Assembly (NCBI GenBank): GCA_013360295.1
Contig: JABWCL010000021.1
Coordinates: 1-64,000, forward strand
From: Ignavibacteriaceae bacterium
GTDB lineage: Bacteria > Bacteroidota > Ignavibacteria > Ignavibacteriales > Ignavibacteriaceae
Length of the DNA: 64,000 nt
Reading direction: 5' to 3'
Part shown: positions 1 through 64,000 of the stretch, piece by piece
Layout: every line of letters begins with the position of its first letter
How positions within the stretch are numbered: the first letter of the stretch is position 1
Notes under the pieces: model-generated
Databases searched by the model: none
The model's input: only the letters and a program-made list of their open reading frames with translations
What the model was told of the DNA's origin: nothing
Translations under genes and position numbers: made by a program

Positions 1-92
1 GTTTCGCCGTCGTCTTCAAGCAGCTGGTCCATTGTTAATATCAGTTTAGCCCGCTGCTCTCTCAGCCTGTTGTTTATTTCGTTTGAGTCCAT
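1..92 (-). CDS. Partial CDS, hypothetical protein (3' part outside window)
   Basis: An open frame starts at the ATG at 92-90 and runs off the left edge without a stop; about 30 codons are visible. The peptide begins MDSNEINNRLREQR and is charged and probably helical. It is divergent from the phage genes to its right, across the 12-bp repeat array. A weak GGAA lies about 11 bases upstream of the ATG. I do not recognise the product; position suggests a phage or phage-neighbour gene. It could also be a chance frame, because only 90 bases are seen. Confidence 0.35.
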   Translation of the reverse strand, partial: MDSNEINNRLREQRAKLILTMDQLLEDDGE

Positions 93-137
93 AGTATTTT
101 TTATTCCAAACATAAATACTGCTTCTGCATAAATCGA

Positions 138-233
138 GTGAACCGTTCAGGAAACGGTTCGGTGAACTGTTCACTGAATTGTTCGCCGAACTATTCGGTG
201 AACCGATTCCTGAACCGTTCATTAGACCGTGCG
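138..233. repeat. Tandem array of eight degenerate 12-bp palindromic units
   Basis: Eight head-to-tail 12-bp units start at 138, 150, 162, 174, 186, 198, 210 and 222. The best units read GTGAACCGTTCA or GTGAACTGTTCA. Most units plus the next base form an imperfect 13-bp palindrome (GTGAAC-n-GTTCAC); the third is perfect. The array fills the gap between the divergent gene at 92 and the phage gene starting at 288, so it may be a multi-site operator. In the + frame it also reads as a tetrapeptide repeat x-N-x-S ending at a TGA, but there is no convincing start or ribosome site. Confidence 0.8.
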
Positions 234-287
234 CCTGAGCGTTTATACGTTTGAACCCGTAATTAATTTTTTATGAAAGGAGAAAAA

Positions 288-1130
288 ATGAACGACTGGT
301 TTGAAATATTCAGGACGGGCGAGCATACAGACTCTTCAGGAAGGAAGAGGAACTGGAGCGAAGGCGACCTGGATAAAATAGCGGGAAGTTATGACCCCGC
401 CGTTAATGAAGCCCCGATAGTTATCGGGCACCCCGCGGATAATTCGCCGGCTTACGGCTGGATAGAAAAACTGAAGCGGGCGGGAGACAGGCTGCTGGCG
501 CTTCCGTGTAACGTGGTTCCGGAATTCGCTGAAGCGGTGAAGCAGGGATTATATAAGAAAAGGTCAGTTTCACTCTATCCCGACGGCACGCTGAGGCATG
601 TTGGCTTCCTCGGAGGCGCGATACCCGCGGTTAAAGGATTGCAGGATATCGCTTTTGAAGAGAACCCGGCTGTCTCGGAGTATGTATTCGAGGGAAGCGC
701 TGAAGATGAGCCTGCTCACGCGGCTGCAATTAACAATGATGAAGCGGAAAGGCTGAGGCTGGATTTTTCCGAGTCGGAAGAGAGGAGGAAAAGGGCTGAA
801 GAGAAACTTCGCGAACTTGAAACAAAGCTGAGGCTTACCGAGTTCAGCGCGTATCTCAGTCAAAAAACCACTTCCGGCATCCTTACCCCTGCGCAGAATA
901 ACAAACTCAGACAGATAAGTGAATCATTCTGCTGCTCTGAGTTCAGCAGTACGGAAAGCAAGGCGATGAACCTTTTAAAGGAATTCATCGAAACCCTCGA
1001 ACCCCGCTTTACATTAGATGAGATTGCGGTGAAGAAAGGGGCACGGCGCGATGATGAATACAGGTCGCCCGCGCAGATCATCGCGGATGAGATAGTCCGC
1101 GGACAGGCTGTATTAAGAAACATTCAATAA
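288..1130 (+). CDS. Phage prohead protease / scaffold protein (Mu gpI-like)
   Basis: This looks like the head maturation protease-scaffold of Mu-like and related tailed phages. The first 125 residues carry the conserved pattern of that family: FEIFRTGEHTDSSG, IVIGHP, SPAYGWIE and KKRSVSLYPDGTLRHVGF. Residues about 145-190 are rich in Glu, Arg and Lys and are probably coiled coil, as expected for a scaffolding region. I chose the ATG at 288, because AAAGGAG lies five bases upstream; an in-frame ATG at 273 would add five residues and would contain that ribosome site. The capsid gene follows 23 bases later, the usual protease-then-capsid order. I cannot assign catalytic residues with certainty. 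Confidence 0.72.
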   Translation: MNDWFEIFRTGEHTDSSGRKRNWSEGDLDKIAGSYDPAVNEAPIVIGHPADNSPAYGWIEKLKRAGDRLLALPCNVVPEFAEAVKQGLYKKRSVSLYPDGTLRHVGFLGGAIPAVKGLQDIAFEENPAVSEYVFEGSAEDEPAHAAAINNDEAERLRLDFSESEERRKRAEEKLRELETKLRLTEFSAYLSQKTTSGILTPAQNNKLRQISESFCCSEFSSTESKAMNLLKEFIETLEPRFTLDEIAVKKGARRDDEYRSPAQIIADEIVRGQAVLRNIQ

Positions 1131-1153
1131 CAAAAACAAAAGGAGTAACAGAA

Positions 1154-2080
1154 ATGAAAATTCATCAGATATCAGCGGGGGACGCGGTCACCCGTCAGGT
1201 TGTAACTAAAATGATCCAGACGGCAAGCGTGCTTAATTACGCGGAGTTCTACCGTATGGCAGGCAACGCCGATTACGTAAGGAAAAACGCGAGCGCTTCA
1301 GGAGGCAAGTTCCGCGCGCTGAACAGTAACTATCCGGCCAACGTCGTATCCCCTTCGTTCGCCAATCCCGTGCTTAAGATATTAGGGGATAAAGTTGAGG
1401 TTGATAAGGCGCACGAAAGGCGGGGGATTGATGTTGCTTCCGTCCGCGCTGCTGAACTTCTCTCCTTCGCGGGCAATCTCGGCAAGCAGTTCCAGAATTA
1501 TTTCTTCAACGGCAACTCGCAGGATAATTCCGACGCGTTTGACGGGCTTAAGTATATAGTTCCGGCATCGCAGAAGATAACCGCGTCGGGAAACGGGCTG
1601 GTGGTTGACCTCGGCAATTCCGACACCGCCAAGAAAAAGCAGCAGCAGTTCCTGGAACTTCTCGATGAACTGATCGGGAAAGTAACCGGCGGCGCTCAGG
1701 TGCTGTTTATGGATGTGAAAACGCTTAGCAGGCTGACATCTGTCGCGCGCGAACAGTTCACAACGACTGCTGATGAATTCGGCTCACCGCTCTACTTCTA
1801 TAATCATATCCCTGTTGTCACTGCAGGATACGATAACGCGGGTAACCGGGTAATTCCGCACGATGAAGTTGTGGGAAGCTCTGGCGCTGTATGTACAAGT
1901 ATCTACGCGGTGCGGTTCGGTGAAAGAGTTGACCTTACGCTGCCGACCAACATAGGCGTTGAAGTGGTTGACCTCGGGCTTGTCGGGGTACATTATGTTC
2001 ACGGCGTTGAGTTCGATACGACCCTTGTTCTGGCGGATAACAAAGCTGCCGCAAGGCTCGAAGGGGTAATAATCAGCTAA
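1154..2080 (+). CDS. Phage major capsid protein
   Basis: This 308-residue protein sits directly after the protease/scaffold gene and has features of HK97-fold capsid subunits: a polar N-terminal arm, a helical spine region (about 90-125), a central stretch DAFDGLKYIVPASQ, a region with VLFMDVKTLSRL, and a beta-rich C-terminus with GVEVVDLG and VHYVHGVEFDT. A strong ribosome site (AAAAGGAGTAA) precedes the ATG. A hairpin terminator follows at once, so it is the last gene of its transcript. No terminase, portal or tail gene is visible on the right, so this is a fragment of a prophage or its rearranged edge. An encapsulin-like role is less likely because the scaffold protease is linked. Confidence 0.78.
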   Translation: MKIHQISAGDAVTRQVVTKMIQTASVLNYAEFYRMAGNADYVRKNASASGGKFRALNSNYPANVVSPSFANPVLKILGDKVEVDKAHERRGIDVASVRAAELLSFAGNLGKQFQNYFFNGNSQDNSDAFDGLKYIVPASQKITASGNGLVVDLGNSDTAKKKQQQFLELLDELIGKVTGGAQVLFMDVKTLSRLTSVAREQFTTTADEFGSPLYFYNHIPVVTAGYDNAGNRVIPHDEVVGSSGAVCTSIYAVRFGERVDLTLPTNIGVEVVDLGLVGVHYVHGVEFDTTLVLADNKAAARLEGVIIS

Positions 2081-2086
2081 TCAATC

Positions 2087-2145
2087 TGCCGCGTACAGCT
2101 GTGTAAAAATCAGGGGTAAGCTCTGTACGCGGCAATTATTTTATT
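2087..2145 (+). terminator. Rho-independent terminator after the capsid gene
   Basis: A perfect 12-bp stem (TGCCGCGTACAG at 2087-2098 with CTGTACGCGGCA at 2123-2134) has a 24-base loop and is followed by ATTATTTTATT. It lies seven bases after the capsid stop codon and separates the head genes from the two small membrane-protein genes. Confidence 0.75.
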
Positions 2146-2156
2146 CAGGAGTTAAA

Positions 2157-2378
2157 ATGATTAAACAAGGTTCAAGAAAATTTATCGCTTTTATGATTAC
2201 AGTCTTCCTTTTCACAGTTGTGGTAATTATCACCGCGGCATTGTTAAAGCACGATAACGCAGTCCTCCCCTCATTTGTATTCCAGCTTGCCTCCGCCTAC
2301 GGAATACTGTGCGGATTGTTTTTCGGAAGTAATGTGCTGGAACATTACTCCGGGAGAGGGAAAAGGGAAAATGAATAG
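2157..2378 (+). CDS. Small two-helix membrane protein, holin-like
   Basis: A 73-residue protein with two hydrophobic segments (about 9-30 and 38-59), a positively charged N-terminus (IKQGSRK) and a polar C-terminus (YSGRGKRENE). This size and topology are typical of class II phage holins, and the gene follows phage head genes, but small two-helix proteins are too common for a firm call. A good ribosome site (CAGGAG) precedes the ATG. Its last eight bases overlap the next gene, so both are probably co-translated. Confidence 0.55.
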   Translation: MIKQGSRKFIAFMITVFLFTVVVIITAALLKHDNAVLPSFVFQLASAYGILCGLFFGSNVLEHYSGRGKRENE

Positions 2379-2868
2379 GTTCCGGCGGATAGTAATAATT
2401 TTAATAATAATTTTGATTTCAGTGTTGATCATTATTCATCTGTGGAATAAAAGGGAAGTGAAAATTCCGGTTGAGAAGGAATTTGTACAGGGGGACACAT
2501 TAAAAATATATGTGCCCGGTAAGCGCGATACAACAAAAACAATAAGGCATTTTCAAAATAAATCGGTGCTGCGCCCTTTGATTCGTGACAAAGGGAATTT
2601 AATCTATACCGACACCCTGAAGAATAATTATTTGAGTATTGCCACCATCATTACAAGATCGGATACCAGCGATGAAATCATTCTTGATTATGAAACCGGC
2701 GTAATTTCATTCGAAACTTTTCAGACAGATACTATCAGTTTCACGATTACTGATACTTTGAAATTATATATTCCAAAAAATGAGGAACGACTATTTTATG
2801 ATAATTATTTAACCGGATTCCTGACCGCTGTATTGGCCGGAATTATAATATACTTTCTGTGGGGATGA
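2371..2868 (+). CDS. Hypothetical protein with N- and C-terminal membrane segments
   Basis: I do not recognise this 165-residue protein. It starts at the ATG at 2371, inside the end of the previous gene and just after the purine-rich GGGAGAGGGAAAAGGG. It has a very hydrophobic segment at about 7-24, a soluble middle of about 115 residues rich in Thr, Asp and Lys (VEKEFVQGDTLKIYVPG, TDTLKLYIP repeated loosely) and a second hydrophobic segment in the last 20 residues (FLTAVLAGIIIYFLWG). Both ends therefore anchor the protein and the middle would lie on one side of the membrane. The pairing with a holin-like gene suggests a phage lysis or host-envelope role, but it has no lipobox, so it is not a standard spanin. 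Confidence 0.6.
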   Translation: MNRFRRIVIILIIILISVLIIIHLWNKREVKIPVEKEFVQGDTLKIYVPGKRDTTKTIRHFQNKSVLRPLIRDKGNLIYTDTLKNNYLSIATIITRSDTSDEIILDYETGVISFETFQTDTISFTITDTLKLYIPKNEERLFYDNYLTGFLTAVLAGIIIYFLWG

Positions 2869-2909
2869 GTCGTTAGACTGATTGCTGACCTGTGTACCGC
2901 GTAAAAAAC

Positions 2910-3920
2910 TTATTCAAACCTTCCCGCGATCTTAGTTCCGCAATAACCGCAGCAGGAATTTTTAATTTTATTTGAAGTTACATCGTGCCAGCCCCTTTTA
3001 ACAATAGGTTTGGCGCATCCCGGGCAGAACGTTGTGTGCCCTTCCGGGTCGTGCACATTGCCGGTGTAGCAGTACTTTATTCCCGCTGAAAGCGCAATCT
3101 CTCTTGCCATCCTGATGGTCGAGAAGGGAGTAGGTTGTTTATCACGCATTTTGAAATCAGGATGAAACGCCGTAAAGTGAAGCGGTACTGAGTCTCCCAG
3201 GTTTTCGGCCACCCATCCGGTGAGTTGCTTTATCTCTTCAGATGAATCATTTTCTCCCGGGATGAGCAGGGTAGTAATCTCAAACCAGATATCCGTTTCA
3301 TTCTTCAGCCAGAGGAGTGTTTCGAGAATGTTCTCAAGATGCGAGAATGTAAGTTTATGGTAAAATGTTTCCGTGAATGCTTTAAGGTCAACGTTTGCCG
3401 CGTCAATATAGCGGAATACCTCAGACCGCGCTCGCTTATCTATATATCCCGCGGTCACCATCACTGATTTAATATTTTCTTCCCTCGCGATCTTCGATAC
3501 ATCAATTACGTATTCGCCGAAAATGACAGGATCATTGTATGTGAAAGCAATTGAAGGCACCCTGTTCCTTTTGGCAATTTCCACTACGCCTTCAGGGGGA
3601 ACAGAGAGGGAGTTTATGTCATCCATCCGTGCTTTACTCATTGTCCAGTTCTGGCAGAATTTGCAGCCAAGATTACAGCCCGCCGTACCAAAACTCAGGA
3701 TGCCCGTTCCCGGGTAGAAATGATTGAGGGGTTTCTTTTCGATCGGGTCTATAGCGAAGCCGGTGGGTTTTCCGTAGCCGATGGAATAAAGTTCGCCGCC
3801 GATATTCTGACGGATATAGCAAAAGCCGTTCTGCCCTTCGCCGATTGTACAGTAACGGGGGCAAAGAGTGCAGAGCAGTTTATCATTTGTGGCGGGTTCC
3901 CACCACCGGGCTTTATACAT
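2910..3920 (-). CDS. amrS: AmmeMemoRadiSam-system radical SAM enzyme AmrS
   Basis: A 336-residue radical SAM protein of the pyruvate formate-lyase activase-like branch. The 4Fe-4S cluster motif is CNLGCKFC (Cys82, Cys86, Cys89), preceded by GILSFGTAG. The N-terminus has a further cysteine set (Cys17, Cys20, Cys24, Cys34) and the C-terminus a zinc-ribbon-like CPGC and CCGYCG pair, the layout usual for AmrS. The wording ARWWEP, LCPRYC, GKPTGFAIDPIEKKPL and LHFTAFHPDFKM is characteristic of the family. In many genomes it is linked to AMMECR1 and Memo genes; none is present here. The exact substrate of the family is not settled. It is convergent with the phage fragment and stands alone. Confidence 0.9.
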   Translation of the reverse strand: MYKARWWEPATNDKLLCTLCPRYCTIGEGQNGFCYIRQNIGGELYSIGYGKPTGFAIDPIEKKPLNHFYPGTGILSFGTAGCNLGCKFCQNWTMSKARMDDINSLSVPPEGVVEIAKRNRVPSIAFTYNDPVIFGEYVIDVSKIAREENIKSVMVTAGYIDKRARSEVFRYIDAANVDLKAFTETFYHKLTFSHLENILETLLWLKNETDIWFEITTLLIPGENDSSEEIKQLTGWVAENLGDSVPLHFTAFHPDFKMRDKQPTPFSTIRMAREIALSAGIKYCYTGNVHDPEGHTTFCPGCAKPIVKRGWHDVTSNKIKNSCCGYCGTKIAGRFE

Positions 3921-4229
3921 CTTTGATCTTTTTCAATAGCGAAAAATATTTAGTCACTTAATATAATAGGATAATAGCTGAGACGGAACACAGGTGACGC
4001 GGATGAAATGGTTGACCACAGATATATTAACGCAGATGCGGCGTCTGCTCTTCAGGAATCAGGTTATTTGGGATATGTGATTGAAGTCACGTTTCTCGCT
4101 CAATCTTGGTGATAATTCGTAAAAAATCAGATCGTAATCGGAAAATTCTTTAAAATTTTCAGATTACAATCGGAAAATTTAGCTATATTTTCATATTGAA
4201 ATCCTATTATTTATAAACGTTGAATTTTT
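3921..4229. other. Intergenic region with a degenerate genomic repeat and promoter-side repeats
   Basis: No gene is visible in these 309 bases. Around 3995-4032 are fragments of the type GACGCGGATGA and TTAACGCAGATGCGG. A related fragment (GCGCGGATGACGCAGATT) occurs near 57842, so this may be a decayed dispersed repeat. The last 100 bases are AT-rich and hold the direct repeat listed separately. Confidence 0.5.
4127..4180. repeat. Direct repeat upstream of the AAA/DUF4143 gene
   Basis: Two 22-bp copies, at 4127-4148 (TCAGATCGTAATCGGAAAATTC) and 4159-4180, differ at a few positions and share AATCGGAAAATT exactly. They are spaced 32 bp apart, three turns of helix, and end about 50 bases before the ATG at 4230. 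Each also has AAAATT/AATTTT flanks. This is the position and spacing of a pair of operator sites for the following gene. Confidence 0.65.
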
Positions 4230-5363
4230 ATGATAACACGATTAGCTCAGAACCGAATTATTGAATCTCTTTTTAAGGGAAAAGCGATCATTATTTACGG
4301 CGCCAGACAGGTAGGTAAAACCACAATCGCTAAGAGTATTCTGGAAAAATTCGGTGATTCAGGCAGGTATTTGAACTGTGAAACTTTAACGGTAGAACAG
4401 GCTTTGAGTGAGCCTGAACCGGAAAAGATAAAAAAGTTTTTGGGAGATTATCGGATAATCGTGCTTGATGAAGCGCAGCATATTCCCGATATAGGGCGCA
4501 AAATAAAACTGATTGTAGATGAAATAAAAGATGTACAGATAATCGCGACGGGTTCATCCAGTTTTGATATTGCCAACCGGACAACAGAGCCTATGACGGG
4601 CAGGGTATTCCATCATACTATCTTTCCGCTATCATTAAACGAGATAAAAGATGATGCCGGAGGTTTGCTGGGTGTGGAAGCTAAACTTGAAAATCTCCTG
4701 ATCTACGGTTCTTATCCCGAAGTATATCTTTCAAATGAGGAGGCGGCACGTACAATTCTGAGTGAATTAACATCATCATACTTGTTTAAGGACCTGTTCA
4801 GGTATGAGGGAATTAAGAAATCCTCGATGCTTAAAAATCTGCTGATGTCGCTTGCATTTCAGGTGGGAAGCGATGTTTCATATAACGAACTTGGGACGAG
4901 GCTCGGGCTGAACTACGCAACCGTGCAAAAATATATTGACCTTCTGGAACAGAGTTTTGTAGTTTTCCGGTTGAATTCGTTCTCCAGGAACCTGCGAAAC
5001 GAGTTGGCGAAGTCAGTGAAAATATATTTTTATGACAATGGTGTTAGAAACGCCCTGGTGAACAATTTTAATCCTCTTAATATTCGGGATGACATCGGTG
5101 CTTTATGGGAAAATTTTTGCGTGACTGAGAGGCGGAAAATGAACGCAACCAATAATAACATGGTGAATTCGTATTTCTGGCGCACCTACGATCAGAAGGA
5201 AGTTGATTATGTGGAAGAAGCGGGAGGTAAGATCACCGGATTTGAATTCAAGTACTCAGAAAAACAGAAGGTTAAAACCCCGGTAAAGTTTACTGAGACT
5301 TATAACGCTGAAGTGAAAAAAATTGACAGGAGTAATTACTGGGAGTTTTTGATTCAGCTCTGA
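4230..5363 (+). CDS. AAA-family ATPase with C-terminal DUF4143 domain
   Basis: A 377-residue protein of the widespread archaeal-type ATPase/DUF4143 family, usually a single mobile gene of unknown role. The P-loop is GARQVGKT (24-31), Walker B is IIVLDEAQ (about 85-92), and a sensor motif IIATGSSS follows. The middle third resembles a winged-helix region (YNELGTRLGLNYATVQKYIDLLE). The last 80 residues carry QKEVDYVEEAGGKITGFEFKYS, which looks like the D...ExK core of PD-(D/E)XK nuclease folds found in this family. It has no operon partners and is less GC-rich than its neighbours. A second family member lies at 51777-53015. Function is unknown; genome-defence or toxin-like roles have been proposed for relatives. 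Confidence 0.85.
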   Translation: MITRLAQNRIIESLFKGKAIIIYGARQVGKTTIAKSILEKFGDSGRYLNCETLTVEQALSEPEPEKIKKFLGDYRIIVLDEAQHIPDIGRKIKLIVDEIKDVQIIATGSSSFDIANRTTEPMTGRVFHHTIFPLSLNEIKDDAGGLLGVEAKLENLLIYGSYPEVYLSNEEAARTILSELTSSYLFKDLFRYEGIKKSSMLKNLLMSLAFQVGSDVSYNELGTRLGLNYATVQKYIDLLEQSFVVFRLNSFSRNLRNELAKSVKIYFYDNGVRNALVNNFNPLNIRDDIGALWENFCVTERRKMNATNNNMVNSYFWRTYDQKEVDYVEEAGGKITGFEFKYSEKQKVKTPVKFTETYNAEVKKIDRSNYWEFLIQL

Positions 5364-5550
5364 CACGTGAATCAGCAGAAATCAATCTCCGGGCCGTATT
5401 TATCCTTAGGTTCTCGAAATTGTCTTTTCGTTCTGGGGATGTGATGCCGCCGAAACCATGAAAATAACCGCAAGTTTTTATTTTTATTTTCCCCCAATTA
5501 CGCTTATTTTTTAACCAGTTAATCTATACAACTATTCTACAGGAGACCTA

Positions 5551-8500
5551 ATGAAATATTCGATACTATTTATTCTATTGCTCGCAGTTTCCGTTGTAAC
5601 ATACGGACAGTTATACCAGGGGCCGGCAGCCGGTTCCGTTGCAAGCGGTGTATCAGTGAGCACTTTCACCTTTGAATCCTTTGGCGGTGGTGACCCCACA
5701 TACAATCCCAAGCCAATGAGAAACCTTTTTATTAATACTTACATTGCGGATAATAAAGAAATGCCCGCTCCTTCCGCACCAGAAGGCGCGAATTATTTTA
5801 TTGACCCTATGCTGACAAGAAACCCGGTTGTGCAGCAGGGTGATTTTATCCTTAATAAAAACTTCCAGGGTATTCCGGATCAGGGTATCGCAATCCCTCC
5901 GGATCCGTACATCGCGGCAGGCCCTACGCATCTGCTCGCGGTTGTTAACAGCAGGTTCCGCATACTGGATAAGAATGGACAGGTCATAAACACGATTGAA
6001 GCCTCAAACTGGTATTCATCAGTATTGCCCGGCTGCGATCCCTTTGATCCGAAGGTAATTTATGATCAGCACGCAAAAAGATGGGTGATGGTATGGCTTC
6101 ACCTGGGTTCAAGCACAGCTTATTTCCTCGTTTCAGTCTCAGATGACTCAATACCCACAGGCACCTGGTACAATTACGCGATGCCTTCACACGTAAACGG
6201 TTCAACGCCGTCAAACAACTGGTCGGATTACCAGGGAGTTGGTTACGACAAAGATGCCATATACATTACGGGTAATCAGTTCCAGTTCAGCGGTACATTT
6301 GATTATTGCAAGCTAAGAGTAATTCCTAAAACCGCTCTGTATGCGAATAACGGCGGCCCAGTTGCCTGGAACGACCTTTGGGATATAAAGACCGCGACAG
6401 GTATCAGGGTTTTCGGTTTGCGTCCCTCCAGAATTTACGGACAGCCTGCACAGTTTTATCTTGTTGCACGCTCTCCCTATGTTACAGGTACATTCTTTAC
6501 GCTTTACAAATTAACAAATCCGCTTACAACTCCAGCGATGACCGCGGTGGATGTTCCGGTTACACAGTATTCCGATCCTAACGATGCGGGTCAGCAGGGC
6601 GGATCACAGACCATTGACGGAGGCGCAAGCAATATCAGGAACGAACCCGTGTTCAGGAACGGAAAGCTGTATATGGTTCACGCGGTTAAAAGCGGTACCG
6701 GCGGAGCTTTTTCAAGCGTCCGTTATGTTGCATTCGATGTAGCTACAAACACCGCGGTCCAGGATCAGGCAATGGGAGCCGACGGATACTTCCACTTCTA
6801 TCCGGCAATGGAAGTTGATCCGGCGGATAACCTCGCGTTTACTTATACCCGCAGCGCCGCGACAGAGTACGCCGGTGCATACTATACCACCAAGCCAAAC
6901 GACGCCACAAATATGACCGGCAGTAAAGTTCTCAAAACCGGCGCCGGTTACTATTATAAAACTTTCGGTGGCTCAAGAAACCGCTGGGGTGATTATAACG
7001 GAATATGGCTTGACCCTTCCACCAGCAATATCTGGTTATTTACCGAATATGTTGCGGCTACAAACACCTGGGGTACCTGGGTCGGCGAACTGGTTTATTC
7101 AACAAGCGCGGCTCTCGTTGGCGTGATCGCGCCCAACGGCGGAGAAGTCTGGCAGGTCGGATCAACCCAAACGATAAGCTGGAGCTCGAGCAATGTAACA
7201 AACGTCAAGATTGAATACTCAACAAACAACGGCAGCGCCTGGACAACAGTAGCAGCTTCAGTGGCCGCCGCAGGCGGAACATACTCCTGGGTAATTCCTT
7301 CAACCCCCACGAATCAGGCGCTTGTAAGAGTTTCGGACGCTTCAAACGCGAATGTGTTTGACGTAAGTAACGCCACATTCACCATCGGAAGCGGCCCGGC
7401 TGAAGGCTGGATCGCGGTTCAGAGCGGTACAACAGGAGACATCTGGGGTATTGACTGGGCATCCCCGACAGTAGTATGGCTTTGCGCTTCGAACGGCGAT
7501 GTTAAACGCTCGACTGATGCAGGAACAACCTGGCAAGCCGCAGGAAACGCGGGGCAGGGCGCTTACACGATTGCCGCACTAAGTGAGAACGTGGCAGTTG
7601 TTTCCTTAGGTCCGGATGCCGGTGACGGTAAACTGATGAGGACGACCAACGGCGGAACAAGCTGGTCACAGGTTTATACAACCGCAGGCGCGTGGTTTAA
7701 TTTCGTTGACAATATTGATGCCACAAATCTTTGGGCGCAGAGCGATCCGATCGGCGGTGTGTTCCATATTGTGAAATCAACGGATGCCGGAGCTACCTGG
7801 TCTTTGGCTTCGAACTTACCGTCTCAACCAAGCAGCACGGTCTTTGGAGCGAACAGCTCATACTATCGCATTGATAATACATTCTGGTTCGGTACAGGCG
7901 GAAGCGCCACTACGAACGCCAACAGGGTTTACCGTTCAGTGAACGGAATTAACGGGCCCTGGACATTCGCGACAACCACACAGCCTTATGCCGGCGGTGT
8001 TGCATTCTCCTCAGCTACCGGGAACGGCCTCGCAAGTTTCTGGCAGGCTTCAAACACACTCAACAAATCTGTCGACGGCGGTACTACATTCACCTCAGTA
8101 ACCGCATCCCTTCTTGGTTTGACGCACGGTGTGGAATTTATCAGAGGGACTGCAGTTGCCTTTGCAGGTACCGCAAACGGTTTATTCAGGTCAACGAATA
8201 ACGGCGATACCTGGACTGCTGAGAATATTCCAACAGGTGCCTTTAATCTTAATGTCATCAGATTCTATAATGATGCCGATCTCGGCCTAACAGGCGGCAA
8301 CGGAGGATTACTGCTTAAGAGTAACCTCCAGAGAGTTATTCCTGTTGAACTTACCTCCTTTACTGCTTCCGTCGGAGAATACCAGGTTACACTTAACTGG
8401 AATACGGCAACTGAAGTTAACAACAGGGGCTTTGAAGTTCAGAGGATGATTGACGGTAACAGTTGGATTACCATAGGATTTGTTGAAGGAAGAGGAACAA

Positions 8501-8910
8501 CATCCGATCCGGTTGCATACTCTTACTCTGATAAATATAATGATTTCAATTATTCAGGTAATGTTAGCTACAGGCTAAGGCAGGTCGACTTTGACGGCAG
8601 GAGCGAACTTAGTTCGGTCATTAACCTTGACATCAATTTCTCTGTCAGAGAATACGCTCTCAATCAGAATTATCCGAATCCGTTTAATCCTTCCACGCTT
8701 ATTAAATACGCACTTCCGAAAGCCGGTAAAGTGACAATAAAGGTATATAATAGCATTGGTAAGGAAGTTGCCACACTTGTTGATGGGTTGATGGAAGCGG
8801 GAAATCACGAGGTCACATTTGACGCCGGAGCGCTTGCAAGCGGTGTTTATTTCTATAAAATGACCGCCGGTGAGTTTTCTCAGTCGCGGAAACTTCTGCT
8901 GATGAAGTAA
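5551..8910 (+). CDS. Large secreted T9SS-exported protein with Ycf48/BNR-like propeller repeats
   Basis: An 1119-residue exported protein. It begins with a signal peptide (about 1-19, ending TYGQ). Residues about 90-510 form one globular region with WSDYQGVGYD, YHFYPAMEVD and NRWGDYNGIWLDP. A Kre9/Knh1-like beta domain follows (GGEVWQVGSTQTISWSS). Next come Ycf48/BNR-type blades, seen as repeated STDAGTTW, TTNGGTSW, STDAGATW, SVDGGTTF and STNNGDTW. The final 80 residues are the T9SS sorting domain (LNQNYPNPFNPSTLIKYALP to the end). It should reach the cell surface or be released. CAGGAG stands eight bases before the ATG. A terminator follows at 8929. Target or enzyme activity cannot be told. 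Confidence 0.88.
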   Translation: MKYSILFILLLAVSVVTYGQLYQGPAAGSVASGVSVSTFTFESFGGGDPTYNPKPMRNLFINTYIADNKEMPAPSAPEGANYFIDPMLTRNPVVQQGDFILNKNFQGIPDQGIAIPPDPYIAAGPTHLLAVVNSRFRILDKNGQVINTIEASNWYSSVLPGCDPFDPKVIYDQHAKRWVMVWLHLGSSTAYFLVSVSDDSIPTGTWYNYAMPSHVNGSTPSNNWSDYQGVGYDKDAIYITGNQFQFSGTFDYCKLRVIPKTALYANNGGPVAWNDLWDIKTATGIRVFGLRPSRIYGQPAQFYLVARSPYVTGTFFTLYKLTNPLTTPAMTAVDVPVTQYSDPNDAGQQGGSQTIDGGASNIRNEPVFRNGKLYMVHAVKSGTGGAFSSVRYVAFDVATNTAVQDQAMGADGYFHFYPAMEVDPADNLAFTYTRSAATEYAGAYYTTKPNDATNMTGSKVLKTGAGYYYKTFGGSRNRWGDYNGIWLDPSTSNIWLFTEYVAATNTWGTWVGELVYSTSAALVGVIAPNGGEVWQVGSTQTISWSSSNVTNVKIEYSTNNGSAWTTVAASVAAAGGTYSWVIPSTPTNQALVRVSDASNANVFDVSNATFTIGSGPAEGWIAVQSGTTGDIWGIDWASPTVVWLCASNGDVKRSTDAGTTWQAAGNAGQGAYTIAALSENVAVVSLGPDAGDGKLMRTTNGGTSWSQVYTTAGAWFNFVDNIDATNLWAQSDPIGGVFHIVKSTDAGATWSLASNLPSQPSSTVFGANSSYYRIDNTFWFGTGGSATTNANRVYRSVNGINGPWTFATTTQPYAGGVAFSSATGNGLASFWQASNTLNKSVDGGTTFTSVTASLLGLTHGVEFIRGTAVAFAGTANGLFRSTNNGDTWTAENIPTGAFNLNVIRFYNDADLGLTGGNGGLLLKSNLQRVIPVELTSFTASVGEYQVTLNWNTATEVNNRGFEVQRMIDGNSWITIGFVEGRGTTSDPVAYSYSDKYNDFNYSGNVSYRLRQVDFDGRSELSSVINLDINFSVREYALNQNYPNPFNPSTLIKYALPKAGKVTIKVYNSIGKEVATLVDGLMEAGNHEVTFDAGALASGVYFYKMTAGEFSQSRKLLLMK

Positions 8911-8928
8911 TTTCCTGAAGACAATTAA

Positions 8929-8958
8929 AAACTGTCCTGTGAATTCACGGGGCAGTTT
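8929..8958 (+). terminator. Terminator after the T9SS protein gene
   Basis: AAACTGTCCTGTG (8929-8941) pairs with CACGGGGCAGTTT (8946-8958), allowing two G-U pairs, around a four-base loop. CATTTTATTATT follows. It lies 18 bases after the stop codon at 8910. The rest of the gap up to 9176 shows nothing I can name. Confidence 0.7.
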
Positions 8959-9176
8959 CATTTTATTATTATTCTTATCCTTTGCGAGAAATAAGTTGTT
9001 GCCCGAGGATTAAAGGTCTTTAAAAGTAATGGCACACATCAGATAATTCTGAACTGGAATAAGTTAAACTTATGTACGGGGACAAGAGTATTCTTAAATT
9101 TAAAGCCGGTGATGACATTCTGCAACCTGAATGATTCCGGTTACTCAATTATTTATCAGATAGAAAGGAACAGCTT

Positions 9177-9524
9177 ATGGGATTATTAGATGATCTCGGA
9201 GGACAGCTTGGCAGCATATTGGATGGCGCCGGGCAGAATGATTTTATGAGCACCGCTGTGCAGATGCTCGGAGGCAGCGGAGGGCTGAACGGGCTTGTTG
9301 ATATGTTTAACAAAGCCGGACTCGGTGAGCAGGTACAGTCCTGGATTAGTACCGGCGCGAACCTCCCCGTATCAGGTGAACAGCTCAAAAACGTGTTTAA
9401 CAGCGACACGCTTAGTTCGATTGCGCCTCTGCTTGGCACAAACGCGAGCGGAGTGGCAGATATGCTCGCGAAAATGCTTCCGGGTGTAATCGATCAGCTA
9501 ACCCCCAACGGGAAACTCGAATAA
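9177..9524 (+). CDS. YidB-like DUF937 protein
   Basis: A 115-residue soluble protein starting MGLLDDLGGQLGSIL. It has the pattern of the YidB/DUF937 family: Gly-rich helices, SGGLNGLVDMFNKAGLGEQVQSWIS in two parts (about 38-62), and a second half resembling the first with LPVSGEQLKNVF and ASGVADMLAKMLPGVIDQLTPNG. The ATG is preceded by AAAGGAAC. A strong terminator follows directly, so it is a single-gene unit. The family's biochemical role is unknown; the E. coli relative is not essential. Confidence 0.85.
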   Translation: MGLLDDLGGQLGSILDGAGQNDFMSTAVQMLGGSGGLNGLVDMFNKAGLGEQVQSWISTGANLPVSGEQLKNVFNSDTLSSIAPLLGTNASGVADMLAKMLPGVIDQLTPNGKLE

Positions 9525-9534
9525 AAGTCTTTTT

Positions 9535-9567
9535 ACCGGCGGATCACTTTGTGGTTCGCCGGTATTT
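9535..9567 (+). terminator. Terminator after the YidB-like gene
   Basis: ACCGGCGGATCAC (9535-9547) pairs with GTGGTTCGCCGGT (9551-9563), with two G-U pairs and a TTT loop, followed by ATTTT. It starts ten bases after the stop codon. Confidence 0.8.
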
Positions 9568-9668
9568 TGCTCTATGACATACTGAGCAGCCTGCCTCTCT
9601 TTTTCTACCGCCTCCTTCTATTATTAATTCTTTTCGTAAATTTCATCCCCAATTATATTTTTATTTTT

Positions 9669-10442
9669 ATGCGCGACAAATTAGAAATAGCTTCCAACTG
9701 GCTCCCGAGATACACTGGGATGCCGATCGAAAAATTCGGAGATTATATCCTCCTCACCAATTTCCACAATTACCTTGAAAGATTCGCGGAAATTTTCAAC
9801 TGCGATATCCACGGCGAAGGGAGGCCGATGCCCTGCGCGACGAATACCGACGGCCTGACGCTGATTAATTTTGGCATAGGTTCCGCGAATGCCGCGACAA
9901 TAATGGACCTGCTAAGTGCCAGGATGCCCAAGGGTGTGCTCTTCCTGGGTAAGTGCGGAGGGCTGAAGCAGTCGACGGAAATCGGACACTTCATACTTCC
10001 CATTGCGGCGATCAGGGGTGAGGGAACAAGTGATGATTATTTCCCGCCGGAAGTACCGGCGCTTCCGTCCTTTAAGCTGCATAAATTTGTTTCGGAAAAA
10101 ATTGTCAAACAGGGATATGAGTACAGGACCGGGGTGATATACACAACCAACCGCCGCCTCTGGGAACACGATACTGTTTTCCTGGAAAAACTAAAGGCTA
10201 TGACCTGCATTGGTATTGATATGGAAACCGCTACTATATTTATTGTAGGGCATTCAAACGCAATATCCAGAGGCGCCTTACTTCTTGTATCTGATGTGCC
10301 GGTTACTCCCGAAGGGATTAAAACTGAAGAGTCAGATAAAAAAGTTACGGAGAACTGGGCTGAACTCCACCTTCAGCTTGGGATTGACGCGATGACCGAA
10401 ATCGGTACTGTGGGTGAACCTATCAAACATTACAGATATTAA
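9669..10442 (+). CDS. amn: AMP nucleosidase
   Basis: A 257-residue nucleoside phosphorylase-fold enzyme that splits AMP into adenine and ribose 5-phosphate in the cytoplasm. The short Bacteroidota-type AMP nucleosidase starts with a line like RDKLEIASNWLPRYTGMPIEKFGDYILLTNF, which fits here. Other family marks are GIGSANAATIMDLL, FLGKCGGLK, RGEGTSDDYFPPEVPALPSF, and the base/ribose-binding GIDMETATIF with SDVPVTPEG. I use the ATG at 9669. The frame stays open upstream to 9549, but that stretch contains the terminator of the previous gene and encodes only hydrophobic residues. The next gene begins 19 bases after the stop. Confidence 0.9.
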   Translation: MRDKLEIASNWLPRYTGMPIEKFGDYILLTNFHNYLERFAEIFNCDIHGEGRPMPCATNTDGLTLINFGIGSANAATIMDLLSARMPKGVLFLGKCGGLKQSTEIGHFILPIAAIRGEGTSDDYFPPEVPALPSFKLHKFVSEKIVKQGYEYRTGVIYTTNRRLWEHDTVFLEKLKAMTCIGIDMETATIFIVGHSNAISRGALLLVSDVPVTPEGIKTEESDKKVTENWAELHLQLGIDAMTEIGTVGEPIKHYRY

Positions 10443-10461
10443 TAAATAATGGTAACCTGAA

Positions 10462-11121
10462 ATGCTCAGGACGATCCTCACAAGATTTGTAACGGGAATA
10501 GTCCTTCTTTCCCTGCTCCTCTTTATTCCTTCCGGCAGTTTTAAATACTATAATGCCTGGTTCCTTCTCGCGCTGATAATTATTCCCATTACGTATGTAA
10601 CAGTATATTTCTATAACAGGGATCCTGAATTCCTCCGGCGAAGGCTGAAGATGCACGAAAAAGAAAAAGAACAGAGGCTGATTATTAAATTGGCCTCGTT
10701 GCTTTACATTCTTGGCTTTATTATTCCGGGGCTTGACTACCGCTACGGGTGGTCGGATGTCCCTCTCTGGCTGGTTCTTTTCTCCGGAGGGGTTTTTCTC
10801 TTTTCGTATTTACTTGTGTTTAAGGTATTCAAAACAAACAGCTTCGCTTCACGGGTGGTTGAGGTGGAGAGCGGACAGAAAGTCATTGACAGCGGCCCGT
10901 ACTCGGTACTCAGGCATCCGATGTATACCGGCACGGTACTGATGATGTTATTTATGCCGCTGCTACTTGGTTCATACTACGGATTGATACCGAATGTACT
11001 GCTCCCTCCGGTGTTTATTTTCAGGCTTCTTAATGAAGAAAAAGTTCTGACCCGTGACCTTCCGGGTTACAAAGAATACTGTGACAGAGTAAAATACAGG
11101 CTGATCCCTTATATCTGGTAA
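10462..11121 (+). CDS. Isoprenylcysteine carboxylmethyltransferase-family membrane methyltransferase
   Basis: A 219-residue integral membrane protein with about five hydrophobic segments. The C-terminal half has the SAM-binding core of the ICMT/phospholipid methyltransferase superfamily: SGPYSVLRHPMYTG (about 146-159), then RLLNEEKVL and LPGYKEYCDRVKYRLIPYIW, where the Glu of the NEE motif and the final Tyr-Arg-rich end are typical. The substrate cannot be inferred; bacterial members methylate lipids or small molecules more often than proteins. It probably shares a transcript with amn and ends at a bidirectional terminator. Confidence 0.8.
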   Translation: MLRTILTRFVTGIVLLSLLLFIPSGSFKYYNAWFLLALIIIPITYVTVYFYNRDPEFLRRRLKMHEKEKEQRLIIKLASLLYILGFIIPGLDYRYGWSDVPLWLVLFSGGVFLFSYLLVFKVFKTNSFASRVVEVESGQKVIDSGPYSVLRHPMYTGTVLMMLFMPLLLGSYYGLIPNVLLPPVFIFRLLNEEKVLTRDLPGYKEYCDRVKYRLIPYIW

Positions 11122-11170
11122 GCCGTTTTATAGTAATCATTTTTCATTTTTTTAATAGTGTTTAAACTAA

Positions 11171-11200
11171 AAAAGGGCTGCCCGGTTGAGCAGCCCTTTT
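11171..11200. terminator. Bidirectional terminator between convergent genes
   Basis: AAAAGGGCTGC (11171-11181) and GCAGCCCTTTT (11190-11200) form a perfect 11-bp stem with an eight-base loop. A-rich sequence on the left and the T-run on the right make it suitable for both the methyltransferase gene (+) and the protease gene (-). Confidence 0.85.
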
Positions 11201-11211
11201 AAGTTAACGGT

Positions 11212-14200
11212 CTATCGCATCAATATCATTTTTCGGGTCTGTGTATATACATTCTTTCCGTCAACTGACTGGCAGCTGATAGTATAGAAGTAAATACCGG
11301 AAGCTATTCGGCTGCTGTTAAATTCTGCCTGATAATAGCCTGCATCCTGAACCGCGTTTACAAGTTCTTCAATCTTTTCTCCGAGTGAATTAAACACACT
11401 TATCTTTACGCTGCTGTGATGCGGCAGTGCGTATTTAATTATCGTTGATGGATTGAACGGGTTCGGATAATTCTGGAACAGTGTGTAGTCTGTCGGCAAC
11501 CCTACTGCCGCTGATATCTCATTATACGGTGTCCTGGTTCCGTCAAAATCAACCTGGGTGAGGCGGTAGTAATAGCTGCCCGGGGCGAGGTTTTTATCAG
11601 TATACGAGTATGATGACTGCTCTGATGTAGTTCCGTTGCCGGAAATTTCGGAAAGAGCCGACCATACACCCGATTCATTTTTCCTTTCCAGTACAAAGTA
11701 ACGGTTATTGGTTTCCGTTGCTGTTATCCATCCGATAACAACATCATTACCGGCAGCTGTTGCCGTAAATGAAAGCAGTTCAACAGGTACCGGGCCCATA
11801 TCCATTACAAGAGTAATGTTCGGTTTTGTTGAAACAGTATTGTTCCCGGTAAGTGAGCAGCCCGCGCCGTTATCCACGTGATTATGTTTTACCTGACCGC
11901 TGGCAGTAAAAGATTTCACTGTGGAGTTGGTTGTATATGAAGTATTATCGAAACAGATCTCGATTAAAACATTACTTGTTCCGTCCCAGTAGAAGCGCTC
12001 CAGGAAATCCAGTTCCTGCCATCCTGTGCCGGGCACCGTGTAAGTACCGCTGTAAACAGTTGTGAATCCTGAATTATCCCACGCCGTAATTGAGGTGAGC
12101 GTTGTATTCTTCATTTTTATAGTGAAGTTGTTCATTAGTTGCCCGGATGCAGTTAATACGTCGAATCCTATCTTCGCGATATAGCCTGCTCCTCCGCCTG
12201 CCTGCAGAATCTCATTCTTCGTATATATCATCTGGGTTCTGCTGTCGTGGTATAAAGTGTAGAACGGGTAACTTGCTGATGTTGTTCCCTGACCGATGGT
12301 AATGGAGCTTCTTCCAATAACAAAGTTGAAGGTTCCCGTTTTGATCGGGAGCAGTCTTCCGCTCATCATAAACGTGAAATCAGCCTGATGCCCCGCTGGG
12401 GTTGTGGGGAGTGACGTAACATTAAAAGTACGGACAATCTGCTGTAGTCCCGGTATTACTCCGAAGTCAAGGCTGTCGCCCGTGAGAGTGACAAATTGGC
12501 TTGCGGTTGTTATCTTGCCTGCAGCGTTTTCCAGCGGACAGGATCCGGTATTTTTGAATGTAACTTTAAGCTGAACGGTTTCACCGATATCCCACTTGCC
12601 GTTATTATTGCCGGCAGAATCGTTAAGCGTAACTGTCCCGAGAGCCATATCAGGTGCGTGCGCGGTAAGTGAAAAACTGCTGTTCCATATACTTGTGCCG
12701 TCAGTAGCTTTAACCACAAAATTCATCACTGTTCCGTCGGGGATCAGATGTGAGATCGTGAAAGCAAAGGCGCCTGTTATATGTTTGTACCCGTTACCTG
12801 TTATGGTTCCGAATACCTCTGTTGAATCAGTAACAGTTACAAATTCACAGTTGGAGGAAAGTGTAATTGTTACATTATCAGCCTGCAGGTTACCTACGTT
12901 CTTTACGCGGAAATCAAGAGTTATCTGTTCGTTGTATTCGCAAACACCGTTGCTGTTCCCGTAAGGAGCAGGATCGGTAACCGCGACTGAATCCCTGATA
13001 ATGTACGCGCCGTTATTCGGTATTACCGGTACGGATGCTTCATAACGGTATTTGTTCTGAGCAGTTACTACTATAGTCATAACGTCAGGAGGCACCTGGG
13101 TGCCGGGGATGGAGATAGCAACCGGCAGCCCGGTGCCTTCTGCGGTACCAACTATTTCCCCTCCAACCGTGAGAGCAATAAATGAACCCGCGTCCGCGGA
13201 AACGGTGAAAGAAGTCACGCCCGTCATTATTGAGTTATCGTGATTAACGGTTAAAGGAACAGGAACATTATCATATACATTCACGAACGCATCGCCGTGA
13301 TGATGGAAAAGGTGATAGGTGACAAGTTTATTGCTTGTATTGTATGGCCAGCTTGACTGGTAGAGGAAATACTTTCCTGCGGCATTACCAAACGCCGGGC
13401 GTACATCCCTCGACGGAGGAGTGGTGCCGTAGTCAGGCATAAAGTTTGTCCACATATTGTCCATCAGCCCCCACACGAAAGCATCATTCACAAAAGAGTA
13501 GGATACTTCGGAAGCAGCTATTAAGCCTAGGGCGCCGGAATTTTTCCCATCTGAAGCACGGCGGTAGCGGTGGAATCTCTCAGTAAATACTTCAGACGAG
13601 TAGTTATACTTGCCGGTAAGGCAGTTTATTGAAAGAATGAATGATAAGTCAGTATTTGTCAGCGAACTGATATTGGAAGTAGAATAAGCTGGTTCGCCCC
13701 AGCCTGATTCCGCTCCGTGGTCCCTGTGCATCAGCATAAACGAACCGGCATTCAGTGCATTAGTTACCTGGCCAGCAGTTCCGCCGGACCAGCCTCCGAG
13801 TGAATCGGGTGTCTGTGGTATATAATAAAGCCCGCCGGGGCCGAAATAATTAATTACTGTAGCGGTGTTTGTGGCAGTTGACCACGTTGTTGATGGAGTT
13901 CCCGAGTAAATCGCGTTTATTCTTACCGGATTCTTACCCATCTTCTTCTTCCAGAAACCGCCGACTACTTCCGAGCAAACCTGGAACCAGCGTTCAGTTT
14001 GCCAGCCAAGTGCTGTGATCGGTTTATTGTAGAAGTCAGGATTAACCGGGGGTGATTTTTCGTACTCCATAAACTTTGTAACGAATGTTGTAAGGTGATC
14101 GTTATTTTGCGCGGTCATCCTTGCCATTACGATATCAGGAAGCTCATTGTTATTTACGTCTCCGAGAATATTATCCGAGACGCAATAGTTGTTGTGTATC

Positions 14201-15201
14201 GGTGACGTGACCGAATTGGTAACGCTTGTTCCGTAATCTCCTAATATTAAAATCGCGACAGGCTTTATCTGCCAGTTATTATAAGCGTCGGTAATATATT
14301 GTTTAAGCAGTGTCGGGTTGTTTGAACCCGCGTCGGTGATTGGTACGACCCTGGTGTTGATTCCCTGTTTGATACGGAAGTTTTTGATTGAATCAGCCCA
14401 GGCTAAAAATTCAGGGCCTGTCGGAGAAATGATCAGGTATTCACAACCTGTAGCATTCTCTTTAAGGTAACTTAAATTTCTCGCGGCGTAATCAATTTTC
14501 GGAAGAGAATTAAAATTAAGGATCGCGTCCTCCAGAACCGGATCAAACCATCTTGAACGGTACGCGTTATCACCAAACTGTCCTGATCCTCCGACGAAAT
14601 TTACTTCAATTGAAAGATCCCTGTAAACGAGCAGTTCCCTGCTGACCGGATTGTACTGAAACGGCGTAACGCCGAGAACAACCGCGTCGAGGCCTCTTAT
14701 CTGCGTGACATCAGAAAGCATTACGGGGTTTTCAGGGTAAAAACTGTTTTTGAGGTAAACTGTGTTATCGGCAACTCTTACTTCAGGGCCGTCGTCTGTT
14801 TCAAGAGGGATTATCGGAGCCGGGGCGATGAGGATATCTTTATATGTTTCGACACGTGAAGACAATATCCTGAAAACAGGTTTTGATCCTTGCGGGATTG
14901 CGATTAGTTTGCTTAATCCAGGCAGGTCAGGTTTACCTTCATCATTGGGGAGGAACACTCCCGGCAATTGAATGGCGGACATTGTTCCGGAGGAGGTAAC
15001 AACCTCTTTAAGCGAAAACGAGTGGATGGAAAAATCAAGCCGGATATTATCAGAAGAGCTTTGTTTGACTGATAGCCCTGCCGCGTTACGCGGATCCTGA
15101 AACTGCACTGTCTGAGCGTTCAGTACTGTGCATGTAAAAATAACCAAATATGCTAAATGGGCGAGCTTCTTAAAAGCTGATGGATTAATGTTTAATGTCA
15201 T
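11212..15201 (-). CDS. Gingipain-like cysteine protease (peptidase C25), T9SS-exported
   Basis: A 1329-residue secreted endopeptidase. Residues 1-29 are a signal peptide ending LNAQ. Residues about 30-250 look like the N-terminal propeptide region. The C25 catalytic domain covers about 252-650: CEYLIISP, then the catalytic histidine in HRDHGAESGWGEPAY (His495) and cysteine in ILSINCLTGKY (Cys527). This spacing is close to that of gingipain R. Beta-sandwich repeats follow (about 690-1150, with DPAPYGNSNGVCEYNEQI and NDSAGNNNGKWDIGETV). A fibronectin-like stretch begins at PVPVELLSFTATAAG, and the T9SS sorting domain is in the last 85 residues. It is divergent from the kinase gene at 15327 across 125 bases. 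Role by family: surface or extracellular proteolysis, peptide feeding or processing of T9SS clients. Confidence 0.9.
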   Translation of the reverse strand: MTLNINPSAFKKLAHLAYLVIFTCTVLNAQTVQFQDPRNAAGLSVKQSSSDNIRLDFSIHSFSLKEVVTSSGTMSAIQLPGVFLPNDEGKPDLPGLSKLIAIPQGSKPVFRILSSRVETYKDILIAPAPIIPLETDDGPEVRVADNTVYLKNSFYPENPVMLSDVTQIRGLDAVVLGVTPFQYNPVSRELLVYRDLSIEVNFVGGSGQFGDNAYRSRWFDPVLEDAILNFNSLPKIDYAARNLSYLKENATGCEYLIISPTGPEFLAWADSIKNFRIKQGINTRVVPITDAGSNNPTLLKQYITDAYNNWQIKPVAILILGDYGTSVTNSVTSPIHNNYCVSDNILGDVNNNELPDIVMARMTAQNNDHLTTFVTKFMEYEKSPPVNPDFYNKPITALGWQTERWFQVCSEVVGGFWKKKMGKNPVRINAIYSGTPSTTWSTATNTATVINYFGPGGLYYIPQTPDSLGGWSGGTAGQVTNALNAGSFMLMHRDHGAESGWGEPAYSTSNISSLTNTDLSFILSINCLTGKYNYSSEVFTERFHRYRRASDGKNSGALGLIAASEVSYSFVNDAFVWGLMDNMWTNFMPDYGTTPPSRDVRPAFGNAAGKYFLYQSSWPYNTSNKLVTYHLFHHHGDAFVNVYDNVPVPLTVNHDNSIMTGVTSFTVSADAGSFIALTVGGEIVGTAEGTGLPVAISIPGTQVPPDVMTIVVTAQNKYRYEASVPVIPNNGAYIIRDSVAVTDPAPYGNSNGVCEYNEQITLDFRVKNVGNLQADNVTITLSSNCEFVTVTDSTEVFGTITGNGYKHITGAFAFTISHLIPDGTVMNFVVKATDGTSIWNSSFSLTAHAPDMALGTVTLNDSAGNNNGKWDIGETVQLKVTFKNTGSCPLENAAGKITTASQFVTLTGDSLDFGVIPGLQQIVRTFNVTSLPTTPAGHQADFTFMMSGRLLPIKTGTFNFVIGRSSITIGQGTTSASYPFYTLYHDSRTQMIYTKNEILQAGGGAGYIAKIGFDVLTASGQLMNNFTIKMKNTTLTSITAWDNSGFTTVYSGTYTVPGTGWQELDFLERFYWDGTSNVLIEICFDNTSYTTNSTVKSFTASGQVKHNHVDNGAGCSLTGNNTVSTKPNITLVMDMGPVPVELLSFTATAAGNDVVIGWITATETNNRYFVLERKNESGVWSALSEISGNGTTSEQSSYSYTDKNLAPGSYYYRLTQVDFDGTRTPYNEISAAVGLPTDYTLFQNYPNPFNPSTIIKYALPHHSSVKISVFNSLGEKIEELVNAVQDAGYYQAEFNSSRIASGIYFYTISCQSVDGKNVYTQTRKMILMR

Positions 15202-15326
15202 ACAACACCATCATGTTTTTATCTTTGCGAAAAATCGCTGAATTATCTTTTAAATTTACTAAAACTTATTAGAACTATTAAAGATTATTCATTATTTTTC
15301 AGGGAATTTATGGATAGCTTTTGCTG

Positions 15327-17081
15327 ATGCAGGTAAACTGGATATCGTTGTTCCTTTTAACTGCCTCCACCCTCAGTATTGGGTCGGGGGTTTATGTATT
15401 TTATAAGACCGGATTGAAGGGAAGAAATTACTTCGCCCTCGCGTTCTTCTCGATGGGAATCTGGGCACTGACAAATTCACTTGAGCTTCTTACTGATCCT
15501 CTCCCCTTAAAAATATTTCTGACAAAATTAAGCTATGTCGGCATTGTGACATCAGTTCCGTTATTGTTCTTTTTTACCTGTTCGTATACTGGCAGAGAAC
15601 GTTACCTGGAACTGAGATGGCAGTTAATAGTAATGCTGGTGCCCGTGCTTATTCTGTTCTCGGCTTTCACCAACGAACTGCATTTTTTACAGTGGGTATC
15701 CTATACCATTAAGGATAGTATCGCGGGGGACGTCGTTATCTATGGCTCAGGCCCGGGTGTTTTTATAATTGCGTTTTACTCATATATGCTTCTAACCGTA
15801 AGTTATGTTTTCCTGATCAAACATCTAACCCGGAACCACAGATATTACCATAAGCAGCTTTTTCTACTCCTTATTTCATTGCTTATACCCTGGCTTTTGA
15901 ATATCACGTATATAACGAGGATCAATCCCTATCCTGAGTTTGACTTCGCGCCTGTAGGTTTGTTTTTTTCAAGCGCAATAATCCTTGTCGCGATTCTGCG
16001 TTACCAGTTATTCACGCTCCTTCCGCAGGCGAAGGAAATACTTTTTGATTTCATTCCTGATCCTATCATTGTAATTGATACCAGATTTGTAATAACTGAT
16101 ATTAATCCCGCCGCTGAGAAGGTAATCGCGGGGAAAAATATAGTTACACAAAAAATCTATGATATTCTTCCGGGAATACAGATAGTGGAGGGGCTTATTC
16201 CGGCAGCGCACCTGGAGTATTACTATCCCGGCAAAGGGGATGATTACTGGTTCTTCATCACGATATCGGAAATAAGGAGCAGGGACGGCGAACTTGGCGG
16301 CTACCTGTTGCTCCTTCACGATATTACGCGCAGAAAGATGAATGAAGAAATATTGCAAAAGTCAGAGAATAAGCTGCGTGAACTCAACGCAAGCAAGGAT
16401 AAATTCTTTTCGATTATCGCGCACGACCTGAAGAACCCGTTCAGTAACATAATTAACATTTCGAGAATTCTCGAAGAGGATGATGAGAAAATGACGCAGG
16501 AAGAACGGCTGCATTTCATCCGGTTGCTTTCTAAAGTATCCCGCTCATCTTATGAACTGCTTGAAAATCTGCTGCAGTGGTCACGCTCCCAGACAGATTC
16601 TCTGCAGTACTCACCGCAGGAAATTCTCCTTCTTGATATTTTCAGGCGAGCGTATAATGACGTGAAATTCTACGCGGCTAATAAGAACATCACCATTGTT
16701 TTTCCTGAGCACGCCGTCGGGATGGTGTACGGAGACCCGAATCTCATTTCGGTCGTTTTCCGGAATCTGCTTATGAACGCTGTAAAGTTCAGTTATCCGG
16801 GCGGACAGATAGAACTGAATTATGTTACAGAAGAAGAATATATCATCCTGACCGTAAAGGATTACGGCACTGGAATCCAACCGGAAATCCGGAAAAACCT
16901 TTTCAGGCTTGATTACCAGACTTCAAGGCGCGGAACTGCCAATGAGCAAGGAACAGGCTTGGGATTAGTGCTTTGCAAAGAGTTCGTTGAGAAGAACAAA
17001 GGCGAGCTATGGGTGGAAAGTACGGAAGGGAAGGGTTCTGAGTTTTTTGTAAAGCTCCTGAAAGCGGAATTAAAAACTTAA
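15327..17081 (+). CDS. Membrane sensor histidine kinase (7TM-type N-terminus, PAS)
   Basis: A 584-residue kinase. The first 230 residues hold seven hydrophobic segments like the HisKA_7TM sensor family (ALAFFSMGIWALTNSLELLT is typical). A PAS domain covers about 240-350 (DPIIVIDTRFVITDINPAAE). Dimerisation and phosphorylation follow at FFSIIAHDLKNPFSN (His about 366), then an HATPase domain with NLLMNAVKFS, VKDYGTGIQPE and GTGLGLVLCKEFVE. The ATG at 15327 is preferred; a TTG two codons earlier is possible, and neither has a clear ribosome site. The ABC exporter genes follow after four bases, so the three form one operon. No response regulator is nearby. Confidence 0.87.
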   Translation: MQVNWISLFLLTASTLSIGSGVYVFYKTGLKGRNYFALAFFSMGIWALTNSLELLTDPLPLKIFLTKLSYVGIVTSVPLLFFFTCSYTGRERYLELRWQLIVMLVPVLILFSAFTNELHFLQWVSYTIKDSIAGDVVIYGSGPGVFIIAFYSYMLLTVSYVFLIKHLTRNHRYYHKQLFLLLISLLIPWLLNITYITRINPYPEFDFAPVGLFFSSAIILVAILRYQLFTLLPQAKEILFDFIPDPIIVIDTRFVITDINPAAEKVIAGKNIVTQKIYDILPGIQIVEGLIPAAHLEYYYPGKGDDYWFFITISEIRSRDGELGGYLLLLHDITRRKMNEEILQKSENKLRELNASKDKFFSIIAHDLKNPFSNIINISRILEEDDEKMTQEERLHFIRLLSKVSRSSYELLENLLQWSRSQTDSLQYSPQEILLLDIFRRAYNDVKFYAANKNITIVFPEHAVGMVYGDPNLISVVFRNLLMNAVKFSYPGGQIELNYVTEEEYIILTVKDYGTGIQPEIRKNLFRLDYQTSRRGTANEQGTGLGLVLCKEFVEKNKGELWVESTEGKGSEFFVKLLKAELKT

Positions 17082-17085
17082 AGCT

Positions 17086-18006
17086 ATGGAAGCCGAATTA
17101 GCAGTTCTGAATCTCAGTAAAAGTTTCGGCTCACTTAAAGCGGTGGATGATGTAAGCTTTGAGATCGGGCGGAATGAGATATTCGGACTGCTAGGGCCGA
17201 ACGGCGCGGGGAAGACCACACTAATAAGTATGATCTGCGGGCTTCTCAAACCGACTTCGGGTAAGGTCGTTTTTAATGGTGCTGGAGAAAGGCGCCGTGT
17301 TGGCTATTGTCCCCAGGAAAATATTTATTATCCCAAACTTACCTGCCTTGAACAATTAATCTTTACCGGTGAAATGTACGGAATGTCTGCCGCTGCAGCG
17401 CGAGAAAGAGCCCTGATGCTTCTTCAGCTTCTCGGCCTGACTGATAAAGAGGAGGCGCGTGCTGCCGGACTCTCCGGAGGGATGAAACGCAGACTTAATC
17501 TCTGTCTTGCCATCATTCACGATCCTGACTTGATAATACTTGATGAACCGGAAGCGGGGCTTGACCCGCAGAGCCGGTTACTTGTCAGGGAGTTCATTAA
17601 AAATATCAGTGCAAGAAAAACAGTCATACTCACCACGCATAATATGGACGAGGCGGACAGGCTTGCTGACCGGATAGCAATTGTGGACCACGGTAAACTA
17701 CTACTGCTTGATACACCAGAGAACCTGAAGAGAACGACTGGTGAAGGAGATATACTCGAACTTATTTTTGAAAGCCACACGGAAAATAAACTTCAAGAGT
17801 TTGCCGGCGAGATTAAAAAGCAATTCTTTAAGGTCAGCTGCACGGGTGATACACTTCTGATAAAAAATCCAAACATAATTAACAGCCTTTCAGGAATTAA
17901 AGATGCGGCAGGCGAACGGGGTTTGCGAATCGCGGAATTGAAACTCAGAGAAAATACACTTGAAGATGTGTTCATACACCTGACGGGTAGGACTCTCAGG
18001 CAATGA
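17086..18006 (+). CDS. ABC transporter ATP-binding protein (ABC-2 exporter type)
   Basis: A 306-residue ATPase of the DRA/Nod/NatA type. It has Walker A GPNGAGKT (37-44), a Q-loop in GYCPQENIYY, signature LSGGMKRR, Walker B LIILDEPEAGLD and the switch histidine in LTTHNMDEADRLADRI. The last 80 residues are the C-terminal extension common to these exporters, ending in LEDVFIHLTGRTLR. It begins four bases after the kinase stop and overlaps the permease gene by ATGA. With the permease it should form an export complex in the inner membrane; substrate unknown. Confidence 0.92.
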   Translation: MEAELAVLNLSKSFGSLKAVDDVSFEIGRNEIFGLLGPNGAGKTTLISMICGLLKPTSGKVVFNGAGERRRVGYCPQENIYYPKLTCLEQLIFTGEMYGMSAAAARERALMLLQLLGLTDKEEARAAGLSGGMKRRLNLCLAIIHDPDLIILDEPEAGLDPQSRLLVREFIKNISARKTVILTTHNMDEADRLADRIAIVDHGKLLLLDTPENLKRTTGEGDILELIFESHTENKLQEFAGEIKKQFFKVSCTGDTLLIKNPNIINSLSGIKDAAGERGLRIAELKLRENTLEDVFIHLTGRTLRQ

Positions 18007-19169
18007 AAGCTGTCAGCATCGCCGCAAAAAGTCTGAAGGAGCAGGTCCGGAGTTTCTGGATATTACTTCTCACGCTGATGATGGGCCCCTTTTTCATCTT
18101 TGTATACTATCTTATAACTGAAAGCACAATGCCGCACTATGAACTGATAATAATCAATAAAGATAAAGGGATTGAAAATGAGAGCGGCGCTGTAAACCTT
18201 GGGGAGCAGCTTTTAGACTACTTTGAGGAATCTTCGAAAGAGAGCGGCTTCGCCCCCTTTAGTATCAGTATTTCCGGAAGCAGGGAAGAGTCGGTTGGAC
18301 GATTAAAGTCAAAAGAAGCTGAAGCGCTGATCATAATAGATGATGAATTTACAATCAGATTATCACAGAGGATGAAAGAGAGAGATGCACCAGTCGCGGG
18401 TATTGAGTTCATCGGCGATCTTACCTCAACAAACTATCTGCTGAGTGCGGTATGGGCTGGTGAAATCATTAATGGTTTTATCAGTGAGTATGCAGGAGAG
18501 AACAGTTATATAAAAGTAACGGAGACGCCCCTCGGCGTATCGGGCATCATAAGCGAATTTGATTTGGTTGTGCCTGGTATACTGATCGTATCGCTAATTA
18601 TGCTAATGTTTACGGCAAGTATCGCTTTTGTGGCGGAGGTGGAGAACAGAACAATGCTGAGACTGAGAATGTCTGAAATGAAGGCGTACGAATTTCTTTC
18701 CGGTATTACAGCGGTACAGCTTTTAGTGGGAATTATATCAATGCTGCTGACCCTGTTAACTGCTGTAATGCTTGGATTCAGTTTTACCGGTTCTATATGG
18801 GCGTTAATAATTATATCAGCTTTGACAAGTCTTTCAATTATTGCGTTCAGCCTAATCATCGCGGCGTTCACAAAAACAGCTAACGAAGTGCTTGTTGTCG
18901 GGAACTTCCCGATGTTTCTCTTTATGTTCTTCACGGGCGCGGCATTTCCTCTGAAAGCCGAACCCATCTTTTTCCTGGCCGGTTACCCAGTCAGCGTCCA
19001 GGGTTTAATGACTCCGACTCACGCCATCTCCGCGCTGAATAAAACACTGGTGATGGATATGGGGCTTAGTGCTGTTATGACGGAGATAAGCTCGATACTT
19101 ATACTTACAGTAATTTATTTTCTCGCCGGTGCGTTTATCTTCAGGCGCAGGCATTTAAAAAATTATTGA
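18003..19169 (+). CDS. ABC-2 type transporter permease
   Basis: A 388-residue permease with one hydrophobic segment near the N-terminus (about 18-38), a large extracytoplasmic domain (about 40-175), and five or six membrane segments after it (from LVVPGILIVSLIMLMF to LILTVIYFLAGAFIF). That is the usual plan of the ABC-2/NatB-like exporters. It overlaps its ATPase gene by ATGA and ends in a basic tail (RRRHLKNY). The gene pair with the upstream histidine kinase suggests the kinase senses an envelope signal or the exporter itself. Confidence 0.88.
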   Translation: MKAVSIAAKSLKEQVRSFWILLLTLMMGPFFIFVYYLITESTMPHYELIIINKDKGIENESGAVNLGEQLLDYFEESSKESGFAPFSISISGSREESVGRLKSKEAEALIIIDDEFTIRLSQRMKERDAPVAGIEFIGDLTSTNYLLSAVWAGEIINGFISEYAGENSYIKVTETPLGVSGIISEFDLVVPGILIVSLIMLMFTASIAFVAEVENRTMLRLRMSEMKAYEFLSGITAVQLLVGIISMLLTLLTAVMLGFSFTGSIWALIIISALTSLSIIAFSLIIAAFTKTANEVLVVGNFPMFLFMFFTGAAFPLKAEPIFFLAGYPVSVQGLMTPTHAISALNKTLVMDMGLSAVMTEISSILILTVIYFLAGAFIFRRRHLKNY

Positions 19170-19235
19170 ATCAGCCGGGGTTACTCTCCTCAGCTCAGCA
19201 GTAAAGCTTCCTTCCGTAAAAATTTGTCATTCCGT

Positions 19236-19895
19236 TTAGAAAAATAAAATCATCCAGAATCCGTCAGGAGGGCGGTTACCGGATGAAAGAGACGCCGGCG
19301 CGGATTCACTACCTTCTCCTCTTACAAATAGTGCATTCCAGCCTTTCGATCCGTTGAAGTTATAATTCAATACTTCTCTGCTGAGCGAATCACCACAGAC
19401 GCGCTGGCCGGTCATAACAAAATCGGAATCGAAATATCTGTATATTTCCGTGAAACGATTGGGGATGTTGTTCGGGTCCATATTCCCATAATGAATGATG
19501 CCGACCAGTTGACTTCCTCTCAATACGTTTATATTTGCCTTTAATTCTTTGACTGCCGGATTAGCGGGATTGAACTTGTATGTACAGAATTCCAGTCGGT
19601 CGCTGGGGAATGCGAGTAATATGCTGTCCGGGGGATCAGTGAGAGTGATCGAGAAGTTTCCCGCACTGTCTATCGGGCTGGAACCGAATATATAGGCCTG
19701 GTTGTTGAAACCCCCGCTGAATTGGGCGACCTTGTCAACTCCGTAGGTCCACCCCTGTATCTTTCCGGATAATACTTTTATGGCAGGGTAATTCGGGGTA
19801 TTCACAGTTCCCGCGGGATCACTACAGCCGGTAAGAACGATTAATAGAAATCCTGAAACAAATAAAATATACTTTAACAGTATTATCCGCAGCAT
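19236..19895 (-). CDS. Hypothetical lipoprotein
   Basis: A 219-residue exported lipoprotein. The signal peptide ends in the lipobox LTGC (Cys near 24) followed by SDPAG. I recognise no domain in the rest; the middle (GSSPIDSAGNFSITLTDPPDSILL) resembles a carboxypeptidase-regulatory-like beta sandwich, common in lipoproteins of this group. A ribosome site (GAGAGG) lies before the ATG. It is convergent with the ABC permease gene, and the 66 bases between show no clear terminator. The C-terminus (FWMILFF) is unusually hydrophobic. Confidence 0.7.
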   Translation of the reverse strand: MLRIILLKYILFVSGFLLIVLTGCSDPAGTVNTPNYPAIKVLSGKIQGWTYGVDKVAQFSGGFNNQAYIFGSSPIDSAGNFSITLTDPPDSILLAFPSDRLEFCTYKFNPANPAVKELKANINVLRGSQLVGIIHYGNMDPNNIPNRFTEIYRYFDSDFVMTGQRVCGDSLSREVLNYNFNGSKGWNALFVRGEGSESAPASLSSGNRPPDGFWMILFF

Positions 19896-20073
19896 AGAAT
19901 CCTCTCGGTATGGAGTTATGAACTACATATTATTTTTAAATAGATACCAAAAATTATGGAAATCTTTTATCTGATCAAATTGATTATATGCAAATTCTTT
20001 GAAGGGTTAAGTGTGCGTAAAAAATAGAGTCTTAAAACATTGGGAGCATTGATGTGAAACACAGTAACAAAAA

Positions 20074-20099
20074 AAAGGAGTGGCTTAAGCCACTCCTTT
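20074..20099. terminator. Perfect 26-bp palindrome, bidirectional terminator
   Basis: AAAGGAGTGGCTT and AAGCCACTCCTTT (20074-20099) form a perfect palindrome with A-run on the left side, so on the minus strand a T-run follows the stem. It lies 35 bases past the stop of the T9SS gene that ends at 20134. Its core GTGGCTTAAGCCAC resembles the hairpins at 28734 and 53054. Confidence 0.8.
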
Positions 20100-20133
20100 C
20101 GCTGCACTTTCTTTCTTTCAGTCACATTACAAC

Positions 20134-22029
20134 TTACTTGAGAAGAGTCATCTTGCGGGTGATCGTCTGACCAGGGGTTTCGAGTTTATAGATATATAAA
20201 CCGGACGAAAGTGACGAAGCATTGAATTTAACTTCGTATGTGCCCGCGTTTTTAACCTCGTTTACGAGGGTAGCAACTTTTTGACCGATAACGTTGTAAA
20301 CCGAAAGGGTTACATTCGTGGCGGCCGGTACCGAATATTTAATCACTGTTGAAGGATTGAACGGATTCGGATAGTTCTGTGAAAGTTCGAATGTTGCCGG
20401 CGCGATGGTGCTGCCTTTTACGGAGGTTACACCTTCAGGGCTGATGGTGATCGTAACTTCCGAAGCATTCAGGTCGCCTGAAACATCGATATCATCGATC
20501 CGGGCAGCGCTGTATGCGGATGTATTGGTTACGAGCGAATAATTACCGGCAGCAATTTCGTCGAACATATAATAACCTGAAGGATCGGTAACAGTAGCTG
20601 AAACTACCTGGCCGTCTTCATCCTGAAGCATTGTGAGAACACCTTCGATAACTCCGCCGGCTGTTTCACCGACATTACCGAATACAACAGAGTTTCCTCC
20701 GTGGTTGTGGTTCCAGGCTCTCAGGTTGAAGCTGATTCCGGCTACCATAGTGGTATCATCAACTACTACTGAATCAGCATTTCTCCAGTTCATTGTCGGT
20801 TCGCCGTCATAACGGAAGTAGGTGGCTTTGTAATATCTTGATGAAGCAAGAAGGATATACTGTCCCGGTTTCAGATTTGTGAAAGCGTATTCGCCGGTGA
20901 GCGTATCTGTCTTGGTATATTTGCGTCCTTTGTAGAAACCGTTTTCCTGTTTCTCATACGCGTAAACATAACCCTTGAGAGGTGTTGTTCCGGCTGAATC
21001 CATAACAAGACCGGAAATCCCGTTAGCGTAAACCGGTTTCAGGTCGAGCGTAAAATCAATGCCGGTAACGTTTGCGGAAACCGGAATCCTGTCAGCTTCA
21101 TTAAATGTTGCTTTGGCATCCCAGTATTCTGACTTATAAGTTCTGTCCATTGGCTCAGCGAATACAACAACAGTATCATTTTCGCGGGTTGTGAAAGAAT
21201 AGTTGCCAAGGCTGTCTGTGATCGCGCGGTAATGTCCGAAATCGTGATGTCCCGGTGAAGGAGTCCTGTTAGTCTTGTAAACAGATATTCTTGCCATCAG
21301 CGGCGCAGAACCATCAGCGTTCTTTACTGAACCGGAAACAGTGTAAGTAACCGGAGGAACAACCGGTGCGAGCCCGACTGCCAGAATCAACGAATCATTT
21401 TCTGCTACAACGATCTGTGTTGCCTCGGAGCGGCTGGTAACGTTATCATAATATTCGCCAAAATATGTGTGAGCGCCGGTGTACATAATATAAGTTCCGG
21501 TTCTTACTCTCGCTGAGAAAAATCCGTTTGAATCAGAATAAACCATCGCGGATGAAGTTGAATGTCCGCTATTGGAAACAACAGGAATGATCTGCACTTT
21601 TGCCCTGTAGACAGGGGTATTGTCACCGTCTTTAACTACGAAACCGTTAATTTTTCCGTAAGCAATTACCGGCGGTGTGTACATATATTCGACCATGTTG
21701 GATGGCTCGCTTGCGGTACCTGAAATAACAGCTTTTACGAAGTAGCTGTAAGTTTTATTCGAGATCAGATTGCTGTTCGTAAAAGTCTTCTGTGATGTGG
21801 TGAAGATCTTCTTAAAGTTCTTTATGGTATCTGAAATTGCTGCATCTTTGCGCCAAATTTCAAATCTTACACCAGTAACTGTCTGGTCATATTCCCAGGT
21901 CAGTTTAACTGATTTATAAAAACTGCCTGCTGTTGCGGTGAGATTCGTCGGTGGTGCTACCTGTGCCTGTGCGGCAAAACCGAAAATCAGTACGAACAAC
22001 ATCAGAAAAAGAGTTCGTTTTGAGTTCAT
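20134..22029 (-). CDS. T9SS-exported protein with fibronectin III and carboxypeptidase-regulatory-like repeats
   Basis: A 631-residue exported protein: signal peptide 1-22 (ending AAQA), a fibronectin type III domain (about 25-118, PPTNLTATAGSFYKSVKLTWEY), then several carboxypeptidase-regulatory-like beta sandwiches seen as repeated GxVxDxxGxxPLxxxxVxxY and GxYxFxxLxPGxY patterns (about 125-535), and the T9SS sorting domain in the last 85 residues (ELSQNYPNPFNPSTVIKYSVP). AAGGAGAAACATTT stands before the ATG, one of the better ribosome sites here. There is no catalytic motif; a structural or adhesive surface role is likely. Confidence 0.86.
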   Translation of the reverse strand: MNSKRTLFLMLFVLIFGFAAQAQVAPPTNLTATAGSFYKSVKLTWEYDQTVTGVRFEIWRKDAAISDTIKNFKKIFTTSQKTFTNSNLISNKTYSYFVKAVISGTASEPSNMVEYMYTPPVIAYGKINGFVVKDGDNTPVYRAKVQIIPVVSNSGHSTSSAMVYSDSNGFFSARVRTGTYIMYTGAHTYFGEYYDNVTSRSEATQIVVAENDSLILAVGLAPVVPPVTYTVSGSVKNADGSAPLMARISVYKTNRTPSPGHHDFGHYRAITDSLGNYSFTTRENDTVVVFAEPMDRTYKSEYWDAKATFNEADRIPVSANVTGIDFTLDLKPVYANGISGLVMDSAGTTPLKGYVYAYEKQENGFYKGRKYTKTDTLTGEYAFTNLKPGQYILLASSRYYKATYFRYDGEPTMNWRNADSVVVDDTTMVAGISFNLRAWNHNHGGNSVVFGNVGETAGGVIEGVLTMLQDEDGQVVSATVTDPSGYYMFDEIAAGNYSLVTNTSAYSAARIDDIDVSGDLNASEVTITISPEGVTSVKGSTIAPATFELSQNYPNPFNPSTVIKYSVPAATNVTLSVYNVIGQKVATLVNEVKNAGTYEVKFNASSLSSGLYIYKLETPGQTITRKMTLLK

Positions 22030-22206
22030 AAATGTTTCTCCTTATGAGTATTAAATTAATTGTTTATTGATAACTATCTGTACTATATATTCAAACACTG
22101 TGCCAGCGAAAATAGTTTGATTTTACCATAAATTTGCGTTGTCCAGATCAAATACCGCGAAAAATCTTCGCCCCCCAAAATAAATTTCGCATCATTCTGC
22201 CGGCTT

Positions 22207-23058
22207 TCAGAAAGCCAGACTGAAATTTATCCCCAACCCGGTAAACCGGTTATTAACTGTCTGGATATCGGGCGACAAATATAGCGAATTATTAAACAAT
22301 AAGATGTCACTCTGAGCATAAATCCAGATCAGCCCGAAAGCTGTCAGGAAACCGTTGCGGAGTTTATATGCTGAATTGTATTCAGAGTAGGCTGCCCGGA
22401 TCGCGCTTTCCTGAGTTTCCGCCAGATAGTTATTCTCCTTTATTCCGGTATCTATAATATAATAGGCAGCCGTCCCGGCAGTGACCACCGCCAGCCCGGT
22501 AAGGATGTATCCGTACGTTTTTTCACCCAGGTGAAGGTGTCCCAGACCCGGCACGAGTAAAGAACGTATTACCGATGACCTGTAAATATCATACTGTTGG
22601 CGCACCAGGGTTAATTCACCGGAATAATCTTTTTGTGGTTCCGGTTTGTTTTGTCCCCCTTCAGGCAGTACTATGGTTCCCTGTGATCTGTTTTCAGGGA
22701 GCATCTCCAGGAAATCGCCTTTGATACGATCGAACAGATCCACAATTTTTGGGGAAACGGCCGCGGAATCTAATCGGGCATCCTTATCGTTTTTCAACAT
22801 ATCAATAAAACAGCGCCTGGTCATTGCCTCTTCGGCAAGCGCGTAATGAGAAACGGCTTTCATCAACAGGACTTCGTTTACCTTCTTCATCTCTGAGGAA
22901 TCGGCTTCAGCCAAAAAAGATGCAGACAAATTGATAACCTCACGGTATTCAAAAGATTCGTACGCTGATCTTATCCTGGTGATGGTCACTTTCTCCTGAG
23001 GCAGCGCGGAAAAGAGAGTAAGGCCCATAATCAGAAGAAAAAAACGATAAGCCATCAT
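22207..23058 (-). CDS. Membrane protein with DUF5683-like motif
   Basis: A 283-residue protein, last gene of a five-gene operon. A signal peptide (about 1-20) is followed by a helical, TPR-like region (about 25-120), a linker, and the line RSLLVPGLGHLHLGEKTYGYILTG near 165. That line fits the DUF5683 motif (small-residue PGxGxxYxGxxxxG) seen in many Bacteroidota envelope proteins. Two further hydrophobic segments follow. It overlaps the kelch gene by four bases (ATGA-type). Function unknown; the two halves suggest an envelope scaffold. Confidence 0.68.
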   Translation of the reverse strand: MMAYRFFLLIMGLTLFSALPQEKVTITRIRSAYESFEYREVINLSASFLAEADSSEMKKVNEVLLMKAVSHYALAEEAMTRRCFIDMLKNDKDARLDSAAVSPKIVDLFDRIKGDFLEMLPENRSQGTIVLPEGGQNKPEPQKDYSGELTLVRQQYDIYRSSVIRSLLVPGLGHLHLGEKTYGYILTGLAVVTAGTAAYYIIDTGIKENNYLAETQESAIRAAYSEYNSAYKLRNGFLTAFGLIWIYAQSDILLFNNSLYLSPDIQTVNNRFTGLGINFSLAF

Positions 23059-24374
23059 CGGATGATCATCTTATTTGTTTTATCAAATCTTGTTTTCCCC
23101 GAGCTGTTATCCGAAGGGGAGGCGATCATACGGCAGAAATAAATTCCTGCGGGTAAGCCTGAGCCGTCGAATTGCAGAGTGTGGTAACCGGCACCGTGCA
23201 GTCCGTCAACAGGCGCGGATACTTCTTCGCCGAGGATGTTATAAATCCTTAACGAAACGGAAGATTCCGCAGGGAGATAGAAAGATATATTAGTAATGTC
23301 GTGGTTTCTTCCGGCGGAAGCCCCAAACGGATTGGGATAATTCTGGTACAGTATAAAACCTTCGGGACCGGATATCTCGTCCTCATTAAGGCTTGTAGTT
23401 GGCATCTGAAGTCGCTCGATTGATTTCACGAACTGTCCGTATTCATTCGTCCCGCCCCATATATAAAGCGCTTCTTTATAGTGAAGGCTCATAAAATTTC
23501 TTCGCCTGTAATTCAGGGGGTTCATTGCCCTGGCGGAGATGGACATTGAATCAACAAGAGTGTATTGTTCAACCGAACTAAGAGCAAAGCTGCTCTCATT
23601 GAACCCGCCATAGATCAAAACCTGCAGGCTATTCGGCAGTTTGAATGCCCTTCCGTTTGTTCTCGGGATCAGCAGGTTAGAACTTAACTTTATCAATTGT
23701 CTGGTTTCATAATTGAATCGATATATATGTGAGAGTATTGTATTATACTCTCCGCCGAAGATATAAATATTAGGCCCGTTCACGGCGATCATTTGTCCCT
23801 CGCGCAGGTTCTGATTTGAGAACTGCGCGGTATACTGGTAGGTTATGCGCTTCTCAGAAATGCTGTATTGGATAATATATGGGTAGTTTGTTCCTCCGTG
23901 AGGGGAAGACTGGTAAGGGTCGCCGCCGATAAAATAGATAGAAGAATCAATCAGCGTGGAAGCCATCAGGTAACGGTTAAAAGTTTTATTGGAATCCAGA
24001 AACACAGTGGTTTTGGTTTCAGTGTCGAAAACTTCAATTGTTCCGTTCGCTTCACGCGTGTTATAATATTCCCCACCTGCATAATATATTTTTTTGCCAA
24101 GCGCGACCGCAGAGTGGAACGCTCTTCTTTTTTTCATTCTTCCCACCAATGTATACTTGCCTGTAGTGGGTTCGAAGGTCCTTATCCAGTCAACCGCTGC
24201 CTGAACAGAATCGGAATACCCCCCTACCACATAGATGACACTGTCAACCACGAGCGCCTGCCCGCCGCTTAATCCGCGGGTAGTGAAGCCCACAACTTCC
24301 CAGTTCCCGTTCTGCGCGCAGAGGGGCAGGGTAAGAAGGATGCTCAATGTCAATATGTGAAAAAATCTATTCAT
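23055..24374 (-). CDS. Kelch-repeat protein exported by T9SS
   Basis: A 439-residue secreted protein: signal peptide 1-20 (LPLCAQ), about six kelch blades (VVGFTTRGLSGGQALVV, YVVGGYSD, YYAGGEYY, YFIGGDPY, YIFGGEYN, LIYGGFNE, YIWGGTNE) forming a beta-propeller, and a T9SS sorting domain from about 345 (LYQNYPNPFGAS). This tail deviates slightly, with GASAGRNHDITNISF where the family has NPSTxIxY. It sits between the Ser/Thr kinase gene (61 bases upstream) and the DUF5683-like gene (overlapping). Binding partner unknown. Confidence 0.85.
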   Translation of the reverse strand: MNRFFHILTLSILLTLPLCAQNGNWEVVGFTTRGLSGGQALVVDSVIYVVGGYSDSVQAAVDWIRTFEPTTGKYTLVGRMKKRRAFHSAVALGKKIYYAGGEYYNTREANGTIEVFDTETKTTVFLDSNKTFNRYLMASTLIDSSIYFIGGDPYQSSPHGGTNYPYIIQYSISEKRITYQYTAQFSNQNLREGQMIAVNGPNIYIFGGEYNTILSHIYRFNYETRQLIKLSSNLLIPRTNGRAFKLPNSLQVLIYGGFNESSFALSSVEQYTLVDSMSISARAMNPLNYRRRNFMSLHYKEALYIWGGTNEYGQFVKSIERLQMPTTSLNEDEISGPEGFILYQNYPNPFGASAGRNHDITNISFYLPAESSVSLRIYNILGEEVSAPVDGLHGAGYHTLQFDGSGLPAGIYFCRMIASPSDNSSGKTRFDKTNKMIIR

Positions 24375-24435
24375 TTAACTATATATGTTGCAATATTTAT
24401 CATCAAATATTATGCCATTTCAAAAAAGGTTAAAA

Positions 24436-26016
24436 TCAGTTCAAATTCCTGAAAATGTGTTTTAATTCATATGTTTGACTCTGCAAAATTTTCACGGTGT
24501 ACTCAACCGGTGCGTAGTCTTTATTCCGTAATTCCACTTTATAATCACCGGGAGCAAGACGAAGTGGCCCCTGCAACGGGGTCTGGCCTCTGAATGTGCC
24601 GTTAACATAAATTTCCCCCCACGGCATAACTTTACAATCGAGATAACCAAAAAGTGTTTCGAGGTTGATTTTTATGGTTGTCACTTCATCGCGTGTAATG
24701 CTGACCCTTCTGCTGTAAACGGGGTAATCAGGATGCCGTAGAGTAACAAGATGTTCCCCTTCGGGCAGCAATATGTTTCCCTTCAAAGGAGTAGTTTCCA
24801 TTTTTATGCTGTCAATAATGACGTGCGCCCAGGGGAGGCACTCAACAAACAGGAAACCGTTTTGTTTCGGCGATGTAATTACTTCACTCAGCGAATTATT
24901 TTGCATTGTTTCTTCTTTCTTCGTTTCCTCTGATTTCGCCGGATCAGTTTTTTTTCCGGCCGTATCTTTTTTTACCGGTGCTGCAGTCTGCGTATCGTTT
25001 CCAGTATTATCCGTTGCTGAGTTGAAAGCGAGTGTATCATTGCCGGGGGAGTCGCTGATGCTGCTCTGTGTATCAGCTCCCTTCTGCATAAAAAGTAAAT
25101 ACCCGGTGATCATCAGGATAATCAGAGTTATATAGGAAAATATCGCGGGGCTTGAAGTGAATGGAGATAGTCTCCTGCCCGAAGTAAGGATTTCAGTGCT
25201 GTCGCCTCCGGTAAGGTTAATCGCGAGAGAATGAATGTCGTCTGTCCGTTTGTCCGGATTCTTGACCAGCAGTGCGCTTAATAATTTCAGAAGATCACCG
25301 GGCAGATCTCCCGCATCGATTATCAGTTGTTTCTCATCAAAGGACATAATATTATTTATTGTCTCATTGATATCCTTGCCTAAAAAAGGATTCCGTCCGG
25401 TAAACAGTTCGTAGGTAAGTATGCCTGCCGAGAAAAGGTCACTTTTCGATGTAAGCTGCGCTCCCTGGATTTGTTCAGGTGACATATATCCCGGCGTTCC
25501 AACGATGGAATACTGTGCAGTTACGAGGTTTTCGTGAAGCCCCATCGCCAGGCCGAAATCTCCGATTTTGAGGTGAAGAGAATCTGATACGAGAACATTC
25601 TCGGGTTTGATATCTCGGTGAATAATCCCGTTTTTATGCGCGTACTCAAGCCCGTGGAAGAGCTGTTTAACAAGTGATACCTTATTCCCGTAGGTTAAAG
25701 TATTTGTCTTCAATAGTGAGCGCAGGTTGCGGCTTTCAAAATACTCAAAGGATATATAGAAGTAGTGATCGTAGGTGCCGAAATCGAGAACGTCTATAAT
25801 ATTAGGGTGTTTAATCTTAGCAAGCAATTTAGCTTCGCGTTTGAATCTTACAAGGATAGATTCGTCTGGCAGATTTTGCGTATTAAGGATCTTGAGTATT
25901 ATCTTCTTGTGCAGATATATATGGTCCGCGAGATAGACGGCGCTGTGGTCGTCTTTTTTCAGGACTTCATCAATCCTGAATTTCTCAAAGATTATCTCTG
26001 TTTCCTTAATAGCCAT
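24436..26016 (-). CDS. Transmembrane Ser/Thr protein kinase with two PEGA domains
   Basis: A 526-residue PknB-type kinase. The catalytic Lys is Lys42 (KKIILKIL), the catalytic loop HRDIKPEN has Asp135, the metal Asp is in IGDFG (Asp153), and GTPGYMSPEQ marks the activation segment. The Gly-rich loop is degenerate: the expected GxGxxG is replaced by LKKDDHSAVY. One membrane segment lies at about 291-310, followed by a Thr/Lys-rich linker and two PEGA domains outside the cytoplasm (about 385-455 and 456-523, each with PLxGxxxLxxGxxxVxLRxxDY). The sigma-54 activator gene ends four bases upstream. An envelope-sensing kinase is inferred. Confidence 0.9.
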   Translation of the reverse strand: MAIKETEIIFEKFRIDEVLKKDDHSAVYLADHIYLHKKIILKILNTQNLPDESILVRFKREAKLLAKIKHPNIIDVLDFGTYDHYFYISFEYFESRNLRSLLKTNTLTYGNKVSLVKQLFHGLEYAHKNGIIHRDIKPENVLVSDSLHLKIGDFGLAMGLHENLVTAQYSIVGTPGYMSPEQIQGAQLTSKSDLFSAGILTYELFTGRNPFLGKDINETINNIMSFDEKQLIIDAGDLPGDLLKLLSALLVKNPDKRTDDIHSLAINLTGGDSTEILTSGRRLSPFTSSPAIFSYITLIILMITGYLLFMQKGADTQSSISDSPGNDTLAFNSATDNTGNDTQTAAPVKKDTAGKKTDPAKSEETKKEETMQNNSLSEVITSPKQNGFLFVECLPWAHVIIDSIKMETTPLKGNILLPEGEHLVTLRHPDYPVYSRRVSITRDEVTTIKINLETLFGYLDCKVMPWGEIYVNGTFRGQTPLQGPLRLAPGDYKVELRNKDYAPVEYTVKILQSQTYELKHIFRNLN

Positions 26017-26020
26017 CGGG

Positions 26021-27505
26021 TTAGTGAATACCGATTTCTTTGAGTTTTAATTGTACCCATCTTACGGAAACTCCGAGAGAAGCCGCGGTCTGAGTGCGGT
26101 TACCGCCGTGCTCTTCCAGGCGGCGCAAAAGTATCTGCCTCTCAAATTCACGGAGAGTGCCGTCGAATTTAATTTCGTGTGAAGTTTCTTCGAGTATGAT
26201 GCTTTCCTCTTCTATGCGGGAGCCGTCACTGAGTATTATAGCGCGCTGGATTACATTAAGCAACTGGCGAATATTGCCAGGCCAGTAAAAGCTTTCCAGT
26301 TTGCTGAGAGCGGCTCGGGTAAGTTTAACTCCGGGGCTTCCAAGCCGCTGTAAAAAATGATCCGCCAGAAGCGCGATATCGTCTCTCCGTTCGCGCAAAG
26401 GCGGTATACGGAGCGGAAAAACATTAAGCCTGTAGAACAGGTCTTCGCGGAATGTTCCCGCTTTTACGAGCTGGTTAAGGTCCTTGTTTGTAGCCGCAAT
26501 TATTCTTACGTTGATCTTCCGGGGCTGGGTGTCGCCGAGGCGGATGATCTCTTTATTCTCAAGTACACGCAGCAGCTTTGCCTGCAGCGCCACGGAAATG
26601 TCGGCTATCTCATCAAGGAAAAAGGTGCCGTGATCGGAAGCTTCGAGCAGGCCTTTTTTATCGGCAGAGGCGCCGGTAAACGCGCCTTTTTTATAACCGA
26701 ATAATTCGCTTTCGAGCAATGTGTCCGGGATGGAGCCACAGAACTGGGCAAGGTAAGGGTGGTCTTTTCTTGAACTGAGTTTATGAATTGCCTGCGCGGC
26801 TACGTCCTTACCTGTCCCGCTTTCTCCAAGAATAAGCACGGTTGCATCGGAGGCGGAGACGCGGTGTATCAATTTGGAAAGCTCCTTCATTGTCTTACTT
26901 TCGCCCACCATATCGGGCACGCGGTTGTATTCTTCAAACTGGTATTTCAGCAGAGTATTTTCTTCGGCGAGTTCTTTGATTTTAAGTGCCTTTTCAAGGG
27001 CAAGAGAAACAAGGTTCGCGAAGAAATTCAGGAAAAGAAGATTTGAATCGGTGAACTCACGCCTGTCAGACTGGCTGTCCGCCAGAATTACCCCCCACAC
27101 CTCTTTATTCTTAAGGATGGGCACTCCTATTACCGAGCGGATCCTTTTGAGCAGTACGCTCGAGAGCTGAGAGATTCCGGGTTCATTCTGAGCGTCGTGA
27201 AAGAGAACAGGTTCCTTTTTCTTGAGTACAAGCTTCAGCAGTCCGGTGGAAAAATCTTCAAGCTTATTGACAATATCCTTATTTGCATTCCTTGAAGCAA
27301 TAAGAGAAAAACCTCCGGTTGCCGAGTCATATTTCGCAAATACAACTCTTTCCGCGTTAACCACGTTGATCACCCAGTCAAGGGTCTCAAAAACGATCGC
27401 GTCTTCATAGACTTCGCTGTTCAGGCGCTCGGAGATGTACTGGAGTGCCGCGAATTGTTCTCTGGTCAGGTTTTTGATGTAACCAAGCCGTTCTTTAATA
27501 TCCAT
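26021..27505 (-). CDS. Sigma-54-dependent transcriptional activator with GAF domain
   Basis: A 494-residue NtrC-family activator: GAF sensor (about 30-175), AAA+ domain with Walker A GESGTGKD (227-234), the sigma-54-contacting GAFTGA loop (274-279), arginine-finger region and RxLxNxxxR-type sensor, and a C-terminal Fis-type helix-turn-helix (GGNRTQTAASLGVSVRWVQLKLKEIG). There is no receiver domain, so control would come from a GAF ligand or from the linked Ser/Thr kinase. It overlaps the upstream lipoprotein gene by one base (TAATG). Confidence 0.93.
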   Translation of the reverse strand: MDIKERLGYIKNLTREQFAALQYISERLNSEVYEDAIVFETLDWVINVVNAERVVFAKYDSATGGFSLIASRNANKDIVNKLEDFSTGLLKLVLKKKEPVLFHDAQNEPGISQLSSVLLKRIRSVIGVPILKNKEVWGVILADSQSDRREFTDSNLLFLNFFANLVSLALEKALKIKELAEENTLLKYQFEEYNRVPDMVGESKTMKELSKLIHRVSASDATVLILGESGTGKDVAAQAIHKLSSRKDHPYLAQFCGSIPDTLLESELFGYKKGAFTGASADKKGLLEASDHGTFFLDEIADISVALQAKLLRVLENKEIIRLGDTQPRKINVRIIAATNKDLNQLVKAGTFREDLFYRLNVFPLRIPPLRERRDDIALLADHFLQRLGSPGVKLTRAALSKLESFYWPGNIRQLLNVIQRAIILSDGSRIEEESIILEETSHEIKFDGTLREFERQILLRRLEEHGGNRTQTAASLGVSVRWVQLKLKEIGIH

Positions 27506-28488
27506 TATTTCACCACGAATCCGGCAGGTTTAGACCTGCTTTTATTTTTATAATTATCTATGCACCAAATAACCCAGAAGAAGCGGTCATTATCAACAGT
27601 GGGATTAATTGGTGTCTCTACATTTGCGGAGATTTCATCGGCGGAGAGGTTCTCTTTTCTCCATTGCAGGACGGGTTCAGTTTCATCAGTATAGACTTCC
27701 ACGGTGTAAGTAAAAGAGAAGCCGGGTGTGAGCCTAACCCAGTTTAGGGTGGGAGTGCGGTTCGTGAGTGTATCGGAATTCTTCGGGGATATCACTTCAA
27801 TCTCGTCCTTTATTATTCTTACCACACTGCTGCCGGGGAGAGTGAAAGTATCACCTGTGGCAGTGTTTACTATCAGGTCGAACCTTCTGCCTACAATCTC
27901 ATCGAAAGCAGTGATGCCGAGTTCGATATCTGAGAACCGCCCTTCAAAATAGGTGGAGGTTATCTTCGTCAGCACCTTATTTATTGACAGGGCTTTATTC
28001 TCTACATTAACGGAAATTATGTCATCATCCGGATCGTGCAGTGTGACATCGAAGAATAACTGATACTCCGCCTTACTGTACTTGTTTTTTATTGAACTAT
28101 AAATATTAAATGTATCTACTACAGGAAGGTAATTAAGCCTGGGCTGCACAGCAACTGTCTTTTGTCCGTTCCAGGAAACGAAAACAGAATCGGGTGAAAA
28201 ACCGGTTTTTTCGAACCTGAGCCATCCGTCTGTTGGTCCTGCGCAGTTTATTTTAAAGTAACCTCTATTGTCGGTTGAAGCCAGGCTTTTCTCAGGAGAC
28301 CAGTTAATGAGAGCGTTTACTACAGGTTTAGGCGTTAATTCTCCCGTCAGGAGGGTTCCTTCTATTATGTAAATCTTATTCGAAGGATTGTCCGGATCGA
28401 GGGGGTTTTCGTGGGGCGCGTTGCAGGAAAGCAGCGCCAAAGCCGAAAAAGCCGCGTAAATCAGTAATATATAAAAGTATCTATTCAA
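27505..28488 (-). CDS. Lipoprotein with regulatory-like beta domains
   Basis: A 327-residue lipoprotein, first gene of the operon with the sigma-54 activator, Ser/Thr kinase, kelch protein and DUF5683-like protein. The signal peptide ends ALLSC (Cys near 22), followed by the NPLDPDNP pattern common in Ignavibacteria lipoproteins. A carboxypeptidase-regulatory-like domain covers about 40-110, and a fibronectin-like domain the last 90 residues (ISPKNSDTLTNRTPTLNWVRLTPG). The start codon is TTG; no ATG is near. No enzyme motif is visible. Confidence 0.75.
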   Translation of the reverse strand: MNRYFYILLIYAAFSALALLSCNAPHENPLDPDNPSNKIYIIEGTLLTGELTPKPVVNALINWSPEKSLASTDNRGYFKINCAGPTDGWLRFEKTGFSPDSVFVSWNGQKTVAVQPRLNYLPVVDTFNIYSSIKNKYSKAEYQLFFDVTLHDPDDDIISVNVENKALSINKVLTKITSTYFEGRFSDIELGITAFDEIVGRRFDLIVNTATGDTFTLPGSSVVRIIKDEIEVISPKNSDTLTNRTPTLNWVRLTPGFSFTYTVEVYTDETEPVLQWRKENLSADEISANVETPINPTVDNDRFFWVIWCIDNYKNKSRSKPAGFVVK

Positions 28489-29135
28489 TTATTTTAATAA
28501 TAAAGCCAACCTATAAAATAATTAACAATTATCTAATTTCCATCAATTCTTAAAACGGAAGAAAAATATCGATAATAATCTTCCTCGGATCAGATTCAGT
28601 GTCAGTTTCAGTGACAGTATTAGTGAGGTAGCGGTATCAGGGTAGTTGAGATGGTTTTGCTGTGGAGTTGGCGACGCCGGAGTGGAAGGGGTTGGTTGGT
28701 CTTGTTTGATGGGGGAGAGTGGCGCTGCTCGCAAATGGCTGAAGCCATTCCGCTGCGACGAAATGAGATTGTATCGTGGATTCCGACAAAGTTGGGGAAT
28801 TACGGTAAAACAGCCTGCCGCAAAATCATCAGTATTATAACGTGGTTTATTTACCCGCGCACAGTGAAGTATAACAGGACTCCGGTAAAAGAGCCATCGG
28901 CATTTAAGAAGCAGATGAGTTCAAAGAGCCGTTCACAGGAAAATACCTGTACCTATCGGGGTATCCTGAGTTAAATTTATAAGTTCGAATAATAACCGGG
29001 CTTCGGCAAAAGAGTCTTCTGCTTTTAAGTAGACAGTTTTCAATTGTAAAGTGATTTTTTATTGAATATATTTATTTTTTAATATTCTCATTACTGCTGA
29101 TTTCTGAGCCGATTGATACACGGTCCGCCTGAATA
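28489..29135. other. Intergenic region of 647 bases with decayed repeats
   Basis: I find no convincing gene. The stretch holds a TCAG-rich tract (28588-28625, TCAGTTTCAGTGACAGTATTAG), a hairpin AATGGCT-GA-AGCCATT at 28734-28749, and an imperfect 44-base direct repeat (listed separately). A 107-codon + frame (28651-28974) has poor composition, many Trp and Arg, and overlaps these repeats, so I leave it out. The divergent promoters of the operon ending at 28488 and of the gene at 29136 should lie here. Confidence 0.5.
28871..29034. repeat. Imperfect direct repeat, two copies 120 bp apart
   Basis: The copies are 28871-28914 and 28991-29034. Both read ATAAC, then a GG...CGG..AAAAGAG block, then TTTAAG-AG-CAG; roughly three quarters of positions agree. 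They are the two ends of a 164-base stretch upstream of the gene at 29136 and may be remains of a small duplicated element. Confidence 0.5.
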
Positions 29136-30206
29136 ATGTTTAGAGCGTTTTTCAATTTTATTATTTTGTTTGCTTTTCTTACTTCCGCGCAGGAGAAGGA
29201 AAGATTTTTTTATACAAATAAAACCTACGGCAGCGAATCGCTGTTTAATCCCCTTACTTTGATGGTCAATGGCGGCTTTGATGTAACCCAGCTGCAATTA
29301 GTCTCAAACAGGGCAAATGAACTTCAGTATGGCAAAATGTTCCGGATTGTAATGAGGAATCTGGGTTCGCCGCTTAAGTCAATAAATGATTATGGCTGGA
29401 ATAAGTTCCTTCGCGGCGAATTTCTTCCGCTTAGTTTTAAGAGGGATGAAATGCAGTGGATACCAAATTACCAGCAGCACCTTATTGGCAGCGGGATGCA
29501 GTATACGATGATGCGCGAATGGTATGAGGAGCAGAGTGTCCCACTTGCCGGGTGGCTCTCCGCGGCTACACTTATGACTCAGCATATCCTTAATGAGATG
29601 ATAGAGACGGGAGTGGATGAGCGCTGGAGCGTAGACGAAGTCTCTGATATTTATATCTTTGACCTGGCGGGAATTTTGCTTTTTCAGTCGGATGCAGTTA
29701 ACCGTTTCTTCGCCAACGAACTCAATCTCTCAGACTGGTCTCTTCAGGCATCGCTCACGGCGCCGGGGTGGCGCGTAAACGCGGGGCAGTACTTTTCGAT
29801 TAAATGGAAGTTCCCGTTCTCGGAAAAATATTCTCTCTTTTACCGCTATGGTATGGGCGCTTTGTTCGGCATTTCGGAAAAAATGGATAACGGTGATAAT
29901 CTTTCTTATGGCGTTGGATTCAAATCTAAGCACTTTATGGAAGTTATTTCCGAAGTCCGGCAGAGGACGATAGCCACAAGCTGGCACGCGGGAGTCTTCT
30001 GGGACAGGGAAAACAGCCTTCTCGGATCCTTTGTCCTGAGCGGAGTGAAAGAGTATTTTATAATGGCTGATATTTACCCGGGCATATTACGAATCGGGAA
30101 TATATCCCCCGGTATATGGACGATCATTGGCCGTAACGGCGACGTGCTGGTCGGACTCAGCTCCAGATGGCTGATCGGGTTTGGGGTGGAATCTCAATTA
30201 AGATAA
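29136..30206 (+). CDS. Conserved-looking exported protein, probable outer-envelope protein
   Basis: A 356-residue protein with a signal peptide (about 1-18, ending TSAQ). I do not recognise a family. The first half is helical with many aromatic residues (SFKRDEMQWIPNYQQHLIGS; MTQHILNEMIETG). The second half is beta-rich with alternating strands and glycine turns (WSLQASLTAPGWRVNAGQYFSIKWKF, FWDRENSLLGSFVLSG), like an outer-membrane barrel half. A membrane-bound lipid or barrel protein is the best guess. The ATG lacks a clear ribosome site. The CDF transporter gene follows 39 bases later and may share the transcript. Confidence 0.65.
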   Translation: MFRAFFNFIILFAFLTSAQEKERFFYTNKTYGSESLFNPLTLMVNGGFDVTQLQLVSNRANELQYGKMFRIVMRNLGSPLKSINDYGWNKFLRGEFLPLSFKRDEMQWIPNYQQHLIGSGMQYTMMREWYEEQSVPLAGWLSAATLMTQHILNEMIETGVDERWSVDEVSDIYIFDLAGILLFQSDAVNRFFANELNLSDWSLQASLTAPGWRVNAGQYFSIKWKFPFSEKYSLFYRYGMGALFGISEKMDNGDNLSYGVGFKSKHFMEVISEVRQRTIATSWHAGVFWDRENSLLGSFVLSGVKEYFIMADIYPGILRIGNISPGIWTIIGRNGDVLVGLSSRWLIGFGVESQLR

Positions 30207-30245
30207 GAACAACAATAATCCACAATAAAACTTCCGGTAAAAACT

Positions 30246-31163
30246 TTGCACCAGGCATTAAATAAAGACAGGCAGACATTGATTTTTTCGATGAGGTTAT
30301 CGCTCTTCATCGGGCTGGGAATGTTCGTTATGAAGATCAGCGCGTATCTTATGACGGGTTCAGCCGCCATTCTCAGCGACGCCGCGGAATCGGTGGTGCA
30401 CATTGTAGCAGTCGGATTCGCCTATTACAGCCTTCACCTGAGTTATAAACCCGCGGATGAGAGCCACCTTTACGGACACGCAAAGATCAGTTTCTTTTCG
30501 GCAGGTTTTGAGGGCGCAATGATCGTGATTGCCGCTTTTTATATAATCTATGAATCTATCTCCAAATGGCTGACAGGGCTTCACCTCGAAAATCTGGGCA
30601 TTGGAACGGCGATAACTGCCGCAGCAATGATTATCAACGGATTCCTCGGTTTTTATCTGATCCACATTGGAAAGAAGAAAAAATCAATCGTACTCGAGGC
30701 AAACGGTAAACACGTTCTTACGGACAGCTGGACCTCTCTTGGTGTCATAATTGGGCTTGCATTTACAATTATAACCGGCTGGCTCCCCTGGGACCCGATA
30801 TTCGCGATACTGGTCGCGATAAATATTCTTGTTTCCGGTTTTGGACTGATGAGGCAGAGTGTCAGTGGATTAATGGATTCCGCAGATCCGGAATTTCACA
30901 AAAAACTTGTTGACATTTTAGATTCCGAAGTAAAAAAGCGCGGTCTGCAGTATCATAACGTAAAGCACAGGAATATGGGCGATCACTACCAGGTAGAACT
31001 GCACCTGCTTTTCCCGAGCGATACCCCGATACAAGACGCGCACAGGCTCGCAACTGAAGTGGAAGACACTGTTAAGGAAGCATTTGAAGAGGGAGTATAT
31101 GTCACATCTCACCTCGAAGCGATTGATGATCATCAGATAGTTCACGGCGCAGCTGATCATTAA
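30246..31163 (+). CDS. Cation diffusion facilitator (CDF) family transporter
   Basis: A 305-residue inner-membrane metal/proton antiporter. It has six hydrophobic segments. The metal-site motif of the second helix reads LSDAAESVVH, and the cytoplasmic loop after helix 3 has the family line KPADESHLYGHAKISFFS. The fifth helix has VLTDSWTSLGVI. A C-terminal cytoplasmic domain with VKHRNMGDHYQVELHLLFP follows. Substrate is Zn, Fe, Mn or Co; the motifs alone do not decide it. The frame starts at a TTG at 30246; an ATG at 30291 would shorten it by 15 residues and still keep helix 1. Confidence 0.88.
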   Translation: MHQALNKDRQTLIFSMRLSLFIGLGMFVMKISAYLMTGSAAILSDAAESVVHIVAVGFAYYSLHLSYKPADESHLYGHAKISFFSAGFEGAMIVIAAFYIIYESISKWLTGLHLENLGIGTAITAAAMIINGFLGFYLIHIGKKKKSIVLEANGKHVLTDSWTSLGVIIGLAFTIITGWLPWDPIFAILVAINILVSGFGLMRQSVSGLMDSADPEFHKKLVDILDSEVKKRGLQYHNVKHRNMGDHYQVELHLLFPSDTPIQDAHRLATEVEDTVKEAFEEGVYVTSHLEAIDDHQIVHGAADH

Positions 31164-31231
31164 TATCTGCGCGGAGTTATTGCCTTTACGACAATTGGTA
31201 TCTCAACAAACAAACAGAATTTTGAGCCCGG

Positions 31232-32014
31232 TTATTTTAATATTGCCATAAACTTTGCCATAGGAGCCATTTTTGATCTGTGTAAATGCAGTTCATCGTC
31301 AATTATGGTGTAGTTATCTACCGACTCCAGCATAACAAAGAACGACTCCTCGGTTTTCATTTCTGGGCAAGCCATCTTAGACGAGACTACCTGAGAGAAA
31401 GATAAACGAAATCCGCTTTTCTCAATGTATTTCCCGCTGAAGTTGTTACATCCTGCGTTTCCCGCAAATCGGTTTTCTTCATTTGAAAAATTAATAAAGA
31501 TCTCTCTCGGCGAAGAATTTATCCTTTCTCCGTTCAGTTCGATAAGGCGCCAGTGGATATCCGCGAGGCCGAGATTTTCAATTTTCTTTAACACATAATT
31601 TTCTGCCAGTTCACCTTCAATAAATTTACCGTCCATATCAAGTTTGATGAGTTTGTTCTCGGCAACAAAATATTTTTCAGGAATCTCATCCGTGTTAAGT
31701 CCTGCAAGTATAACGATATTGCCGGCCTCATTCCAGTTGATATTTCCCTTTCGTTCGAATGTAGCTTCGTTTTTTCCGAGGTAGATGGTTTCTTTGATAA
31801 ATGTGCCGGCACTGTTAAGCCTTACCTTTGTTTTTATACCTTCGCAGTCGGCGCAGGGTATGATTCCTGAGTACAAGCCAGCCCAGTCAAGCGAATTTTT
31901 GGAATTGTGTGCATTGTCTTCTTTGTTAACGGGTTTTCCCGTGTCAGTAGATTTACACCCGTAAAGGAGTATGGCTGAAATTATGAGTAAAAAAGCAATG
32001 GAATATTTAACCAT
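31232..32014 (-). CDS. NlpE-META fusion lipoprotein
   Basis: A 260-residue lipoprotein with two known domains. The lipobox is LLYGC (Cys20). Residues about 42-140 match the N-terminal barrel of NlpE, including the CADC signature in GIIPCADCEGIKT, and GTFIKETIY. Residues about 150-258 match the META/HslJ domain (WRLIELNGERI, RFAGNAGCNNFSGKY, SKMACPEMKTEESFF). In E. coli NlpE is an outer-membrane lipoprotein that reports copper and adhesion stress to Cpx, and HslJ is linked to novobiocin resistance. The gene stands alone, convergent with the CDF metal transporter gene. Confidence 0.88.
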   Translation of the reverse strand: MVKYSIAFLLIISAILLYGCKSTDTGKPVNKEDNAHNSKNSLDWAGLYSGIIPCADCEGIKTKVRLNSAGTFIKETIYLGKNEATFERKGNINWNEAGNIVILAGLNTDEIPEKYFVAENKLIKLDMDGKFIEGELAENYVLKKIENLGLADIHWRLIELNGERINSSPREIFINFSNEENRFAGNAGCNNFSGKYIEKSGFRLSFSQVVSSKMACPEMKTEESFFVMLESVDNYTIIDDELHLHRSKMAPMAKFMAILK

Positions 32015-32195
32015 GATTCATCGAAGATTATTTAACAAATTAATTAGGTTAGGTTAATGCCCGGTTTTAAATAATATTTCCTTTACCTTCCGGTTATAAG
32101 TAACGGGATCGGGTGCACATACCCGAATGTCATTTCCCCGAACGACTGATAAAAAGGCGCAAAATCAACAGCCGCCATGTTTTACAACGGGAGTA

Positions 32196-32915
32196 TTATT
32201 TTAAAAATTTTTCCGCTGACTGAAGCGATTCAGGTTTTCCTATATCTATCCAAATATCGCCGGTATGGTCAAATCCTTTAATGATGTTTTCGGAAGCAAT
32301 TTTCAGGTAGAGGTCAACCATCGAGAATTTTACCTCATCAGGGAAAAGAGAAAACAGGCGCGGATCGATTATGTGAATACCCGAGAACGCCAGGTTTCTC
32401 AGCGGGGAAGAATGGATTCTCTCGATCCTCTCTTCTTCTGAGCGAATATTTTTCCAGCCGCATAAATTATTTTCAGAGTCAAAAAGGAAATAACGCGCGG
32501 TCTGCCTTTCACGTACCGCGAGCGTGGCTATCGCTTCTGATCCCGAATGATAAACGAGCATTCTGTTCAGATCAATATCAGATATTATATCGCTGTTGTA
32601 AAGGATGAATGGTTTGCCGTCATCGAAGAACCAGGAGGCTTTTTTAAGTCCGCCCCCAGTATCAAGCAGCAGGTCGGACTCATCTGAAAATTCTATCCTG
32701 ATTCCAAATGAATTCCTCTCCCTGATAAAATCAACTATCCGGCTGCCCAGATGGTGGATGTTAATTATCAGTTCATTAACGCCTTCACCGATCAGTTTAG
32801 TAATGACACGTTCAAGCAAAGTGCGCCCCCCGATCTGAATCAGAGCTTTCGGGAGAGTATCAGTTAATGGTTTCAGCCGCGTACCTAAACCAGCGGCAAA
32901 GATCATCGCTTTCAT
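32196..32915 (-). CDS. murU: Nucleotidyltransferase, MurU-like sugar-1-phosphate uridylyltransferase
   Basis: A 239-residue NTP-transferase. The nucleotide-binding signature is FAAGLGTRLKPLTDTLPKAL (6-25). The metal Asp is in LYNSDI (about 107-112), and SGIHIIDPR and VDLYLKI resemble MurU. The family joins a sugar 1-phosphate to UTP. The gene starts two bases after an AmgK-like kinase gene, the same pair as in the cell-wall recycling route of Pseudomonas, where AmgK makes MurNAc 1-phosphate and MurU makes UDP-MurNAc. I infer that role; mannose-1-phosphate guanylyltransferase-like activity cannot be ruled out. Confidence 0.78.
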   Translation of the reverse strand: MKAMIFAAGLGTRLKPLTDTLPKALIQIGGRTLLERVITKLIGEGVNELIINIHHLGSRIVDFIRERNSFGIRIEFSDESDLLLDTGGGLKKASWFFDDGKPFILYNSDIISDIDLNRMLVYHSGSEAIATLAVRERQTARYFLFDSENNLCGWKNIRSEEERIERIHSSPLRNLAFSGIHIIDPRLFSLFPDEVKFSMVDLYLKIASENIIKGFDHTGDIWIDIGKPESLQSAEKFLK

Positions 32916-32917
32916 TT

Positions 32918-34360
32918 TTAAAACTGATTTTCAAGCGCCGTGTGGTGAAGGTCAACGATTACATCAGGTTTCCCCTGAAGATACCGCGCAAGCCTTTCCG
33001 CGAAGTAGACGGAGCGGTGCTGCCCGCCGGTGCAGCCAAAGTTTACCATCAGGTCAGTAAATCTTCTTTTTGTATATACTTCAATTGACTGGTCAATCAG
33101 GGAAGTAACGTTCCTGAAGAACTGTTCCGTATCCGGCTGAGACTCAAGAAATTTAACGATCTCCGCGTCTTTCCCTGTCAGGAGTTTGTATTCATCATAT
33201 CTACCCGGGTTATGAATAGCGCGGCAGTCGAAATAGAACCCTCCGCCGTTACCGGAGTTATCCTGCGGCAAACCGCGTCGGTATGAAAAACTATTCACTG
33301 AAATTTTTAAGTGGTATGTAAATCGGGTTTCGGCGCTGTATTTTTTTAATTCTTTCGAGCGGACAAGTTTTTCCAGAACATCCATTAATGCTGGTATCTT
33401 AACCGGCAGCATCACATTTTCGAGCAGCCACTCAAGATTTGCCAGAGCGTATGGAATACTTTTCAGGAAGTGCTCCTTCTTTTCATAAAATCCGCGGAAA
33501 CCGTAAGCGCCCATTGCCTGCATTATCCTAATGAGCACATATCCGAAGAAAAGCTGAATGAATTCCTTTTCGTTAATGTTGTGATAGTTTTTAAGTACAG
33601 AAATGTAATAGGCAAGAAGTTCTCCCCTTACATTCTGGGGAATATCGGCTTTGGCGTCATACAATAATGAAGCCAGGTCATACTGAAGCGCGCCTTTCCT
33701 TCCTCCCTGGTAGTCAATGAAATATGGTTCACCCGCGACAAGCATAATGTTGCGTGACTGGAAATCGCGATACAAGAAAAAGTCGCATTCTGTTTTCAGA
33801 AGATAATCGGTGAATGTATGAAAGTCAGCTTCAAGCGCCTGTTCATCAAAAGGGATCTTAGCGAGTTTGAGGAAATAGTACTTAAAATAATTTAGATCCC
33901 ACATCATTGACTGTTTATCAAACGCGGAACGGGGATAGCAAACGGAATAATCGAGTCCGACAGCCGCCCTCACCTGGAATAGAGGGAGCTGATCAAGCAC
34001 CTTTTTATATGTGCTCACAAGATCGGAGGTGAACTCCCCGCTTTTTCTCTTTTCCGTGAGGTGTGAAAAAAGCGTAACATCCCCAAGATCTTCAACGAGA
34101 TAAACGTCGTTCTCCTGCTCCTCGGCAAGTATGCCCGGTACATTCAGTCCCATTGTCTTAAAATGGTTCGTGAATGAAATGAACGCGAGGTTCTCCTTCT
34201 TATCACTGTTAAAGACTCCCATCGCTGATTTTGTGGCAGAGCGAAGACGGAAGTACTCGCGGTAGGATCCGGATTGGGGGAGGGGAGTAATTGTTTCCGG
34301 CTTTTCTCCGGCCCAGCTGAAATAGAGGCTGCTTAATAATTTTTCTTTGTTGACAGACAT
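32918..34360 (-). CDS. AmgK-like sugar kinase fused to a RapZ C-terminal domain
   Basis: A 480-residue fusion. Residues 1-330 are an aminoglycoside-phosphotransferase-fold kinase close to AmgK: SGSYREYFRL, the catalytic loop LYRDFQSRNIM (Asp199), and FIDYQGGRKGALQYDLASLLYD (metal Asp216). Residues about 345-478 match the C-terminal domain of RapZ: SFSYRRGLP, FDCRAIHNPG and FGCTGGQHRSVYFAERL. In E. coli that domain binds glucosamine 6-phosphate. The fusion probably ties salvage of anomeric amino sugars to glucosamine-6-phosphate level. It is followed by the MurU-like gene. Kinase and RapZ-C motifs are clear; the allosteric role is inference. Confidence 0.88.
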   Translation of the reverse strand: MSVNKEKLLSSLYFSWAGEKPETITPLPQSGSYREYFRLRSATKSAMGVFNSDKKENLAFISFTNHFKTMGLNVPGILAEEQENDVYLVEDLGDVTLFSHLTEKRKSGEFTSDLVSTYKKVLDQLPLFQVRAAVGLDYSVCYPRSAFDKQSMMWDLNYFKYYFLKLAKIPFDEQALEADFHTFTDYLLKTECDFFLYRDFQSRNIMLVAGEPYFIDYQGGRKGALQYDLASLLYDAKADIPQNVRGELLAYYISVLKNYHNINEKEFIQLFFGYVLIRIMQAMGAYGFRGFYEKKEHFLKSIPYALANLEWLLENVMLPVKIPALMDVLEKLVRSKELKKYSAETRFTYHLKISVNSFSYRRGLPQDNSGNGGGFYFDCRAIHNPGRYDEYKLLTGKDAEIVKFLESQPDTEQFFRNVTSLIDQSIEVYTKRRFTDLMVNFGCTGGQHRSVYFAERLARYLQGKPDVIVDLHHTALENQF

Positions 34361-34473
34361 TACAAAATCATACCATTTATATTGACAATGTGCAAAATTA
34401 ACTAACGGGGGATAATTGATAAAAGAAAAAGAGTTAATTTAGCAGGGTAAAAATTTTATATCGGAACACGGAT

Positions 34474-34728
34474 TTGAACGAAAAATATACTCCAATCGCC
34501 TGCGGGCTTTATGACCGGCTGGAGGAATTAGCAACCTTTGGAAAAGAGTGCGAAATTGAATACTCAGAAAACGGAAATAACCCCATTAAGGTGGTAAGCC
34601 GGATAACTGACCTTAGATCCCTGGAGGGAGCCGAATATCTTATCACTGAAAACGGGCTGAAGATAAGGCTGGATTGGCTGATTGAAGTCAACGGACAGAA
34701 ATATAAAAACAGTTCCTGCTCAATTTAA
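34474..34728 (+). CDS. Small Rof-like Rho-binding antiterminator
   Basis: An 84-residue protein that reads like the Rof (Rho-off) family: YTPIACGLYDRLEELATFGKECEIEY, then a second strand block AEYLITENGLKIRLDWLIEVNG. Rof binds Rho and blocks its primary RNA site, so it inhibits termination. The gene starts at TTG; there is no ATG in frame. It is divergent from the AmgK fusion and lies 28 bases before the P450 gene, so it probably heads that transcript. Confidence 0.7.
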   Translation: MNEKYTPIACGLYDRLEELATFGKECEIEYSENGNNPIKVVSRITDLRSLEGAEYLITENGLKIRLDWLIEVNGQKYKNSSCSI

Positions 34729-34756
34729 TAACCACTTTAAGAATTGACTATATCCG

Positions 34757-36100
34757 ATGAATAAACTCCAGAATGTGAACGGATTGAAACTTCTGATGAA
34801 CCTCCCCGGGCTGCTTAAAAACGCTCCGGATACTCTTACCAGCATCTCCTCGGGAGAGAAAGATATACTCCGCGTAGGTTTTAATAAAGATTATTTTCTT
34901 TTCCTGACCCGCCCCGAACATTATAAATATGTGCTTAAGACCAACAGTCCCAATTTTCCGAGGGGTAAATCAGCAGGCGATCTGAAACCGATACTGGGAA
35001 ACGGAATTTTTATTTCAGGGGAGGATGACTGGAAAAGGCAGCGGCATTACCTTGCTCCGGCTTTTCATACAAAATTTTTTGAGGAGTTTTATCCCATAGT
35101 GCTCGAAGAAACCGGCTTGTTTATCGGGATGCTGGAGAATGCAGCATCGAAAGGCATTCGTCCCAATTTTTCATTTGAATTAAAAAAACTTGCCGCCCGC
35201 ATTTCATTCAGAACGATGTTTGTAAACGAAAAAGATCTGCTTAAGGATGAACTGCTCCACGCCCTGGATATGATCTATGAAAATGCTTCTTTCTACAAAC
35301 ATTCAATGAGGCAGGCTTTCAGATTGTTGTTTAAAAGAGAAGATGCTTTTGGGTACGGAAGTAAGGTAAAACCCGCTTTTGAACTCATTGATAAAACGGC
35401 GTGGGCAATATTTGAAGATAGCCTCACCGGCCGGAAGCAGCCGATGGAATTTGTGACGGTGCTGACTGAAGAGGTAAACGGCGGAAGAATTGAGAAGCAG
35501 GAAGCGGTGGATGAGATTAAAAATATAATCTTTGCCGGGTATGATACTGTTGGAGAAACACTAACCTGGTTATGGTTTACACTTTCAAAGGAAAAAAAGT
35601 ACAGGCAGATTTTAAGAGAGGAAGTGTATTCTAAATGCGGCGGTGATCCCCCGAAATATGAGCAGCTTCAGGAGATGAATATGCTTCTGATGTTCATCAA
35701 AGAGACTATGAGATTATATCCGGTTGTGTGGGCATTCCACCGGATAGCAAGAGAGAATGATGAAATAGAAGGGTATCCTGTTAAGAAGAATGAATGGATA
35801 ATGATGTCGCCGTATGTGCTTCACCGTAATCGTGACTTATGGAATGAGCCGCTGGTTTTCAATCCTTACAGGTTTGAAGGAGACAGCAATACAGTCCCGG
35901 TCAGGTACGATTATCTGCCGTTCGGTCAGGGGCCTCACGTATGTCTCGGCAACAGGCTGGGGATGTTTGAATTGCAGGTGATAATCGGAGCGATCGTTCA
36001 GAAGTATGATTTTGTATATGAAAGGGAACATCCCGGAATATTCGCGGATATACTGATCAGGCAGAAGAATAAATTATTTATGGATGTAGTTAAGGGATAG
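34757..36100 (+). CDS. Cytochrome P450
   Basis: A 447-residue soluble bacterial P450. The haem-binding motif is FGQGPHVCLG with the ligand Cys396. The I-helix oxygen motif is FAGYDTVGE and the K-helix ExxR is KETMRLYP. The PERF-like region reads FNPYRFEG. It resembles fatty-acid or sterol-type P450s more than the short camphor-type. The cyclopropane synthase gene follows after four bases, so the two are co-transcribed. No ferredoxin gene is adjacent. Substrate is probably an acyl chain; this is inferred from the neighbour. Confidence 0.92.
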   Translation: MNKLQNVNGLKLLMNLPGLLKNAPDTLTSISSGEKDILRVGFNKDYFLFLTRPEHYKYVLKTNSPNFPRGKSAGDLKPILGNGIFISGEDDWKRQRHYLAPAFHTKFFEEFYPIVLEETGLFIGMLENAASKGIRPNFSFELKKLAARISFRTMFVNEKDLLKDELLHALDMIYENASFYKHSMRQAFRLLFKREDAFGYGSKVKPAFELIDKTAWAIFEDSLTGRKQPMEFVTVLTEEVNGGRIEKQEAVDEIKNIIFAGYDTVGETLTWLWFTLSKEKKYRQILREEVYSKCGGDPPKYEQLQEMNMLLMFIKETMRLYPVVWAFHRIARENDEIEGYPVKKNEWIMMSPYVLHRNRDLWNEPLVFNPYRFEGDSNTVPVRYDYLPFGQGPHVCLGNRLGMFELQVIIGAIVQKYDFVYEREHPGIFADILIRQKNKLFMDVVKG

Positions 36101-36104
36101 ACCT

Positions 36105-37364
36105 ATGAAAGATGACAAATTAAAATCCTCGTTGATAAAGATTCTTGAAACTTCATTAAAAGATTTCCCCGGCGCGCCGATTGCTTTTAAATTCTGGGAC
36201 GGAAGCATTTTTAATCCGGGGAGCGGAACCCCTTTGCTGGTGGTTCATCTTAAGGATCCTGAAAAGTTCATTCACTTGCTGGTGCCGCCAGATGAACTGA
36301 AACTTGCGGAAGCATATTTTATGGATATATATGATCTTGAGGGAGATCTTGGCGTTGCGGTCGAAATAGGCGACGCGCTGGGAAGAAAAAAATGGGATAA
36401 AAAGGAACTCGCGAAAATTGCAGGCAGCGCTTTTTCACTTGGACTAAGTTCTCTTGTTTCAAAGACCGGAAACTCCATAAGAAAAAAGAAACACTCAATT
36501 GAAAGTGACAGGCAGGCGGTTGGATTTGCGTATAACACATCCAACGAGTTTTACAGACTGTGGCTTGATAAACAGATGATATATTCGGGCGGTTATTTCC
36601 CTTCGCGCAGCGCGACGGTTGATGAAGCGCAGGAGCATAAATTAGATACGATTTGCAAAATGCTGCAACTTAAAGAAGGGGATGAACTTCTGGATATCGG
36701 ATGTGGTTGGGGAGCGCTAACGATTTTCGCGGCAGGGAAATATGGCGCGAGAGTGACCGGTGTTACACTCAGCTTCGAACAGCAGCAATATGCCACCGCG
36801 AAAATCACTGAACTTGGTATGCAGGATAAATGCAAGGTGATTCTTTCAGATTACCGTGAAGTAAATGAAGAACAAAAGTTTGATAAAATCGCGAGTGTGG
36901 AGATGCTGCATCACGTCGGTGAGGAAGTGCTGCCGGAATACTTCAGGAAAATACGAAAGCTTCTTAAACCGGGCGGCATATCATATCAACTTGCTATCAC
37001 TTCAATGCCTTCGCGCGGAAAATATAAAAGCCCAGCTTTCGCGGATAAATACTTTATGCCCGATTACCACATTGTCCCGATCAGTACTTACCTGAAACAC
37101 GCCGAGGAACAGGGGTTTGAGATTTGCGATCTGGAAAATATCCGGGAACACTATTACCTTACGGCAAAGCAATGGCTGGAAAGGTTAGAGAAAAGTCACA
37201 CCGATGCCCTGAATCACGTTAATGAATTCACGTATCGCGTAAACCGCCTTAGTTTATTCCTCATGATGACCGCCTTCCAGAAGGGGATGATGGGATTCTA
37301 CCAGTTTATTATGATTGATAAAAAATCTGACCTGACTTCTTTGCCGCTCAATAGAAAAAGATAA
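36105..37364 (+). CDS. Cyclopropane-fatty-acyl-phospholipid synthase family methyltransferase
   Basis: A 419-residue SAM-dependent enzyme. The first 120 residues are the N-terminal lipid-interaction region of this family (FKFWDGS, VVHLKDPEKFIHLLVPPDELKLAEAYFMD). The SAM motif is LLDIGCGWG (195-203), followed by YGARVTGVTLSFEQQQYA and SVEMLHHVGEE. These proteins add a methylene, or in some members a methyl group, to unsaturated acyl chains in phospholipids. Together with the P450 four bases upstream it may make modified lipids. An AT-rich gap and AGAGG before 37452 separate the cytochrome gene. Confidence 0.9.
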   Translation: MKDDKLKSSLIKILETSLKDFPGAPIAFKFWDGSIFNPGSGTPLLVVHLKDPEKFIHLLVPPDELKLAEAYFMDIYDLEGDLGVAVEIGDALGRKKWDKKELAKIAGSAFSLGLSSLVSKTGNSIRKKKHSIESDRQAVGFAYNTSNEFYRLWLDKQMIYSGGYFPSRSATVDEAQEHKLDTICKMLQLKEGDELLDIGCGWGALTIFAAGKYGARVTGVTLSFEQQQYATAKITELGMQDKCKVILSDYREVNEEQKFDKIASVEMLHHVGEEVLPEYFRKIRKLLKPGGISYQLAITSMPSRGKYKSPAFADKYFMPDYHIVPISTYLKHAEEQGFEICDLENIREHYYLTAKQWLERLEKSHTDALNHVNEFTYRVNRLSLFLMMTAFQKGMMGFYQFIMIDKKSDLTSLPLNRKR

Positions 37365-37451
37365 AAAAAAATTTTTGGGGAGGAATTTGGATAAAAATAT
37401 TCTTGAAGCTATATTCGAGTGAAATTTATCCCACCATAAAGAGAGGCACAT

Positions 37452-38432
37452 ATGAATAAATTATTCAGAATCCTGGGATGGATAGTACTATCCCTTTTAG
37501 TTGTTGTTGTAGGCGGATTGATTTATTTCGTATCATCGTATCCTGATGTTGATCCCGCTGAAGATATTAAGATCGAAGTATCCGCCGATCGTCTAAAACG
37601 CGGAGAATACCTTGCTAACCACGTCGCGGTGTGTATGGATTGCCATTCAAGCCGTGACTGGGGTAAATACTCAGGTCCGCTGGTTGCGGGAACACTTGGA
37701 AAAGGAGGCGAGGTTTTCACTGAGGAGATGGGCGGTATCCCCGGAACATTGTATGCAAAAAACATCACTCCCGCAGGTGTTGGTGAATGGACTGACGGAG
37801 AACTGCTCAGGGCGTTTACCTGCGGTGTCAGTAAAGACGGAAGAGCATACTTCCCTATAATGCCTTACCCGGGTTATAACAAAATGACAAAAGAGGATGC
37901 TTATTCGATTATTGCGTATTTAAGATCACTGGAGCCGATAAAGAATGACGTGCCGGACGGCTCATTAAATTTCCCTCTTAACTTTATCGTGCGAACGATA
38001 CCCAAGAAATCCTTTCCTGAGAATGCATCCCCTGATTCCTCAGATCCTGAAGAGTATGGGAAATATCTGATTACAATCGCGGGATGTTTCGATTGCCACA
38101 CTGAGCAGGTAAAAGGGGAGTATCAGATGGAGAAAAGTTTTGCGGGAGGATTTAAGTTCAAATTCCCCGGCGGAGTGCTGAGAAGTTCTAATATTACCCC
38201 TGATAATGAAACCGGTATCGGAACCTGGACAGAAAGCCAGTTTATTAACCGTTTCCGGAATTTCTCTCCTGATAGCGGGAATATTGTAAACGTAAAGCCG
38301 GATGAATTCAACACCGTAATGCCGTGGACGATGTACGCGGGTATGACTGAAAAAGACCTCGCTTCAATTTATGCTTATCTCCGTACCGTAAAACCGGTTA
38401 AGAATAATGTTGAACGATGGGCTAAGAAATAA
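37452..38432 (+). CDS. Dihaem c-type cytochrome, membrane-anchored
   Basis: A 326-residue protein with an N-terminal membrane segment (about 7-28) and two class I cytochrome domains. The haem sites are CMDCH (Cys61, Cys64, His65) and CFDCH (Cys212, Cys215, His216). Probable Met ligands lie in PIMPYPGY and VMPWTMY. The arrangement resembles cytochrome subunits of alcohol and other periplasmic dehydrogenases, without a dehydrogenase nearby. It starts 87 bases after the cyclopropane synthase gene with AGAGG eight bases upstream of the ATG; it may share regulation with the P450 cluster. Confidence 0.88.
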   Translation: MNKLFRILGWIVLSLLVVVVGGLIYFVSSYPDVDPAEDIKIEVSADRLKRGEYLANHVAVCMDCHSSRDWGKYSGPLVAGTLGKGGEVFTEEMGGIPGTLYAKNITPAGVGEWTDGELLRAFTCGVSKDGRAYFPIMPYPGYNKMTKEDAYSIIAYLRSLEPIKNDVPDGSLNFPLNFIVRTIPKKSFPENASPDSSDPEEYGKYLITIAGCFDCHTEQVKGEYQMEKSFAGGFKFKFPGGVLRSSNITPDNETGIGTWTESQFINRFRNFSPDSGNIVNVKPDEFNTVMPWTMYAGMTEKDLASIYAYLRTVKPVKNNVERWAKK

Positions 38433-38564
38433 ATTAAAACTCTTTATGAGAGACGGCGCAATTCCGTATCTCGAATTAAAAATGATCATATAAACTGCCC
38501 GGATAAAATGATTTGGATGTAAAATCTGAAACAGGAAGCTTCCTGAAACTGCAAAAATCCGGGT

Positions 38565-38807
38565 CTATATTTTTATGCGGGCAGCCAGGTTCACTATAAA
38601 AATTAAAGTGAATAATCCTATAACACTTAATGTAAAATAAAACCCGAGTATCTCTTTTCGTTTATCCTTTTTTGCAAGTTCATGTCTCTTTACATAACCC
38701 GGGTCTTCCGAGACATAATCTCCTTTTTGAATATTCCATTCAACCCCGGAAGTTATGATTTGCATATTCTCTGCACCAATGTCCTTTTTCATCATTAAAT
38801 GCTTCAT
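38565..38807 (-). CDS. Small C-terminally anchored membrane protein
   Basis: An 80-residue protein with a polar N-terminal half and one hydrophobic segment at about 54-74 (GFYFTLSVIGLFTLIFIVNLA) followed by the basic end ARIKI. I recognise no family. There are three possible ATG starts (codons 1, 5 and 6) and no clear ribosome site, so the start is uncertain. It is convergent with the cytochrome gene and precedes no partner. A palindrome CAGGAAGCTTCCTG (38532-38545) lies downstream. Confidence 0.5.
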   Translation of the reverse strand: MKHLMMKKDIGAENMQIITSGVEWNIQKGDYVSEDPGYVKRHELAKKDKRKEILGFYFTLSVIGLFTLIFIVNLAARIKI

Positions 38808-38894
38808 AATTATTTCTAATATTTTTGTCTATTCTTTCTAAGGAAAATTTACCTGTCGTGACTTTCTGTAAATGACAGATCTTCTTTCATTTTA

Positions 38895-41800
38895 TTACTT
38901 CTTTAGGATCATTTTTTTCGTGTATACATATTTTAAGCCCGATGAATTAAGCGCGGATATTCTATAGAAATAAATACCGCTAGCGATTTCCGCGGGGCTG
39001 AATTCGGCGGAATGATAACCCGGGTCAAGGTAACCACTTACCAGCGTACTGATTTTCTCGCCGCTAAGATTATATACATCAAGGGTTACCCAACTTATCT
39101 CAGGCACACTGAATTCAATTATAGTGGAGGGATTGAAAGGATTTGGATAGTTCTGACCGAGAGCAAAATTCATTGGTGCAAGGACATGCGCAAAGACTGA
39201 ATGGCTGTACGAAAAGCTTCCGTCAGTATCAACTGCCTTAAGTCTGAACTCATAGCTACCGGTGTTTAACTTATAGTCGGTGAAGGAATAATTCTTGGGT
39301 GAATTACTGTTCCCCGAAGCGTTAACCTCTCCTGTTTTAATCCAAACCTCCTGCCCATTGACTCCGGATAATCTTCGTTCGATTTCGAACATATATGAAT
39401 TAACCTCAGTTTGTGTCTGCCATTTTAGTATTACATTTCTGTTTTGTACCGAATTCGAAAAAGATGAAATCTCGACTGGGAGTGGGTTATCCCCTGCTCC
39501 CCCTACTCCAAATTCCGAGAAAGATGTTAAACCCGTTCTATGCAAAACAGGAACTGAGTTTGAACCTGTGCACGCAGAATGGACCCCTGAGGCACCCCAA
39601 TTCCCTCCCGTATTTCTTTTCAGAATTCTCAGAGTTGAATAATCGCTGATACCACCAAAGCCGGCAGCCGTCAAATCAATATCATAAGTACCTCCGTTCA
39701 ACCCATCATCCGTGATTATACCCCAATAGCCGTCCCTTGCGATATTTTCGATTGTAACTCCATTATCCTCTAAAGGTAATCCATTTGTTCCCGGATTTAA
39801 GTTGGTAAACTGAACCAAAATTGTCCCTCCGTTCAGCGGGGCTCCGGTAAAGGAGATATTAGCAGGCCGGTAGTAGCTGCTTGTTCCAACAGGAAATAAA
39901 ATATTCTCAGCGGTTACATTATTAACCCACCTTTTTATTTTTCCGATTACATATCCTGATGTTTTGGTTACAGTACCTGTATTATTTGTGCCGGTTCCTA
40001 CTGTGAGCGTGTACTCTCCGGTATTAATAATCCCATTGGTTAAAGTGAGATTAATGACTGAACTGTTACCCGTAAGTAAAACTCCCTCAGGGTTATCCAG
40101 TGTTAAATCATTGAAAGCACCGGTAATAGATTGCTGTGTGTTTCCGTAACAGCCAATCGAAATCGGCGTTCCGGATGTGTTAATACAGCTACCATAAAAA
40201 CGAACATCATAACAACCTTCTAAATCGTAACAACTTAACCAGGCGCTACCAAATCCTCCCCCAGCCGAAATAGTGGTAGTACCATAAAAAACTGCACTCC
40301 CCCAAGGTTTTTCGCATTCAGGACAATCACAAGGATGCGTCATTTTAAATATACCAGAGATAATAGAGGGTCCATCCGTAGTAAACATAGTACGCGCAAT
40401 ATCAACACCACATCCAGTAGGGACTTCAAACATTATCCCGGATGTAGCCAAGCTACCCGCTATAAGATCTGTTACATCGCAGTAATTTGACATTTCTTGT
40501 CCTATTCGAATTCTTCCGGAACCATCAATCTGAGGGCCGAGCATTTTTACCCATCCCATACATAGCCAAAAATTCCCATCGCTATTAATTGTCATTTGTC
40601 CGTAGTCAATGAAAGTTCCGCATCTGTGATTTGGCACTGATGAACAACCTTCTGTCCCAAAAAACGTTACGTTTCCGTTAATCTCAAGTTGTGCATTTGC
40701 TTCAACGGTAAAGGTTCCTCCGCTGCCACCTATCAATGTAAGCTGTTGCTCCTCAGGTGTGGCAACTGAATTATCTAGAATCAACTTTGTTGTTCCTTTA
40801 ACAATTGCATCTGCGCCGATGCTAATACCCGTCAAACCGTGGACTTTTTGCTCACCGCCATTATTAAAGTAGAGATAATTGTTGATTTCAAGTATTCCGG
40901 TGTTTGTAATTGCACTTCCTCTGAAATCCATTCTGTATATTTTTGATGTTCCGTAATTGATAAAATTGGAATTAAAAACGATTATGGAAGGGGAAGTCTC
41001 GAACATTCCCCCCGTATTAGAAAATCCGCCATTAATTGTTATTATGGTTTCGGGTCCTGTATTAGGCCCCAGATAAAGTTCCCCGCTTTCCAAAACTATA
41101 CCCAATGAACCACCGGTTATACTTCCTTGATTGTGTGCAAGTATCTGATTATAGCCGGTGAACATAATATTACCGTCACTCCCGTTTATTTGGCTTGTAT
41201 AAAGATTAACTGTAATTGCCGCGTTAGTATTGACACCGTTATCACCGTTTATCAATAGAGTGGAAAGTCCGTTTACATATAAAAGTCCAAAGATGTATAT
41301 ATTTCCTTCACCGTTAATAGTTACTGTACCTGAAATATTTAGTCTTCCTCCGGTAAGAATAGTTAAAGTGCCATAATCAAGGAATAATACTTCGTTATCT
41401 CCAAAATTAACTATTGAACCCGAATTTATTTTTGTATTGAGAGATGAATGAAATTTGTTTAATCCCGTAAGTGATTGTTCGCCGGATTTAGTAAAATAAA
41501 ATTCATCTGTGTCAATTAAAGAAGAAGAACCGTTAGCAAAGGTATTGCCACCGTGGTATATCTTCGATCTAACATCGCCATCTATAGTTCCGTTGTTGGT
41601 AGTATTACCAGTGACAGTAAAAATAATATCGGCACCAAGTGTTAACCTTGAGCCTGCATCAACAGTAAGAGTATTACTAAGCAGCCGGTCAGAGTACATA
41701 ATAATTTTTCCTGTTCCTGAAAACCTAACCGTTCCATTCATTGTTGAAGGGAATTCATCGCCAGCCGTTAGCTCTGTAGTCCCGTTATCGTAAAGCAACC

Positions 41801-43394
41801 CGGCAGAAACCCCATAACTCAAAGAGTTACTATTCAGATTTAGTTCGCCTCTTTTTCTTGTTAGCAAAGTATTCACTGTAACGCTGTTTGTTAAGTAGAT
41901 TTTCCCGCCATAATCAATATTGTCTAGTATAAGGTTTGCTACTGCCGAAGGGAGCAAGTTACCCGAATATTGACTTTCTGATGTACTGTTGTATTCATAG
42001 CTGCCGGCGGTGGAAAAAGTTTGTGTCCCGGATAATTGAAAATTCCCGGTGGAGCCAATACCGTTTACATGTTTAGTATTAATTTTGGTAGAACCGCTCA
42101 TATTAAACGATCCGGTCCCGGAAATGGTGTAGGACGCAACATCAAACTCACCGGAAGAAAAAGTTACAGTTCCGCTGTAAGCTGATTTGCTTCCGTTCAG
42201 TGTTACCTTGCCGGATGTGGCAATTGTAATGTTTTTATCTAATGTTGAAGGCCATTCGGTATTTGAAGTAGTGTGAGAAGTACCGATATATTCTAATGAT
42301 GCACCGCTTCCATAAGTAAGTGAGTAACCACCAGACACAATATTGGTTGTTCCTTTTAGTGTAAGCTTACCGTTTACCGAAATATTACCACCAAGAGTTC
42401 TGTTTATCGGTCCGTTTGTACCATCCATTTCGAGATAGTAATAATTTCCTAATGCTAAGACTGTTTGATTATTATCGTAGCTATAAATCACTTTTGAGCC
42501 ATTATCTAAAGTAACCGTATTATTGGTGGCTCCGTAAGAACCGCTAACACCAATGTTCAAAACACCGCTGTTAAAAATTCTTAACGAACCACCGGCTGAT
42601 CCGCTGTTTGAAAATGTAAAAACACGAGAATTTACTCTACCCGCTATGTTTAGTGCCGTTGAATATGTTGAACTCGAATTGTTATTCATTAAATAGATTT
42701 GCCCGGCGTTGACAGTTCCGCCTGCATTAATAGTTAATGAACCACCACAGCTATTACCACCAGCGCCATTTGAACCGTCAAACGAGATGTATCCGTTATT
42801 TCCAATTGTTCCTGTTGCACAATTGATTGTACCGTTGACCGTAATGTTAAATCTTGTATCGGCATCGTCGTTTTTAATAAAAATCTGATCAACAGTACCT
42901 TTATAATTTACTGTTGTGCCTGAAGCGATTGTTAAAGTTGAATTGTCTGATGCATTCCAATGCTCATATTTCCATATTCCACCAAGATAATAACCTCCCC
43001 AGCCGCTCATCTCACAAGTTTCGCCCGAGATAATGATAATGGGATATGACGCATCGCCAATCTGTGCATTAGTGCTGACAGAAATGTTCCCAAAAACAAA
43101 AAGCCCTTCATTTCCTATAAGGTATCCGGATTGTACCGTTAAGTTTGCACACTCATTGTATTGGTTACTGCCCGGAGCTGTAAGCGTAACCACATCTTCG
43201 TCGTGTATAGTAACATTTGTTGCATAATCCGGTTTTGATGAGGCATTAACCCACGCGGAACCATTCCAGCGTGACCAAGTGGAAGCGTCTTTCCAGTTGC
43301 CGTTTCCTCTGCTTCGGTAGTCTCCGGGAGATTGTGCCACGACAAGGCTGAAGTTTACAAGAAGAGTCAGGATAATTAAGTTTAATTTCTTCAT
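38895..43394 (-). CDS. Giant T9SS-exported beta-solenoid surface protein
   Basis: A 1499-residue protein. The signal peptide is 1-20 (FSLVVAQ). The start SRGNGNWKDASTWSRWNGSAW is typical of large Bacteroidota surface proteins. Most of the length (about 60-1130) is Gly/Asn/Thr/Ser-rich with short repeating strands (NNTGTI, GGTVNAG, LTVNGT), as expected for a right-handed beta-solenoid. A cysteine-rich insert is at about 900-1060 (SSVPNHRCGTF, HPCDCPECEKPWG). A final fibronectin-like part and a T9SS sorting domain (LGQNYPNPFNPSTIIEFSVP) end the protein. It overlaps the single-domain response regulator gene by four bases. An adhesin or matrix role is inferred. Confidence 0.85.
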   Translation of the reverse strand: MKKLNLIILTLLVNFSLVVAQSPGDYRSRGNGNWKDASTWSRWNGSAWVNASSKPDYATNVTIHDEDVVTLTAPGSNQYNECANLTVQSGYLIGNEGLFVFGNISVSTNAQIGDASYPIIIISGETCEMSGWGGYYLGGIWKYEHWNASDNSTLTIASGTTVNYKGTVDQIFIKNDDADTRFNITVNGTINCATGTIGNNGYISFDGSNGAGGNSCGGSLTINAGGTVNAGQIYLMNNNSSSTYSTALNIAGRVNSRVFTFSNSGSAGGSLRIFNSGVLNIGVSGSYGATNNTVTLDNGSKVIYSYDNNQTVLALGNYYYLEMDGTNGPINRTLGGNISVNGKLTLKGTTNIVSGGYSLTYGSGASLEYIGTSHTTSNTEWPSTLDKNITIATSGKVTLNGSKSAYSGTVTFSSGEFDVASYTISGTGSFNMSGSTKINTKHVNGIGSTGNFQLSGTQTFSTAGSYEYNSTSESQYSGNLLPSAVANLILDNIDYGGKIYLTNSVTVNTLLTRKRGELNLNSNSLSYGVSAGLLYDNGTTELTAGDEFPSTMNGTVRFSGTGKIIMYSDRLLSNTLTVDAGSRLTLGADIIFTVTGNTTNNGTIDGDVRSKIYHGGNTFANGSSSLIDTDEFYFTKSGEQSLTGLNKFHSSLNTKINSGSIVNFGDNEVLFLDYGTLTILTGGRLNISGTVTINGEGNIYIFGLLYVNGLSTLLINGDNGVNTNAAITVNLYTSQINGSDGNIMFTGYNQILAHNQGSITGGSLGIVLESGELYLGPNTGPETIITINGGFSNTGGMFETSPSIIVFNSNFINYGTSKIYRMDFRGSAITNTGILEINNYLYFNNGGEQKVHGLTGISIGADAIVKGTTKLILDNSVATPEEQQLTLIGGSGGTFTVEANAQLEINGNVTFFGTEGCSSVPNHRCGTFIDYGQMTINSDGNFWLCMGWVKMLGPQIDGSGRIRIGQEMSNYCDVTDLIAGSLATSGIMFEVPTGCGVDIARTMFTTDGPSIISGIFKMTHPCDCPECEKPWGSAVFYGTTTISAGGGFGSAWLSCYDLEGCYDVRFYGSCINTSGTPISIGCYGNTQQSITGAFNDLTLDNPEGVLLTGNSSVINLTLTNGIINTGEYTLTVGTGTNNTGTVTKTSGYVIGKIKRWVNNVTAENILFPVGTSSYYRPANISFTGAPLNGGTILVQFTNLNPGTNGLPLEDNGVTIENIARDGYWGIITDDGLNGGTYDIDLTAAGFGGISDYSTLRILKRNTGGNWGASGVHSACTGSNSVPVLHRTGLTSFSEFGVGGAGDNPLPVEISSFSNSVQNRNVILKWQTQTEVNSYMFEIERRLSGVNGQEVWIKTGEVNASGNSNSPKNYSFTDYKLNTGSYEFRLKAVDTDGSFSYSHSVFAHVLAPMNFALGQNYPNPFNPSTIIEFSVPEISWVTLDVYNLSGEKISTLVSGYLDPGYHSAEFSPAEIASGIYFYRISALNSSGLKYVYTKKMILKK

Positions 43395-43744
43395 TTTATT
43401 TCTCGCTTACTGAATATATTTACAATTTCAAATAGCCTGTCTTTAGGAAGGAATAGATATGCACCTGCTTTAGCGGCTTCATCTTTCAACCATACTTCAT
43501 TACATTGTGTTGTTACGATTATTCTCGCCTGCGGATGATTTTTCAGAATCGCTTTTGTGGCATCTATACCGCCCATTACCGGCATTTTTATATCCATAAT
43601 AACTAGCTGCGGTAAATAAGCAGCAAAAAATTCAACTGCTTCTTTGCCATTGCTGCACTCTTCTATGTGATTAAAATAAGGGGCACAAAACTCACGAATC
43701 ATTTGCCTCATTGCCGGGTTATCATCTACAATCATCAAATCCAT
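43391..43744 (-). CDS. Single-domain response regulator (CheY-like)
   Basis: A 117-residue receiver domain with no output domain. The acidic pair is in IVDDN, the phosphorylated Asp is in LVIMDIKMP (about Asp52), Thr/Ser in RIIVTTQCNE and Lys in FLPKDR. It starts 112 bases after the LuxR-type regulator and overlaps the giant T9SS gene by TGA/ATG, so translation is coupled. A stand-alone receiver next to a secreted protein is odd: it may act as a phosphate sink or interact with T9SS regulators. Confidence 0.9.
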   Translation of the reverse strand: MDLMIVDDNPAMRQMIREFCAPYFNHIEECSNGKEAVEFFAAYLPQLVIMDIKMPVMGGIDATKAILKNHPQARIIVTTQCNEVWLKDEAAKAGAYLFLPKDRLFEIVNIFSKREIK

Positions 43745-43804
43745 AAAGCGAATATTTTTGATTGTAAAATGGAGGTTCCATATGAGAAGGGAAATAGAGA
43801 GGGA

Positions 43805-43853
43805 TACCTAATTGCTATAGGTAAAGTTACCTATTTTTAAATAGGTTGAGGTA
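43805..43853. promoter_or_regulatory. Cluster of five TACCT/AGGT boxes, candidate operator
   Basis: In the gap between two regulator genes the pentamer TACCT or its complement occurs four times (43805-43809, 43819-43823, 43828-43832, 43849-43853), plus AGGTT at 43843-43847. The pairs make two hairpin-like inverted repeats. A sixth box, TATAGGTAA, stands just upstream of the sensor kinase gene (47700-47707). This looks like binding sites for the linked LuxR-type regulator at 43856-44518. Confidence 0.5.
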
Positions 43854-43855
43854 AA

Positions 43856-44518
43856 TTATAACAAATGTTTATTATCCAGAGCGAATTTCAGCAGGCTATT
43901 AACCCCATGCAAATTTAATTTATGACAAATATTGGTACGGTGATTGTCAACGGTTCTTACGCTTATAAAAAGAAGTTCGGCTATTTCGCGGCTTGTTTTT
44001 TCGTCTGCAATATGGCTCAACACTTTCATCTCGGCAGGCGTTAAGAGAGTAAGGCGGTCTTTTGATCTGTTCTGTAATTGGTTACGTTGTAAAAACAAAC
44101 CGGATATCTGAGGGCTGATATATACTTTGTTTTCGGCAACGAAATTAATACAGTCAATTATATCATCGACGGCACATTCTTTAAGGATGTAGCCTGAGGC
44201 GTTGTAATCGAGTGCTTTATTAAGAATTTCTTCTTCTTTGTGCATCGTAAGAAAGATAATTTTTGTTTTTATTCCGGAGGGATTTATAGTTTTCAGTTTA
44301 GTGATCTCTTTTACTACTTCAAATCCTGAGAGCCGGGGCATGTTTATATCCAAGATTGCAATATCTGGTTGTAAACCTGAAATCAATTCAAATGCCTGTT
44401 GTCCATTTTCAGCCTCGGCAATAATCTCGTGGTCACTGAGATCCTTTATAATGTCAATAAGGCCCTTACGAAAAACAGGGTGGTCATCGGCGATTAGAAT
44501 ACTACACTTTTTTTTCAT
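43856..44518 (-). CDS. NarL/LuxR-family response regulator
   Basis: A 220-residue regulator. The receiver (1-125) has acidic ADDH, phospho-Asp in IAILDINMP (about Asp57), LTMHKEEE and LKECA. The C-terminal LuxR-type HTH (about 155-215) reads LTPAEMKVLSHIADEKTSREIAELLFISVRTVDNHRTNICHKL. It overlaps the kinase gene by four bases, the classical pair of a HisKA_3 kinase and NarL-type regulator. Confidence 0.94.
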   Translation of the reverse strand: MKKKCSILIADDHPVFRKGLIDIIKDLSDHEIIAEAENGQQAFELISGLQPDIAILDINMPRLSGFEVVKEITKLKTINPSGIKTKIIFLTMHKEEEILNKALDYNASGYILKECAVDDIIDCINFVAENKVYISPQISGLFLQRNQLQNRSKDRLTLLTPAEMKVLSHIADEKTSREIAELLFISVRTVDNHRTNICHKLNLHGVNSLLKFALDNKHLL

Positions 44519-47500
44519 TTCTGTTCATTCTTTGACAAAATTTTCGATACCGGAATATTTATGAGCAAAGTCATTCCCTTGTTTTCGGAAGAGCTGATAT
44601 CTATGCTTCCGTTCAAAAAAGCCACCCTTTGTCTTATTCCGAGAAGCCCAAATCCCTTCGATTTGTTGAGTATGTGCTGCAATTGGCTTGGCTTTAATCC
44701 CTTTCCATTATCAGTAATCAGGATGGAAACTGAGCCCGGAATTATTTTGATGCATAATTTTGCACTAGCGGCACCGGAGTGCTTGACTATATTACTAAAC
44801 CCTTCCTGGACAATTCGGAAAATATTGATCTGCTGCTCATCATTAAAAAGTTCGTCAATTAATTCAATTTCTCTAATAATTTCAATTCCCGAAGCATCTT
44901 CAAGATTCTTTATGGTGGCTTCGATTGTTTTCGTCAGACCGACAGAACCAAGTTGATAGGGATGAAGATTTCGTGAAATTCTCCTGACTTCCTCAATTGA
45001 ATCCTGTGCCGTTTCCGAGATGGCTGCAAGTTGTTTTTCGGTTACAATATCTACTTGTTTTTTTAATGCCATTTTTGAACGGTTGATGATGGTGAGCAGG
45101 TTTTGCCCCAGGCCATCATGGAGTTCTGAGGCAATTCTGAAACGTTCCGACTCCTGGGATTCGATAAGCTGTTTTGTAAACTCTTGTTGTATTGCAGTTT
45201 CATTTTTTAATGATTCTATTCTCCGACGATAGACAAAACCAATTATTAATGCAATTAATGAAATAGTCAAAAACCTGAACCACCAGGTTAGGTAGAAAGG
45301 CGGCTCTATTATTATTGTAATAGATATTCCCTTGGTATTCCAGTACGCGTCGTTGTTAGAGGCTTGAATACGGAAATTGTAATTCCCGGGATCGAGGTTA
45401 GTATATGCGGCATATCTTCGCTTTCCGGATTTGATCCAGCTTGTTTCATAACCTTCAAGTATATAGGAATACTGATTCTTTTGAGGGGAGGTGAAATCTA
45501 ACGCTGCAAATTCAATCGAAAAATAATTATCATAATATGATAATATTATCGTATCGCGGTCACGGAAAATCCTATTTTTATTAATTGGCCGGTCAAAAAC
45601 CCTGAAAGAAGTTACAGCTATCTGAGGAATCAGTGTGTTCTCGGTTACAAGTTCAGGATTGAAATAAACCAAACCTTCGGTGCCGCCAAAATAAAGATTG
45701 TTCTGATTGTCTTTAAAAAATGCACCGGTATTAAACTCACTTCCCGGCATACCATCATCAACAGAATAATTTTTAAAGGAAATAGTTTCAGGACTTAATC
45801 TTGAAATTCCATTGTTTGTCGAGAGCCATAAATTTCCTCTTTGATCAGGGAGTATCCCATATATTACATTATTTGCCAATCCATCTTGTTCTGTTAGGCG
45901 GGAGAAGGTCTTTTCTTTCAGATTGAATTTAATTAATCCATCTCCTAATGTTCCGAGCCATAGGCTGTTATCTCCTGCATCAAATAACGAATAAAGTGGC
46001 TTAAACTGTGCCGGGAAATCCGACGGAGATTCGGTAAAGTATCTTTCGTATTGATTCGATGCAAGGTCGAAGCTGGCTAAGCCACTTGGCGCAGCCAGCC
46101 AAAGTTTGCCAGAGTTGTCCTCATAAAGCTGAAAAATCACGATATCTTTGATAGCGTCAGGGTTTGTAATTTTTGGAAGATATGGTGTAATTAATTTCTT
46201 TGAAGGTGAAAAATGAAATAAACCCGCGCCATAAGTGCCAATCCAAAGATCATTATTCTTATCCGCGAATAATGACCGTATCATAAAAACCGGTGATTCG
46301 TCAGAATGATTTTCGGGGAAGTTAAATCTGGTAAAGTTATTAGTTGACTTTTCATATTTAGCCAAACCTTTGTGTGTGCCGATCCATAAATCACCTTTTC
46401 TATCCGTGCAAATCGCCCAAACTTTATTATCATTCAGAGATCGTTTATCTCCTCGGATATTAAAAAATGATTTTTTTAATTTGGCGGTTGAGTCAAAACA
46501 ATACAGCCCATTATCTGTTCCAAGCCAGAGCTGGCGTTGGTCATCGACAAGGATAGCTCTGATAGAATAGTTTTTAAGCTTACCATTTCTTTCATCGCGC
46601 CGGGAAATGGATTGAAATTTCCCAGGCCGAAGATTGAATTTATTCAAACCACTGCTTGCGGTTCCGATCCAAAGATTTCTTGCTCTATCCCTGTATATAG
46701 AGAATATCGTATTATCAGAGATTGTGTTGGGATTCCCAGGCTCAGTCTTAAAGGTGTAAAATCTTCTATACTTTTCTTCAAAAACATTTAAACCGCCATT
46801 CTCAGTGCCAATCCAGGAACGTTCATCGTTATCAACGAAGATTGATAAAATATGATTACTGCTGAGGGAATATTTATCGTTAGGGTTATGCTTATAATAT
46901 TCAATTTTATTCGTAAGTTGGTTTAAGATATAAAGGCCATTTAAAGTCCCGATCATCAGTAAATTTCGCGAATAATAAAGAGATGTAATTGATTCAGAAC
47001 CGATGGATTCAAACGGGAGTGGAAAGTGATAGACTGCTCCTTTGTCAGGGAGGTAATGGAATAGTCCACCCGAAAAAGTTCCAATCCATACTCGCCCCCG
47101 ATCATCCGCCGCCACCGCCATCACTTTACTCTTTGCAATGTTATTAATTTCAGTTATGTCTGCCTGCAAAGATTCCAGTTCATCAGTATTTGGTTTATAA
47201 ATGTACACTCCTGACTGGAAATCTCCGATCCAGATGACACCGTTTTCCCCTGAACTGAAAGAGGAAATGTGCCCTGGTAGTGCTACGCCCTGAGAATTCC
47301 GCACTTTCATACGCCTTAATTTATTTGTGTACGGATTATAGATAGCCAGTCCGCCCATTGTCCCGATTAAAATATTTCCATTTATGTCTTCTGTAAGTGC
47401 TGAGACCAGATTCCCAGGCAGTGAACCTGAATCGCTGGAGTTCCATTTAAACTTGACAAACTCGTAGCCGTCATAACGGTTCAGGCCGTCCTGTGTGCCA

Positions 47501-47679
47501 AACCACATAAATCCTGATCTGTCCTGCAGTATGCATCTTACGTTGACCTGTGAAAGTCCTGCTTCGAGGGAGATTTTTTCAAAACTCACTCTTTCATATT
47601 GTGCGCTCACTCTGAACCCGATAGCTGCCGCCACAAGGAGCAGTATGGCATTATTAAGAATATTTGCAGGGCTTTGCAT
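44515..47679 (-). CDS. Sensor histidine kinase with two-component regulator propeller
   Basis: A 1054-residue sensor. Signal peptide 1-26; two seven-bladed propellers of the reg_prop type (about 30-680, repeated GxLWIGTxxGGLxxY with NIWIGTxxGL variants); a Y_Y_Y domain (about 690-760); one membrane segment (WWFRFLTISLIALIIGFVY); then HisKA_3 with SELHDGLGQN (His854) and an HATPase domain with NIVKHS and DNGKG. The protein senses an extracytoplasmic ligand, usually a glycan in relatives. Its response regulator overlaps it by four bases, and downstream are the second receiver and the giant surface protein. Confidence 0.94.
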   Translation of the reverse strand: MQSPANILNNAILLLVAAAIGFRVSAQYERVSFEKISLEAGLSQVNVRCILQDRSGFMWFGTQDGLNRYDGYEFVKFKWNSSDSGSLPGNLVSALTEDINGNILIGTMGGLAIYNPYTNKLRRMKVRNSQGVALPGHISSFSSGENGVIWIGDFQSGVYIYKPNTDELESLQADITEINNIAKSKVMAVAADDRGRVWIGTFSGGLFHYLPDKGAVYHFPLPFESIGSESITSLYYSRNLLMIGTLNGLYILNQLTNKIEYYKHNPNDKYSLSSNHILSIFVDNDERSWIGTENGGLNVFEEKYRRFYTFKTEPGNPNTISDNTIFSIYRDRARNLWIGTASSGLNKFNLRPGKFQSISRRDERNGKLKNYSIRAILVDDQRQLWLGTDNGLYCFDSTAKLKKSFFNIRGDKRSLNDNKVWAICTDRKGDLWIGTHKGLAKYEKSTNNFTRFNFPENHSDESPVFMIRSLFADKNNDLWIGTYGAGLFHFSPSKKLITPYLPKITNPDAIKDIVIFQLYEDNSGKLWLAAPSGLASFDLASNQYERYFTESPSDFPAQFKPLYSLFDAGDNSLWLGTLGDGLIKFNLKEKTFSRLTEQDGLANNVIYGILPDQRGNLWLSTNNGISRLSPETISFKNYSVDDGMPGSEFNTGAFFKDNQNNLYFGGTEGLVYFNPELVTENTLIPQIAVTSFRVFDRPINKNRIFRDRDTIILSYYDNYFSIEFAALDFTSPQKNQYSYILEGYETSWIKSGKRRYAAYTNLDPGNYNFRIQASNNDAYWNTKGISITIIIEPPFYLTWWFRFLTISLIALIIGFVYRRRIESLKNETAIQQEFTKQLIESQESERFRIASELHDGLGQNLLTIINRSKMALKKQVDIVTEKQLAAISETAQDSIEEVRRISRNLHPYQLGSVGLTKTIEATIKNLEDASGIEIIREIELIDELFNDEQQINIFRIVQEGFSNIVKHSGAASAKLCIKIIPGSVSILITDNGKGLKPSQLQHILNKSKGFGLLGIRQRVAFLNGSIDISSSENKGMTLLINIPVSKILSKNEQK

Positions 47680-48050
47680 ACTGAATTAAATTAAAACTTA
47701 TAGGTAATTTAACAGGAAAAAGTTTGAGTATATATCACGAATTTTATGCGGGATGTGAAATTTTAATTATAAACAAAATTATTATTTATCCTTTTAGTTC
47801 GATATCAAAGTATAATTTAATTGATTCTCTCAGTGCGTAGAAATCTACAATCAGCGCTTTTATTCCTGTTTTTATTTGCTGTCCCGTGGGTTATTCAAAA
47901 GGCAACAGAAATAATAACTTCTGGCAAATCGCAAATTCTGATAATAATTTTCGATTTAAATCGCGAATTATTATAAGCTCGAGTTTTTTGAGCTAAATCA
48001 GTCAAAAAATCGGCATTTTAGAGGGGTGGGGAGCCGTAAATTTTCTACTG
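47680..48050. other. Intergenic region of 371 bases with inverted repeats
   Basis: No gene is visible. The left end holds the promoter side of the sensor kinase (with TATAGGTAA at 47700). Near-perfect arms ATAATAATTTTCGATTT (47941-47957) and AAATCGCGAATTATTAT (47958-47974) form a 34-base inverted repeat. AGCTC-GAGTTTTTT-GAGCT (47976-47994) adds a small hairpin. Both are downstream of the transhydrogenase gene and may end its transcript. Confidence 0.5.
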
Positions 48051-49439
48051 TTATTGCCCGTGCCGGCGGCTGAGCTCAACCCTGTTAAAACCATTCAAAG
48101 CAGCAACGCGGTAAGCCTCCGCCATTGTGGGGTAGTTAAATGTATTATTTATAAAATACATTATTGAGTTCCCTTCGCCTTTCTGTGACATAACCGCCTG
48201 ACCGATATGTATGATCTCCGACGCCTCATATCCGAAGCAGTGAATACCAAGAATTTCAAGAGATTCGCGATGGAATAATATCTTCAACATACCGGTGGTT
48301 CTTCCGGTTATCTGAGCTCGCGCGAGATGGCGGAAGAATGAATGACCGACTTCGTAAGGGATCTTTTTCTCTGTCAGCTCCCGTTCATTAAATCCGATTG
48401 AACTGATTTCCGGTAAGGTATAGATTCCGGTTGGGATATCCAGGGTTTTAAGATCGGAATCAGTCCCAAAGTTTATATGGCGTGCGGCAAATCTGCCCTG
48501 ATCGTAAGCAGCGCTGGCGAGACTGGGGTATCCTATTACATCGCCGACTGCATAAATATGAGGAACGACTGTCTGATAATTTGAATTAACAGCTATTGAT
48601 CCGCGTGCATCGGGAGTTATACCAAGTTCTTCAAGTCCCATATTCTGGGAATTACCGGTTCTTCCCTGTGCCCACAAAAGATAATCGCTGCGTATTTGTT
48701 TGTTTGATTTCAGATAGATAGTCACTCCCTTGTCATCGGCTACGACTTTTTCATATTCTTCACCGTGTCGTATAATCACTCCGTTTTCACGCAGGTGGTA
48801 GCCAAGGGCGTCTATTATTTCATCATCAAGAAACGAAAGGAGCTGGTTCCTTGTATTAATCAGATTTACTTTGACTGATAACCCACGGAAGATTGAAGCG
48901 TACTCGCAGCCGATAACTCCCGCTCCGTAAATGGAAAGAGTACGGAATTCATCTTTAATCTGTAAAAGTTTGTCGCTGTCAACAATGCGAGGATGGGAGA
49001 AATCAACGTCCGGCGGGTGATAAGGGCGTGAGCCGGTGGCAATTATGAAAGTGCCTGCGCTGTACTTTTTCTTTAGTCCGCTAGGTTCAGTGACTTCGAT
49101 AGTATTTGCGTTAATAAACTTCGCTCTTCCAATCAAAAGATCAACCTGATTCCTTGTGTAGAAACTGTGCCGCAGTTCGACCTGTTTACGGATGATCTGT
49201 TCGGTTTCCCGGATAAGTTTAGTGAAGGTTACTCCCTCAATCAGCTTATTGTCTAAAAGCAACTGGCTTGCGTGGCGCAATGCCTTGCTGGGAATAGTTC
49301 CTTTGTGAGTATTGGAACCGCCGACAAGAGAGAAGTTGTCGCATACAGCGACTTTTCTTCCTTCTTTCGCACACGCCATAGCGGCACCTTCACCGCCGGG
49401 ACCACTGCCAATTATAAAAACGTCGTACATATTACTCAT
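48051..49439 (-). CDS. sthA: Soluble pyridine nucleotide transhydrogenase
   Basis: A 462-residue flavoprotein that moves hydride between NADPH and NAD. It follows the E. coli SthA pattern closely: [19 protein letters not shown] (FAD site), [50 protein letters not shown] (NAD site), [21 protein letters not shown], and [16 protein letters not shown]. coli SthA already lacks one redox-disulfide Cys of the lipoamide dehydrogenase family; here the remaining one is also gone (SNTHKG), which fits a non-disulfide transhydrogenase. It stands alone on the minus strand. Confidence 0.93.
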
Positions 49440-49569
49440 AAAGTATCTTATTGTTAGGGAAGAAGTTTATCCGTAAAGTTATGAAATATTTTCCAATCAA
49501 TTATCCTCTGTATTAACTATATGATTATAAAACAGGGGGACTCTTAATAACTGATATATGTATCCTGCC

Positions 49570-50679
49570 CTAATACCATTTATAAATTTTAGCGCCGATG
49601 AAAGTGATTATCGACCCAAGTAATGTTAGAATCACGACTCCCGGCAGCACCTCTCCAAGTCCGGCACTCTCAATAAAAATACTCCGCATATCATCAGCGA
49701 GTATCGTAAGAGGAAGAATTTTAATATACGGAATTAGCCACTCAGGGAAGTTGTGGTAACTGAAGAACACACCTGAACAGACGGTCATCGGCAGAGTAAT
49801 CGCGTTGATCAAGCCGTTGCCGACCTGAGATTTAGCGGTGCGCGATGAAGTAAGAATAGCGATTCCGCTGAAACAGATATTTCCCGCGAGGAATACAAGC
49901 AGCAGCGCGATAATACTTCCGGTCACTTCCGTAGAAAAATAAGCCAATGCGAAGAGATATAATATAAGTGACTCAAAAAAACTTAAGATAATTCTGCCCG
50001 AAATTACGGAAAGTAAAAACGCGTTTTTATTCATCGGAGTCGCTACCATCCGTCGCAACAGCTTTTTAGATCTGCGTTCTATCAAGGTAAAGCTTATGCC
50101 CCACATCGCGGAAGACATTATACCCATTGCTATAAGTCCGGGTAAGAAAAAGTCTATATATCGCAAACCCGGGGTTTCAAGCTTTTTAATCGAAGGATTA
50201 ATCGAATTACGAACCGAAAGTTTATTCGTAAGTAATAAATATGTAGTATATGCGTCGCTGTTGCCGTGATCAAAGTGGTAGGAAACACTATCGGAATAGT
50301 CAACAATGATAAGTGTTGCTTTTCCTTTCTTGATCATTTCTTCAGCGCTGCGGTAATCCGCGGGGATAAATTTAACTTTTGTAAATCCTTCTTCTTCACT
50401 TCCAAACCGGGCGGATCTGACGTTTTTTTCCTGCTCAGAAATTATCTTGTAACCATTTGCCTCGAGTCCGTTGAACAAATAACCAACCGATTTATTTGTA
50501 TAATGTTGTACCCAGGCAACATTCTTTTGCTGTTCTCTTTCGCCTGAAAACGCAATACCCAGCACCCAGGCCATAGCTATCGGGAAAGCGAATGTCCAGA
50601 ATAAAACTTCGGGTTCCCGGTAGAACTCACGGAACTGAGCCAGTAACAATAATCTGAATTGCCGAAAGAAGTTATTCAT
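49570..50679 (-). CDS. ABC-2 type transporter permease
   Basis: A 369-residue permease with one N-terminal membrane segment (about 22-44, PEVLFWTFAFPIAMAWVLGIAF), an extracytoplasmic domain (about 50-175) and five or six later segments (from FFLPGLIAMGIMSSAMWGISF). The last 70 residues include LPLTILADDMRSIFIE, common in daunorubicin/YadH-type exporters. Its ATPase gene ends inside the first eight bases of this gene, so the two are translated together. Substrate unknown. Confidence 0.88.
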   Translation of the reverse strand: MNNFFRQFRLLLLAQFREFYREPEVLFWTFAFPIAMAWVLGIAFSGEREQQKNVAWVQHYTNKSVGYLFNGLEANGYKIISEQEKNVRSARFGSEEEGFTKVKFIPADYRSAEEMIKKGKATLIIVDYSDSVSYHFDHGNSDAYTTYLLLTNKLSVRNSINPSIKKLETPGLRYIDFFLPGLIAMGIMSSAMWGISFTLIERRSKKLLRRMVATPMNKNAFLLSVISGRIILSFFESLILYLFALAYFSTEVTGSIIALLLVFLAGNICFSGIAILTSSRTAKSQVGNGLINAITLPMTVCSGVFFSYHNFPEWLIPYIKILPLTILADDMRSIFIESAGLGEVLPGVVILTLLGSIITFIGAKIYKWY

Positions 50680-51595
50680 TCAGGCTCCTGCCGGTGAGAG
50701 TAATAAAGAGGTCGTCAAGTGTCATCTTTTTACATTCAAGCGAGCGCAGAGTAATTTCCCGCTGTTTCATTTCAGTAAGAAGACCCGGGAGATAATTAAC
50801 AATGTCGTTCACAATCAATTCCCATTTAATGCCGAGATAATCATATTTCAGCAGGTTGTCTTTCGGAAATATTGCGGGATCAATCTCGCGGTCTGTGCCG
50901 AATTCAATTTTTTCGGATTTATTAAATCTGGCCAGCAACTGATCCACTGTACCCTCTGCGAGGATTTGCCCCTTATCCATAATAATTATTCTCTCGCACA
51001 GGAACTCAGCCTCATCCATATAGTGAGTGGTGAGGATCATCGTCATACCGCGTTCCTGCCGAAGGCGGTGCAGTATCTCCCATACTTCACGCCTGGCAGC
51101 AGGATCAAGCCCGGTTGTTGGTTCGTCAAGAAGTATTATTTGTGGTTTATTAAGAAGCGCTATGCCAAGCGCGAGTTTTTGTTTCTGCCCTCCGGAAAGA
51201 TTCTTTGTATATGCAGAAGATTTCTCCTCCAGACCGACAAGGTGCAGAACTTCACTTATCTTAATGTGGCTTTCGTGATAAAATGACGCGAATAGTTCGA
51301 GCGTCTCCTTTACCGTGAGTTTCTCTATAAAATGTGTCTCCTGCAGCGATATGCCAAGCAGTGACCTTAGGCGGGCAGGATTTTCTTTCCAGGCAGAATT
51401 GTCTATCCGGATCACTCCTGAATCGGGGAACTGAATGCCTTCAATCATTTCCATCATTGTGGTTTTCCCGGCTCCGTTCGGGCCGAGAAGAGCCACGAAT
51501 TCACCGGGGTAAATATTAAAGGATAACTCACGGACAGCCCTGACTTCCTTGAATGCTTTGCTTACAGATGTAACCTGAATAATCGGATGTGTCAT
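50672..51595 (-). CDS. ABC transporter ATP-binding protein
   Basis: A 307-residue ATPase with Walker A GPNGAGKT (38-45), signature LSGGQKQKL, Walker B IILLDEPTTGLDP and switch His in LTTHYMDEAEFLCERI. The C-terminal 80 residues are a regulatory extension, closing with LDDLFITLTGRSLNE. Each key motif is intact. It is the first gene of a two-gene exporter operon; its start lies about 105 bases from the direct repeat at 51701 of the AAA/DUF4143 cassette. Confidence 0.92.
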   Translation of the reverse strand: MTHPIIQVTSVSKAFKEVRAVRELSFNIYPGEFVALLGPNGAGKTTMMEMIEGIQFPDSGVIRIDNSAWKENPARLRSLLGISLQETHFIEKLTVKETLELFASFYHESHIKISEVLHLVGLEEKSSAYTKNLSGGQKQKLALGIALLNKPQIILLDEPTTGLDPAARREVWEILHRLRQERGMTMILTTHYMDEAEFLCERIIIMDKGQILAEGTVDQLLARFNKSEKIEFGTDREIDPAIFPKDNLLKYDYLGIKWELIVNDIVNYLPGLLTEMKQREITLRSLECKKMTLDDLFITLTGRSLNE

Positions 51596-51700
51596 AAACG
51601 TTGAAGCAAAAATAGTAAACTTCTTTCGCCGAAAAAAATGCCCGCTTACGGATTTACAGCTACCACCTGAATACTCCTGAGGCTACGAGAAAACAGCTGG

Positions 51701-51748
51701 TGTAAAATCATCCACTTGGTGGTTGAATTTCAGCCATGAAATGGTTAT
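51701..51748 (+). repeat. Left copy of direct repeat framing the AAA/DUF4143 gene
   Basis: This 48-base copy begins TGTAAAATCATCCACTTGG and ends GGTTAT. Compared with the right copy at 53043-53090 it differs at a few positions and has a much weaker inverted repeat (four mismatches in the 16-bp arms). It overlaps the upstream end of the ORF region of the ATPase gene, so it may also be part of its promoter. Confidence 0.75.
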
Positions 51749-51776
51749 CTTTCAGCAGTTAATATTATTGATTATT

Positions 51777-53015
51777 ATGATACCGAGACACATTACCCCC
51801 AAAATACACCTGGCGTTAAAACACCGGCCGATCGTTTATATTCAGGGCGGCAGGCAGACCGGAAAGAGTACGCTCGCGAGAAATCTTTTAAGCAGGAATT
51901 ATAAAGCGGAATATATCTCGCTAGACGACCTTGCCCTCCTGGCTGTTGTTAAAAATGATCCAAAAGGATTCCTCAACAGCTACCCGGGGAACCTGATAAT
52001 TGACGAAGTCCAGATGGCGCCTGACTTGCTGATCGCAATAAAGCATCTTGTTGATCAGGACAGAAAGCCGGGACGATTTGTCCTTACCGGTTCTTCAAAT
52101 CTTTTTACACTGCCGAAAATATCAGAATCTCTCGCGGGGAGGGTTGATATATACAGGCTTCTGCCCTTCGCCCAATCAGAAATAGACGGGAAGAGTTTTC
52201 ATCTTATTGATGAGCTGTTCAGAGGAAGGACAAAAACTCTGTTTGATATAAAAGGGAAGGGGAAACAGAATATACTCAAAAGAATAATCCGGGGTGGTTT
52301 CCCGGAGATTGTACTGAACAGAAATACATCGCTTACTGCCCGGTGGTTTAATTCTTATGTAACAACTCTGCTCCAAAGGGACGTGAGGGATATCGCCAGC
52401 ATTGATAATCTGGAAGTTTTCCCGCAGCTTCTCGGAATATTAGCTTCCCGATCCGGGGGCCTGACCAATTTCGCGGATATATCAAGAGAGACGGGAGTAC
52501 CGCAGACAACCCTAAAGCGATATATCTCAATACTGAGGATGGCTTTTATCGTTGAACTGGTTCCGTCCTGGTCGAATAAAATGGAGCAGAGGTTTGTTAA
52601 GGCTCCGAAAATATTTTTCAACGATAGCGGTCTGCTGAGTTATTTGTGCGGTTATACCGAGAAACGCTTTGATATGGATAACAGGGCGCTGGGTATGGCA
52701 ATGGAAAACTTTGTTTTTGCTGAATTGGTTAAACTGCAAAGCTTCAGTGATAACTTTTTTACAGTTTACCATTACCGCACTCATTTGGATGAGGAGATAG
52801 ATTTCATACTGGAAAGAAACGACGGCAGTATTATCGCGGTTGAAGTGAAGGCCTCAGAAACGATAAAGCCTGATATGGTAAAACATATCAAATCATTCCG
52901 GAGTAAATACCCGGACAAGTTTTTATCAGGAGTAGTTTTTTATTCGGGCAAGCAGGTGATACCGCTCGGAGATAAAATGTACGCTGTTCCGGTTGATGCC
53001 TTATGGGGAGGGTAA
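51777..53015 (+). CDS. AAA-family ATPase with C-terminal DUF4143 domain (second copy)
   Basis: A 412-residue family member related to the gene at 4230. P-loop GGRQTGKS (24-31), Walker B NLIIDEVQM, FVLTGSSN as sensor, LAGRVDIYRLLPFAQSE, and a DUF4143 part with the LxRDVRDIA motif. The end has the nuclease-fold-like EIDFILERNDGSIIAVEVKAS. The ATG at 51777 is preferred (MIPRHITPK is the family start); an upstream TTG would add 18 hydrophobic residues and overlap the repeat. The gene is on the opposite strand to its neighbours and lies between two copies of a direct repeat, so it appears to be an inserted cassette. Confidence 0.86.
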   Translation: MIPRHITPKIHLALKHRPIVYIQGGRQTGKSTLARNLLSRNYKAEYISLDDLALLAVVKNDPKGFLNSYPGNLIIDEVQMAPDLLIAIKHLVDQDRKPGRFVLTGSSNLFTLPKISESLAGRVDIYRLLPFAQSEIDGKSFHLIDELFRGRTKTLFDIKGKGKQNILKRIIRGGFPEIVLNRNTSLTARWFNSYVTTLLQRDVRDIASIDNLEVFPQLLGILASRSGGLTNFADISRETGVPQTTLKRYISILRMAFIVELVPSWSNKMEQRFVKAPKIFFNDSGLLSYLCGYTEKRFDMDNRALGMAMENFVFAELVKLQSFSDNFFTVYHYRTHLDEEIDFILERNDGSIIAVEVKASETIKPDMVKHIKSFRSKYPDKFLSGVVFYSGKQVIPLGDKMYAVPVDALWGG

Positions 53016-53042
53016 AGGCGGATCAGAGGGGATCGGCGCTAT

Positions 53043-53097
53043 TGTAAAATCATCCACTTGGTGGCTGAATTTCAGCCACCAAGTGGTTATTTTTACA
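53043..53097 (+). repeat. Right copy of direct repeat; perfect 33-bp hairpin
   Basis: The inner arms CCACTTGGTGGCTGAA (53054-53069) and TTCAGCCACCAAGTGG (53071-53086) are exact complements around one T. TGTAAAA (53043-53049) and TTTTACA (53091-53097) extend the symmetry. It lies 27 bases after the ATPase stop codon and 20 bases before the end of the acetyltransferase gene, so it could also end transcripts from both sides. Confidence 0.85.
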
Positions 53098-53117
53098 TTT
53101 GGATTAGGGGACGATAA

Positions 53118-53552
53118 TTAGTAGAGTTTTTTTATCATTCTATGGTGAGGAATGGTTACTTCTGTAAAACCCTCTCCGGCACATTCATAGCCCAGCGATT
53201 TGTAAAACTCAACGGCAGTATCGCGTGAGTGGAGGCTGATCAATTTAAAGCCGTGCTCTGCCGCGTACATTTCCGAATGACCCACAAGCACTTTACCAAT
53301 ACCCCTTCTCTGAAAATTTTCATCAACGGCAACCTGCCTCATTTTGATTTCATCAGCGGATAATGGTCTCATAAGCAGGCATCCGGCCAGCTTGCCATCA
53401 ATGAAAGCGTTAAAATGTATTTCATCTTTTTCGGCGGCAAGTTGCTCCGGAGTGTACACAAGGCCCAGAGGCTTACGGAGAACCCTGTCACGGAGAGCAA
53501 CCTCGGCCTCATATTCCGGCGAACCGTGTTTAATGATCCTTATTTCCGTCAA
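53118..53552 (-). CDS. GNAT-family N-acetyltransferase
   Basis: A 144-residue acetyltransferase, ElaA/small GNAT type. The acetyl-CoA loop is QRRGIGKVLVGHSE (motif A, Q/RxxGxG/A), preceded by MRQVAVDENF, and motif B is AVEFYKSLGYECAGEGFTEVTIPHHRM. The start is TTG, overlapping the stop of the upstream membrane-protein gene by TTGA. Substrate unknown. It ends 20 bases from the right repeat of the AAA cassette. Confidence 0.88.
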   Translation of the reverse strand: MTEIRIIKHGSPEYEAEVALRDRVLRKPLGLVYTPEQLAAEKDEIHFNAFIDGKLAGCLLMRPLSADEIKMRQVAVDENFQRRGIGKVLVGHSEMYAAEHGFKLISLHSRDTAVEFYKSLGYECAGEGFTEVTIPHHRMIKKLY

Positions 53553-53905
53553 GAGTTCTGATCTAATTTATGTTTAACTAAAAGAGTTTTAGCCAGGTAG
53601 AGAAGAGAGGGAGTAAGAGCCACAAGAGTAAAGACTATTCCGCTGAAACCGAGCAAAGGAAGAAAATATAAAATTGACGCGAATGCTATCAGAATCGCAC
53701 CGATTTTCGGTTTCCACAAAATGATTATGTAGCTAACGAGAAGGAAACCGTGAGCAAGCATAGACATTGTTACATACATAGGCGGGTAACCGGAGGGTTG
53801 TACATACCATTCAATAAAATGATCGACAAAGAAACTGCCCCAGAAAAAGAACAGTATAATTGCGGTCATGATAGTGCTCCAGCGAAGTATTCTTTCAAGG
53901 TTCAT
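53549..53905 (-). CDS. Small membrane protein, hypothetical
   Basis: A 118-residue protein with about four hydrophobic segments (about 10-28, 43-63, 67-86 and 88-108). The first loop carries WYVQPSGYPPMYVTMS. I recognise no family. It is the third gene of a tight minus-strand group (SDR, flavin reductase, this gene, acetyltransferase) and overlaps the acetyltransferase gene by four bases. Role unknown. Confidence 0.65.
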   Translation of the reverse strand: MNLERILRWSTIMTAIILFFFWGSFFVDHFIEWYVQPSGYPPMYVTMSMLAHGFLLVSYIIILWKPKIGAILIAFASILYFLPLLGFSGIVFTLVALTPSLLYLAKTLLVKHKLDQNS

Positions 53906-53942
53906 ATCGTTATTACGCGGTCTTAATTAATTAAAAATAATT

Positions 53943-54557
53943 TCATATTTCAGGTTTAGCGTAAGGAAGTCTTTCAATCAGTTCAGTCTTGTGATATGAG
54001 TTGAGGCTGCTGATGGTAATAGTTCTGACTTTTTGCAGGTCAATCACTCCGTCTTCCAGAATTATATTATCAGGAAGAATAACCTCTTCAATCTGTCCGA
54101 TCGCAAAGATTGTCTTGTTAGAATGTATTTCCTGTTCTTCCACAAGCTTAAGACCTATCTTCACTGAAGCCTCTCTGACGTAGGGGGCATCAAATGAATC
54201 GGAATATTCCGGAGTTAAACCTACAGCTTCAAATTCAGATATATCATCGGGGTAACGGGCGGCAGTCAGGTGTGCCCTTTTATACATATAGTCACTTATG
54301 TGGTTTATGGTGAACAATCCGTTATGTTTTATGTTCTGATAAGTGTGGCGTGGTACCGAAACCGGGCGGAACAGCATACCCATTAATGCCGGACTCGCAC
54401 CGACGTGGATAACAGAACTGAAAATCGCAAGATTTGGAATTCCGGAATGCGAAATTGTCCCTATAAGATTAGCGCTTTTGAATCCCGGGAGGGAATTCAC
54501 GAAGTTAGTCCGGTAACGCTTATCCATTGATTCAATATCCTGGACATAAAGTTTCAT
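53943..54557 (-). CDS. Flavin reductase-like (FMN-binding split barrel) protein
   Basis: A 204-residue protein of the flavin reductase-like domain family. It reads VNSLPGFKSANLIGTISHSGIPNLAIFSSVIHVGASPALMGMLF, NGLFTINHIS and EEQEIHSNKTIFAIGQIEEVILPD, typical of the FMN-binding split barrel. It starts nine bases after the short-chain dehydrogenase gene. It may reduce FMN with NAD(P)H for an unknown partner oxygenase. Confidence 0.85.
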   Translation of the reverse strand: MKLYVQDIESMDKRYRTNFVNSLPGFKSANLIGTISHSGIPNLAIFSSVIHVGASPALMGMLFRPVSVPRHTYQNIKHNGLFTINHISDYMYKRAHLTAARYPDDISEFEAVGLTPEYSDSFDAPYVREASVKIGLKLVEEQEIHSNKTIFAIGQIEEVILPDNIILEDGVIDLQKVRTITISSLNSYHKTELIERLPYAKPEI

Positions 54558-54566
54558 TGTTCACTC

Positions 54567-55268
54567 TTATATTATTTTAACAGATGACATACCGCCGTCG
54601 TATTTTATTACCTGTCCGGTAATAAATGCGGAACTTTGCGTTAACAAAAATAGTGAAAGACGGGCAATTTCCGCAGCATTTCCAATTCTTTTCAGTGGGT
54701 GCCTTTCTTCCGAGGCTTTCATTTTTGCTTCTGAATTCAGTAGTTTCTCGGCAAGCGGAGTAGAAGTAATTGATGGGGCTATACAATTGACCCGGACAGC
54801 GGGCGCGAATTCAGCAGCCAGAGAGCGGGTCAGCCCCTCAACAGCACCCTTAGCAGAGGCTACAGAAGCGTGATAGGGCATACCAGTCTGGACTGCCACT
54901 GTGCTGAACAGAAGAAGAGACGAATTACCTGCCTGCTTCAGGTTAGCGTGATACTTGTTGATCATATTAACCGCGCCGAGAAGATTAATCCTGAAGTCGT
55001 TTATAAAATCGTCAGGCTTCAGCATTTTGAGCGGTTTAAGATTTATTGTTCCGGGGCAATAGGCTATTCCGTCTATCGGTCCGGTTATATCAGGAAGGAC
55101 CGGCGCGTCAGCGGCAAAGTCAATCGGGAAATGCCGTACCCCTCCGAGTTTAGAGGTACCTCCGGGATTGCGGCTGAGAACAATAACATTATTTCCTTCT
55201 GCTGAAAGAAGTTTAACAATTTCTAAACCAATGCCGGAACTGCCGCCGGCAATAATGTAAGTTTTCAT
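54567..55268 (-). CDS. Short-chain dehydrogenase/reductase lacking the usual catalytic Tyr
   Basis: A 233-residue SDR. The NAD(P) motif is GGSSGIG (8-14), and PGTINL stands for the family NNAG. Ser lies in LLFSTVAVQ. The expected Tyr-x-x-x-Lys is not present: the lysine of MPYHASVASAKGAVEGL has Val at the Tyr position, and a Tyr sits four residues further up. The C-terminal end (FITGQVIKYDGGMSSV) is normal. The enzyme may use another residue, or may be a binding protein. It heads the small redox operon. Confidence 0.87.
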   Translation of the reverse strand: MKTYIIAGGSSGIGLEIVKLLSAEGNNVIVLSRNPGGTSKLGGVRHFPIDFAADAPVLPDITGPIDGIAYCPGTINLKPLKMLKPDDFINDFRINLLGAVNMINKYHANLKQAGNSSLLLFSTVAVQTGMPYHASVASAKGAVEGLTRSLAAEFAPAVRVNCIAPSITSTPLAEKLLNSEAKMKASEERHPLKRIGNAAEIARLSLFLLTQSSAFITGQVIKYDGGMSSVKII

Positions 55269-55357
55269 AATAGCTCTCGTGTTTTACATTCTAAACAACT
55301 GAGAGCAAGAATTAGTTCGGAGTAGTAAAGGAGCCGGGAGGGGTATTGCAGATATGT

Positions 55358-56059
55358 CTATCGGTTATCTATAATGAATATGAACTCACCTTTAAGTTTC
55401 TGCCGGGATACTTCATTCAGCACCTGCTTTAGAGTACCCCTGAAGTAGTTTTCATCCGGATAAGTCAACTGGTAAGCAAGAACGACATCAGGATTCGTGT
55501 TAAAAACCGGCATCGCAGCTTCGAGCAGTTGAACCAGCCTGTAGGGAGTATCCATCAGGATGATTATTTCGCGGATCTTTCTCAGCCGCTCCAACTCTTT
55601 TCTCCTGATCTCTTTTTTTGGTGAGAGCCAACCGGCAAAGTAGAATGAATCAAGTTCCAGCCCGCAGCCGGAGAGAGCAGTGGTAAGCGAGTTCGCGCCG
55701 GGGAGGGTAACAATCTTTATTCCCAAATGGACACAAGAGCGGATTAGGAGGGTCCCGGGGTCAGAAAAAACAGGGGTACCGCAATCCGAAATGAGGGCGG
55801 CGCTCCCTTTCCCGCTGATCAAGTCAGCAAGAGCGGCAGCCTCCTCCGCCTCGTTGTGTTCGTTTAGGGAGGCGAGTTCGGCGTTGATGCCGAAATGGGA
55901 AAGCAGCCTTCGGGCTTCCCGGTATTCTTCACAAATTATTATTGGTGCCTGTTTTAAAACTTCTATTGCCCTCAATGTCATATCGCCATAATTACCAATT
56001 GGTACGGGAACGATGTAAAGGCAGACCTCGTTATTGTTGATATCTTCGTTTGAACTCAT
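55358..56059 (-). CDS. RsmI-like tetrapyrrole-methylase-fold methyltransferase
   Basis: A 234-residue SAM enzyme similar to RsmI, the 16S rRNA C1402 ribose methylase. It has LYIVPVPIGNYGDMTLRAIEVL, EEYREARRLLSHFGI, ISDCGTPVFSDPG, LPGANSLTTALSGCGL and ILMDTPYRLVQLLE. It is shorter than the usual 270-280 residues and lacks the C-terminal part, as in a second RsmI-type paralogue of Bacteroidota. I chose the ATG at 56059: the open frame extends 47 residues further into the SulP gene, but 56059 begins one base after that gene's stop and the family start is LYIVPVP. Confidence 0.82.
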   Translation of the reverse strand: MSSNEDINNNEVCLYIVPVPIGNYGDMTLRAIEVLKQAPIIICEEYREARRLLSHFGINAELASLNEHNEAEEAAALADLISGKGSAALISDCGTPVFSDPGTLLIRSCVHLGIKIVTLPGANSLTTALSGCGLELDSFYFAGWLSPKKEIRRKELERLRKIREIIILMDTPYRLVQLLEAAMPVFNTNPDVVLAYQLTYPDENYFRGTLKQVLNEVSRQKLKGEFIFIIDNR

Positions 56060-56060
56060 C

Positions 56061-57773
56061 TCAGTTTTCACTCTTTTCTCTCTGGACTTCGGATTTAAAA
56101 TCGGCGGGCCTTCCAACTTTTGGCATACCGAGCAGCACTCTTGCGCGATCCAAAGAATCGTCAATGTTACCGAAAATATTTTCCTCGCCGATCTCGTCAA
56201 GCAGATTGTATTGGGTCAGAGCGAATAACGGTTGCGCGTGTACACCTGAAAGGAGGAGGTGGGTGCCGGTCTTTTTATTTTCTGCTATTATCTCACTAAG
56301 AAGATTCAAACCGGTGGCATCAATTGCCAGCACGTTGCGCATCCTCAGTATCATCACCTTCGGAGGAGTTTCCATTTCCATCATAAGTTCTTTGAATTTC
56401 GTAGCGGCGCCGAAGAACATCGGCCCGTTTATTTCATATACTTCAACCCCCGGCGGCACTGATTTTTTCGAAATGCTGTTGATATCCTCTTTCTCCTCCT
56501 CATCCTGCATCTCTCCCCTGATGATGTTGATGTTGGCCTCATTCGCCATCCTGCGCATAAATAATATCACCGCGAGTATCATCCCGACTTCAATCGCAAC
56601 AGTAAGATCAAAGATAACCGTCAGGCCAAAAGTAGTAAGAAGAACAATGACGTCACTTTTAGGGCTCTTAAGAATTCTTCGGAACACGTGGTATTCGCTC
56701 ATATTCACGGCAACCATCACAAGTATCGCGGCGAGGGTAGCCATTGGTATAAGTTTTGCCCACTCGCCAAAAAGAAGCATTATGAGTAGCAGCGTAACCG
56801 CGTGGGTAATTCCGGCTATCGGGGTTCTTCCCCCGTTCTTAATGTTAGCAGCAGTCCGGGCAATTGCTCCTGTAACAGGGATGCCGCCAAAGAGAGGAGA
56901 AGCCACATTCGCTACCCCCTGCGCGACGAGTTCAACATTCGATTTATGTTTACCTCCGATCATTCCGTCAGCTACAACCGCGGAAAGAAGCGCTTCAATG
57001 GCCGCGAGTATGGCAATCGTAGTTGCCGGCATTATCAATCCCTTCATTTCGTGATAATTAAGCGCCGGGAAACTAAGTGCGGGAATTGATGAAGGGATAC
57101 TGCCGAACCTGGATTCAATAGTCTCCACATTTAAGCCAAAGAATTGTGCTAAAAAAGTAGAAACGAATATGGCAATAATTGAACCCGGGATTTTCTTTGA
57201 GACTTTAGGCCAGAAAATAATGATCAGAAGGGAAAGCAGGGCGATTATCAATGCCTGAAGATTGTAGGAGGTGATATTTTGAAAATAATAGATCCATTTG
57301 TCAACAAAGTCAGCCGGAACATTTTGAAGTCCAAGCCCGAAAAAATCATTGATCTGGCTGGAGAAGATCACAACCGCGATACCGCTTGTGAATCCGACCA
57401 CAACAGGGTAGGGAATGAACTTAATAATTTGCCCGAACTGTGCCAGGCCCATTATAATGAGAATTACACCCGCCATCATCGTTGCCAACATTAGTCCGTT
57501 AATCCCGTACTGCTGAACGATACCGTAGACGATAATGATAAAGGCACCGGTCGGGCCGCCGATCTGCACGCGGCTTCCTCCTAAGAAAGAAACGATGAAT
57601 CCTCCAATGACGGCAGTGATCAGCCCCTTCTCGGGCGAAACGCCTGAGGCGATTCCGAATGCAATAGCCAGAGGCAGCGCTACAATACCGACTAGGATGC
57701 CGGCTGAAATATCTTTCATTATCGTCGCGCGGTCAAGCTTTGGCAGCAGGACGAAGAATTTTGGTTTGAACAT
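56061..57773 (-). CDS. SulP-family anion transporter with STAS domain
   Basis: A 570-residue membrane transporter for sulfate, bicarbonate or another anion. The family start is LTKEISAGI-like: [37 protein letters not shown]. The signature [17 protein letters not shown] and the late [33 protein letters not shown] are standard. About 12 hydrophobic segments precede a C-terminal STAS domain (about 435-560) with [20 protein letters not shown]. It is followed at once by the RsmI-like gene. A 334-codon open frame on the other strand is a shadow. Confidence 0.93.
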
Positions 57774-57912
57774 CGCTACATAATAAATTGAAATATTTGG
57801 TTAAATATAAGTATATAGACTAATATAGTGTTGAGATGGGAGCGCGGATGACGCAGATTATTTTTGGAGGACGGAGGAGTCCCTGATCATTGCTCATTTG
57901 AGCACTTTAACT

Positions 57913-58977
57913 TTATTTTTTTATAAATTCGATGAGCTTTATCAGTTCATCACCTCCCGGATTACTTTTATCTTGGAAAAGAGTATTTATGCGGTCAAGA
58001 TTTATGGAAGATTTTGCGGGTAAAATAAACAGAGCTAAAGTTAAATTTGAAAATATTGCATTTTCTATGCTAGTTGTCCACCCCTTATGAACAATACCAT
58101 TTCGGATTGAATTGAATTTAATTCCAAACGCTATCTTATCATCAGGCGGAAGAGCCACAACTCTTCTTAAAACCGTATCAATTTTCGGACCAAGTTTAAA
58201 ATCTGAATCGCTAACAGAGTGAAAATATCTCTTAAATAATTTGATAGCATCAGCAAAATTAATTTTAGAAATATCAATAATCTCTTGTTTCGTTTTATTA
58301 TGGCAGCAAAATGTCTCTATGCATTTATGGTAAAGTTCTACAACAATCCTCAAATCAGTTACTGATTTATTAATAAAATGCAGCTTTAACCGGGCAGAAA
58401 TATCCCGTAACTCAAAAATTAATCCCTGTTTCAGTTTCAAATCATCAAATGGTGTGTGCAGTAATTTGGTATTCTTTAGATAAAGTTCAATTGCGCGATG
58501 GTTGTACCAGATGTCCCAGAAGAAATCGGTTTCCTCTCTTTCCTTTAATAGTTCTGCAAACGACGCTTTAAACCAACTTTGAGGTAGATCCCGTCTGAAG
58601 GATTTATCAAATACCCTAACGATCCAGCCTCTTCTCAAATATTCATTATGTTCTGCAAGTAAATCGTATTTATTGTACTGGGCGGAATAAGTCGCAATCA
58701 GCGAAAAAGGGCATAAATTAAATGCGTGTTCAATGATCTTGAAGCCTGATTTGCGAGTACCACTGTTTTTACCTTCCGAAAAATCAATATCAACGAAAAG
58801 AAAATCAAAGTAAATACCTTTATCTGCATACTCAGTAAGAATCTGTAAAGCTTCAGACTCGCTTTGGCATTCAGTAATAGAATCTTCTGAAAAACCAAGT
58901 TCTATGATTTCATAAATGATAATGTTCCTGAATTCCGCGGAATCATCAGCAACGAAAAATTTATAATCTTTCCTCAT
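57913..58977 (-). CDS. Response regulator with C-terminal HEPN-like RX4H domain (cassette 1)
   Basis: A 354-residue cytoplasmic protein. The receiver (1-128) has the acidic pair Asp11-Asp12, the phospho-Asp in FLFVDIDF (Asp63), Thr96 in IATYSAQYN and Lys125 in VFDK. After the phospho-Asp it carries an insert (SEGKNSGTRKSGF). Residues about 150-350 are all-alpha with no HTH or GGDEF/EAL. They contain FNSIRNGIVHKG, in which Arg292-Asn293 and His297 fit the RX4H (RNxxxH) active-site motif of HEPN ribonucleases. The paralogue at 61414 keeps both this motif and the receiver residues at the same positions. The gene overlaps the kinase gene by 17 bases. RNase activity is inferred. Confidence 0.8.
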   Translation of the reverse strand: MRKDYKFFVADDSAEFRNIIIYEIIELGFSEDSITECQSESEALQILTEYADKGIYFDFLFVDIDFSEGKNSGTRKSGFKIIEHAFNLCPFSLIATYSAQYNKYDLLAEHNEYLRRGWIVRVFDKSFRRDLPQSWFKASFAELLKEREETDFFWDIWYNHRAIELYLKNTKLLHTPFDDLKLKQGLIFELRDISARLKLHFINKSVTDLRIVVELYHKCIETFCCHNKTKQEIIDISKINFADAIKLFKRYFHSVSDSDFKLGPKIDTVLRRVVALPPDDKIAFGIKFNSIRNGIVHKGWTTSIENAIFSNLTLALFILPAKSSINLDRINTLFQDKSNPGGDELIKLIEFIKK

Positions 58978-59920
58978 CTTTTATCTCCGTGATATATTTC
59001 GGGATTTTTATTAACACAGTTGTCCATTCGTTGATCTTGTCGACTTTTACGTCATAATCAATATTCAGCAATTTGAGCCACCCTTTAACGATTCTTAAAC
59101 CGACTTTTGAGGATGTAGAACCTTCAGGTTCCTGTTCTGATTTACCGAGGAGCCATTCTCTGAAATCATCACCCATTGCCAAATTATTTGAAAGCACGCA
59201 AAGTACAGATTCCTTGTCAGCTGATATGCGGATTTTAACAAGTGGGGCAGCTTCGTTTGTATTTTTAAAGGTATTCTTCAGAAGATCTTTGAGTACTGCA
59301 CCCAGGGCTATTTTAATTTGTTCAGTAGTACTGATCCCACAATCGCCTTCGATAATGATCTCTGGATTTGTTTCCGAAAGAAGTTTCTGGTGTTTTCTTG
59401 AGCTTAATCTAAGTATGGAGAGACTTTCAAAAATCATCGCTACCTGTTTATTGACAATTTCTGATATATCCGCCGGGATAACTCGATCGTTTTTATTGAA
59501 GTAATAAGCTCTTTTAAGCCTCCACATAATTAGGTCGGTCAGTTCTTTTACTTCCATTAGGTGGGCGAAGGCCTTTTTACGGTGAGGCGAGTCCTCCATT
59601 TTAAGTAATGCATGTTGAGCGATAAAAATGTCAGAATTGAAGGTATGAGCCATCTGATCGGCAATACTTTGCCATTCTTTAACTTTGGTTTCTAATTCAG
59701 TTTTTTCAGCTCGTTCTGCTAATAATGCATTTTGTTGAAATTCTTGTTCCCACTTAAGGTCTTCTTTTGAATCACGAAGCTCAATTTCTAAACTTTTTAT
59801 TTGAGCAATTAGTCCTTCGTTTTCAACTTTTAGCTCTGATAATTGTTTTTCAAGTTTTTCAATGATCAGTTTTTGCTCTTCAACTATCTTAGGATTTGAT
59901 CCCAGTTCATTATTTCCCAT
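58961..59920 (-). CDS. Soluble coiled-coil histidine kinase (cassette 1)
   Basis: A 319-residue kinase with no membrane segment. Residues about 10-80 are a coiled coil (KIVEEQKLIIEKLEKQLSEL, heptads rich in Leu, Glu and Lys). The phosphorylation helix is DQMAHTFNSDIFIAQHALL (His92). The ATPase domain has the N-box ILKDLLKNTFKNTNE-like sequence (Asn216), but the DxGxG motif is replaced by SNNLAMGDD, and KVGLRIVKGW takes the G2-box position. It overlaps protein A by 11 bases and the regulator by 17. The paralogue at 62456 shows the same H-box, N-box and missing DxGxG. Confidence 0.82.
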   Translation of the reverse strand: MGNNELGSNPKIVEEQKLIIEKLEKQLSELKVENEGLIAQIKSLEIELRDSKEDLKWEQEFQQNALLAERAEKTELETKVKEWQSIADQMAHTFNSDIFIAQHALLKMEDSPHRKKAFAHLMEVKELTDLIMWRLKRAYYFNKNDRVIPADISEIVNKQVAMIFESLSILRLSSRKHQKLLSETNPEIIIEGDCGISTTEQIKIALGAVLKDLLKNTFKNTNEAAPLVKIRISADKESVLCVLSNNLAMGDDFREWLLGKSEQEPEGSTSSKVGLRIVKGWLKLLNIDYDVKVDKINEWTTVLIKIPKYITEIKDEERL

Positions 59921-61187
59921 GGATCAACAACAATTGATTCTCAATACTGAATTTTGCGGGATTATCAGGATTATCCGTATAATTAAGCGGTGTGGGATAA
60001 GCCCAGAGCAATTCTTCTTTTAATTCAGAAGCTTCTTGTTTGTCGCAAAAATGAAGCCGTGGCACGGTATTTTTTTGGAGCCAGTCTTGGATTAGTTTGT
60101 ATTTATCTATTTGGGCTGTTTCGTCATTATAAAGAAAAGCGTATAATATATTATGAGCCTCTTTCCAAGATTCTGCAGTTGGATTGAAAAAGTTATTTGC
60201 ATAATTATCAAGATCTTCCGAAACATCATAATAAATTATAGGCCGCACATTAACATACTGCACTGCATTGGGGATGATAAATTTATCACCGGTAAAGTAT
60301 AAGGCAAATACGCCTGCATTTTTCTCACTTGAATATTGCGCGTGGAAATCAGAAACCGCGTCTTTTGGCACGTCGGTTAAGTTCTTGTAAATATCCTGAT
60401 ATTTATTATCCTGTAGAGCCAGCGTTCCCTCTTTCTGTGAGTAACTGAATGCCGGAAGAGCTTTTATAGTATCCAGAAGATTGCGATTGGTTTCTAAAAG
60501 CGGTTTGGGAAAGTTTTTTATTTCGACAGGCATCCTGTTTACTTCTCTGATTACTCTTTGAAGTGTCAGAGTTTTTATCTGAAGTCGCAAAAAAATTTTT
60601 TTGATTGCTCTGTCAATTGGAGTGAATACTTTTGATGTGCGGTATATCTTAATAGTTCTTAATTCCGCGGGGAAATAAAGGCTCTGTCGGGATTCTATTT
60701 GGCCATCTTTTTCGATTCTATATTCATAGGATTTGCTTTTGGGATTTAGCAACTTTTTAACAACCTCCGAGATATGTTCAACAAAATCGTCCGGCTCCAC
60801 ATACTCAAAAATATTGGTAATATGAGGATATGTATTGGCAAAGCTTGATTTACATATTTCCGAAAATGTATTAACATCCAAAATAGTAGTCGTGTTTTCA
60901 AATTTATCCCGCAATTCAGCAGCAATAAATTCATAAAAGCGCGCAGTTGAAATTATTACATCCTCAAAAACAAGGAGGGTCCCTTCGCTAGAATCTGCTA
61001 TGCGTTTAATACGGGCAGAGTCCTCAAATAGTTTATAAACGAATGGTTGGTTACCAACTCGTTTGTTGATTTCATCAATATAAATACCGAGGTGCTCTTC
61101 TTCGGCGCTAATTTCATTAAATTCCTCAGTATCGAAGTGATAAATTGCTTCCAGGATTAATAAATCTATTTTTTCTAATAATTTCAT
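59910..61187 (-). CDS. Unrecognised cassette protein A (cassette 1)
   Basis: A 425-residue soluble protein that heads the cassette. I recognise no family. It is helical and rich in Glu, Lys and aromatic residues, with no signal peptide or membrane segment. The C-terminal 160 residues (about 270-425) contain VFALYFTGDKFIIPN, RPIIYYDVS, KLIQDWLQKN and TPLNYTDNPDNPAKF. The partial protein at 63340 resembles this part: GIWLKDPVVF, VYIFSATD and LLNFSNNPAHPYF. The N-terminal part may sense a signal and pass it to the kinase it overlaps by 11 bases. The start is the ATG at 61187. Confidence 0.7.
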   Translation of the reverse strand: MKLLEKIDLLILEAIYHFDTEEFNEISAEEEHLGIYIDEINKRVGNQPFVYKLFEDSARIKRIADSSEGTLLVFEDVIISTARFYEFIAAELRDKFENTTTILDVNTFSEICKSSFANTYPHITNIFEYVEPDDFVEHISEVVKKLLNPKSKSYEYRIEKDGQIESRQSLYFPAELRTIKIYRTSKVFTPIDRAIKKIFLRLQIKTLTLQRVIREVNRMPVEIKNFPKPLLETNRNLLDTIKALPAFSYSQKEGTLALQDNKYQDIYKNLTDVPKDAVSDFHAQYSSEKNAGVFALYFTGDKFIIPNAVQYVNVRPIIYYDVSEDLDNYANNFFNPTAESWKEAHNILYAFLYNDETAQIDKYKLIQDWLQKNTVPRLHFCDKQEASELKEELLWAYPTPLNYTDNPDNPAKFSIENQLLLIHGK

Positions 61188-61413
61188 AGACGATTATCTA
61201 GTCTTTGGTATTGTTGGATAATATGGACATTTTTCAGTTCTTTCTAAAAGATTACAGATGTGATATATATTTCTATTGGGGAGAATACCAATTCGATATA
61301 ATACACCTTTTCGGATAGTCATATCTTAACAATCCTCGTTACAAATATATAAAATATAAGTTTTTAGGTTAATTCCGCAACTTTGCCGCAATTTATCCAT
61401 CTCTTATTCTAGA

Positions 61414-62463
61414 TTATTTCCTGACAAACCGAATTACATCGGTAAGATAATTCATTCCCAAATCCTTACTTCCGATTCCGAACTGTTCGATTTTATCAAT
61501 CTGAATGTCCTTCTTGAATGGCGAAGCATACAGCGTTAGAGTTAGATTCGCAAATAAGATATTTGCCATTGTCAGATTAAAATCGAGATTTGGATGCACT
61601 GAATTATTGCGGAGTGAATTAAGCCGGTAACCGTGACGGAGTTTCTCCTCTGAGTTGAAAGCTATCAGTTTTCTTAAGGCGGAATCGTCTGAACCGAGGC
61701 CGCGCTCAAAGTATCTGCCGAGCAATCTTTCGGCTGCTTCTTTGTTATCTTCGGATTGCTGTTTGATTGTTGCCGGGTCTTTATCCTCGGCGCAGTAAAC
61801 TTCGAGGCAGCGATGATATAACTGGATGATCAGTCGGAAAACGACCTCATCCGCGTTAAAAAGTTTTCTCTTTTTTAAAAGTACGATTATGGCTTCCAGA
61901 TTCTGTTTTATCTCGGCTTTTTTGATGCTGTCTTCTTCTTCGTCCGGGCTGAGCCGGGTTCTGTCAACAAAACTCTTTATGAGTTTGTGGTTATACCATA
62001 CATCCCACAGATAATCGTTAGCTCCAATTGATTCCAGATGTTTGATGAACCTGTTTCTGAACCACTCTTCAGGATTTGATTGCTGTCTCTTATCAAAAAC
62101 ATCTACTATCATCCCGCGGTTCTGCAGTTCAATGTGTCTTGGGCTCAGATCAGCTGTGTTGTATTGTGCGGAATAGGTGGCTATTGTTGAAATCGGGCAG
62201 TGCTCAAACGCTTTTTCAATAATTTCAAAGCCGGAATCTCTTTTCCCGCCTTTATTGTCTTCCTTAAAGTCAATATCCACAAACAGAAAATCAAGGTGCT
62301 GGCCTTTTGCGTGTAATTTATCAAGAGTCTGGAATGCCCCGATAGCGCTGTCGCACTCCGAGAAAACTATTTTGAAATCAGTGATTTTATTTAATTCATC
62401 AATAATTACATCCCTGGCTGCAATCGTATCTTCCGCTATAAGAATCCGGTATTCTCTACTCAA
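61414..62463 (-). CDS. Response regulator with C-terminal HEPN-like RX4H domain (cassette 2)
   Basis: A 349-residue paralogue of the protein at 57913. The receiver has Glu11-Asp12, Asp63 in FLFVDIDF, Thr96 in IATYSAQYN and Lys125 in VFDK, all at the same residue numbers as in cassette 1. The C-terminal all-alpha half has LNSLRNNSVHPN, where Arg285-Asn286 and His290 fit the HEPN RX4H motif. The start is TTG (MSREYRILIAED), overlapping the kinase gene by eight bases. Similarity to cassette 1 is clear over the full length, but the sequences are well diverged, so the duplication is old or the two came separately. Confidence 0.8.
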   Translation of the reverse strand: MSREYRILIAEDTIAARDVIIDELNKITDFKIVFSECDSAIGAFQTLDKLHAKGQHLDFLFVDIDFKEDNKGGKRDSGFEIIEKAFEHCPISTIATYSAQYNTADLSPRHIELQNRGMIVDVFDKRQQSNPEEWFRNRFIKHLESIGANDYLWDVWYNHKLIKSFVDRTRLSPDEEEDSIKKAEIKQNLEAIIVLLKKRKLFNADEVVFRLIIQLYHRCLEVYCAEDKDPATIKQQSEDNKEAAERLLGRYFERGLGSDDSALRKLIAFNSEEKLRHGYRLNSLRNNSVHPNLDFNLTMANILFANLTLTLYASPFKKDIQIDKIEQFGIGSKDLGMNYLTDVIRFVRK

Positions 62464-63337
62464 CTTTTATCTCCTTTGGTATGTATAAATAGACAGCAGT
62501 CTGGTTCTTTTCCGCGTCAAGTTCAACATTGTAATCTATTCTCAAGAGAGTCAGCCATTTTTTTAAAATCCGTAACCCGACTTTCGATGATTTTGATATT
62601 TCCGGCTCAATATTAGCGTCCCCAACAAACCACTGTTTAAATTCGACCGGCATCAGCCGGTTATTCGTAATGATCAATTCCACTTCCGTCGGCTCCTCTT
62701 TAAGAGATACAGTAACCATCGGATTTTCTTCATCAGTATTTTTAAAGGCGTTTCTGAGAAGGTCTTTTAATATCAGATCGAATACATCCTTAAGGTGTAC
62801 TGTGGCTCTAACCACGCAATTGCCCGATAAAGCAAATTCGGGGGTGAGTTCAGCCAGTTTTTGCTGGTGTTCCCGGACTGACAGCCGCAGAGTAGTAATG
62901 CCTTCTTTAACTGTATTGAGCTGTGTCTGGTAAGCCTCTGCGATATCAATTTTAACAATCTCCTCATCCTTGCGGATAAAATCTTTTCGTTTGAGGTACC
63001 ACATAATAAGATCATTCAGGTCACGGAGATGCTTTAAATGGTTAAATGCTTTAGTTCTGTTTGGGGAGGCTTCAAGTTTTAACAGGAAGGATTGTGCCAG
63101 AAATATATCTGTGTTAAAGGTATGCGCCATTTCGTCAACGATTAATTCCCATTCACGGGATTCAGTGTTCTTTCTCGTCTTTGAGAGCAACGACTGGAAA
63201 TTGGACTCTTTTTCCTGAAGTAAATCTTTATATTTTTTCTCTATAGAATCTAATTGTAATTTTAATATTTGATTTTGCGCACGAAGATTTGTGAGATTGT
63301 TTTTATGGTTTAATTCGTTCATATGATCGCTCTGCAT
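62456..63337 (-). CDS. Soluble coiled-coil histidine kinase (cassette 2)
   Basis: A 293-residue kinase without membrane segments, starting at the ATG at 63337 (a TTG two codons upstream is possible). A coiled coil lies at about 5-58, followed by the H-box DEMAHTFNTDIFLAQSFLL (His72), the N-box ILKDLLRNAFKNTDE (Asn196), and a G2-like KVGLRILKKWLTLL. The DxGxG motif is replaced by IITNNRLMP. The H-box MAHTFN-S/T-DIF is shared only with cassette 1 in this window. The gene begins two bases after the end of protein A and overlaps the regulator gene by eight. Confidence 0.82.
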   Translation of the reverse strand: MQSDHMNELNHKNNLTNLRAQNQILKLQLDSIEKKYKDLLQEKESNFQSLLSKTRKNTESREWELIVDEMAHTFNTDIFLAQSFLLKLEASPNRTKAFNHLKHLRDLNDLIMWYLKRKDFIRKDEEIVKIDIAEAYQTQLNTVKEGITTLRLSVREHQQKLAELTPEFALSGNCVVRATVHLKDVFDLILKDLLRNAFKNTDEENPMVTVSLKEEPTEVELIITNNRLMPVEFKQWFVGDANIEPEISKSSKVGLRILKKWLTLLRIDYNVELDAEKNQTAVYLYIPKEIKVE

Positions 63338-63339
63338 AT

Positions 63340-64000
63340 TCAAAAAGGATATAAAACATCTCCCAATTGTTTTTCCCTAATTTTGCTTAAAGATTCAAAA
63401 TAAGGATGTGCGGGATTGTTTGAAAAATTAAGTAATGGGAAATAATTATTAATTAATTTCGAAGTTAAATCTTCTGAAATTGTCTCCGGGACGCTATAGA
63501 GTCCAAAATTGAAGTGTTTATTGATGCATTCTGTTACAAGTCGCTTATCTGACAATTTTAATTGGGAATAGAAATCAGATTTGGACTCAACCGATTGATT
63601 TAGAGCCAGTGTCAGAAGATTAATCATAAAATCATTCCCTTCATGCAAAGTAAACATATCACTGATTGTAAGAGTGTGTTTGATGTCAGTTGCTGAGAAA
63701 ATATATACTAAAGAAAGATTATTAAGGTATTCAAGGAATTCGCTCCCAAAAACAACTGGATCTTTTAACCATATACCAATATAGTGTCTCCCATAGTCCT
63801 TAAATTCTCTTAGATTCTCAATTAATTCATAATAATTTAATCGGTTCAATGTTATTCTCTCACCGATGACTGAAGGATGATTTACCAACTTAAATAAATT
63901 ATTTTCGGTGTGAATACCCAGTTGTTTTGAGTTTTCTTTAACAAATTTTATTAATCGGGTCAATTTAATTGGCTTCTTCACATCATTGTAATCTGTCGGC
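63340..64000 (-). CDS. Cassette protein A, 5' part outside the window (cassette 2)
   Basis: About 219 codons are visible; the frame stays open to the right edge, with a GTG at 63979 as a possible internal start. The C-terminal part resembles protein A of cassette 1: RHYIGIWLKDPVVFGSEFLEYLNNL, VYIFSATDI, and LNFSNNPAHPYFESLSKI. The region before that is poorly matched. It probably begins further right, as the protein in cassette 1 is 425 residues. AT-rich like its partner. No known domain. Confidence 0.65.
   Translation of the reverse strand, partial: PTDYNDVKKPIKLTRLIKFVKENSKQLGIHTENNLFKLVNHPSVIGERITLNRLNYYELIENLREFKDYGRHYIGIWLKDPVVFGSEFLEYLNNLSLVYIFSATDIKHTLTISDMFTLHEGNDFMINLLTLALNQSVESKSDFYSQLKLSDKRLVTECINKHFNFGLYSVPETISEDLTSKLINNYFPLLNFSNNPAHPYFESLSKIREKQLGDVLYPF

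Follow-up and report, generated by a model that had tools for sequence, protein, structure and literature searches.

A spaced dyad array tied to the PDC-S01 (DUF4143) gene family, a putative operator and candidate seam of a one-gene cassette

In the window, i.e. the whole stretch of 64,000 nucleotides of an Ignavibacteriaceae genome analysed here, a DUF4143 gene on the plus strand lies between two copies of a repeat, opposite to both of its neighbours, an ABC transporter ATPase gene and a GNAT acetyltransferase gene on the minus strand (Table 1). A repeat search of the window returned a direct repeat of 57 nt at 51696-51752 and 53038-53094 (88% identity, spacing 1342), and the enclosed protein matches the Pfam families DUF4143 (145.8 bits, cut-off 28.1) and AAA_14 (99.2 bits, cut-off 27), both above the gathering score. 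This confirms what had been claimed in a sequence-only reading, namely that repeats in the same orientation enclose exactly one AAA/DUF4143 gene on the strand opposite to its neighbours.

Table 1. Features of the locus, in window coordinates
Feature	Position	Strand	Remarks
ABC transporter ATPase, left neighbour	50672..51595	-	kept at the gene-less site of G001
Left (upstream) array copy	51696..51752	+	direct repeat
DUF4143 gene (AAA_14 + DUF4143), PADLOC PDC-S01	51777..53015	+	ATG 51777, stop 53015
Right (downstream) array copy	53038..53097	+	exact dyad 53062-53078 between two half-sites; hairpin core 53054-53086
GNAT acetyltransferase, right neighbour	53118..53552	-	kept at the gene-less site of G001

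The two copies differ in their folding. The right copy, in which the repeat search also found an inverted repeat (53043-53069 and 53071-53097), is a near-perfect 15-bp hairpin of 33 nt extended by seven outer pairs, TGTAAAA/TTTTACA, and folds at -34.5 kcal/mol (z -10), while the left copy folds more weakly (-21.8 kcal/mol, z -3.2). With up to three mismatches, a 19-mer from the repeat matches three times in the window, at two exact sites and in the opposite arm of the right hairpin, where shuffles lead to an expectation of 0.03. An Rfam search of the 64-kb window gave no family at the gathering score. The hairpin of the window corresponds to a half-site, a dyad and a half-site of the array unit in the orthologue set, which reads about TGGTTGATnATCATCCAnnnnn. 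The dyad is 17 bp long, TGGNTGA-NNN-TCANCCA, and recurs every 22 bp; the left copy has one dyad exact on the 12 fixed bases (51720-51736) and a degenerate one with two mismatches (51698-51714). The right hairpin with its extended ends and the decayed left copy, as described in the sequence-only reading, are thus both there, but a tandem series of 17-bp dyads, spaced 22 bp, describes the repeat better than a single hairpin does.

A search of the source genome matched seven more DUF4143 homologues, several of which, on inspection, have private repeats at 32-33 bp spacing just 5' of the start codon. For this reason I scored the upstream regions of 178 DUF4143 genes. These loci were confirmed in a profile search with alignment A2, 80 of them being named records; a search of genome contigs with the single protein confirmed no relative. 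Among the named records the orthologue set extends over Ignavibacteria, Nitrospirae, Planctomycetes, Acidobacteria, Verrucomicrobia, Pseudomonas and others. In 93 of the 178 genes the upstream periodicity beats all 40 shuffles made for each, with a best period of 22 in 37 genes, 32 in 30, 33 in 13 and another period in the remaining 13. Loci with runs of N, such as L122, or with only a short upstream sequence were set aside here. Period 22 then comes out best in 63 of the 84 orthologue-set loci, in none of the 90 other DUF4143 genes and in 7 of the 430 neighbour-gene controls, whereas period 32/33 is best in 51 of the 90 other DUF4143 genes and in 15 of the 430 controls (Fisher 5e-54 and 2e-32, respectively, indicative only, as the rows are related and the values ignore kinship). 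Neighbouring genes lack such arrays, and the array and the gene family belong together. Two changes suffice to account for both spacing classes on a 173-protein tree (91 labelled rows). Orthologues from many bacterial phyla share the upstream array; of 83 clade loci, 75 have the dyad (up to two mismatches allowed) in the 150 nt before the gene, mostly in a fixed register relative to the ATG (-16, -38, -60 and -82). The window's own copy scores 8.4 at period 22 and does not beat its shuffles. The similarity of arrays tracks overall protein similarity and not the recognition helix in particular; covariation of that helix with the array is weak and unspecific (partial 0.11 and 0.14), and I do not count it as support. 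A second DUF4143 gene of the window (locus L005, about 4127-5360; match 4284-5273, ORF start about 4230) has an array of its own at 4127-4190, with 32-bp spacing. Two divergent DUF4143 genes (L082 and L092) show strong upstream arrays with a period of 23 bp, a possible third spacing class.

A sigma-70-type promoter is embedded in the array of roughly half of the orthologues. A TTG-17-TA...T motif whose -10 ends 3-9 nt before the ATG is present in 38 of 79 clade genes, in 11 of 97 other DUF4143 genes and in 3 of 472 controls; in 30 of the 38 the site is at exactly 6 nt, always with a spacer of 17. By eye, consecutive dyads often hold the -35 and the -10, and a bound array would then presumably keep the promoter shut. 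The position of the promoter also suggests that the mRNAs of the clade would be leaderless. An array over the gene's own promoter, as would be expected of an autorepressor, is thus found in 38 of 79 clade genes; the window's own copy (L003) departs from the -10/6-nt/ATG geometry. The array is likely an autorepressing putative operator.

The right copy, with its strong hairpin, T-rich tails on each side and position between convergent genes, is terminator-like on both strands and may well terminate transcription here. However, that it belongs to a bidirectional terminator common to many genes is extremely improbable: the 16-mer core, allowing two mismatches, occurs at only these two sites in the whole 4.46-Mb assembly, both at this DUF4143 gene, and relatives carry the array upstream of the gene. 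Since the whole genome holds no other copies, the repeat is not a shared terminator, and I rejected an intrinsic terminator family; the genome search proposed in the sequence-only reading, in which occurrence at many unrelated gene ends would have spoken against a cassette, found the repeat at this one gene. Alternatively, the array could act in RNA as leader hairpins and not as a DNA operator, as its units are palindromic and the hairpins fold well. In the 38 clade genes with the -10 only 3-9 nt before the ATG, however, transcription would begin at or close to the ATG and the RNA would omit the array, which makes this alternative very unlikely.

The encoded protein fits a known defence candidate. 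It matches PADLOC model PDLC04790 of PDC-S01 nearly over its full length (residues 1-410, E 4.2e-148), and the paralogues tested also match PDC-S01 models. An AlphaFold model (mean pLDDT 90.3, pTM 0.91) consists of AAA+ (about 1-130), winged-helix (about 207-262) and PD-(D/E)XK-like (about 300-411) domains, with residue 1 being the I at 51780 and the domain limits set by eye from secondary structure. D341 and E355 are invariant and K357 nearly so in alignment A1, while in alignment A3 E355 and K357 are invariant and D341 is conserved at 90% or more; I take these residues to be the D...ExK of a PD-(D/E)XK motif, and they show the conservation expected of one. Around the presumed recognition helix, P241, T244, L245, R247 and Y248 are invariant in 40 orthologues. 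Over residues 1-291 the best solved folds are the archaeal ATPases SSO1545 and PABY2304 (2fna and 2qen), with Z 15.4 and rmsd 5.1 over 255 residues for 2qen and Z 14.2 and rmsd 4.6 over 253 residues for 2fna; the match barely covers the C-terminal nuclease-like domain. In the available excerpts of PMC12988326, PDC-S01 is described as an ATPase plus PD-(D/E)XK and ranked fourth among the commonest defences of prokaryotes, validation being pending for most such candidates, and no array, promoter or cassette behaviour is described there. Among titles and abstract openings retrieved by family names and accessions, I found none on arrays, promoter or mobility of PDC-S01, and nothing on how it works.

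The presence/absence comparison of related strains proposed in the sequence-only reading led to genome G001 of the same genus. Here the ABC ATPase (76% identity) and GNAT (59% identity) genes are adjacent with 253 nt between them, the DUF4143 gene is absent and one repeat is left, as expected for a cassette bounded by direct repeats. This array copy is identical to the window's right copy at 46 of 50 bases (the best of 1000 shuffles reaches 30) and to the left copy at 42 of 50; it is so degenerate that the exact dyad pattern misses it, and it comes from a single genome. The event must be old, as the neighbours are only 59-76% identical, and loss in G001 and gain in the window are both compatible with the contrast.

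Arrays at both ends of the gene are present in the window and in genomes G066, G003, G009 and G034. At a score of at least 30, a duplicate of the upstream array stands behind the gene in 8 of 183 loci, including two orthologous ones (L088 and L090), and in none of 296 control genes. A search for the 32-class dyad with up to two mismatches matched 9 of 59 genomes and revealed array-gene-array in G003. Among the best 14 direct repeats listed, those of L112, L110, L087, L149, L159 and L048 score 19.8 or more and are not counted as array copies, because the upstream member lies outside the array; in L110 and L112, direct repeats 63-64 nt long lie outside the array and enclose both array and gene. 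Where the members of a close pair have unrelated neighbourhoods, homology extends from the array edge to the stop codon (L114/L137, -61 to +0, 90%; L042/L045, -88 to +1, 88%; L121/L135, -41 to +1, 86%). Other close pairs are colinear far beyond the unit (L167/L169, and L059/L071 downstream), as vertical descent predicts. Other genes are found at the arrays as well. In G034, genes for an NgoFVII-type endonuclease and a C5 methylase abut the downstream array exactly on its outer side (L287, 4147-6296), a pair absent from the colinear region of G009; at another locus of G034, three genes with GmrSD_N, AAA/DUF3696 and YoeB-like domains lie between the gene and a second array, with none at this place in G009. 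In G326, a YhcG/DUF1016 nuclease gene (L229, 3950-5261) follows an array with a 72-bp stretch that is 100% identical to one fronting a DUF4143 gene in G194, which belongs to another genus. The array edge is a real boundary.

Arrays are also found alone. A pattern of 1.5 units (up to two mismatches) matched 26 of 391 genomes of the class, compared with 1 of 391 for the reversed control. With one locus judged per genome, the gene accompanies the array in ten and a pseudogene does so in one (L210); the other 15 have no DUF4143 gene within 1.5 kb, and 13 of these 15 genomes have no homologue anywhere at E 1e-60. The solo arrays, one of which (L200) is weak, lie in convergent, tandem and other intergenic gaps, in no constant relation to a gene start. 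It could be argued that arrays are only operators, with downstream copies being tandem duplications, solo arrays the remains of ordinary gene decay, and sharp edges a result of fast flank divergence. The missing downstream copy at most loci points in this direction, and so does a genus (G110, G176 and G163) in which a solo array was inherited and is decaying; the gene scraps beside 2 of the 15 solo arrays and the pseudogene at L210 fit plain deletion. However, 13 of the 15 have no scrap (tblastn, E<=0.01) though most arrays are near-perfect, in the pairs with 88-90% identity homology stops within a few nucleotides of the array and the stop codon with near-random flanks beyond, and a restriction-modification pair is positioned at the array edge. 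I therefore regard an operator-only role as rather unlikely. Alternatively, the DUF4143 protein may itself be a nuclease/recombinase or homing enzyme that cuts a resident solo array, the break being repaired with the array-gene unit. This would agree with the conserved catalytic-type residues D341, E355 and K357, with the combination of winged helix and AAA+ in one chain, and with solo arrays being common in genomes without the gene. I nevertheless find it decidedly doubtful, as Pfam and NCBIfam searches matched the protein to no known recombinase family, and host recombination over repeats of 50-90 nt could do the same. The solo array of G110, G176 and G163 (L235, L236 and L237) is in the same place in three species with flanks that have diverged to about 79-84%, and may be under some constraint.

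On balance, the repeat is probably the cognate operator-like array of the PDC-S01 gene and also the recombination seam of a one-gene cassette. As array and gene family are associated, and G001 has a single array without the gene, the array looks like both the switch of the gene and the seam at which it is gained or lost. This reading is supported by the family association, the clade-specific spacing, the promoter geometry in relatives, the G001 site, the duplicated and solo arrays and the breakpoints at array edges. The PDC-S01 protein would probably bind the dyads via its winged helix, and when bound could occlude the embedded sigma-70 promoter, resulting in autorepression. The unit of array plus ORF, with the array as its left edge, may move or be lost as a one-gene cassette, and recombination between array copies would link the flanked state (the window, G066, G003, G009 and G034) to the solo state (G001 and others). 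Such array-to-array recombination, inserting or removing the gene, would account most simply for the flanked, upstream-only and solo states, with plain deletion explaining some cases. The single-gene mobile cassette of the sequence-only reading is supported in part by the G001 site, the recurrent array-gene-array order, the solo arrays and the breakpoints at array edges elsewhere; it needs revision in that the repeats are not neutral ends but the family's own upstream array with its embedded promoter, and in that a downstream array within 250 nt is present in only 1 of 83 clade loci, most relatives being without one.

Parts of this arrangement are known from other systems. The C-protein operators of autoregulated restriction-modification controllers are likewise palindromic, lie over the gene's own promoter and belong to a mobile defence gene; in contrast, the presumed regulator here is the ATPase-nuclease itself, and the spaced operator array coincides with the unit boundaries. 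Integron cassettes have a recombination site beside a single gene and solo sites elsewhere, whereas here regularly spaced dyads are tied to one gene family. RAYT/REP elements also have one gene flanked by palindromic repeats and solo repeats elsewhere, with a Y1 transposase and many REPs; I rejected this likeness, as the gene has no Y1 transposase domain and the genome only two repeats. A more far-reaching version, which I consider unlikely, would make PDC-S01 a one-gene mobile element that addresses itself: the winged helix would read the private array, as autorepressing promoter and as integration/excision site, and its AAA+-nuclease would drive cassette exchange, recruiting restriction-modification, GmrSD and toxin genes between or beside arrays. 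A subfamily-tied array with fixed spacing and an embedded promoter offers a concrete target for tests of binding, regulation and mobility, and the link between array and gene could explain the spread and turnover of a single gene in defence islands.

On mobile replicons, viral contigs gave no exact array and no relative by the A2 profile, and ten phage records have weak matches to the protein (at best 33% identity). No upstream array was seen at TT_RS11170 of HB27 (32% identity). According to the available excerpt of PMC4406477, the DUF4143 gene TT_P0211 is 6.6-fold up in Thermus when a plasmid is present; I could link it to no array. Matches occur in 402 plasmid records; one Thermus thermophilus plasmid copy scores 8.8 and a Rhizobium copy 8.6 at period 22, values that shuffles elsewhere reach, and a Pseudomonas mendocina plasmid copy has, by eye, an array-like upstream stretch.

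Follow-up and report, generated by a model that had tools for sequence, protein, structure and literature searches.

We examined the end of a 64,000-nucleotide stretch of Ignavibacteriaceae DNA (hereafter, the window), in which six ORFs on the minus strand form two tandem sets of three genes in the order A, kinase (K), regulator (R) (Table 1). The tight packing reported in the initial annotation was confirmed. A1 and K1 overlap by 11 bp, K1 and R1 by 17 bp, and K2 and R2 by 8 bp, and depending on the start chosen for K2, the A2/K2 junction is a 4-bp overlap or a 2-base gap. The proteins had been described as soluble, and indeed seven out of seven lack a membrane segment (maximum 19-residue Kyte-Doolittle score of 0.87–1.45, compared with 2.46 for SulP, which served as the control). 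The window ends inside A2, which was recovered complete (L003:3340-4617) on contig G000:C31 (77,443 bp). The analysis also brought out features beyond those annotated initially: a CARF–winged-helix gene upstream of A2, and an operator and promoter before each A.

Table 1. Features of the two A-K-R cassettes and their control region (window positions unless marked as contig positions)
Feature	Position	Strand	Description
R1	57913..58977	-	receiver and all-helical C-terminal domain with HEPN-like motif
K1	58961..59920	-	soluble atypical histidine kinase with N-terminal coiled coil
A1	59910..61187	-	tandem winged-helix and GIY-YIG-like domain, catalytic Arg absent; likely sensor
-7 promoter box of A1	61342..61349	-	TATATTTG; exactly 25 nt downstream of operator
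Operator of A1	61375..61391	-	TTGCGGCAAAGTTGCGG (TTGCGG-N5-TTGCGG)
R2	61414..62463	-	receiver and helical domain; RNNSVH from residue 285
K2	62456..63343	-	soluble atypical histidine kinase
A2	63340..64000 (contig to 64617)	-	425 aa when complete
Operator before A2	contig 64677-64693		TTGCGG-N5-TTGCGG; outside window
CARF-wHTH gene	contig 64695-65669		324 aa; outside window, directly upstream of A2 and in the same direction

Identity between the two copies is 36%–37% for R, 41%–44% for K and about 18% for A; they are true paralogues. A sister species also has both copies (loci L013 and L070), which indicates an old duplication rather than an assembly error. In that species (G001), CARF, A2 and K2 lie on one contig and K1 and R1 on another, where their neighbor is the SulP gene also present in the window; the tandem arrangement therefore predates the species split. 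The genes flanking the window cassettes are mostly ordinary or housekeeping genes. We also noted an AAA_14/DUF4143 ATPase gene at window positions 51723-53015; judged by eye, the cassettes of L015 and L018 have similar ATPase genes nearby.

The regulators are composed of a receiver and a helical domain, and no DNA-binding domain was recognised in R1 or R2, as the initial annotation had stated. In an alignment of 10 members, D12, D63 and K125 are invariant and T96 is present in nine, so that the acidic pair, phospho-Asp, Thr/Ser and Lys of a two-component receiver are all in place. The receiver has a profile match to SLN1 and a Foldseek fold match to PorX/CheY, and the AlphaFold2 model of R (pLDDT 88, pTM 0.88) places ∼200 residues of helices after it. 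Within this all-alpha domain, at the end of a long modeled helix (residues 281–297), stands an RNxxxH motif whose R292, N293 and H297 are invariant in all 10 aligned members (RNGIVH in R1, RNKSIH in L106); E221 is nearly invariant. The motif fits the R-x4-6-H signature of HEPN domains (PMC11229360), whose superfamily is surveyed in PMC3710099. The isolated helical domain had no match to Pfam HEPN families and no sequence or profile match in the PDB, and hhalign comparisons with DUF4145/Apea HEPN proteins scored no higher than 115 controls. Receivers were the only meaningful Foldseek matches of R in the PDB and viral libraries, in a match list filled by the receiver. Given these library and profile–profile results, we hold the HEPN assignment, which draws on the motif and the helical layout, to be probable and no firmer than that. 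Cutting of RNA by R is likewise a prediction.

The kinase is recognizable and unusual. H92, N216 (N-box) and KVG 272–274, including G274, are invariant in 10 members, which would supply the phospho-His and the N and G boxes of a two-component kinase. HATPase_c was detected in six out of 10 members (best E-value 1.2e-7), and the K profile also hits many other proteins, with the hits confined to the ATPase region. The Asp of the D-box (DxGxG) in the ATP-binding site is absent, with an invariant NN at 245–246 in its place, and the residue after H92 is S, T or A rather than E or D. These two departures make K atypical, and because of them its kinase activity is not certain; transfer of phosphate from K to R is what we propose.

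The front protein A had been called unrecognised. This holds in part only, as winged helices and a degenerate GIY-YIG domain can be recognised in it. The model of one family member (L019; pLDDT 77, the C-terminal 220 residues mostly 75–94) combines winged-helix units with a C-terminal domain of alpha/beta type. Foldseek returned weak hits (E 0.01–1) to Egalitarian, other tandem winged-helix proteins, LOTUS domains and Eco29kI (E about 0.1); Egalitarian is an RNA-binding protein, matched here through its LOTUS-type domains. The Eco29kI-like profile GIY_YIG_2 (PF20815; cut-off 22.4 bits) was exceeded by the A proteins of L016 (24.1 bits) and L014 (23.2 bits) and by the A2 fragment in the window (23.7 bits, E=5e-5); whole A2 falls just under the cut-off at 22.2 bits. 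A1 has a GIY-YIG-like motif (GVF...IYY...N) and a weak match to the winged-helix protein JetA3 of PADLOC. In the catalytic site, only the final Asn is invariant across 10 members; Tyr, Arg and Glu are not conserved, with Arg absent in all 10, and the A proteins of L106 and L069 keep a GIY...YIG-like reading without a conserved Arg after it. A is also the fastest-diverging part when A, K, R and CARF are compared for the same genome pairs: Between G000 and G001, identity is 39% for A2, 69% for K2 and 71% for CARF, and between L019 and L017, it is 37% for A, 71% for K and 62% for R. A sensor that faces the invader would be expected to diverge in this way, and A is thus the likely sensor.

The cassette is patchily distributed. 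R was present in eight out of 196 relatives, and a search with K added one full unit (locus L106 of genome G539) from another family of the class. A wider genome search with a limited pattern scan returned Ignavibacteria/Chlorobiota records only, a phylum-wide search with R gave, outside the class, short matches to the receiver part only, and no cassette member was found on the plasmids or in the viral contigs searched. Two candidates were discarded, namely, an R-like protein in L072 (a receiver alone, in which RNxxxH is absent) and an A-like match in L071 (an unrelated 1572-residue protein). One further locus, L069:1-5125, holds a divergent A with a clearer GIY-YIG motif, the start of a K and a sigma54-like site upstream; its neighbors, named from our own reading of the sequence, are presumably two DUF488-like genes and a KilA-N-like gene.

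Carrier loci take two forms. In form 1, CARF-wHTH, A, K and R lie on one strand (L003, L014, L015, L106 and L070, the last of which ends within K). In form 2, found in one genus (L016, L017 and L019), A-K-R is divergent from a gene for a protein of 490–512 aa composed of an RtcR/Csm6-type CARF domain, Sigma54_activat and an HTH in Pfam. The CARF domain of the form 1 protein on our contig is of the RtcR type (PF06956, E=2e-6, over the cut-off; 2.7e-7 for the CARF of L014), and its C-terminal region is, in our reading, a winged helix, in which TPVEFCYYRYF resembles an OmpR-type wHTH. A divergent K-R pair was found in a different setting (L020:1-4413, genome G025), 6 bp upstream of cas6 (PF10040, 3e-13), which is followed by cas10/csm1 (PF18211, 3e-22); the contig begins at K, and its ends cut the neighboring genes. 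No cas gene was seen beside any other cassette.

A direct repeat, TTGCGG-N5-TTGCGG, lies immediately downstream of the CARF stop codon, and a second copy occupies the gap between R2 and A1. Allowing at most one mismatch, these sites before A1 and A2 are the only two in the 4.46-Mb genome, and the reversed control pattern has no occurrence in the same 4.46 Mb. In six out of six CARF-wHTH-linked A promoters, across species, exactly 25 nt separate the end of the operator from a downstream TAnnTTTG box, the Bacteroidota -7 consensus. The box has 34 out of 36 matches in these promoters, a level that none of 20,000 shuffle sets reached at any common distance. The operator pattern was picked after viewing the six promoters, its independent tests being genome-wide uniqueness and recurrence in further loci. 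The operator would abut the position of the -33 element, as for an activator. In form 2, the sigma54 promoter sequence TGGCACG-N4-TTG occurs three times in 383 kb of loci, once per CARF-sigma54 locus and each time upstream of A. Since sigma54 promoters need an activator, CARF most likely turns A-K-R on in both locus forms. A natural candidate for its ligand, by analogy with RtcR, would be damaged RNA; RtcR-type CARF is known to respond to damaged tRNAs (PMC7790460).

We followed the CARF-wHTH family into 20 further places and found the operator again, with a -7 box at a distance of 24–26 nt, at CARF genes upstream of several defence operons (an operator score of 8 was reached by 91 out of 10,000 shuffled regions). 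The regulator and a clear operator stand upstream of type I restriction genes in L173, L175 and L179; in L177, the CARF gene and the restriction genes are present with no clear operator. Both elements also precede two-gene AAA-ATPase systems with PADLOC matches of NsnB/AriA/GajA type (L176, in the window genome, and L178; L174 resembles L176, judging from its second gene), a cluster that includes a SIR2/ThsA-like gene (L172), and an operon that encodes a reverse transcriptase (RT) fused to a "Histidine Kinase domain observed in conflict contexts" together with a receiver protein (L182). Family scans covered L172, L176, L178 and L182 and a single protein from each of L173 and L175, whereas L177 and L179 were called type I restriction–modification from near-identical opening sequences. 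The CARF genes of L173, L175, L177 and L179 suggest CARF-induced restriction.

Two of these loci deserve a closer description. L176 (G000:C18:1-12000) holds the second CARF-wHTH gene of the window genome, located before an AAA-ATPase and NsnC-like pair, with its own operator TTGCGGCAATGTTGCGA and a -7 box, TATGTTTG, at 25 nt. L182:1451-7330 is made up of CARF-wHTH with its operator, the RT–kinase fusion, a small protein and an iREC/receiver protein, and appears to be another kinase–receiver defence operon under the same switch. No operator was found after the distant CARF genes of L177, L180, L181, L183-L185 and L187-L189, so members of the CARF-wHTH family do not all have the element. The CARF-wHTH relatives of L180, L184 and L185, which have no operator, lie near ARPP-1 proteins (Pfam-tested in L180 only), and by our own reading, a Cas6-like gene is apparently near the L180 CARF gene.

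Regulator and operator thus form a control module that the cassette has in common with known defence operons. Of all the findings, this sharing argues most strongly for a defence role, which we regard as well supported, and it is independent of how R or A is read. The context of the cassettes speaks both ways on the expectation that a defence system should be linked to defence genes: The mostly ordinary flanks count against it, and the shared regulator–operator pair and the K-R pair at cas6–cas10 count for it.

Taking these data together, we lean toward a two-level switch for abortive defence, a phosphorelay that CARF would induce and that would activate an RNase. In transcription, the CARF–winged-helix activator would sense an RNA-damage or oligonucleotide signal and bind the putative TTGCGG-N5-TTGCGG operator beside the promoter of each A-K-R cassette; the RtcR-like CARF-sigma54 activator would take this role in other lineages. 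At the level of activity, A, a predicted nucleic-acid-binding protein with winged helices and a dead GIY-YIG domain, would detect the invader and control the soluble kinase K. K would then phosphorylate the receiver of R and so free its HEPN-like C-terminal domain, which would cut RNA and halt the infected cell.

The same defence operon might instead work with an effector that is no RNase. The helical domain of R would be a non-catalytic partner or an RNA-binding domain, and A, with its GIY-YIG fold, would be the nuclease released by R or K. The failure of R to match HEPN families by profile or by fold, the GIY_YIG_2 scores above cut-off in several members and the weak Eco29kI fold match speak for this arrangement, but the lack of conservation of Tyr, Arg and Glu in the GIY-YIG site of A and the RNxxxH triad of R, which lies at a helix end, is invariant in 10 out of 10 aligned members and is also present in L106, make it unlikely. 

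An answer to damaged tRNA or RNA, in which A-K-R would be a stress or RNA-repair two-component regulator under CARF/RtcR-like control and not dedicated to phage, would suit the tRNA-damage response reported in PMC7790460, the housekeeping flanks of the window and the cassettes in genomes that lack Cas10. Against it speak the same CARF–operator pair before restriction, RT and AAA defence operons, the patchy distribution, the fast-evolving A and the cas6–cas10 linkage in L020, and we consider it rather improbable. An accessory to type III CRISPR, whose CARF would sense cyclic oligoadenylate made by Cas10 and whose receiver-HEPN protein would replace Csm6, is suggested by the order K-R-cas6-csm1 in L020 and by the presence of Cas10 in six out of 10 carrier genomes. 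Against it, no cas gene was seen beside the cassettes other than L020, and G001, G007, G034 and G539 carry the cassette with no Cas10, G007 being a single-contig genome and G034 and G001 near-complete; this reading is very improbable. The same four carriers, including the single-contig genome, led us to reject the Cas10 messenger as a general CARF ligand.

In histidine-kinase immune relays such as Detocs (DtcABC), a single operon encodes a soluble histidine kinase and a receiver that carries a putative toxic effector as a fusion, and Detocs has a separate receiver protein besides its receiver–nucleoside phosphorylase (PNP) effector. The initial annotation had likened the cassettes to such intracellular relays. 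Defence by a soluble kinase–receiver relay with a receiver-fused effector is well supported, and the cassette shares with Detocs the soluble kinase and receiver–effector fusion in one operon, but its content is not Detocs-like. As had been noted, there is one regulator per cassette and a different effector domain: With A, K and R only, the cassette has no free second receiver and no phosphorylase, and carries a helical RNxxxH effector instead. It adds a winged-helix/GIY-YIG-like protein, CARF transcriptional control and tandem copies. The statement that no described system was recognised also holds, in that PADLOC gave no family match bar the weak JetA3 hit on A1.

Other parts of the cassette have counterparts elsewhere. 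It shares with Csm6/Csx1 (PMC11229360, PMC3710099) a CARF signal upstream, a HEPN-type motif at the output, a defence role and, in one K-R pair, a place beside cas6–cas10; unlike them, it has CARF as a gene of its own, separate from the protein with the RNase-like domain, has an effector gated by a receiver and occurs in genomes without Cas10. RtcR and RtcR-like CARF-sigma54 proteins (PMC4012209, PMC9650030, PMC7790460) have the same type of CARF and, as in L016, L017 and L019, a sigma54 AAA+ domain with a sigma54 promoter at the target, but the targets here are A-K-R and not rtcBA, and the CARF on our contig is joined to a winged helix and not to AAA+. A resembles Eco29kI-type GIY-YIG nucleases (PF20815) in fold and C-terminal Asn, and differs in lacking the conserved catalytic Tyr, Arg and Glu and in its fusion to tandem winged helices. 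Hoikkala 2024 describes a receiver protein, Cam2, that occurs in type III loci without a kinase, and the passages found of the HEPN survey (PMC3710099) hold no mention of a receiver–HEPN fusion. A full-text literature search found no description of CARF combined with A-K-R. Kinase-based immune relays, CARF-HEPN effectors and RtcR are already known, and what appears new is their combination here.

Within the Ignavibacteria lineage, the regulator–operator pair serves defence operons as a portable control element and in this is comparable to BrxR/CapW. There too, a single family of regulators, with a WYL domain, goes with a repeat operator ahead of diverse defence systems (PMC9122601); BrxR is a repressor, whereas the CARF regulator is probably an activator, judging from the operator position and its sigma54 counterpart. 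TTGCNG-N5-TTGC at 25 nt from TAnnTTTG offers a sequence handle for finding further inducible defence systems. We tentatively propose a new immune class, in which a CARF sensor would induce, and a cytosolic kinase would activate, a HEPN ribonuclease via phosphorylation of its receiver, and in which the CARF–operator module would be traded among unrelated defence operons. If true, CARF nucleotide sensing, a histidine-kinase relay and a HEPN RNase, which are usually separate, would be joined in one operon under two-lock control, induction by CARF and activation by phosphorylation, and a classical two-component relay would have been rewired to an RNA-cutting suicide effector.

Follow-up and report, generated by a model that had tools for sequence, protein, structure and literature searches.

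The window, by which we mean the whole 64,000-nucleotide stretch of DNA analysed, contains two gene cassettes arranged in tandem (Table 1). Each cassette runs from a gene for a winged-helix/degenerate GIY-YIG protein (gene 2), through a gene for a soluble histidine-kinase-like protein, to a gene for a protein joining a receiver to a HEPN-like domain. Neighbouring genes overlap throughout, by 4 nt (gene 2/HK1) and 8 nt (HK1/RR1) in cassette 1, and by 11 nt (gene 2/HK2) and 17 nt (HK2/RR2) in cassette 2. Cassette 2 starts 226 nt after cassette 1 (spacer 61188-61413) and lacks its own CARF gene. A small ORF of ~42 codons, MTIRKGVLYRIGIL..., lies between the cassettes (61196-61323, minus strand).

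Table 1. Genes and motifs of the two tandem cassettes (positions are those of the window).
Feature	Position	Strand	Description
Cassette 1 gene 2	63340..64000	-	425 aa, winged-helix + degenerate GIY-YIG protein; runs on to contig position 64617
HK1	62456..63343	-	Soluble coiled-coil histidine-kinase-like protein; H74, N-box N198, G2-box KVGLR; NN in place of G1 box
RR1	61414..62463	-	Receiver (~1-150) + all-helical HEPN-like C-terminal domain (~151-349); last gene of cassette 1
RR1 Asp63 codon	62275..62277	-	Presumed phospho-acceptor
RR1 R285-N286-N-S-V-H290 codons	61594..61611	-	HEPN-type RN-x3-H motif (RNNSVH); helix 274-289 ends within it
Cassette 2 gene 2	59910..61187	-	425 aa; variable N-terminus, winged helix (187-261), degenerate GIY-YIG domain (280-407)
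HK2	58961..59920	-	Histidine-kinase-like protein of cassette 2
RR2	57913..58977	-	Receiver-HEPN paralogue of RR1; final gene of cassette 2
RR2 RNGIVH codons	58087..58104	-	RN-x3-H motif (R292, N293, H297)

The RR1 open reading frame was confirmed as encoding 349 aa from a TTG start codon. A sequence-only reading had presented RR1 and RR2 as two diverged regulators sharing Asp63, Thr96, Lys125 and an RN-x3-H motif with identical spacing. The two proteins are indeed diverged (37% identity), and D63, T96, K125 and the motif are present in both. Spacing is equal within the motif, whereas the stretch between receiver and motif differs in length by 7 residues. Nor are they stand-alone regulators, each being the product of the last gene of a tandem multi-gene cassette.

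To this pair, genome searches added homologues to give an alignment of 11 distinct receiver-HEPN proteins from nine genomes, belonging to two families of one class, with a mean pairwise identity of 35% (range 22-63%). Six of the 199 aligned C-terminal columns are invariant (Y216, L263, R285, N286, H290 and I325). The three motif residues are all among them, an outcome with a chance probability of 1.5e-5 when columns are treated as independent; free variation at these positions was not seen. RN-x3-H is thus kept in 11/11 homologues, with a polar residue after the arginine, as is usual for the HEPN motif R-x4-6-H. In the receiver, D12, D63, S98, D124 and K125 are likewise invariant in all 11. 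Invariance of both sets of residues supports the proposal that selection acts on the switch as well as on the C-terminal motif, and that RxxxxH did not arise by chance. The switch itself needs one correction: Asp63 and Lys125 held up, whereas Thr96 is replaced by Val in the most divergent homologue. S98 is likely to be the canonical switch Ser/Thr of RR1 in its place, since it is invariant, directly follows strand 93-97 in the predicted model and lines up with the Ser found in other response regulators from Bacteroidota. A candidate for the acidic residue of HEPN helix 2 is E221 in helix 205-225, which is Glu in 9/11 homologues, Asp in one and Ile in one.

The AlphaFold2 model of RR1 (pLDDT 88.4, pTM 0.87) has a receiver fold in its N-terminal part, matching the ComE REC domain with Z 17.7 and 2.0 A over 130 residues. 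Fold, acidic pocket, phospho-acceptor Asp, Ser/Thr and Lys are therefore all found together in RR1. The C-terminal part of the model is all helical, with R285 and N286 in the final turns of helix 274-289 and H290 in the loop that follows, ahead of the next long helix (299-313). A survey of HEPN domains places the Rx4-6H motif at the end of a helix and the start of the following loop, and notes that the arginine is followed by a polar residue, in most cases N, D or H (PMC3710099). According to the model, the RR1 motif would thus sit where HEPN RNases carry theirs. In one divergent member only, P0019, the motif region is also covered by a match to the HEPN family Ymh/TIGR02391 (E 1.6e-3, short of the curated cut-off). 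The C-terminal domain matched no Pfam family, its sequence gave nothing meaningful in the PDB, and the matches listed by VIA-align for the full-length model were all to receivers. Based on the motif, its placement in the model and the one sub-threshold profile match, assignment of the domain as HEPN-like has good, though not final, support.

The kinase-like proteins share an invariant H74 within an A/S-H-[STA]-[IFV] box, an invariant N-box N198 and a conserved G2 box, KVG[LM]R, and HATPase_c was matched in 6/10 members (best 1.2e-7). They therefore possess a candidate phospho-acceptor His and a GHKL-type ATPase domain in which the N and G2 boxes are kept. The G1 box D-x-G-x-G, however, is absent from 10/10 members and is replaced by an invariant Asn-Asn without glycines. 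Autophosphorylation is consequently doubtful and kinase activity uncertain, hence our use of the name "kinase-like".

GIY_YIG_2 was matched in 7/8 gene-2 proteins, and the GIY-YIG domains of UvrC and R.Eco29kI were among the structural matches of a low-confidence model (Z 5.8-6.5). The catalytic residues are not conserved in this set: the Tyr varies, no conserved Arg was found, and literal GIY and YIG are retained only by P0034. Because catalytic Tyr and Arg are not conserved, we infer that the gene-2 protein is a nucleic-acid-binding sensor rather than a nuclease. One gene 2 (G263, L014:12460-13995, minus strand) has a stretch of ~90 residues within its variable N-terminal part that is repeated in tandem almost perfectly; the duplication is absent from other members, which suggests fast evolution of the sensor part.

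The order gene 2, kinase-like gene, receiver-HEPN gene is kept at every locus in which all three genes are sequenced (G000, twice; G373, G263, G302, G458, G457 and G538), and three further loci, broken by contig ends, still carry the kinase-like and receiver-HEPN genes. The composition of the cassette is well supported. Homologues were found only in Ignavibacteria/Chlorobiota within the genome collection; searches of plasmids and of viral contigs returned none, and no recognised defence island surrounds the window loci. No description of a receiver/HEPN/kinase/CARF arrangement was found in PADLOC or in openly available journal papers, and within this scope we provisionally regard the cassette as previously undescribed. 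Matches to adenylate kinase, glycosyl hydrolase, PPIP5K2 and similar proteins were weak and were taken as chance.

A fourth component lies next to the cassette. In 7/7 loci with flanking sequence, the adjoining gene encodes an RtcR/Csm6-like CARF regulator; in the window genome it occupies contig positions 64695-65669, just outside the window. These neighbours matched PADLOC RtcR_PspF2 (3.9e-20), Csx1/Csm6 (3.5e-10) and Pfam RtcR (2e-6), and combine a CARF domain with a DNA-binding output, either a C-terminal wHTH-like domain or AAA+HTH. The CARF-wHTH form, in the same direction as the cassette, occurs at four loci (window genome, G263, G302 and G538), and the CARF-AAA-HTH form, of RtcR type and divergently oriented, at three (G373, G458 and G457). 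We dropped a ligand call (cyclic oligoadenylate versus RtcR ligand) from the CARF motif SSGTP, the best NCBIfam match being Csm6 and the best PADLOC match RtcR-like. Sigma-54 promoter sites precede gene 2 in 3/3 CARF-AAA loci (shuffle p <0.0005 to 0.003). G373 has a perfect consensus site, TGGCACG-N4-TTGCA, 83 nt upstream of gene 2, and the sites in G458 and G457 are strong. None was found in CARF-wHTH loci, including upstream of the window's two cassettes. Confinement of the sites to loci whose CARF protein is of sigma-54-activator type connects this protein with the cassette's transcription.

In known receivers, phosphorylation is for the most part activating and acts via dimerisation, and HEPN active sites form at dimer interfaces. 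Phosphorylation-driven assembly of an RNase site is therefore the simplest reading of the receiver-HEPN protein. Taking the components together, we give a probability of roughly one half to a CARF-regulated, probably defensive four-part toxin cassette whose HEPN RNase is dimerised and switched on by phosphorylation. The CARF regulator would control expression of the cassette; the gene-2 protein would probably bind nucleic acid and act as the sensor; and the coiled-coil kinase-like protein would deliver phosphate to Asp63, or regulate its transfer. The receiver-HEPN protein would then dimerise, so that two subunits contribute their R285, N286 and H290 residues to a composite RNase site. RNA cleavage by the assembled site would stop growth of the infected or damaged cell. 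Such a cassette probably represents a stress or anti-phage shut-down system that has not been described before. Weighing against this reading are the provisional HEPN assignment, the missing G1 box of the kinase-like protein, the position of the window loci outside any recognised defence island, the failure of the plasmid and viral-contig searches to yield homologues, and genomes that carry the module although Cas10 was not detected in them.

Cleavage by HEPN RNases yields 2',3'-cyclic phosphates (PMC3710099), and the CARF domain of RtcR binds tRNA fragments with cyclic-phosphate ends (PMC7790460), which makes positive feedback on expression plausible; a similar loop has been proposed for CoCoNuT systems (PMC11090510). 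RNA ends left by the HEPN domain may thus act through the RtcR-type CARF protein to amplify the cassette once triggered. A tentative extension is a self-amplifying shut-down circuit, in which an aspartate phosphorelay gates a HEPN RNase toxin and the RNAs cut by this toxin induce its own expression via an RtcR-type CARF sensor; we consider this possible but clearly less probable than the four-part toxin cassette itself.

The opposite logic deserves consideration, in which the phosphorylated receiver restrains HEPN, and the RNase is freed when phosphorylation ceases or the kinase-like partner is lost (for instance when a phage shuts it off), much like a toxin guarded by a phospho-antitoxin. Loss of the G1 box, resembling the situation in phosphotransfer or partner proteins that are not active kinases, is in keeping with such an arrangement, and the gene overlaps suit a toxin-partner pair; yet the full receiver set and the histidine of the kinase-like protein are invariant, and the usual mode of receiver activation described above runs the other way, so that we hold this reading to be unlikely. 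Still less probable is a C-terminal domain without catalytic function, serving as a helical output that binds RNA or protein, in a cassette that is an ordinary stress regulator. The missing PDB sequence match and the weak HEPN profile match would be compatible with this, as would the existence of HEPN domains without a nuclease role (PMC3710099), but invariance of R, N and H amid free variation is a pattern typical of an active site.

A further alternative is that the cassette is an ancillary module of type III CRISPR. Cyclic oligoadenylate made by Cas10 would then be detected either by the CARF protein or, in the way suggested for Cam2 (PMC11229360), directly by the receiver, and HEPN would be the effector. 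In G395, a divergent kinase-like/receiver-HEPN pair lies directly upstream of cas6 and csm1/cas10 of a type III-A locus (L038:1-4413, G395:C185), and the Csm6 match of the CARF neighbours and the Cam2 precedent point the same way. The III-A locus of the window genome, complete-looking, can be counted on this side as well. It lies on another contig, unlinked to the module (L057:5407-14232, G000:C29), and includes a CARF-HEPN gene of Csm6-like type plus another gene that is CARF-like. Against this alternative, Csm1/Cmr2 was undetected in at least three genomes with the module (G302, which is one contig, G373 and G441), the association between module and Csm1 was not significant (p 0.058), and Cam2 loci have no kinase partner, whereas the present cassettes do. 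Adjacency to Cas10 was found at the one divergent locus only, and encoding with Cas10 or dependence on it is not a property of the module as a whole. Given the undetected Csm1/Cmr2 and the non-significant association, we rejected the idea that the module depends on type III CRISPR in general, and we conclude that the module is not a strict CRISPR accessory; an ancillary role of this kind appears doubtful.

The cassette shares features with several known systems. Like the type III CRISPR effectors Csm6/Csx1, it couples an R-x4-6-H HEPN motif to CARF sensing, with a dimeric active site proposed here, but CARF and HEPN are on separate proteins, the HEPN domain shares its chain with a receiver, and between the two comes a kinase-like protein. 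Detocs (DtcA-DtcB-DtcC) likewise pairs a histidine kinase with a response regulator carrying a toxic output domain; the present cassette differs in its HEPN-like effector, its extra GIY-YIG-like protein and its CARF regulator. The definition of Detocs includes a second, stand-alone receiver, DtcB (PMC11728103), and no such ORF was found in the cassettes. With RtcR-regulated rtcAB and RtcR-associated CoCoNuT, the cassette has in common an RtcR-like CARF regulator beside genes that include a HEPN domain, a sigma-54 promoter (here at the CARF-AAA loci) and possible feedback by cyclic-phosphate RNA; unlike them, it has neither RtcAB nor a McrBC-type GTPase, and would signal via a two-component pair. 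Cam2, a membrane-bound receiver protein encoded in type III CRISPR loci, also places a receiver domain in a CRISPR-linked setting, but has transmembrane helices and lacks a kinase partner, in contrast to the soluble HEPN output and dedicated kinase-like gene described here.

The known switches of HEPN toxins are usually nucleotide ligands, antitoxins, nucleotidyltransferases or P-loop ATPases. Fusion of HEPN to a receiver, together with a dedicated kinase-like partner, would bring aspartate phosphorylation into this range, and the neighbouring RtcR-type CARF regulator would offer a natural setting for asking whether HEPN cleavage products act as signals. The self-amplifying circuit, if true, would link two-component signalling with CARF/HEPN immunity.

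Finally, a SulP transporter gene and an rsmI-like gene lie downstream of cassette 2 (window positions 55358-57773), and the same genes are found downstream of the module in G441 (L036). Given this shared flank, RR2 is the positional orthologue of the G441 locus.
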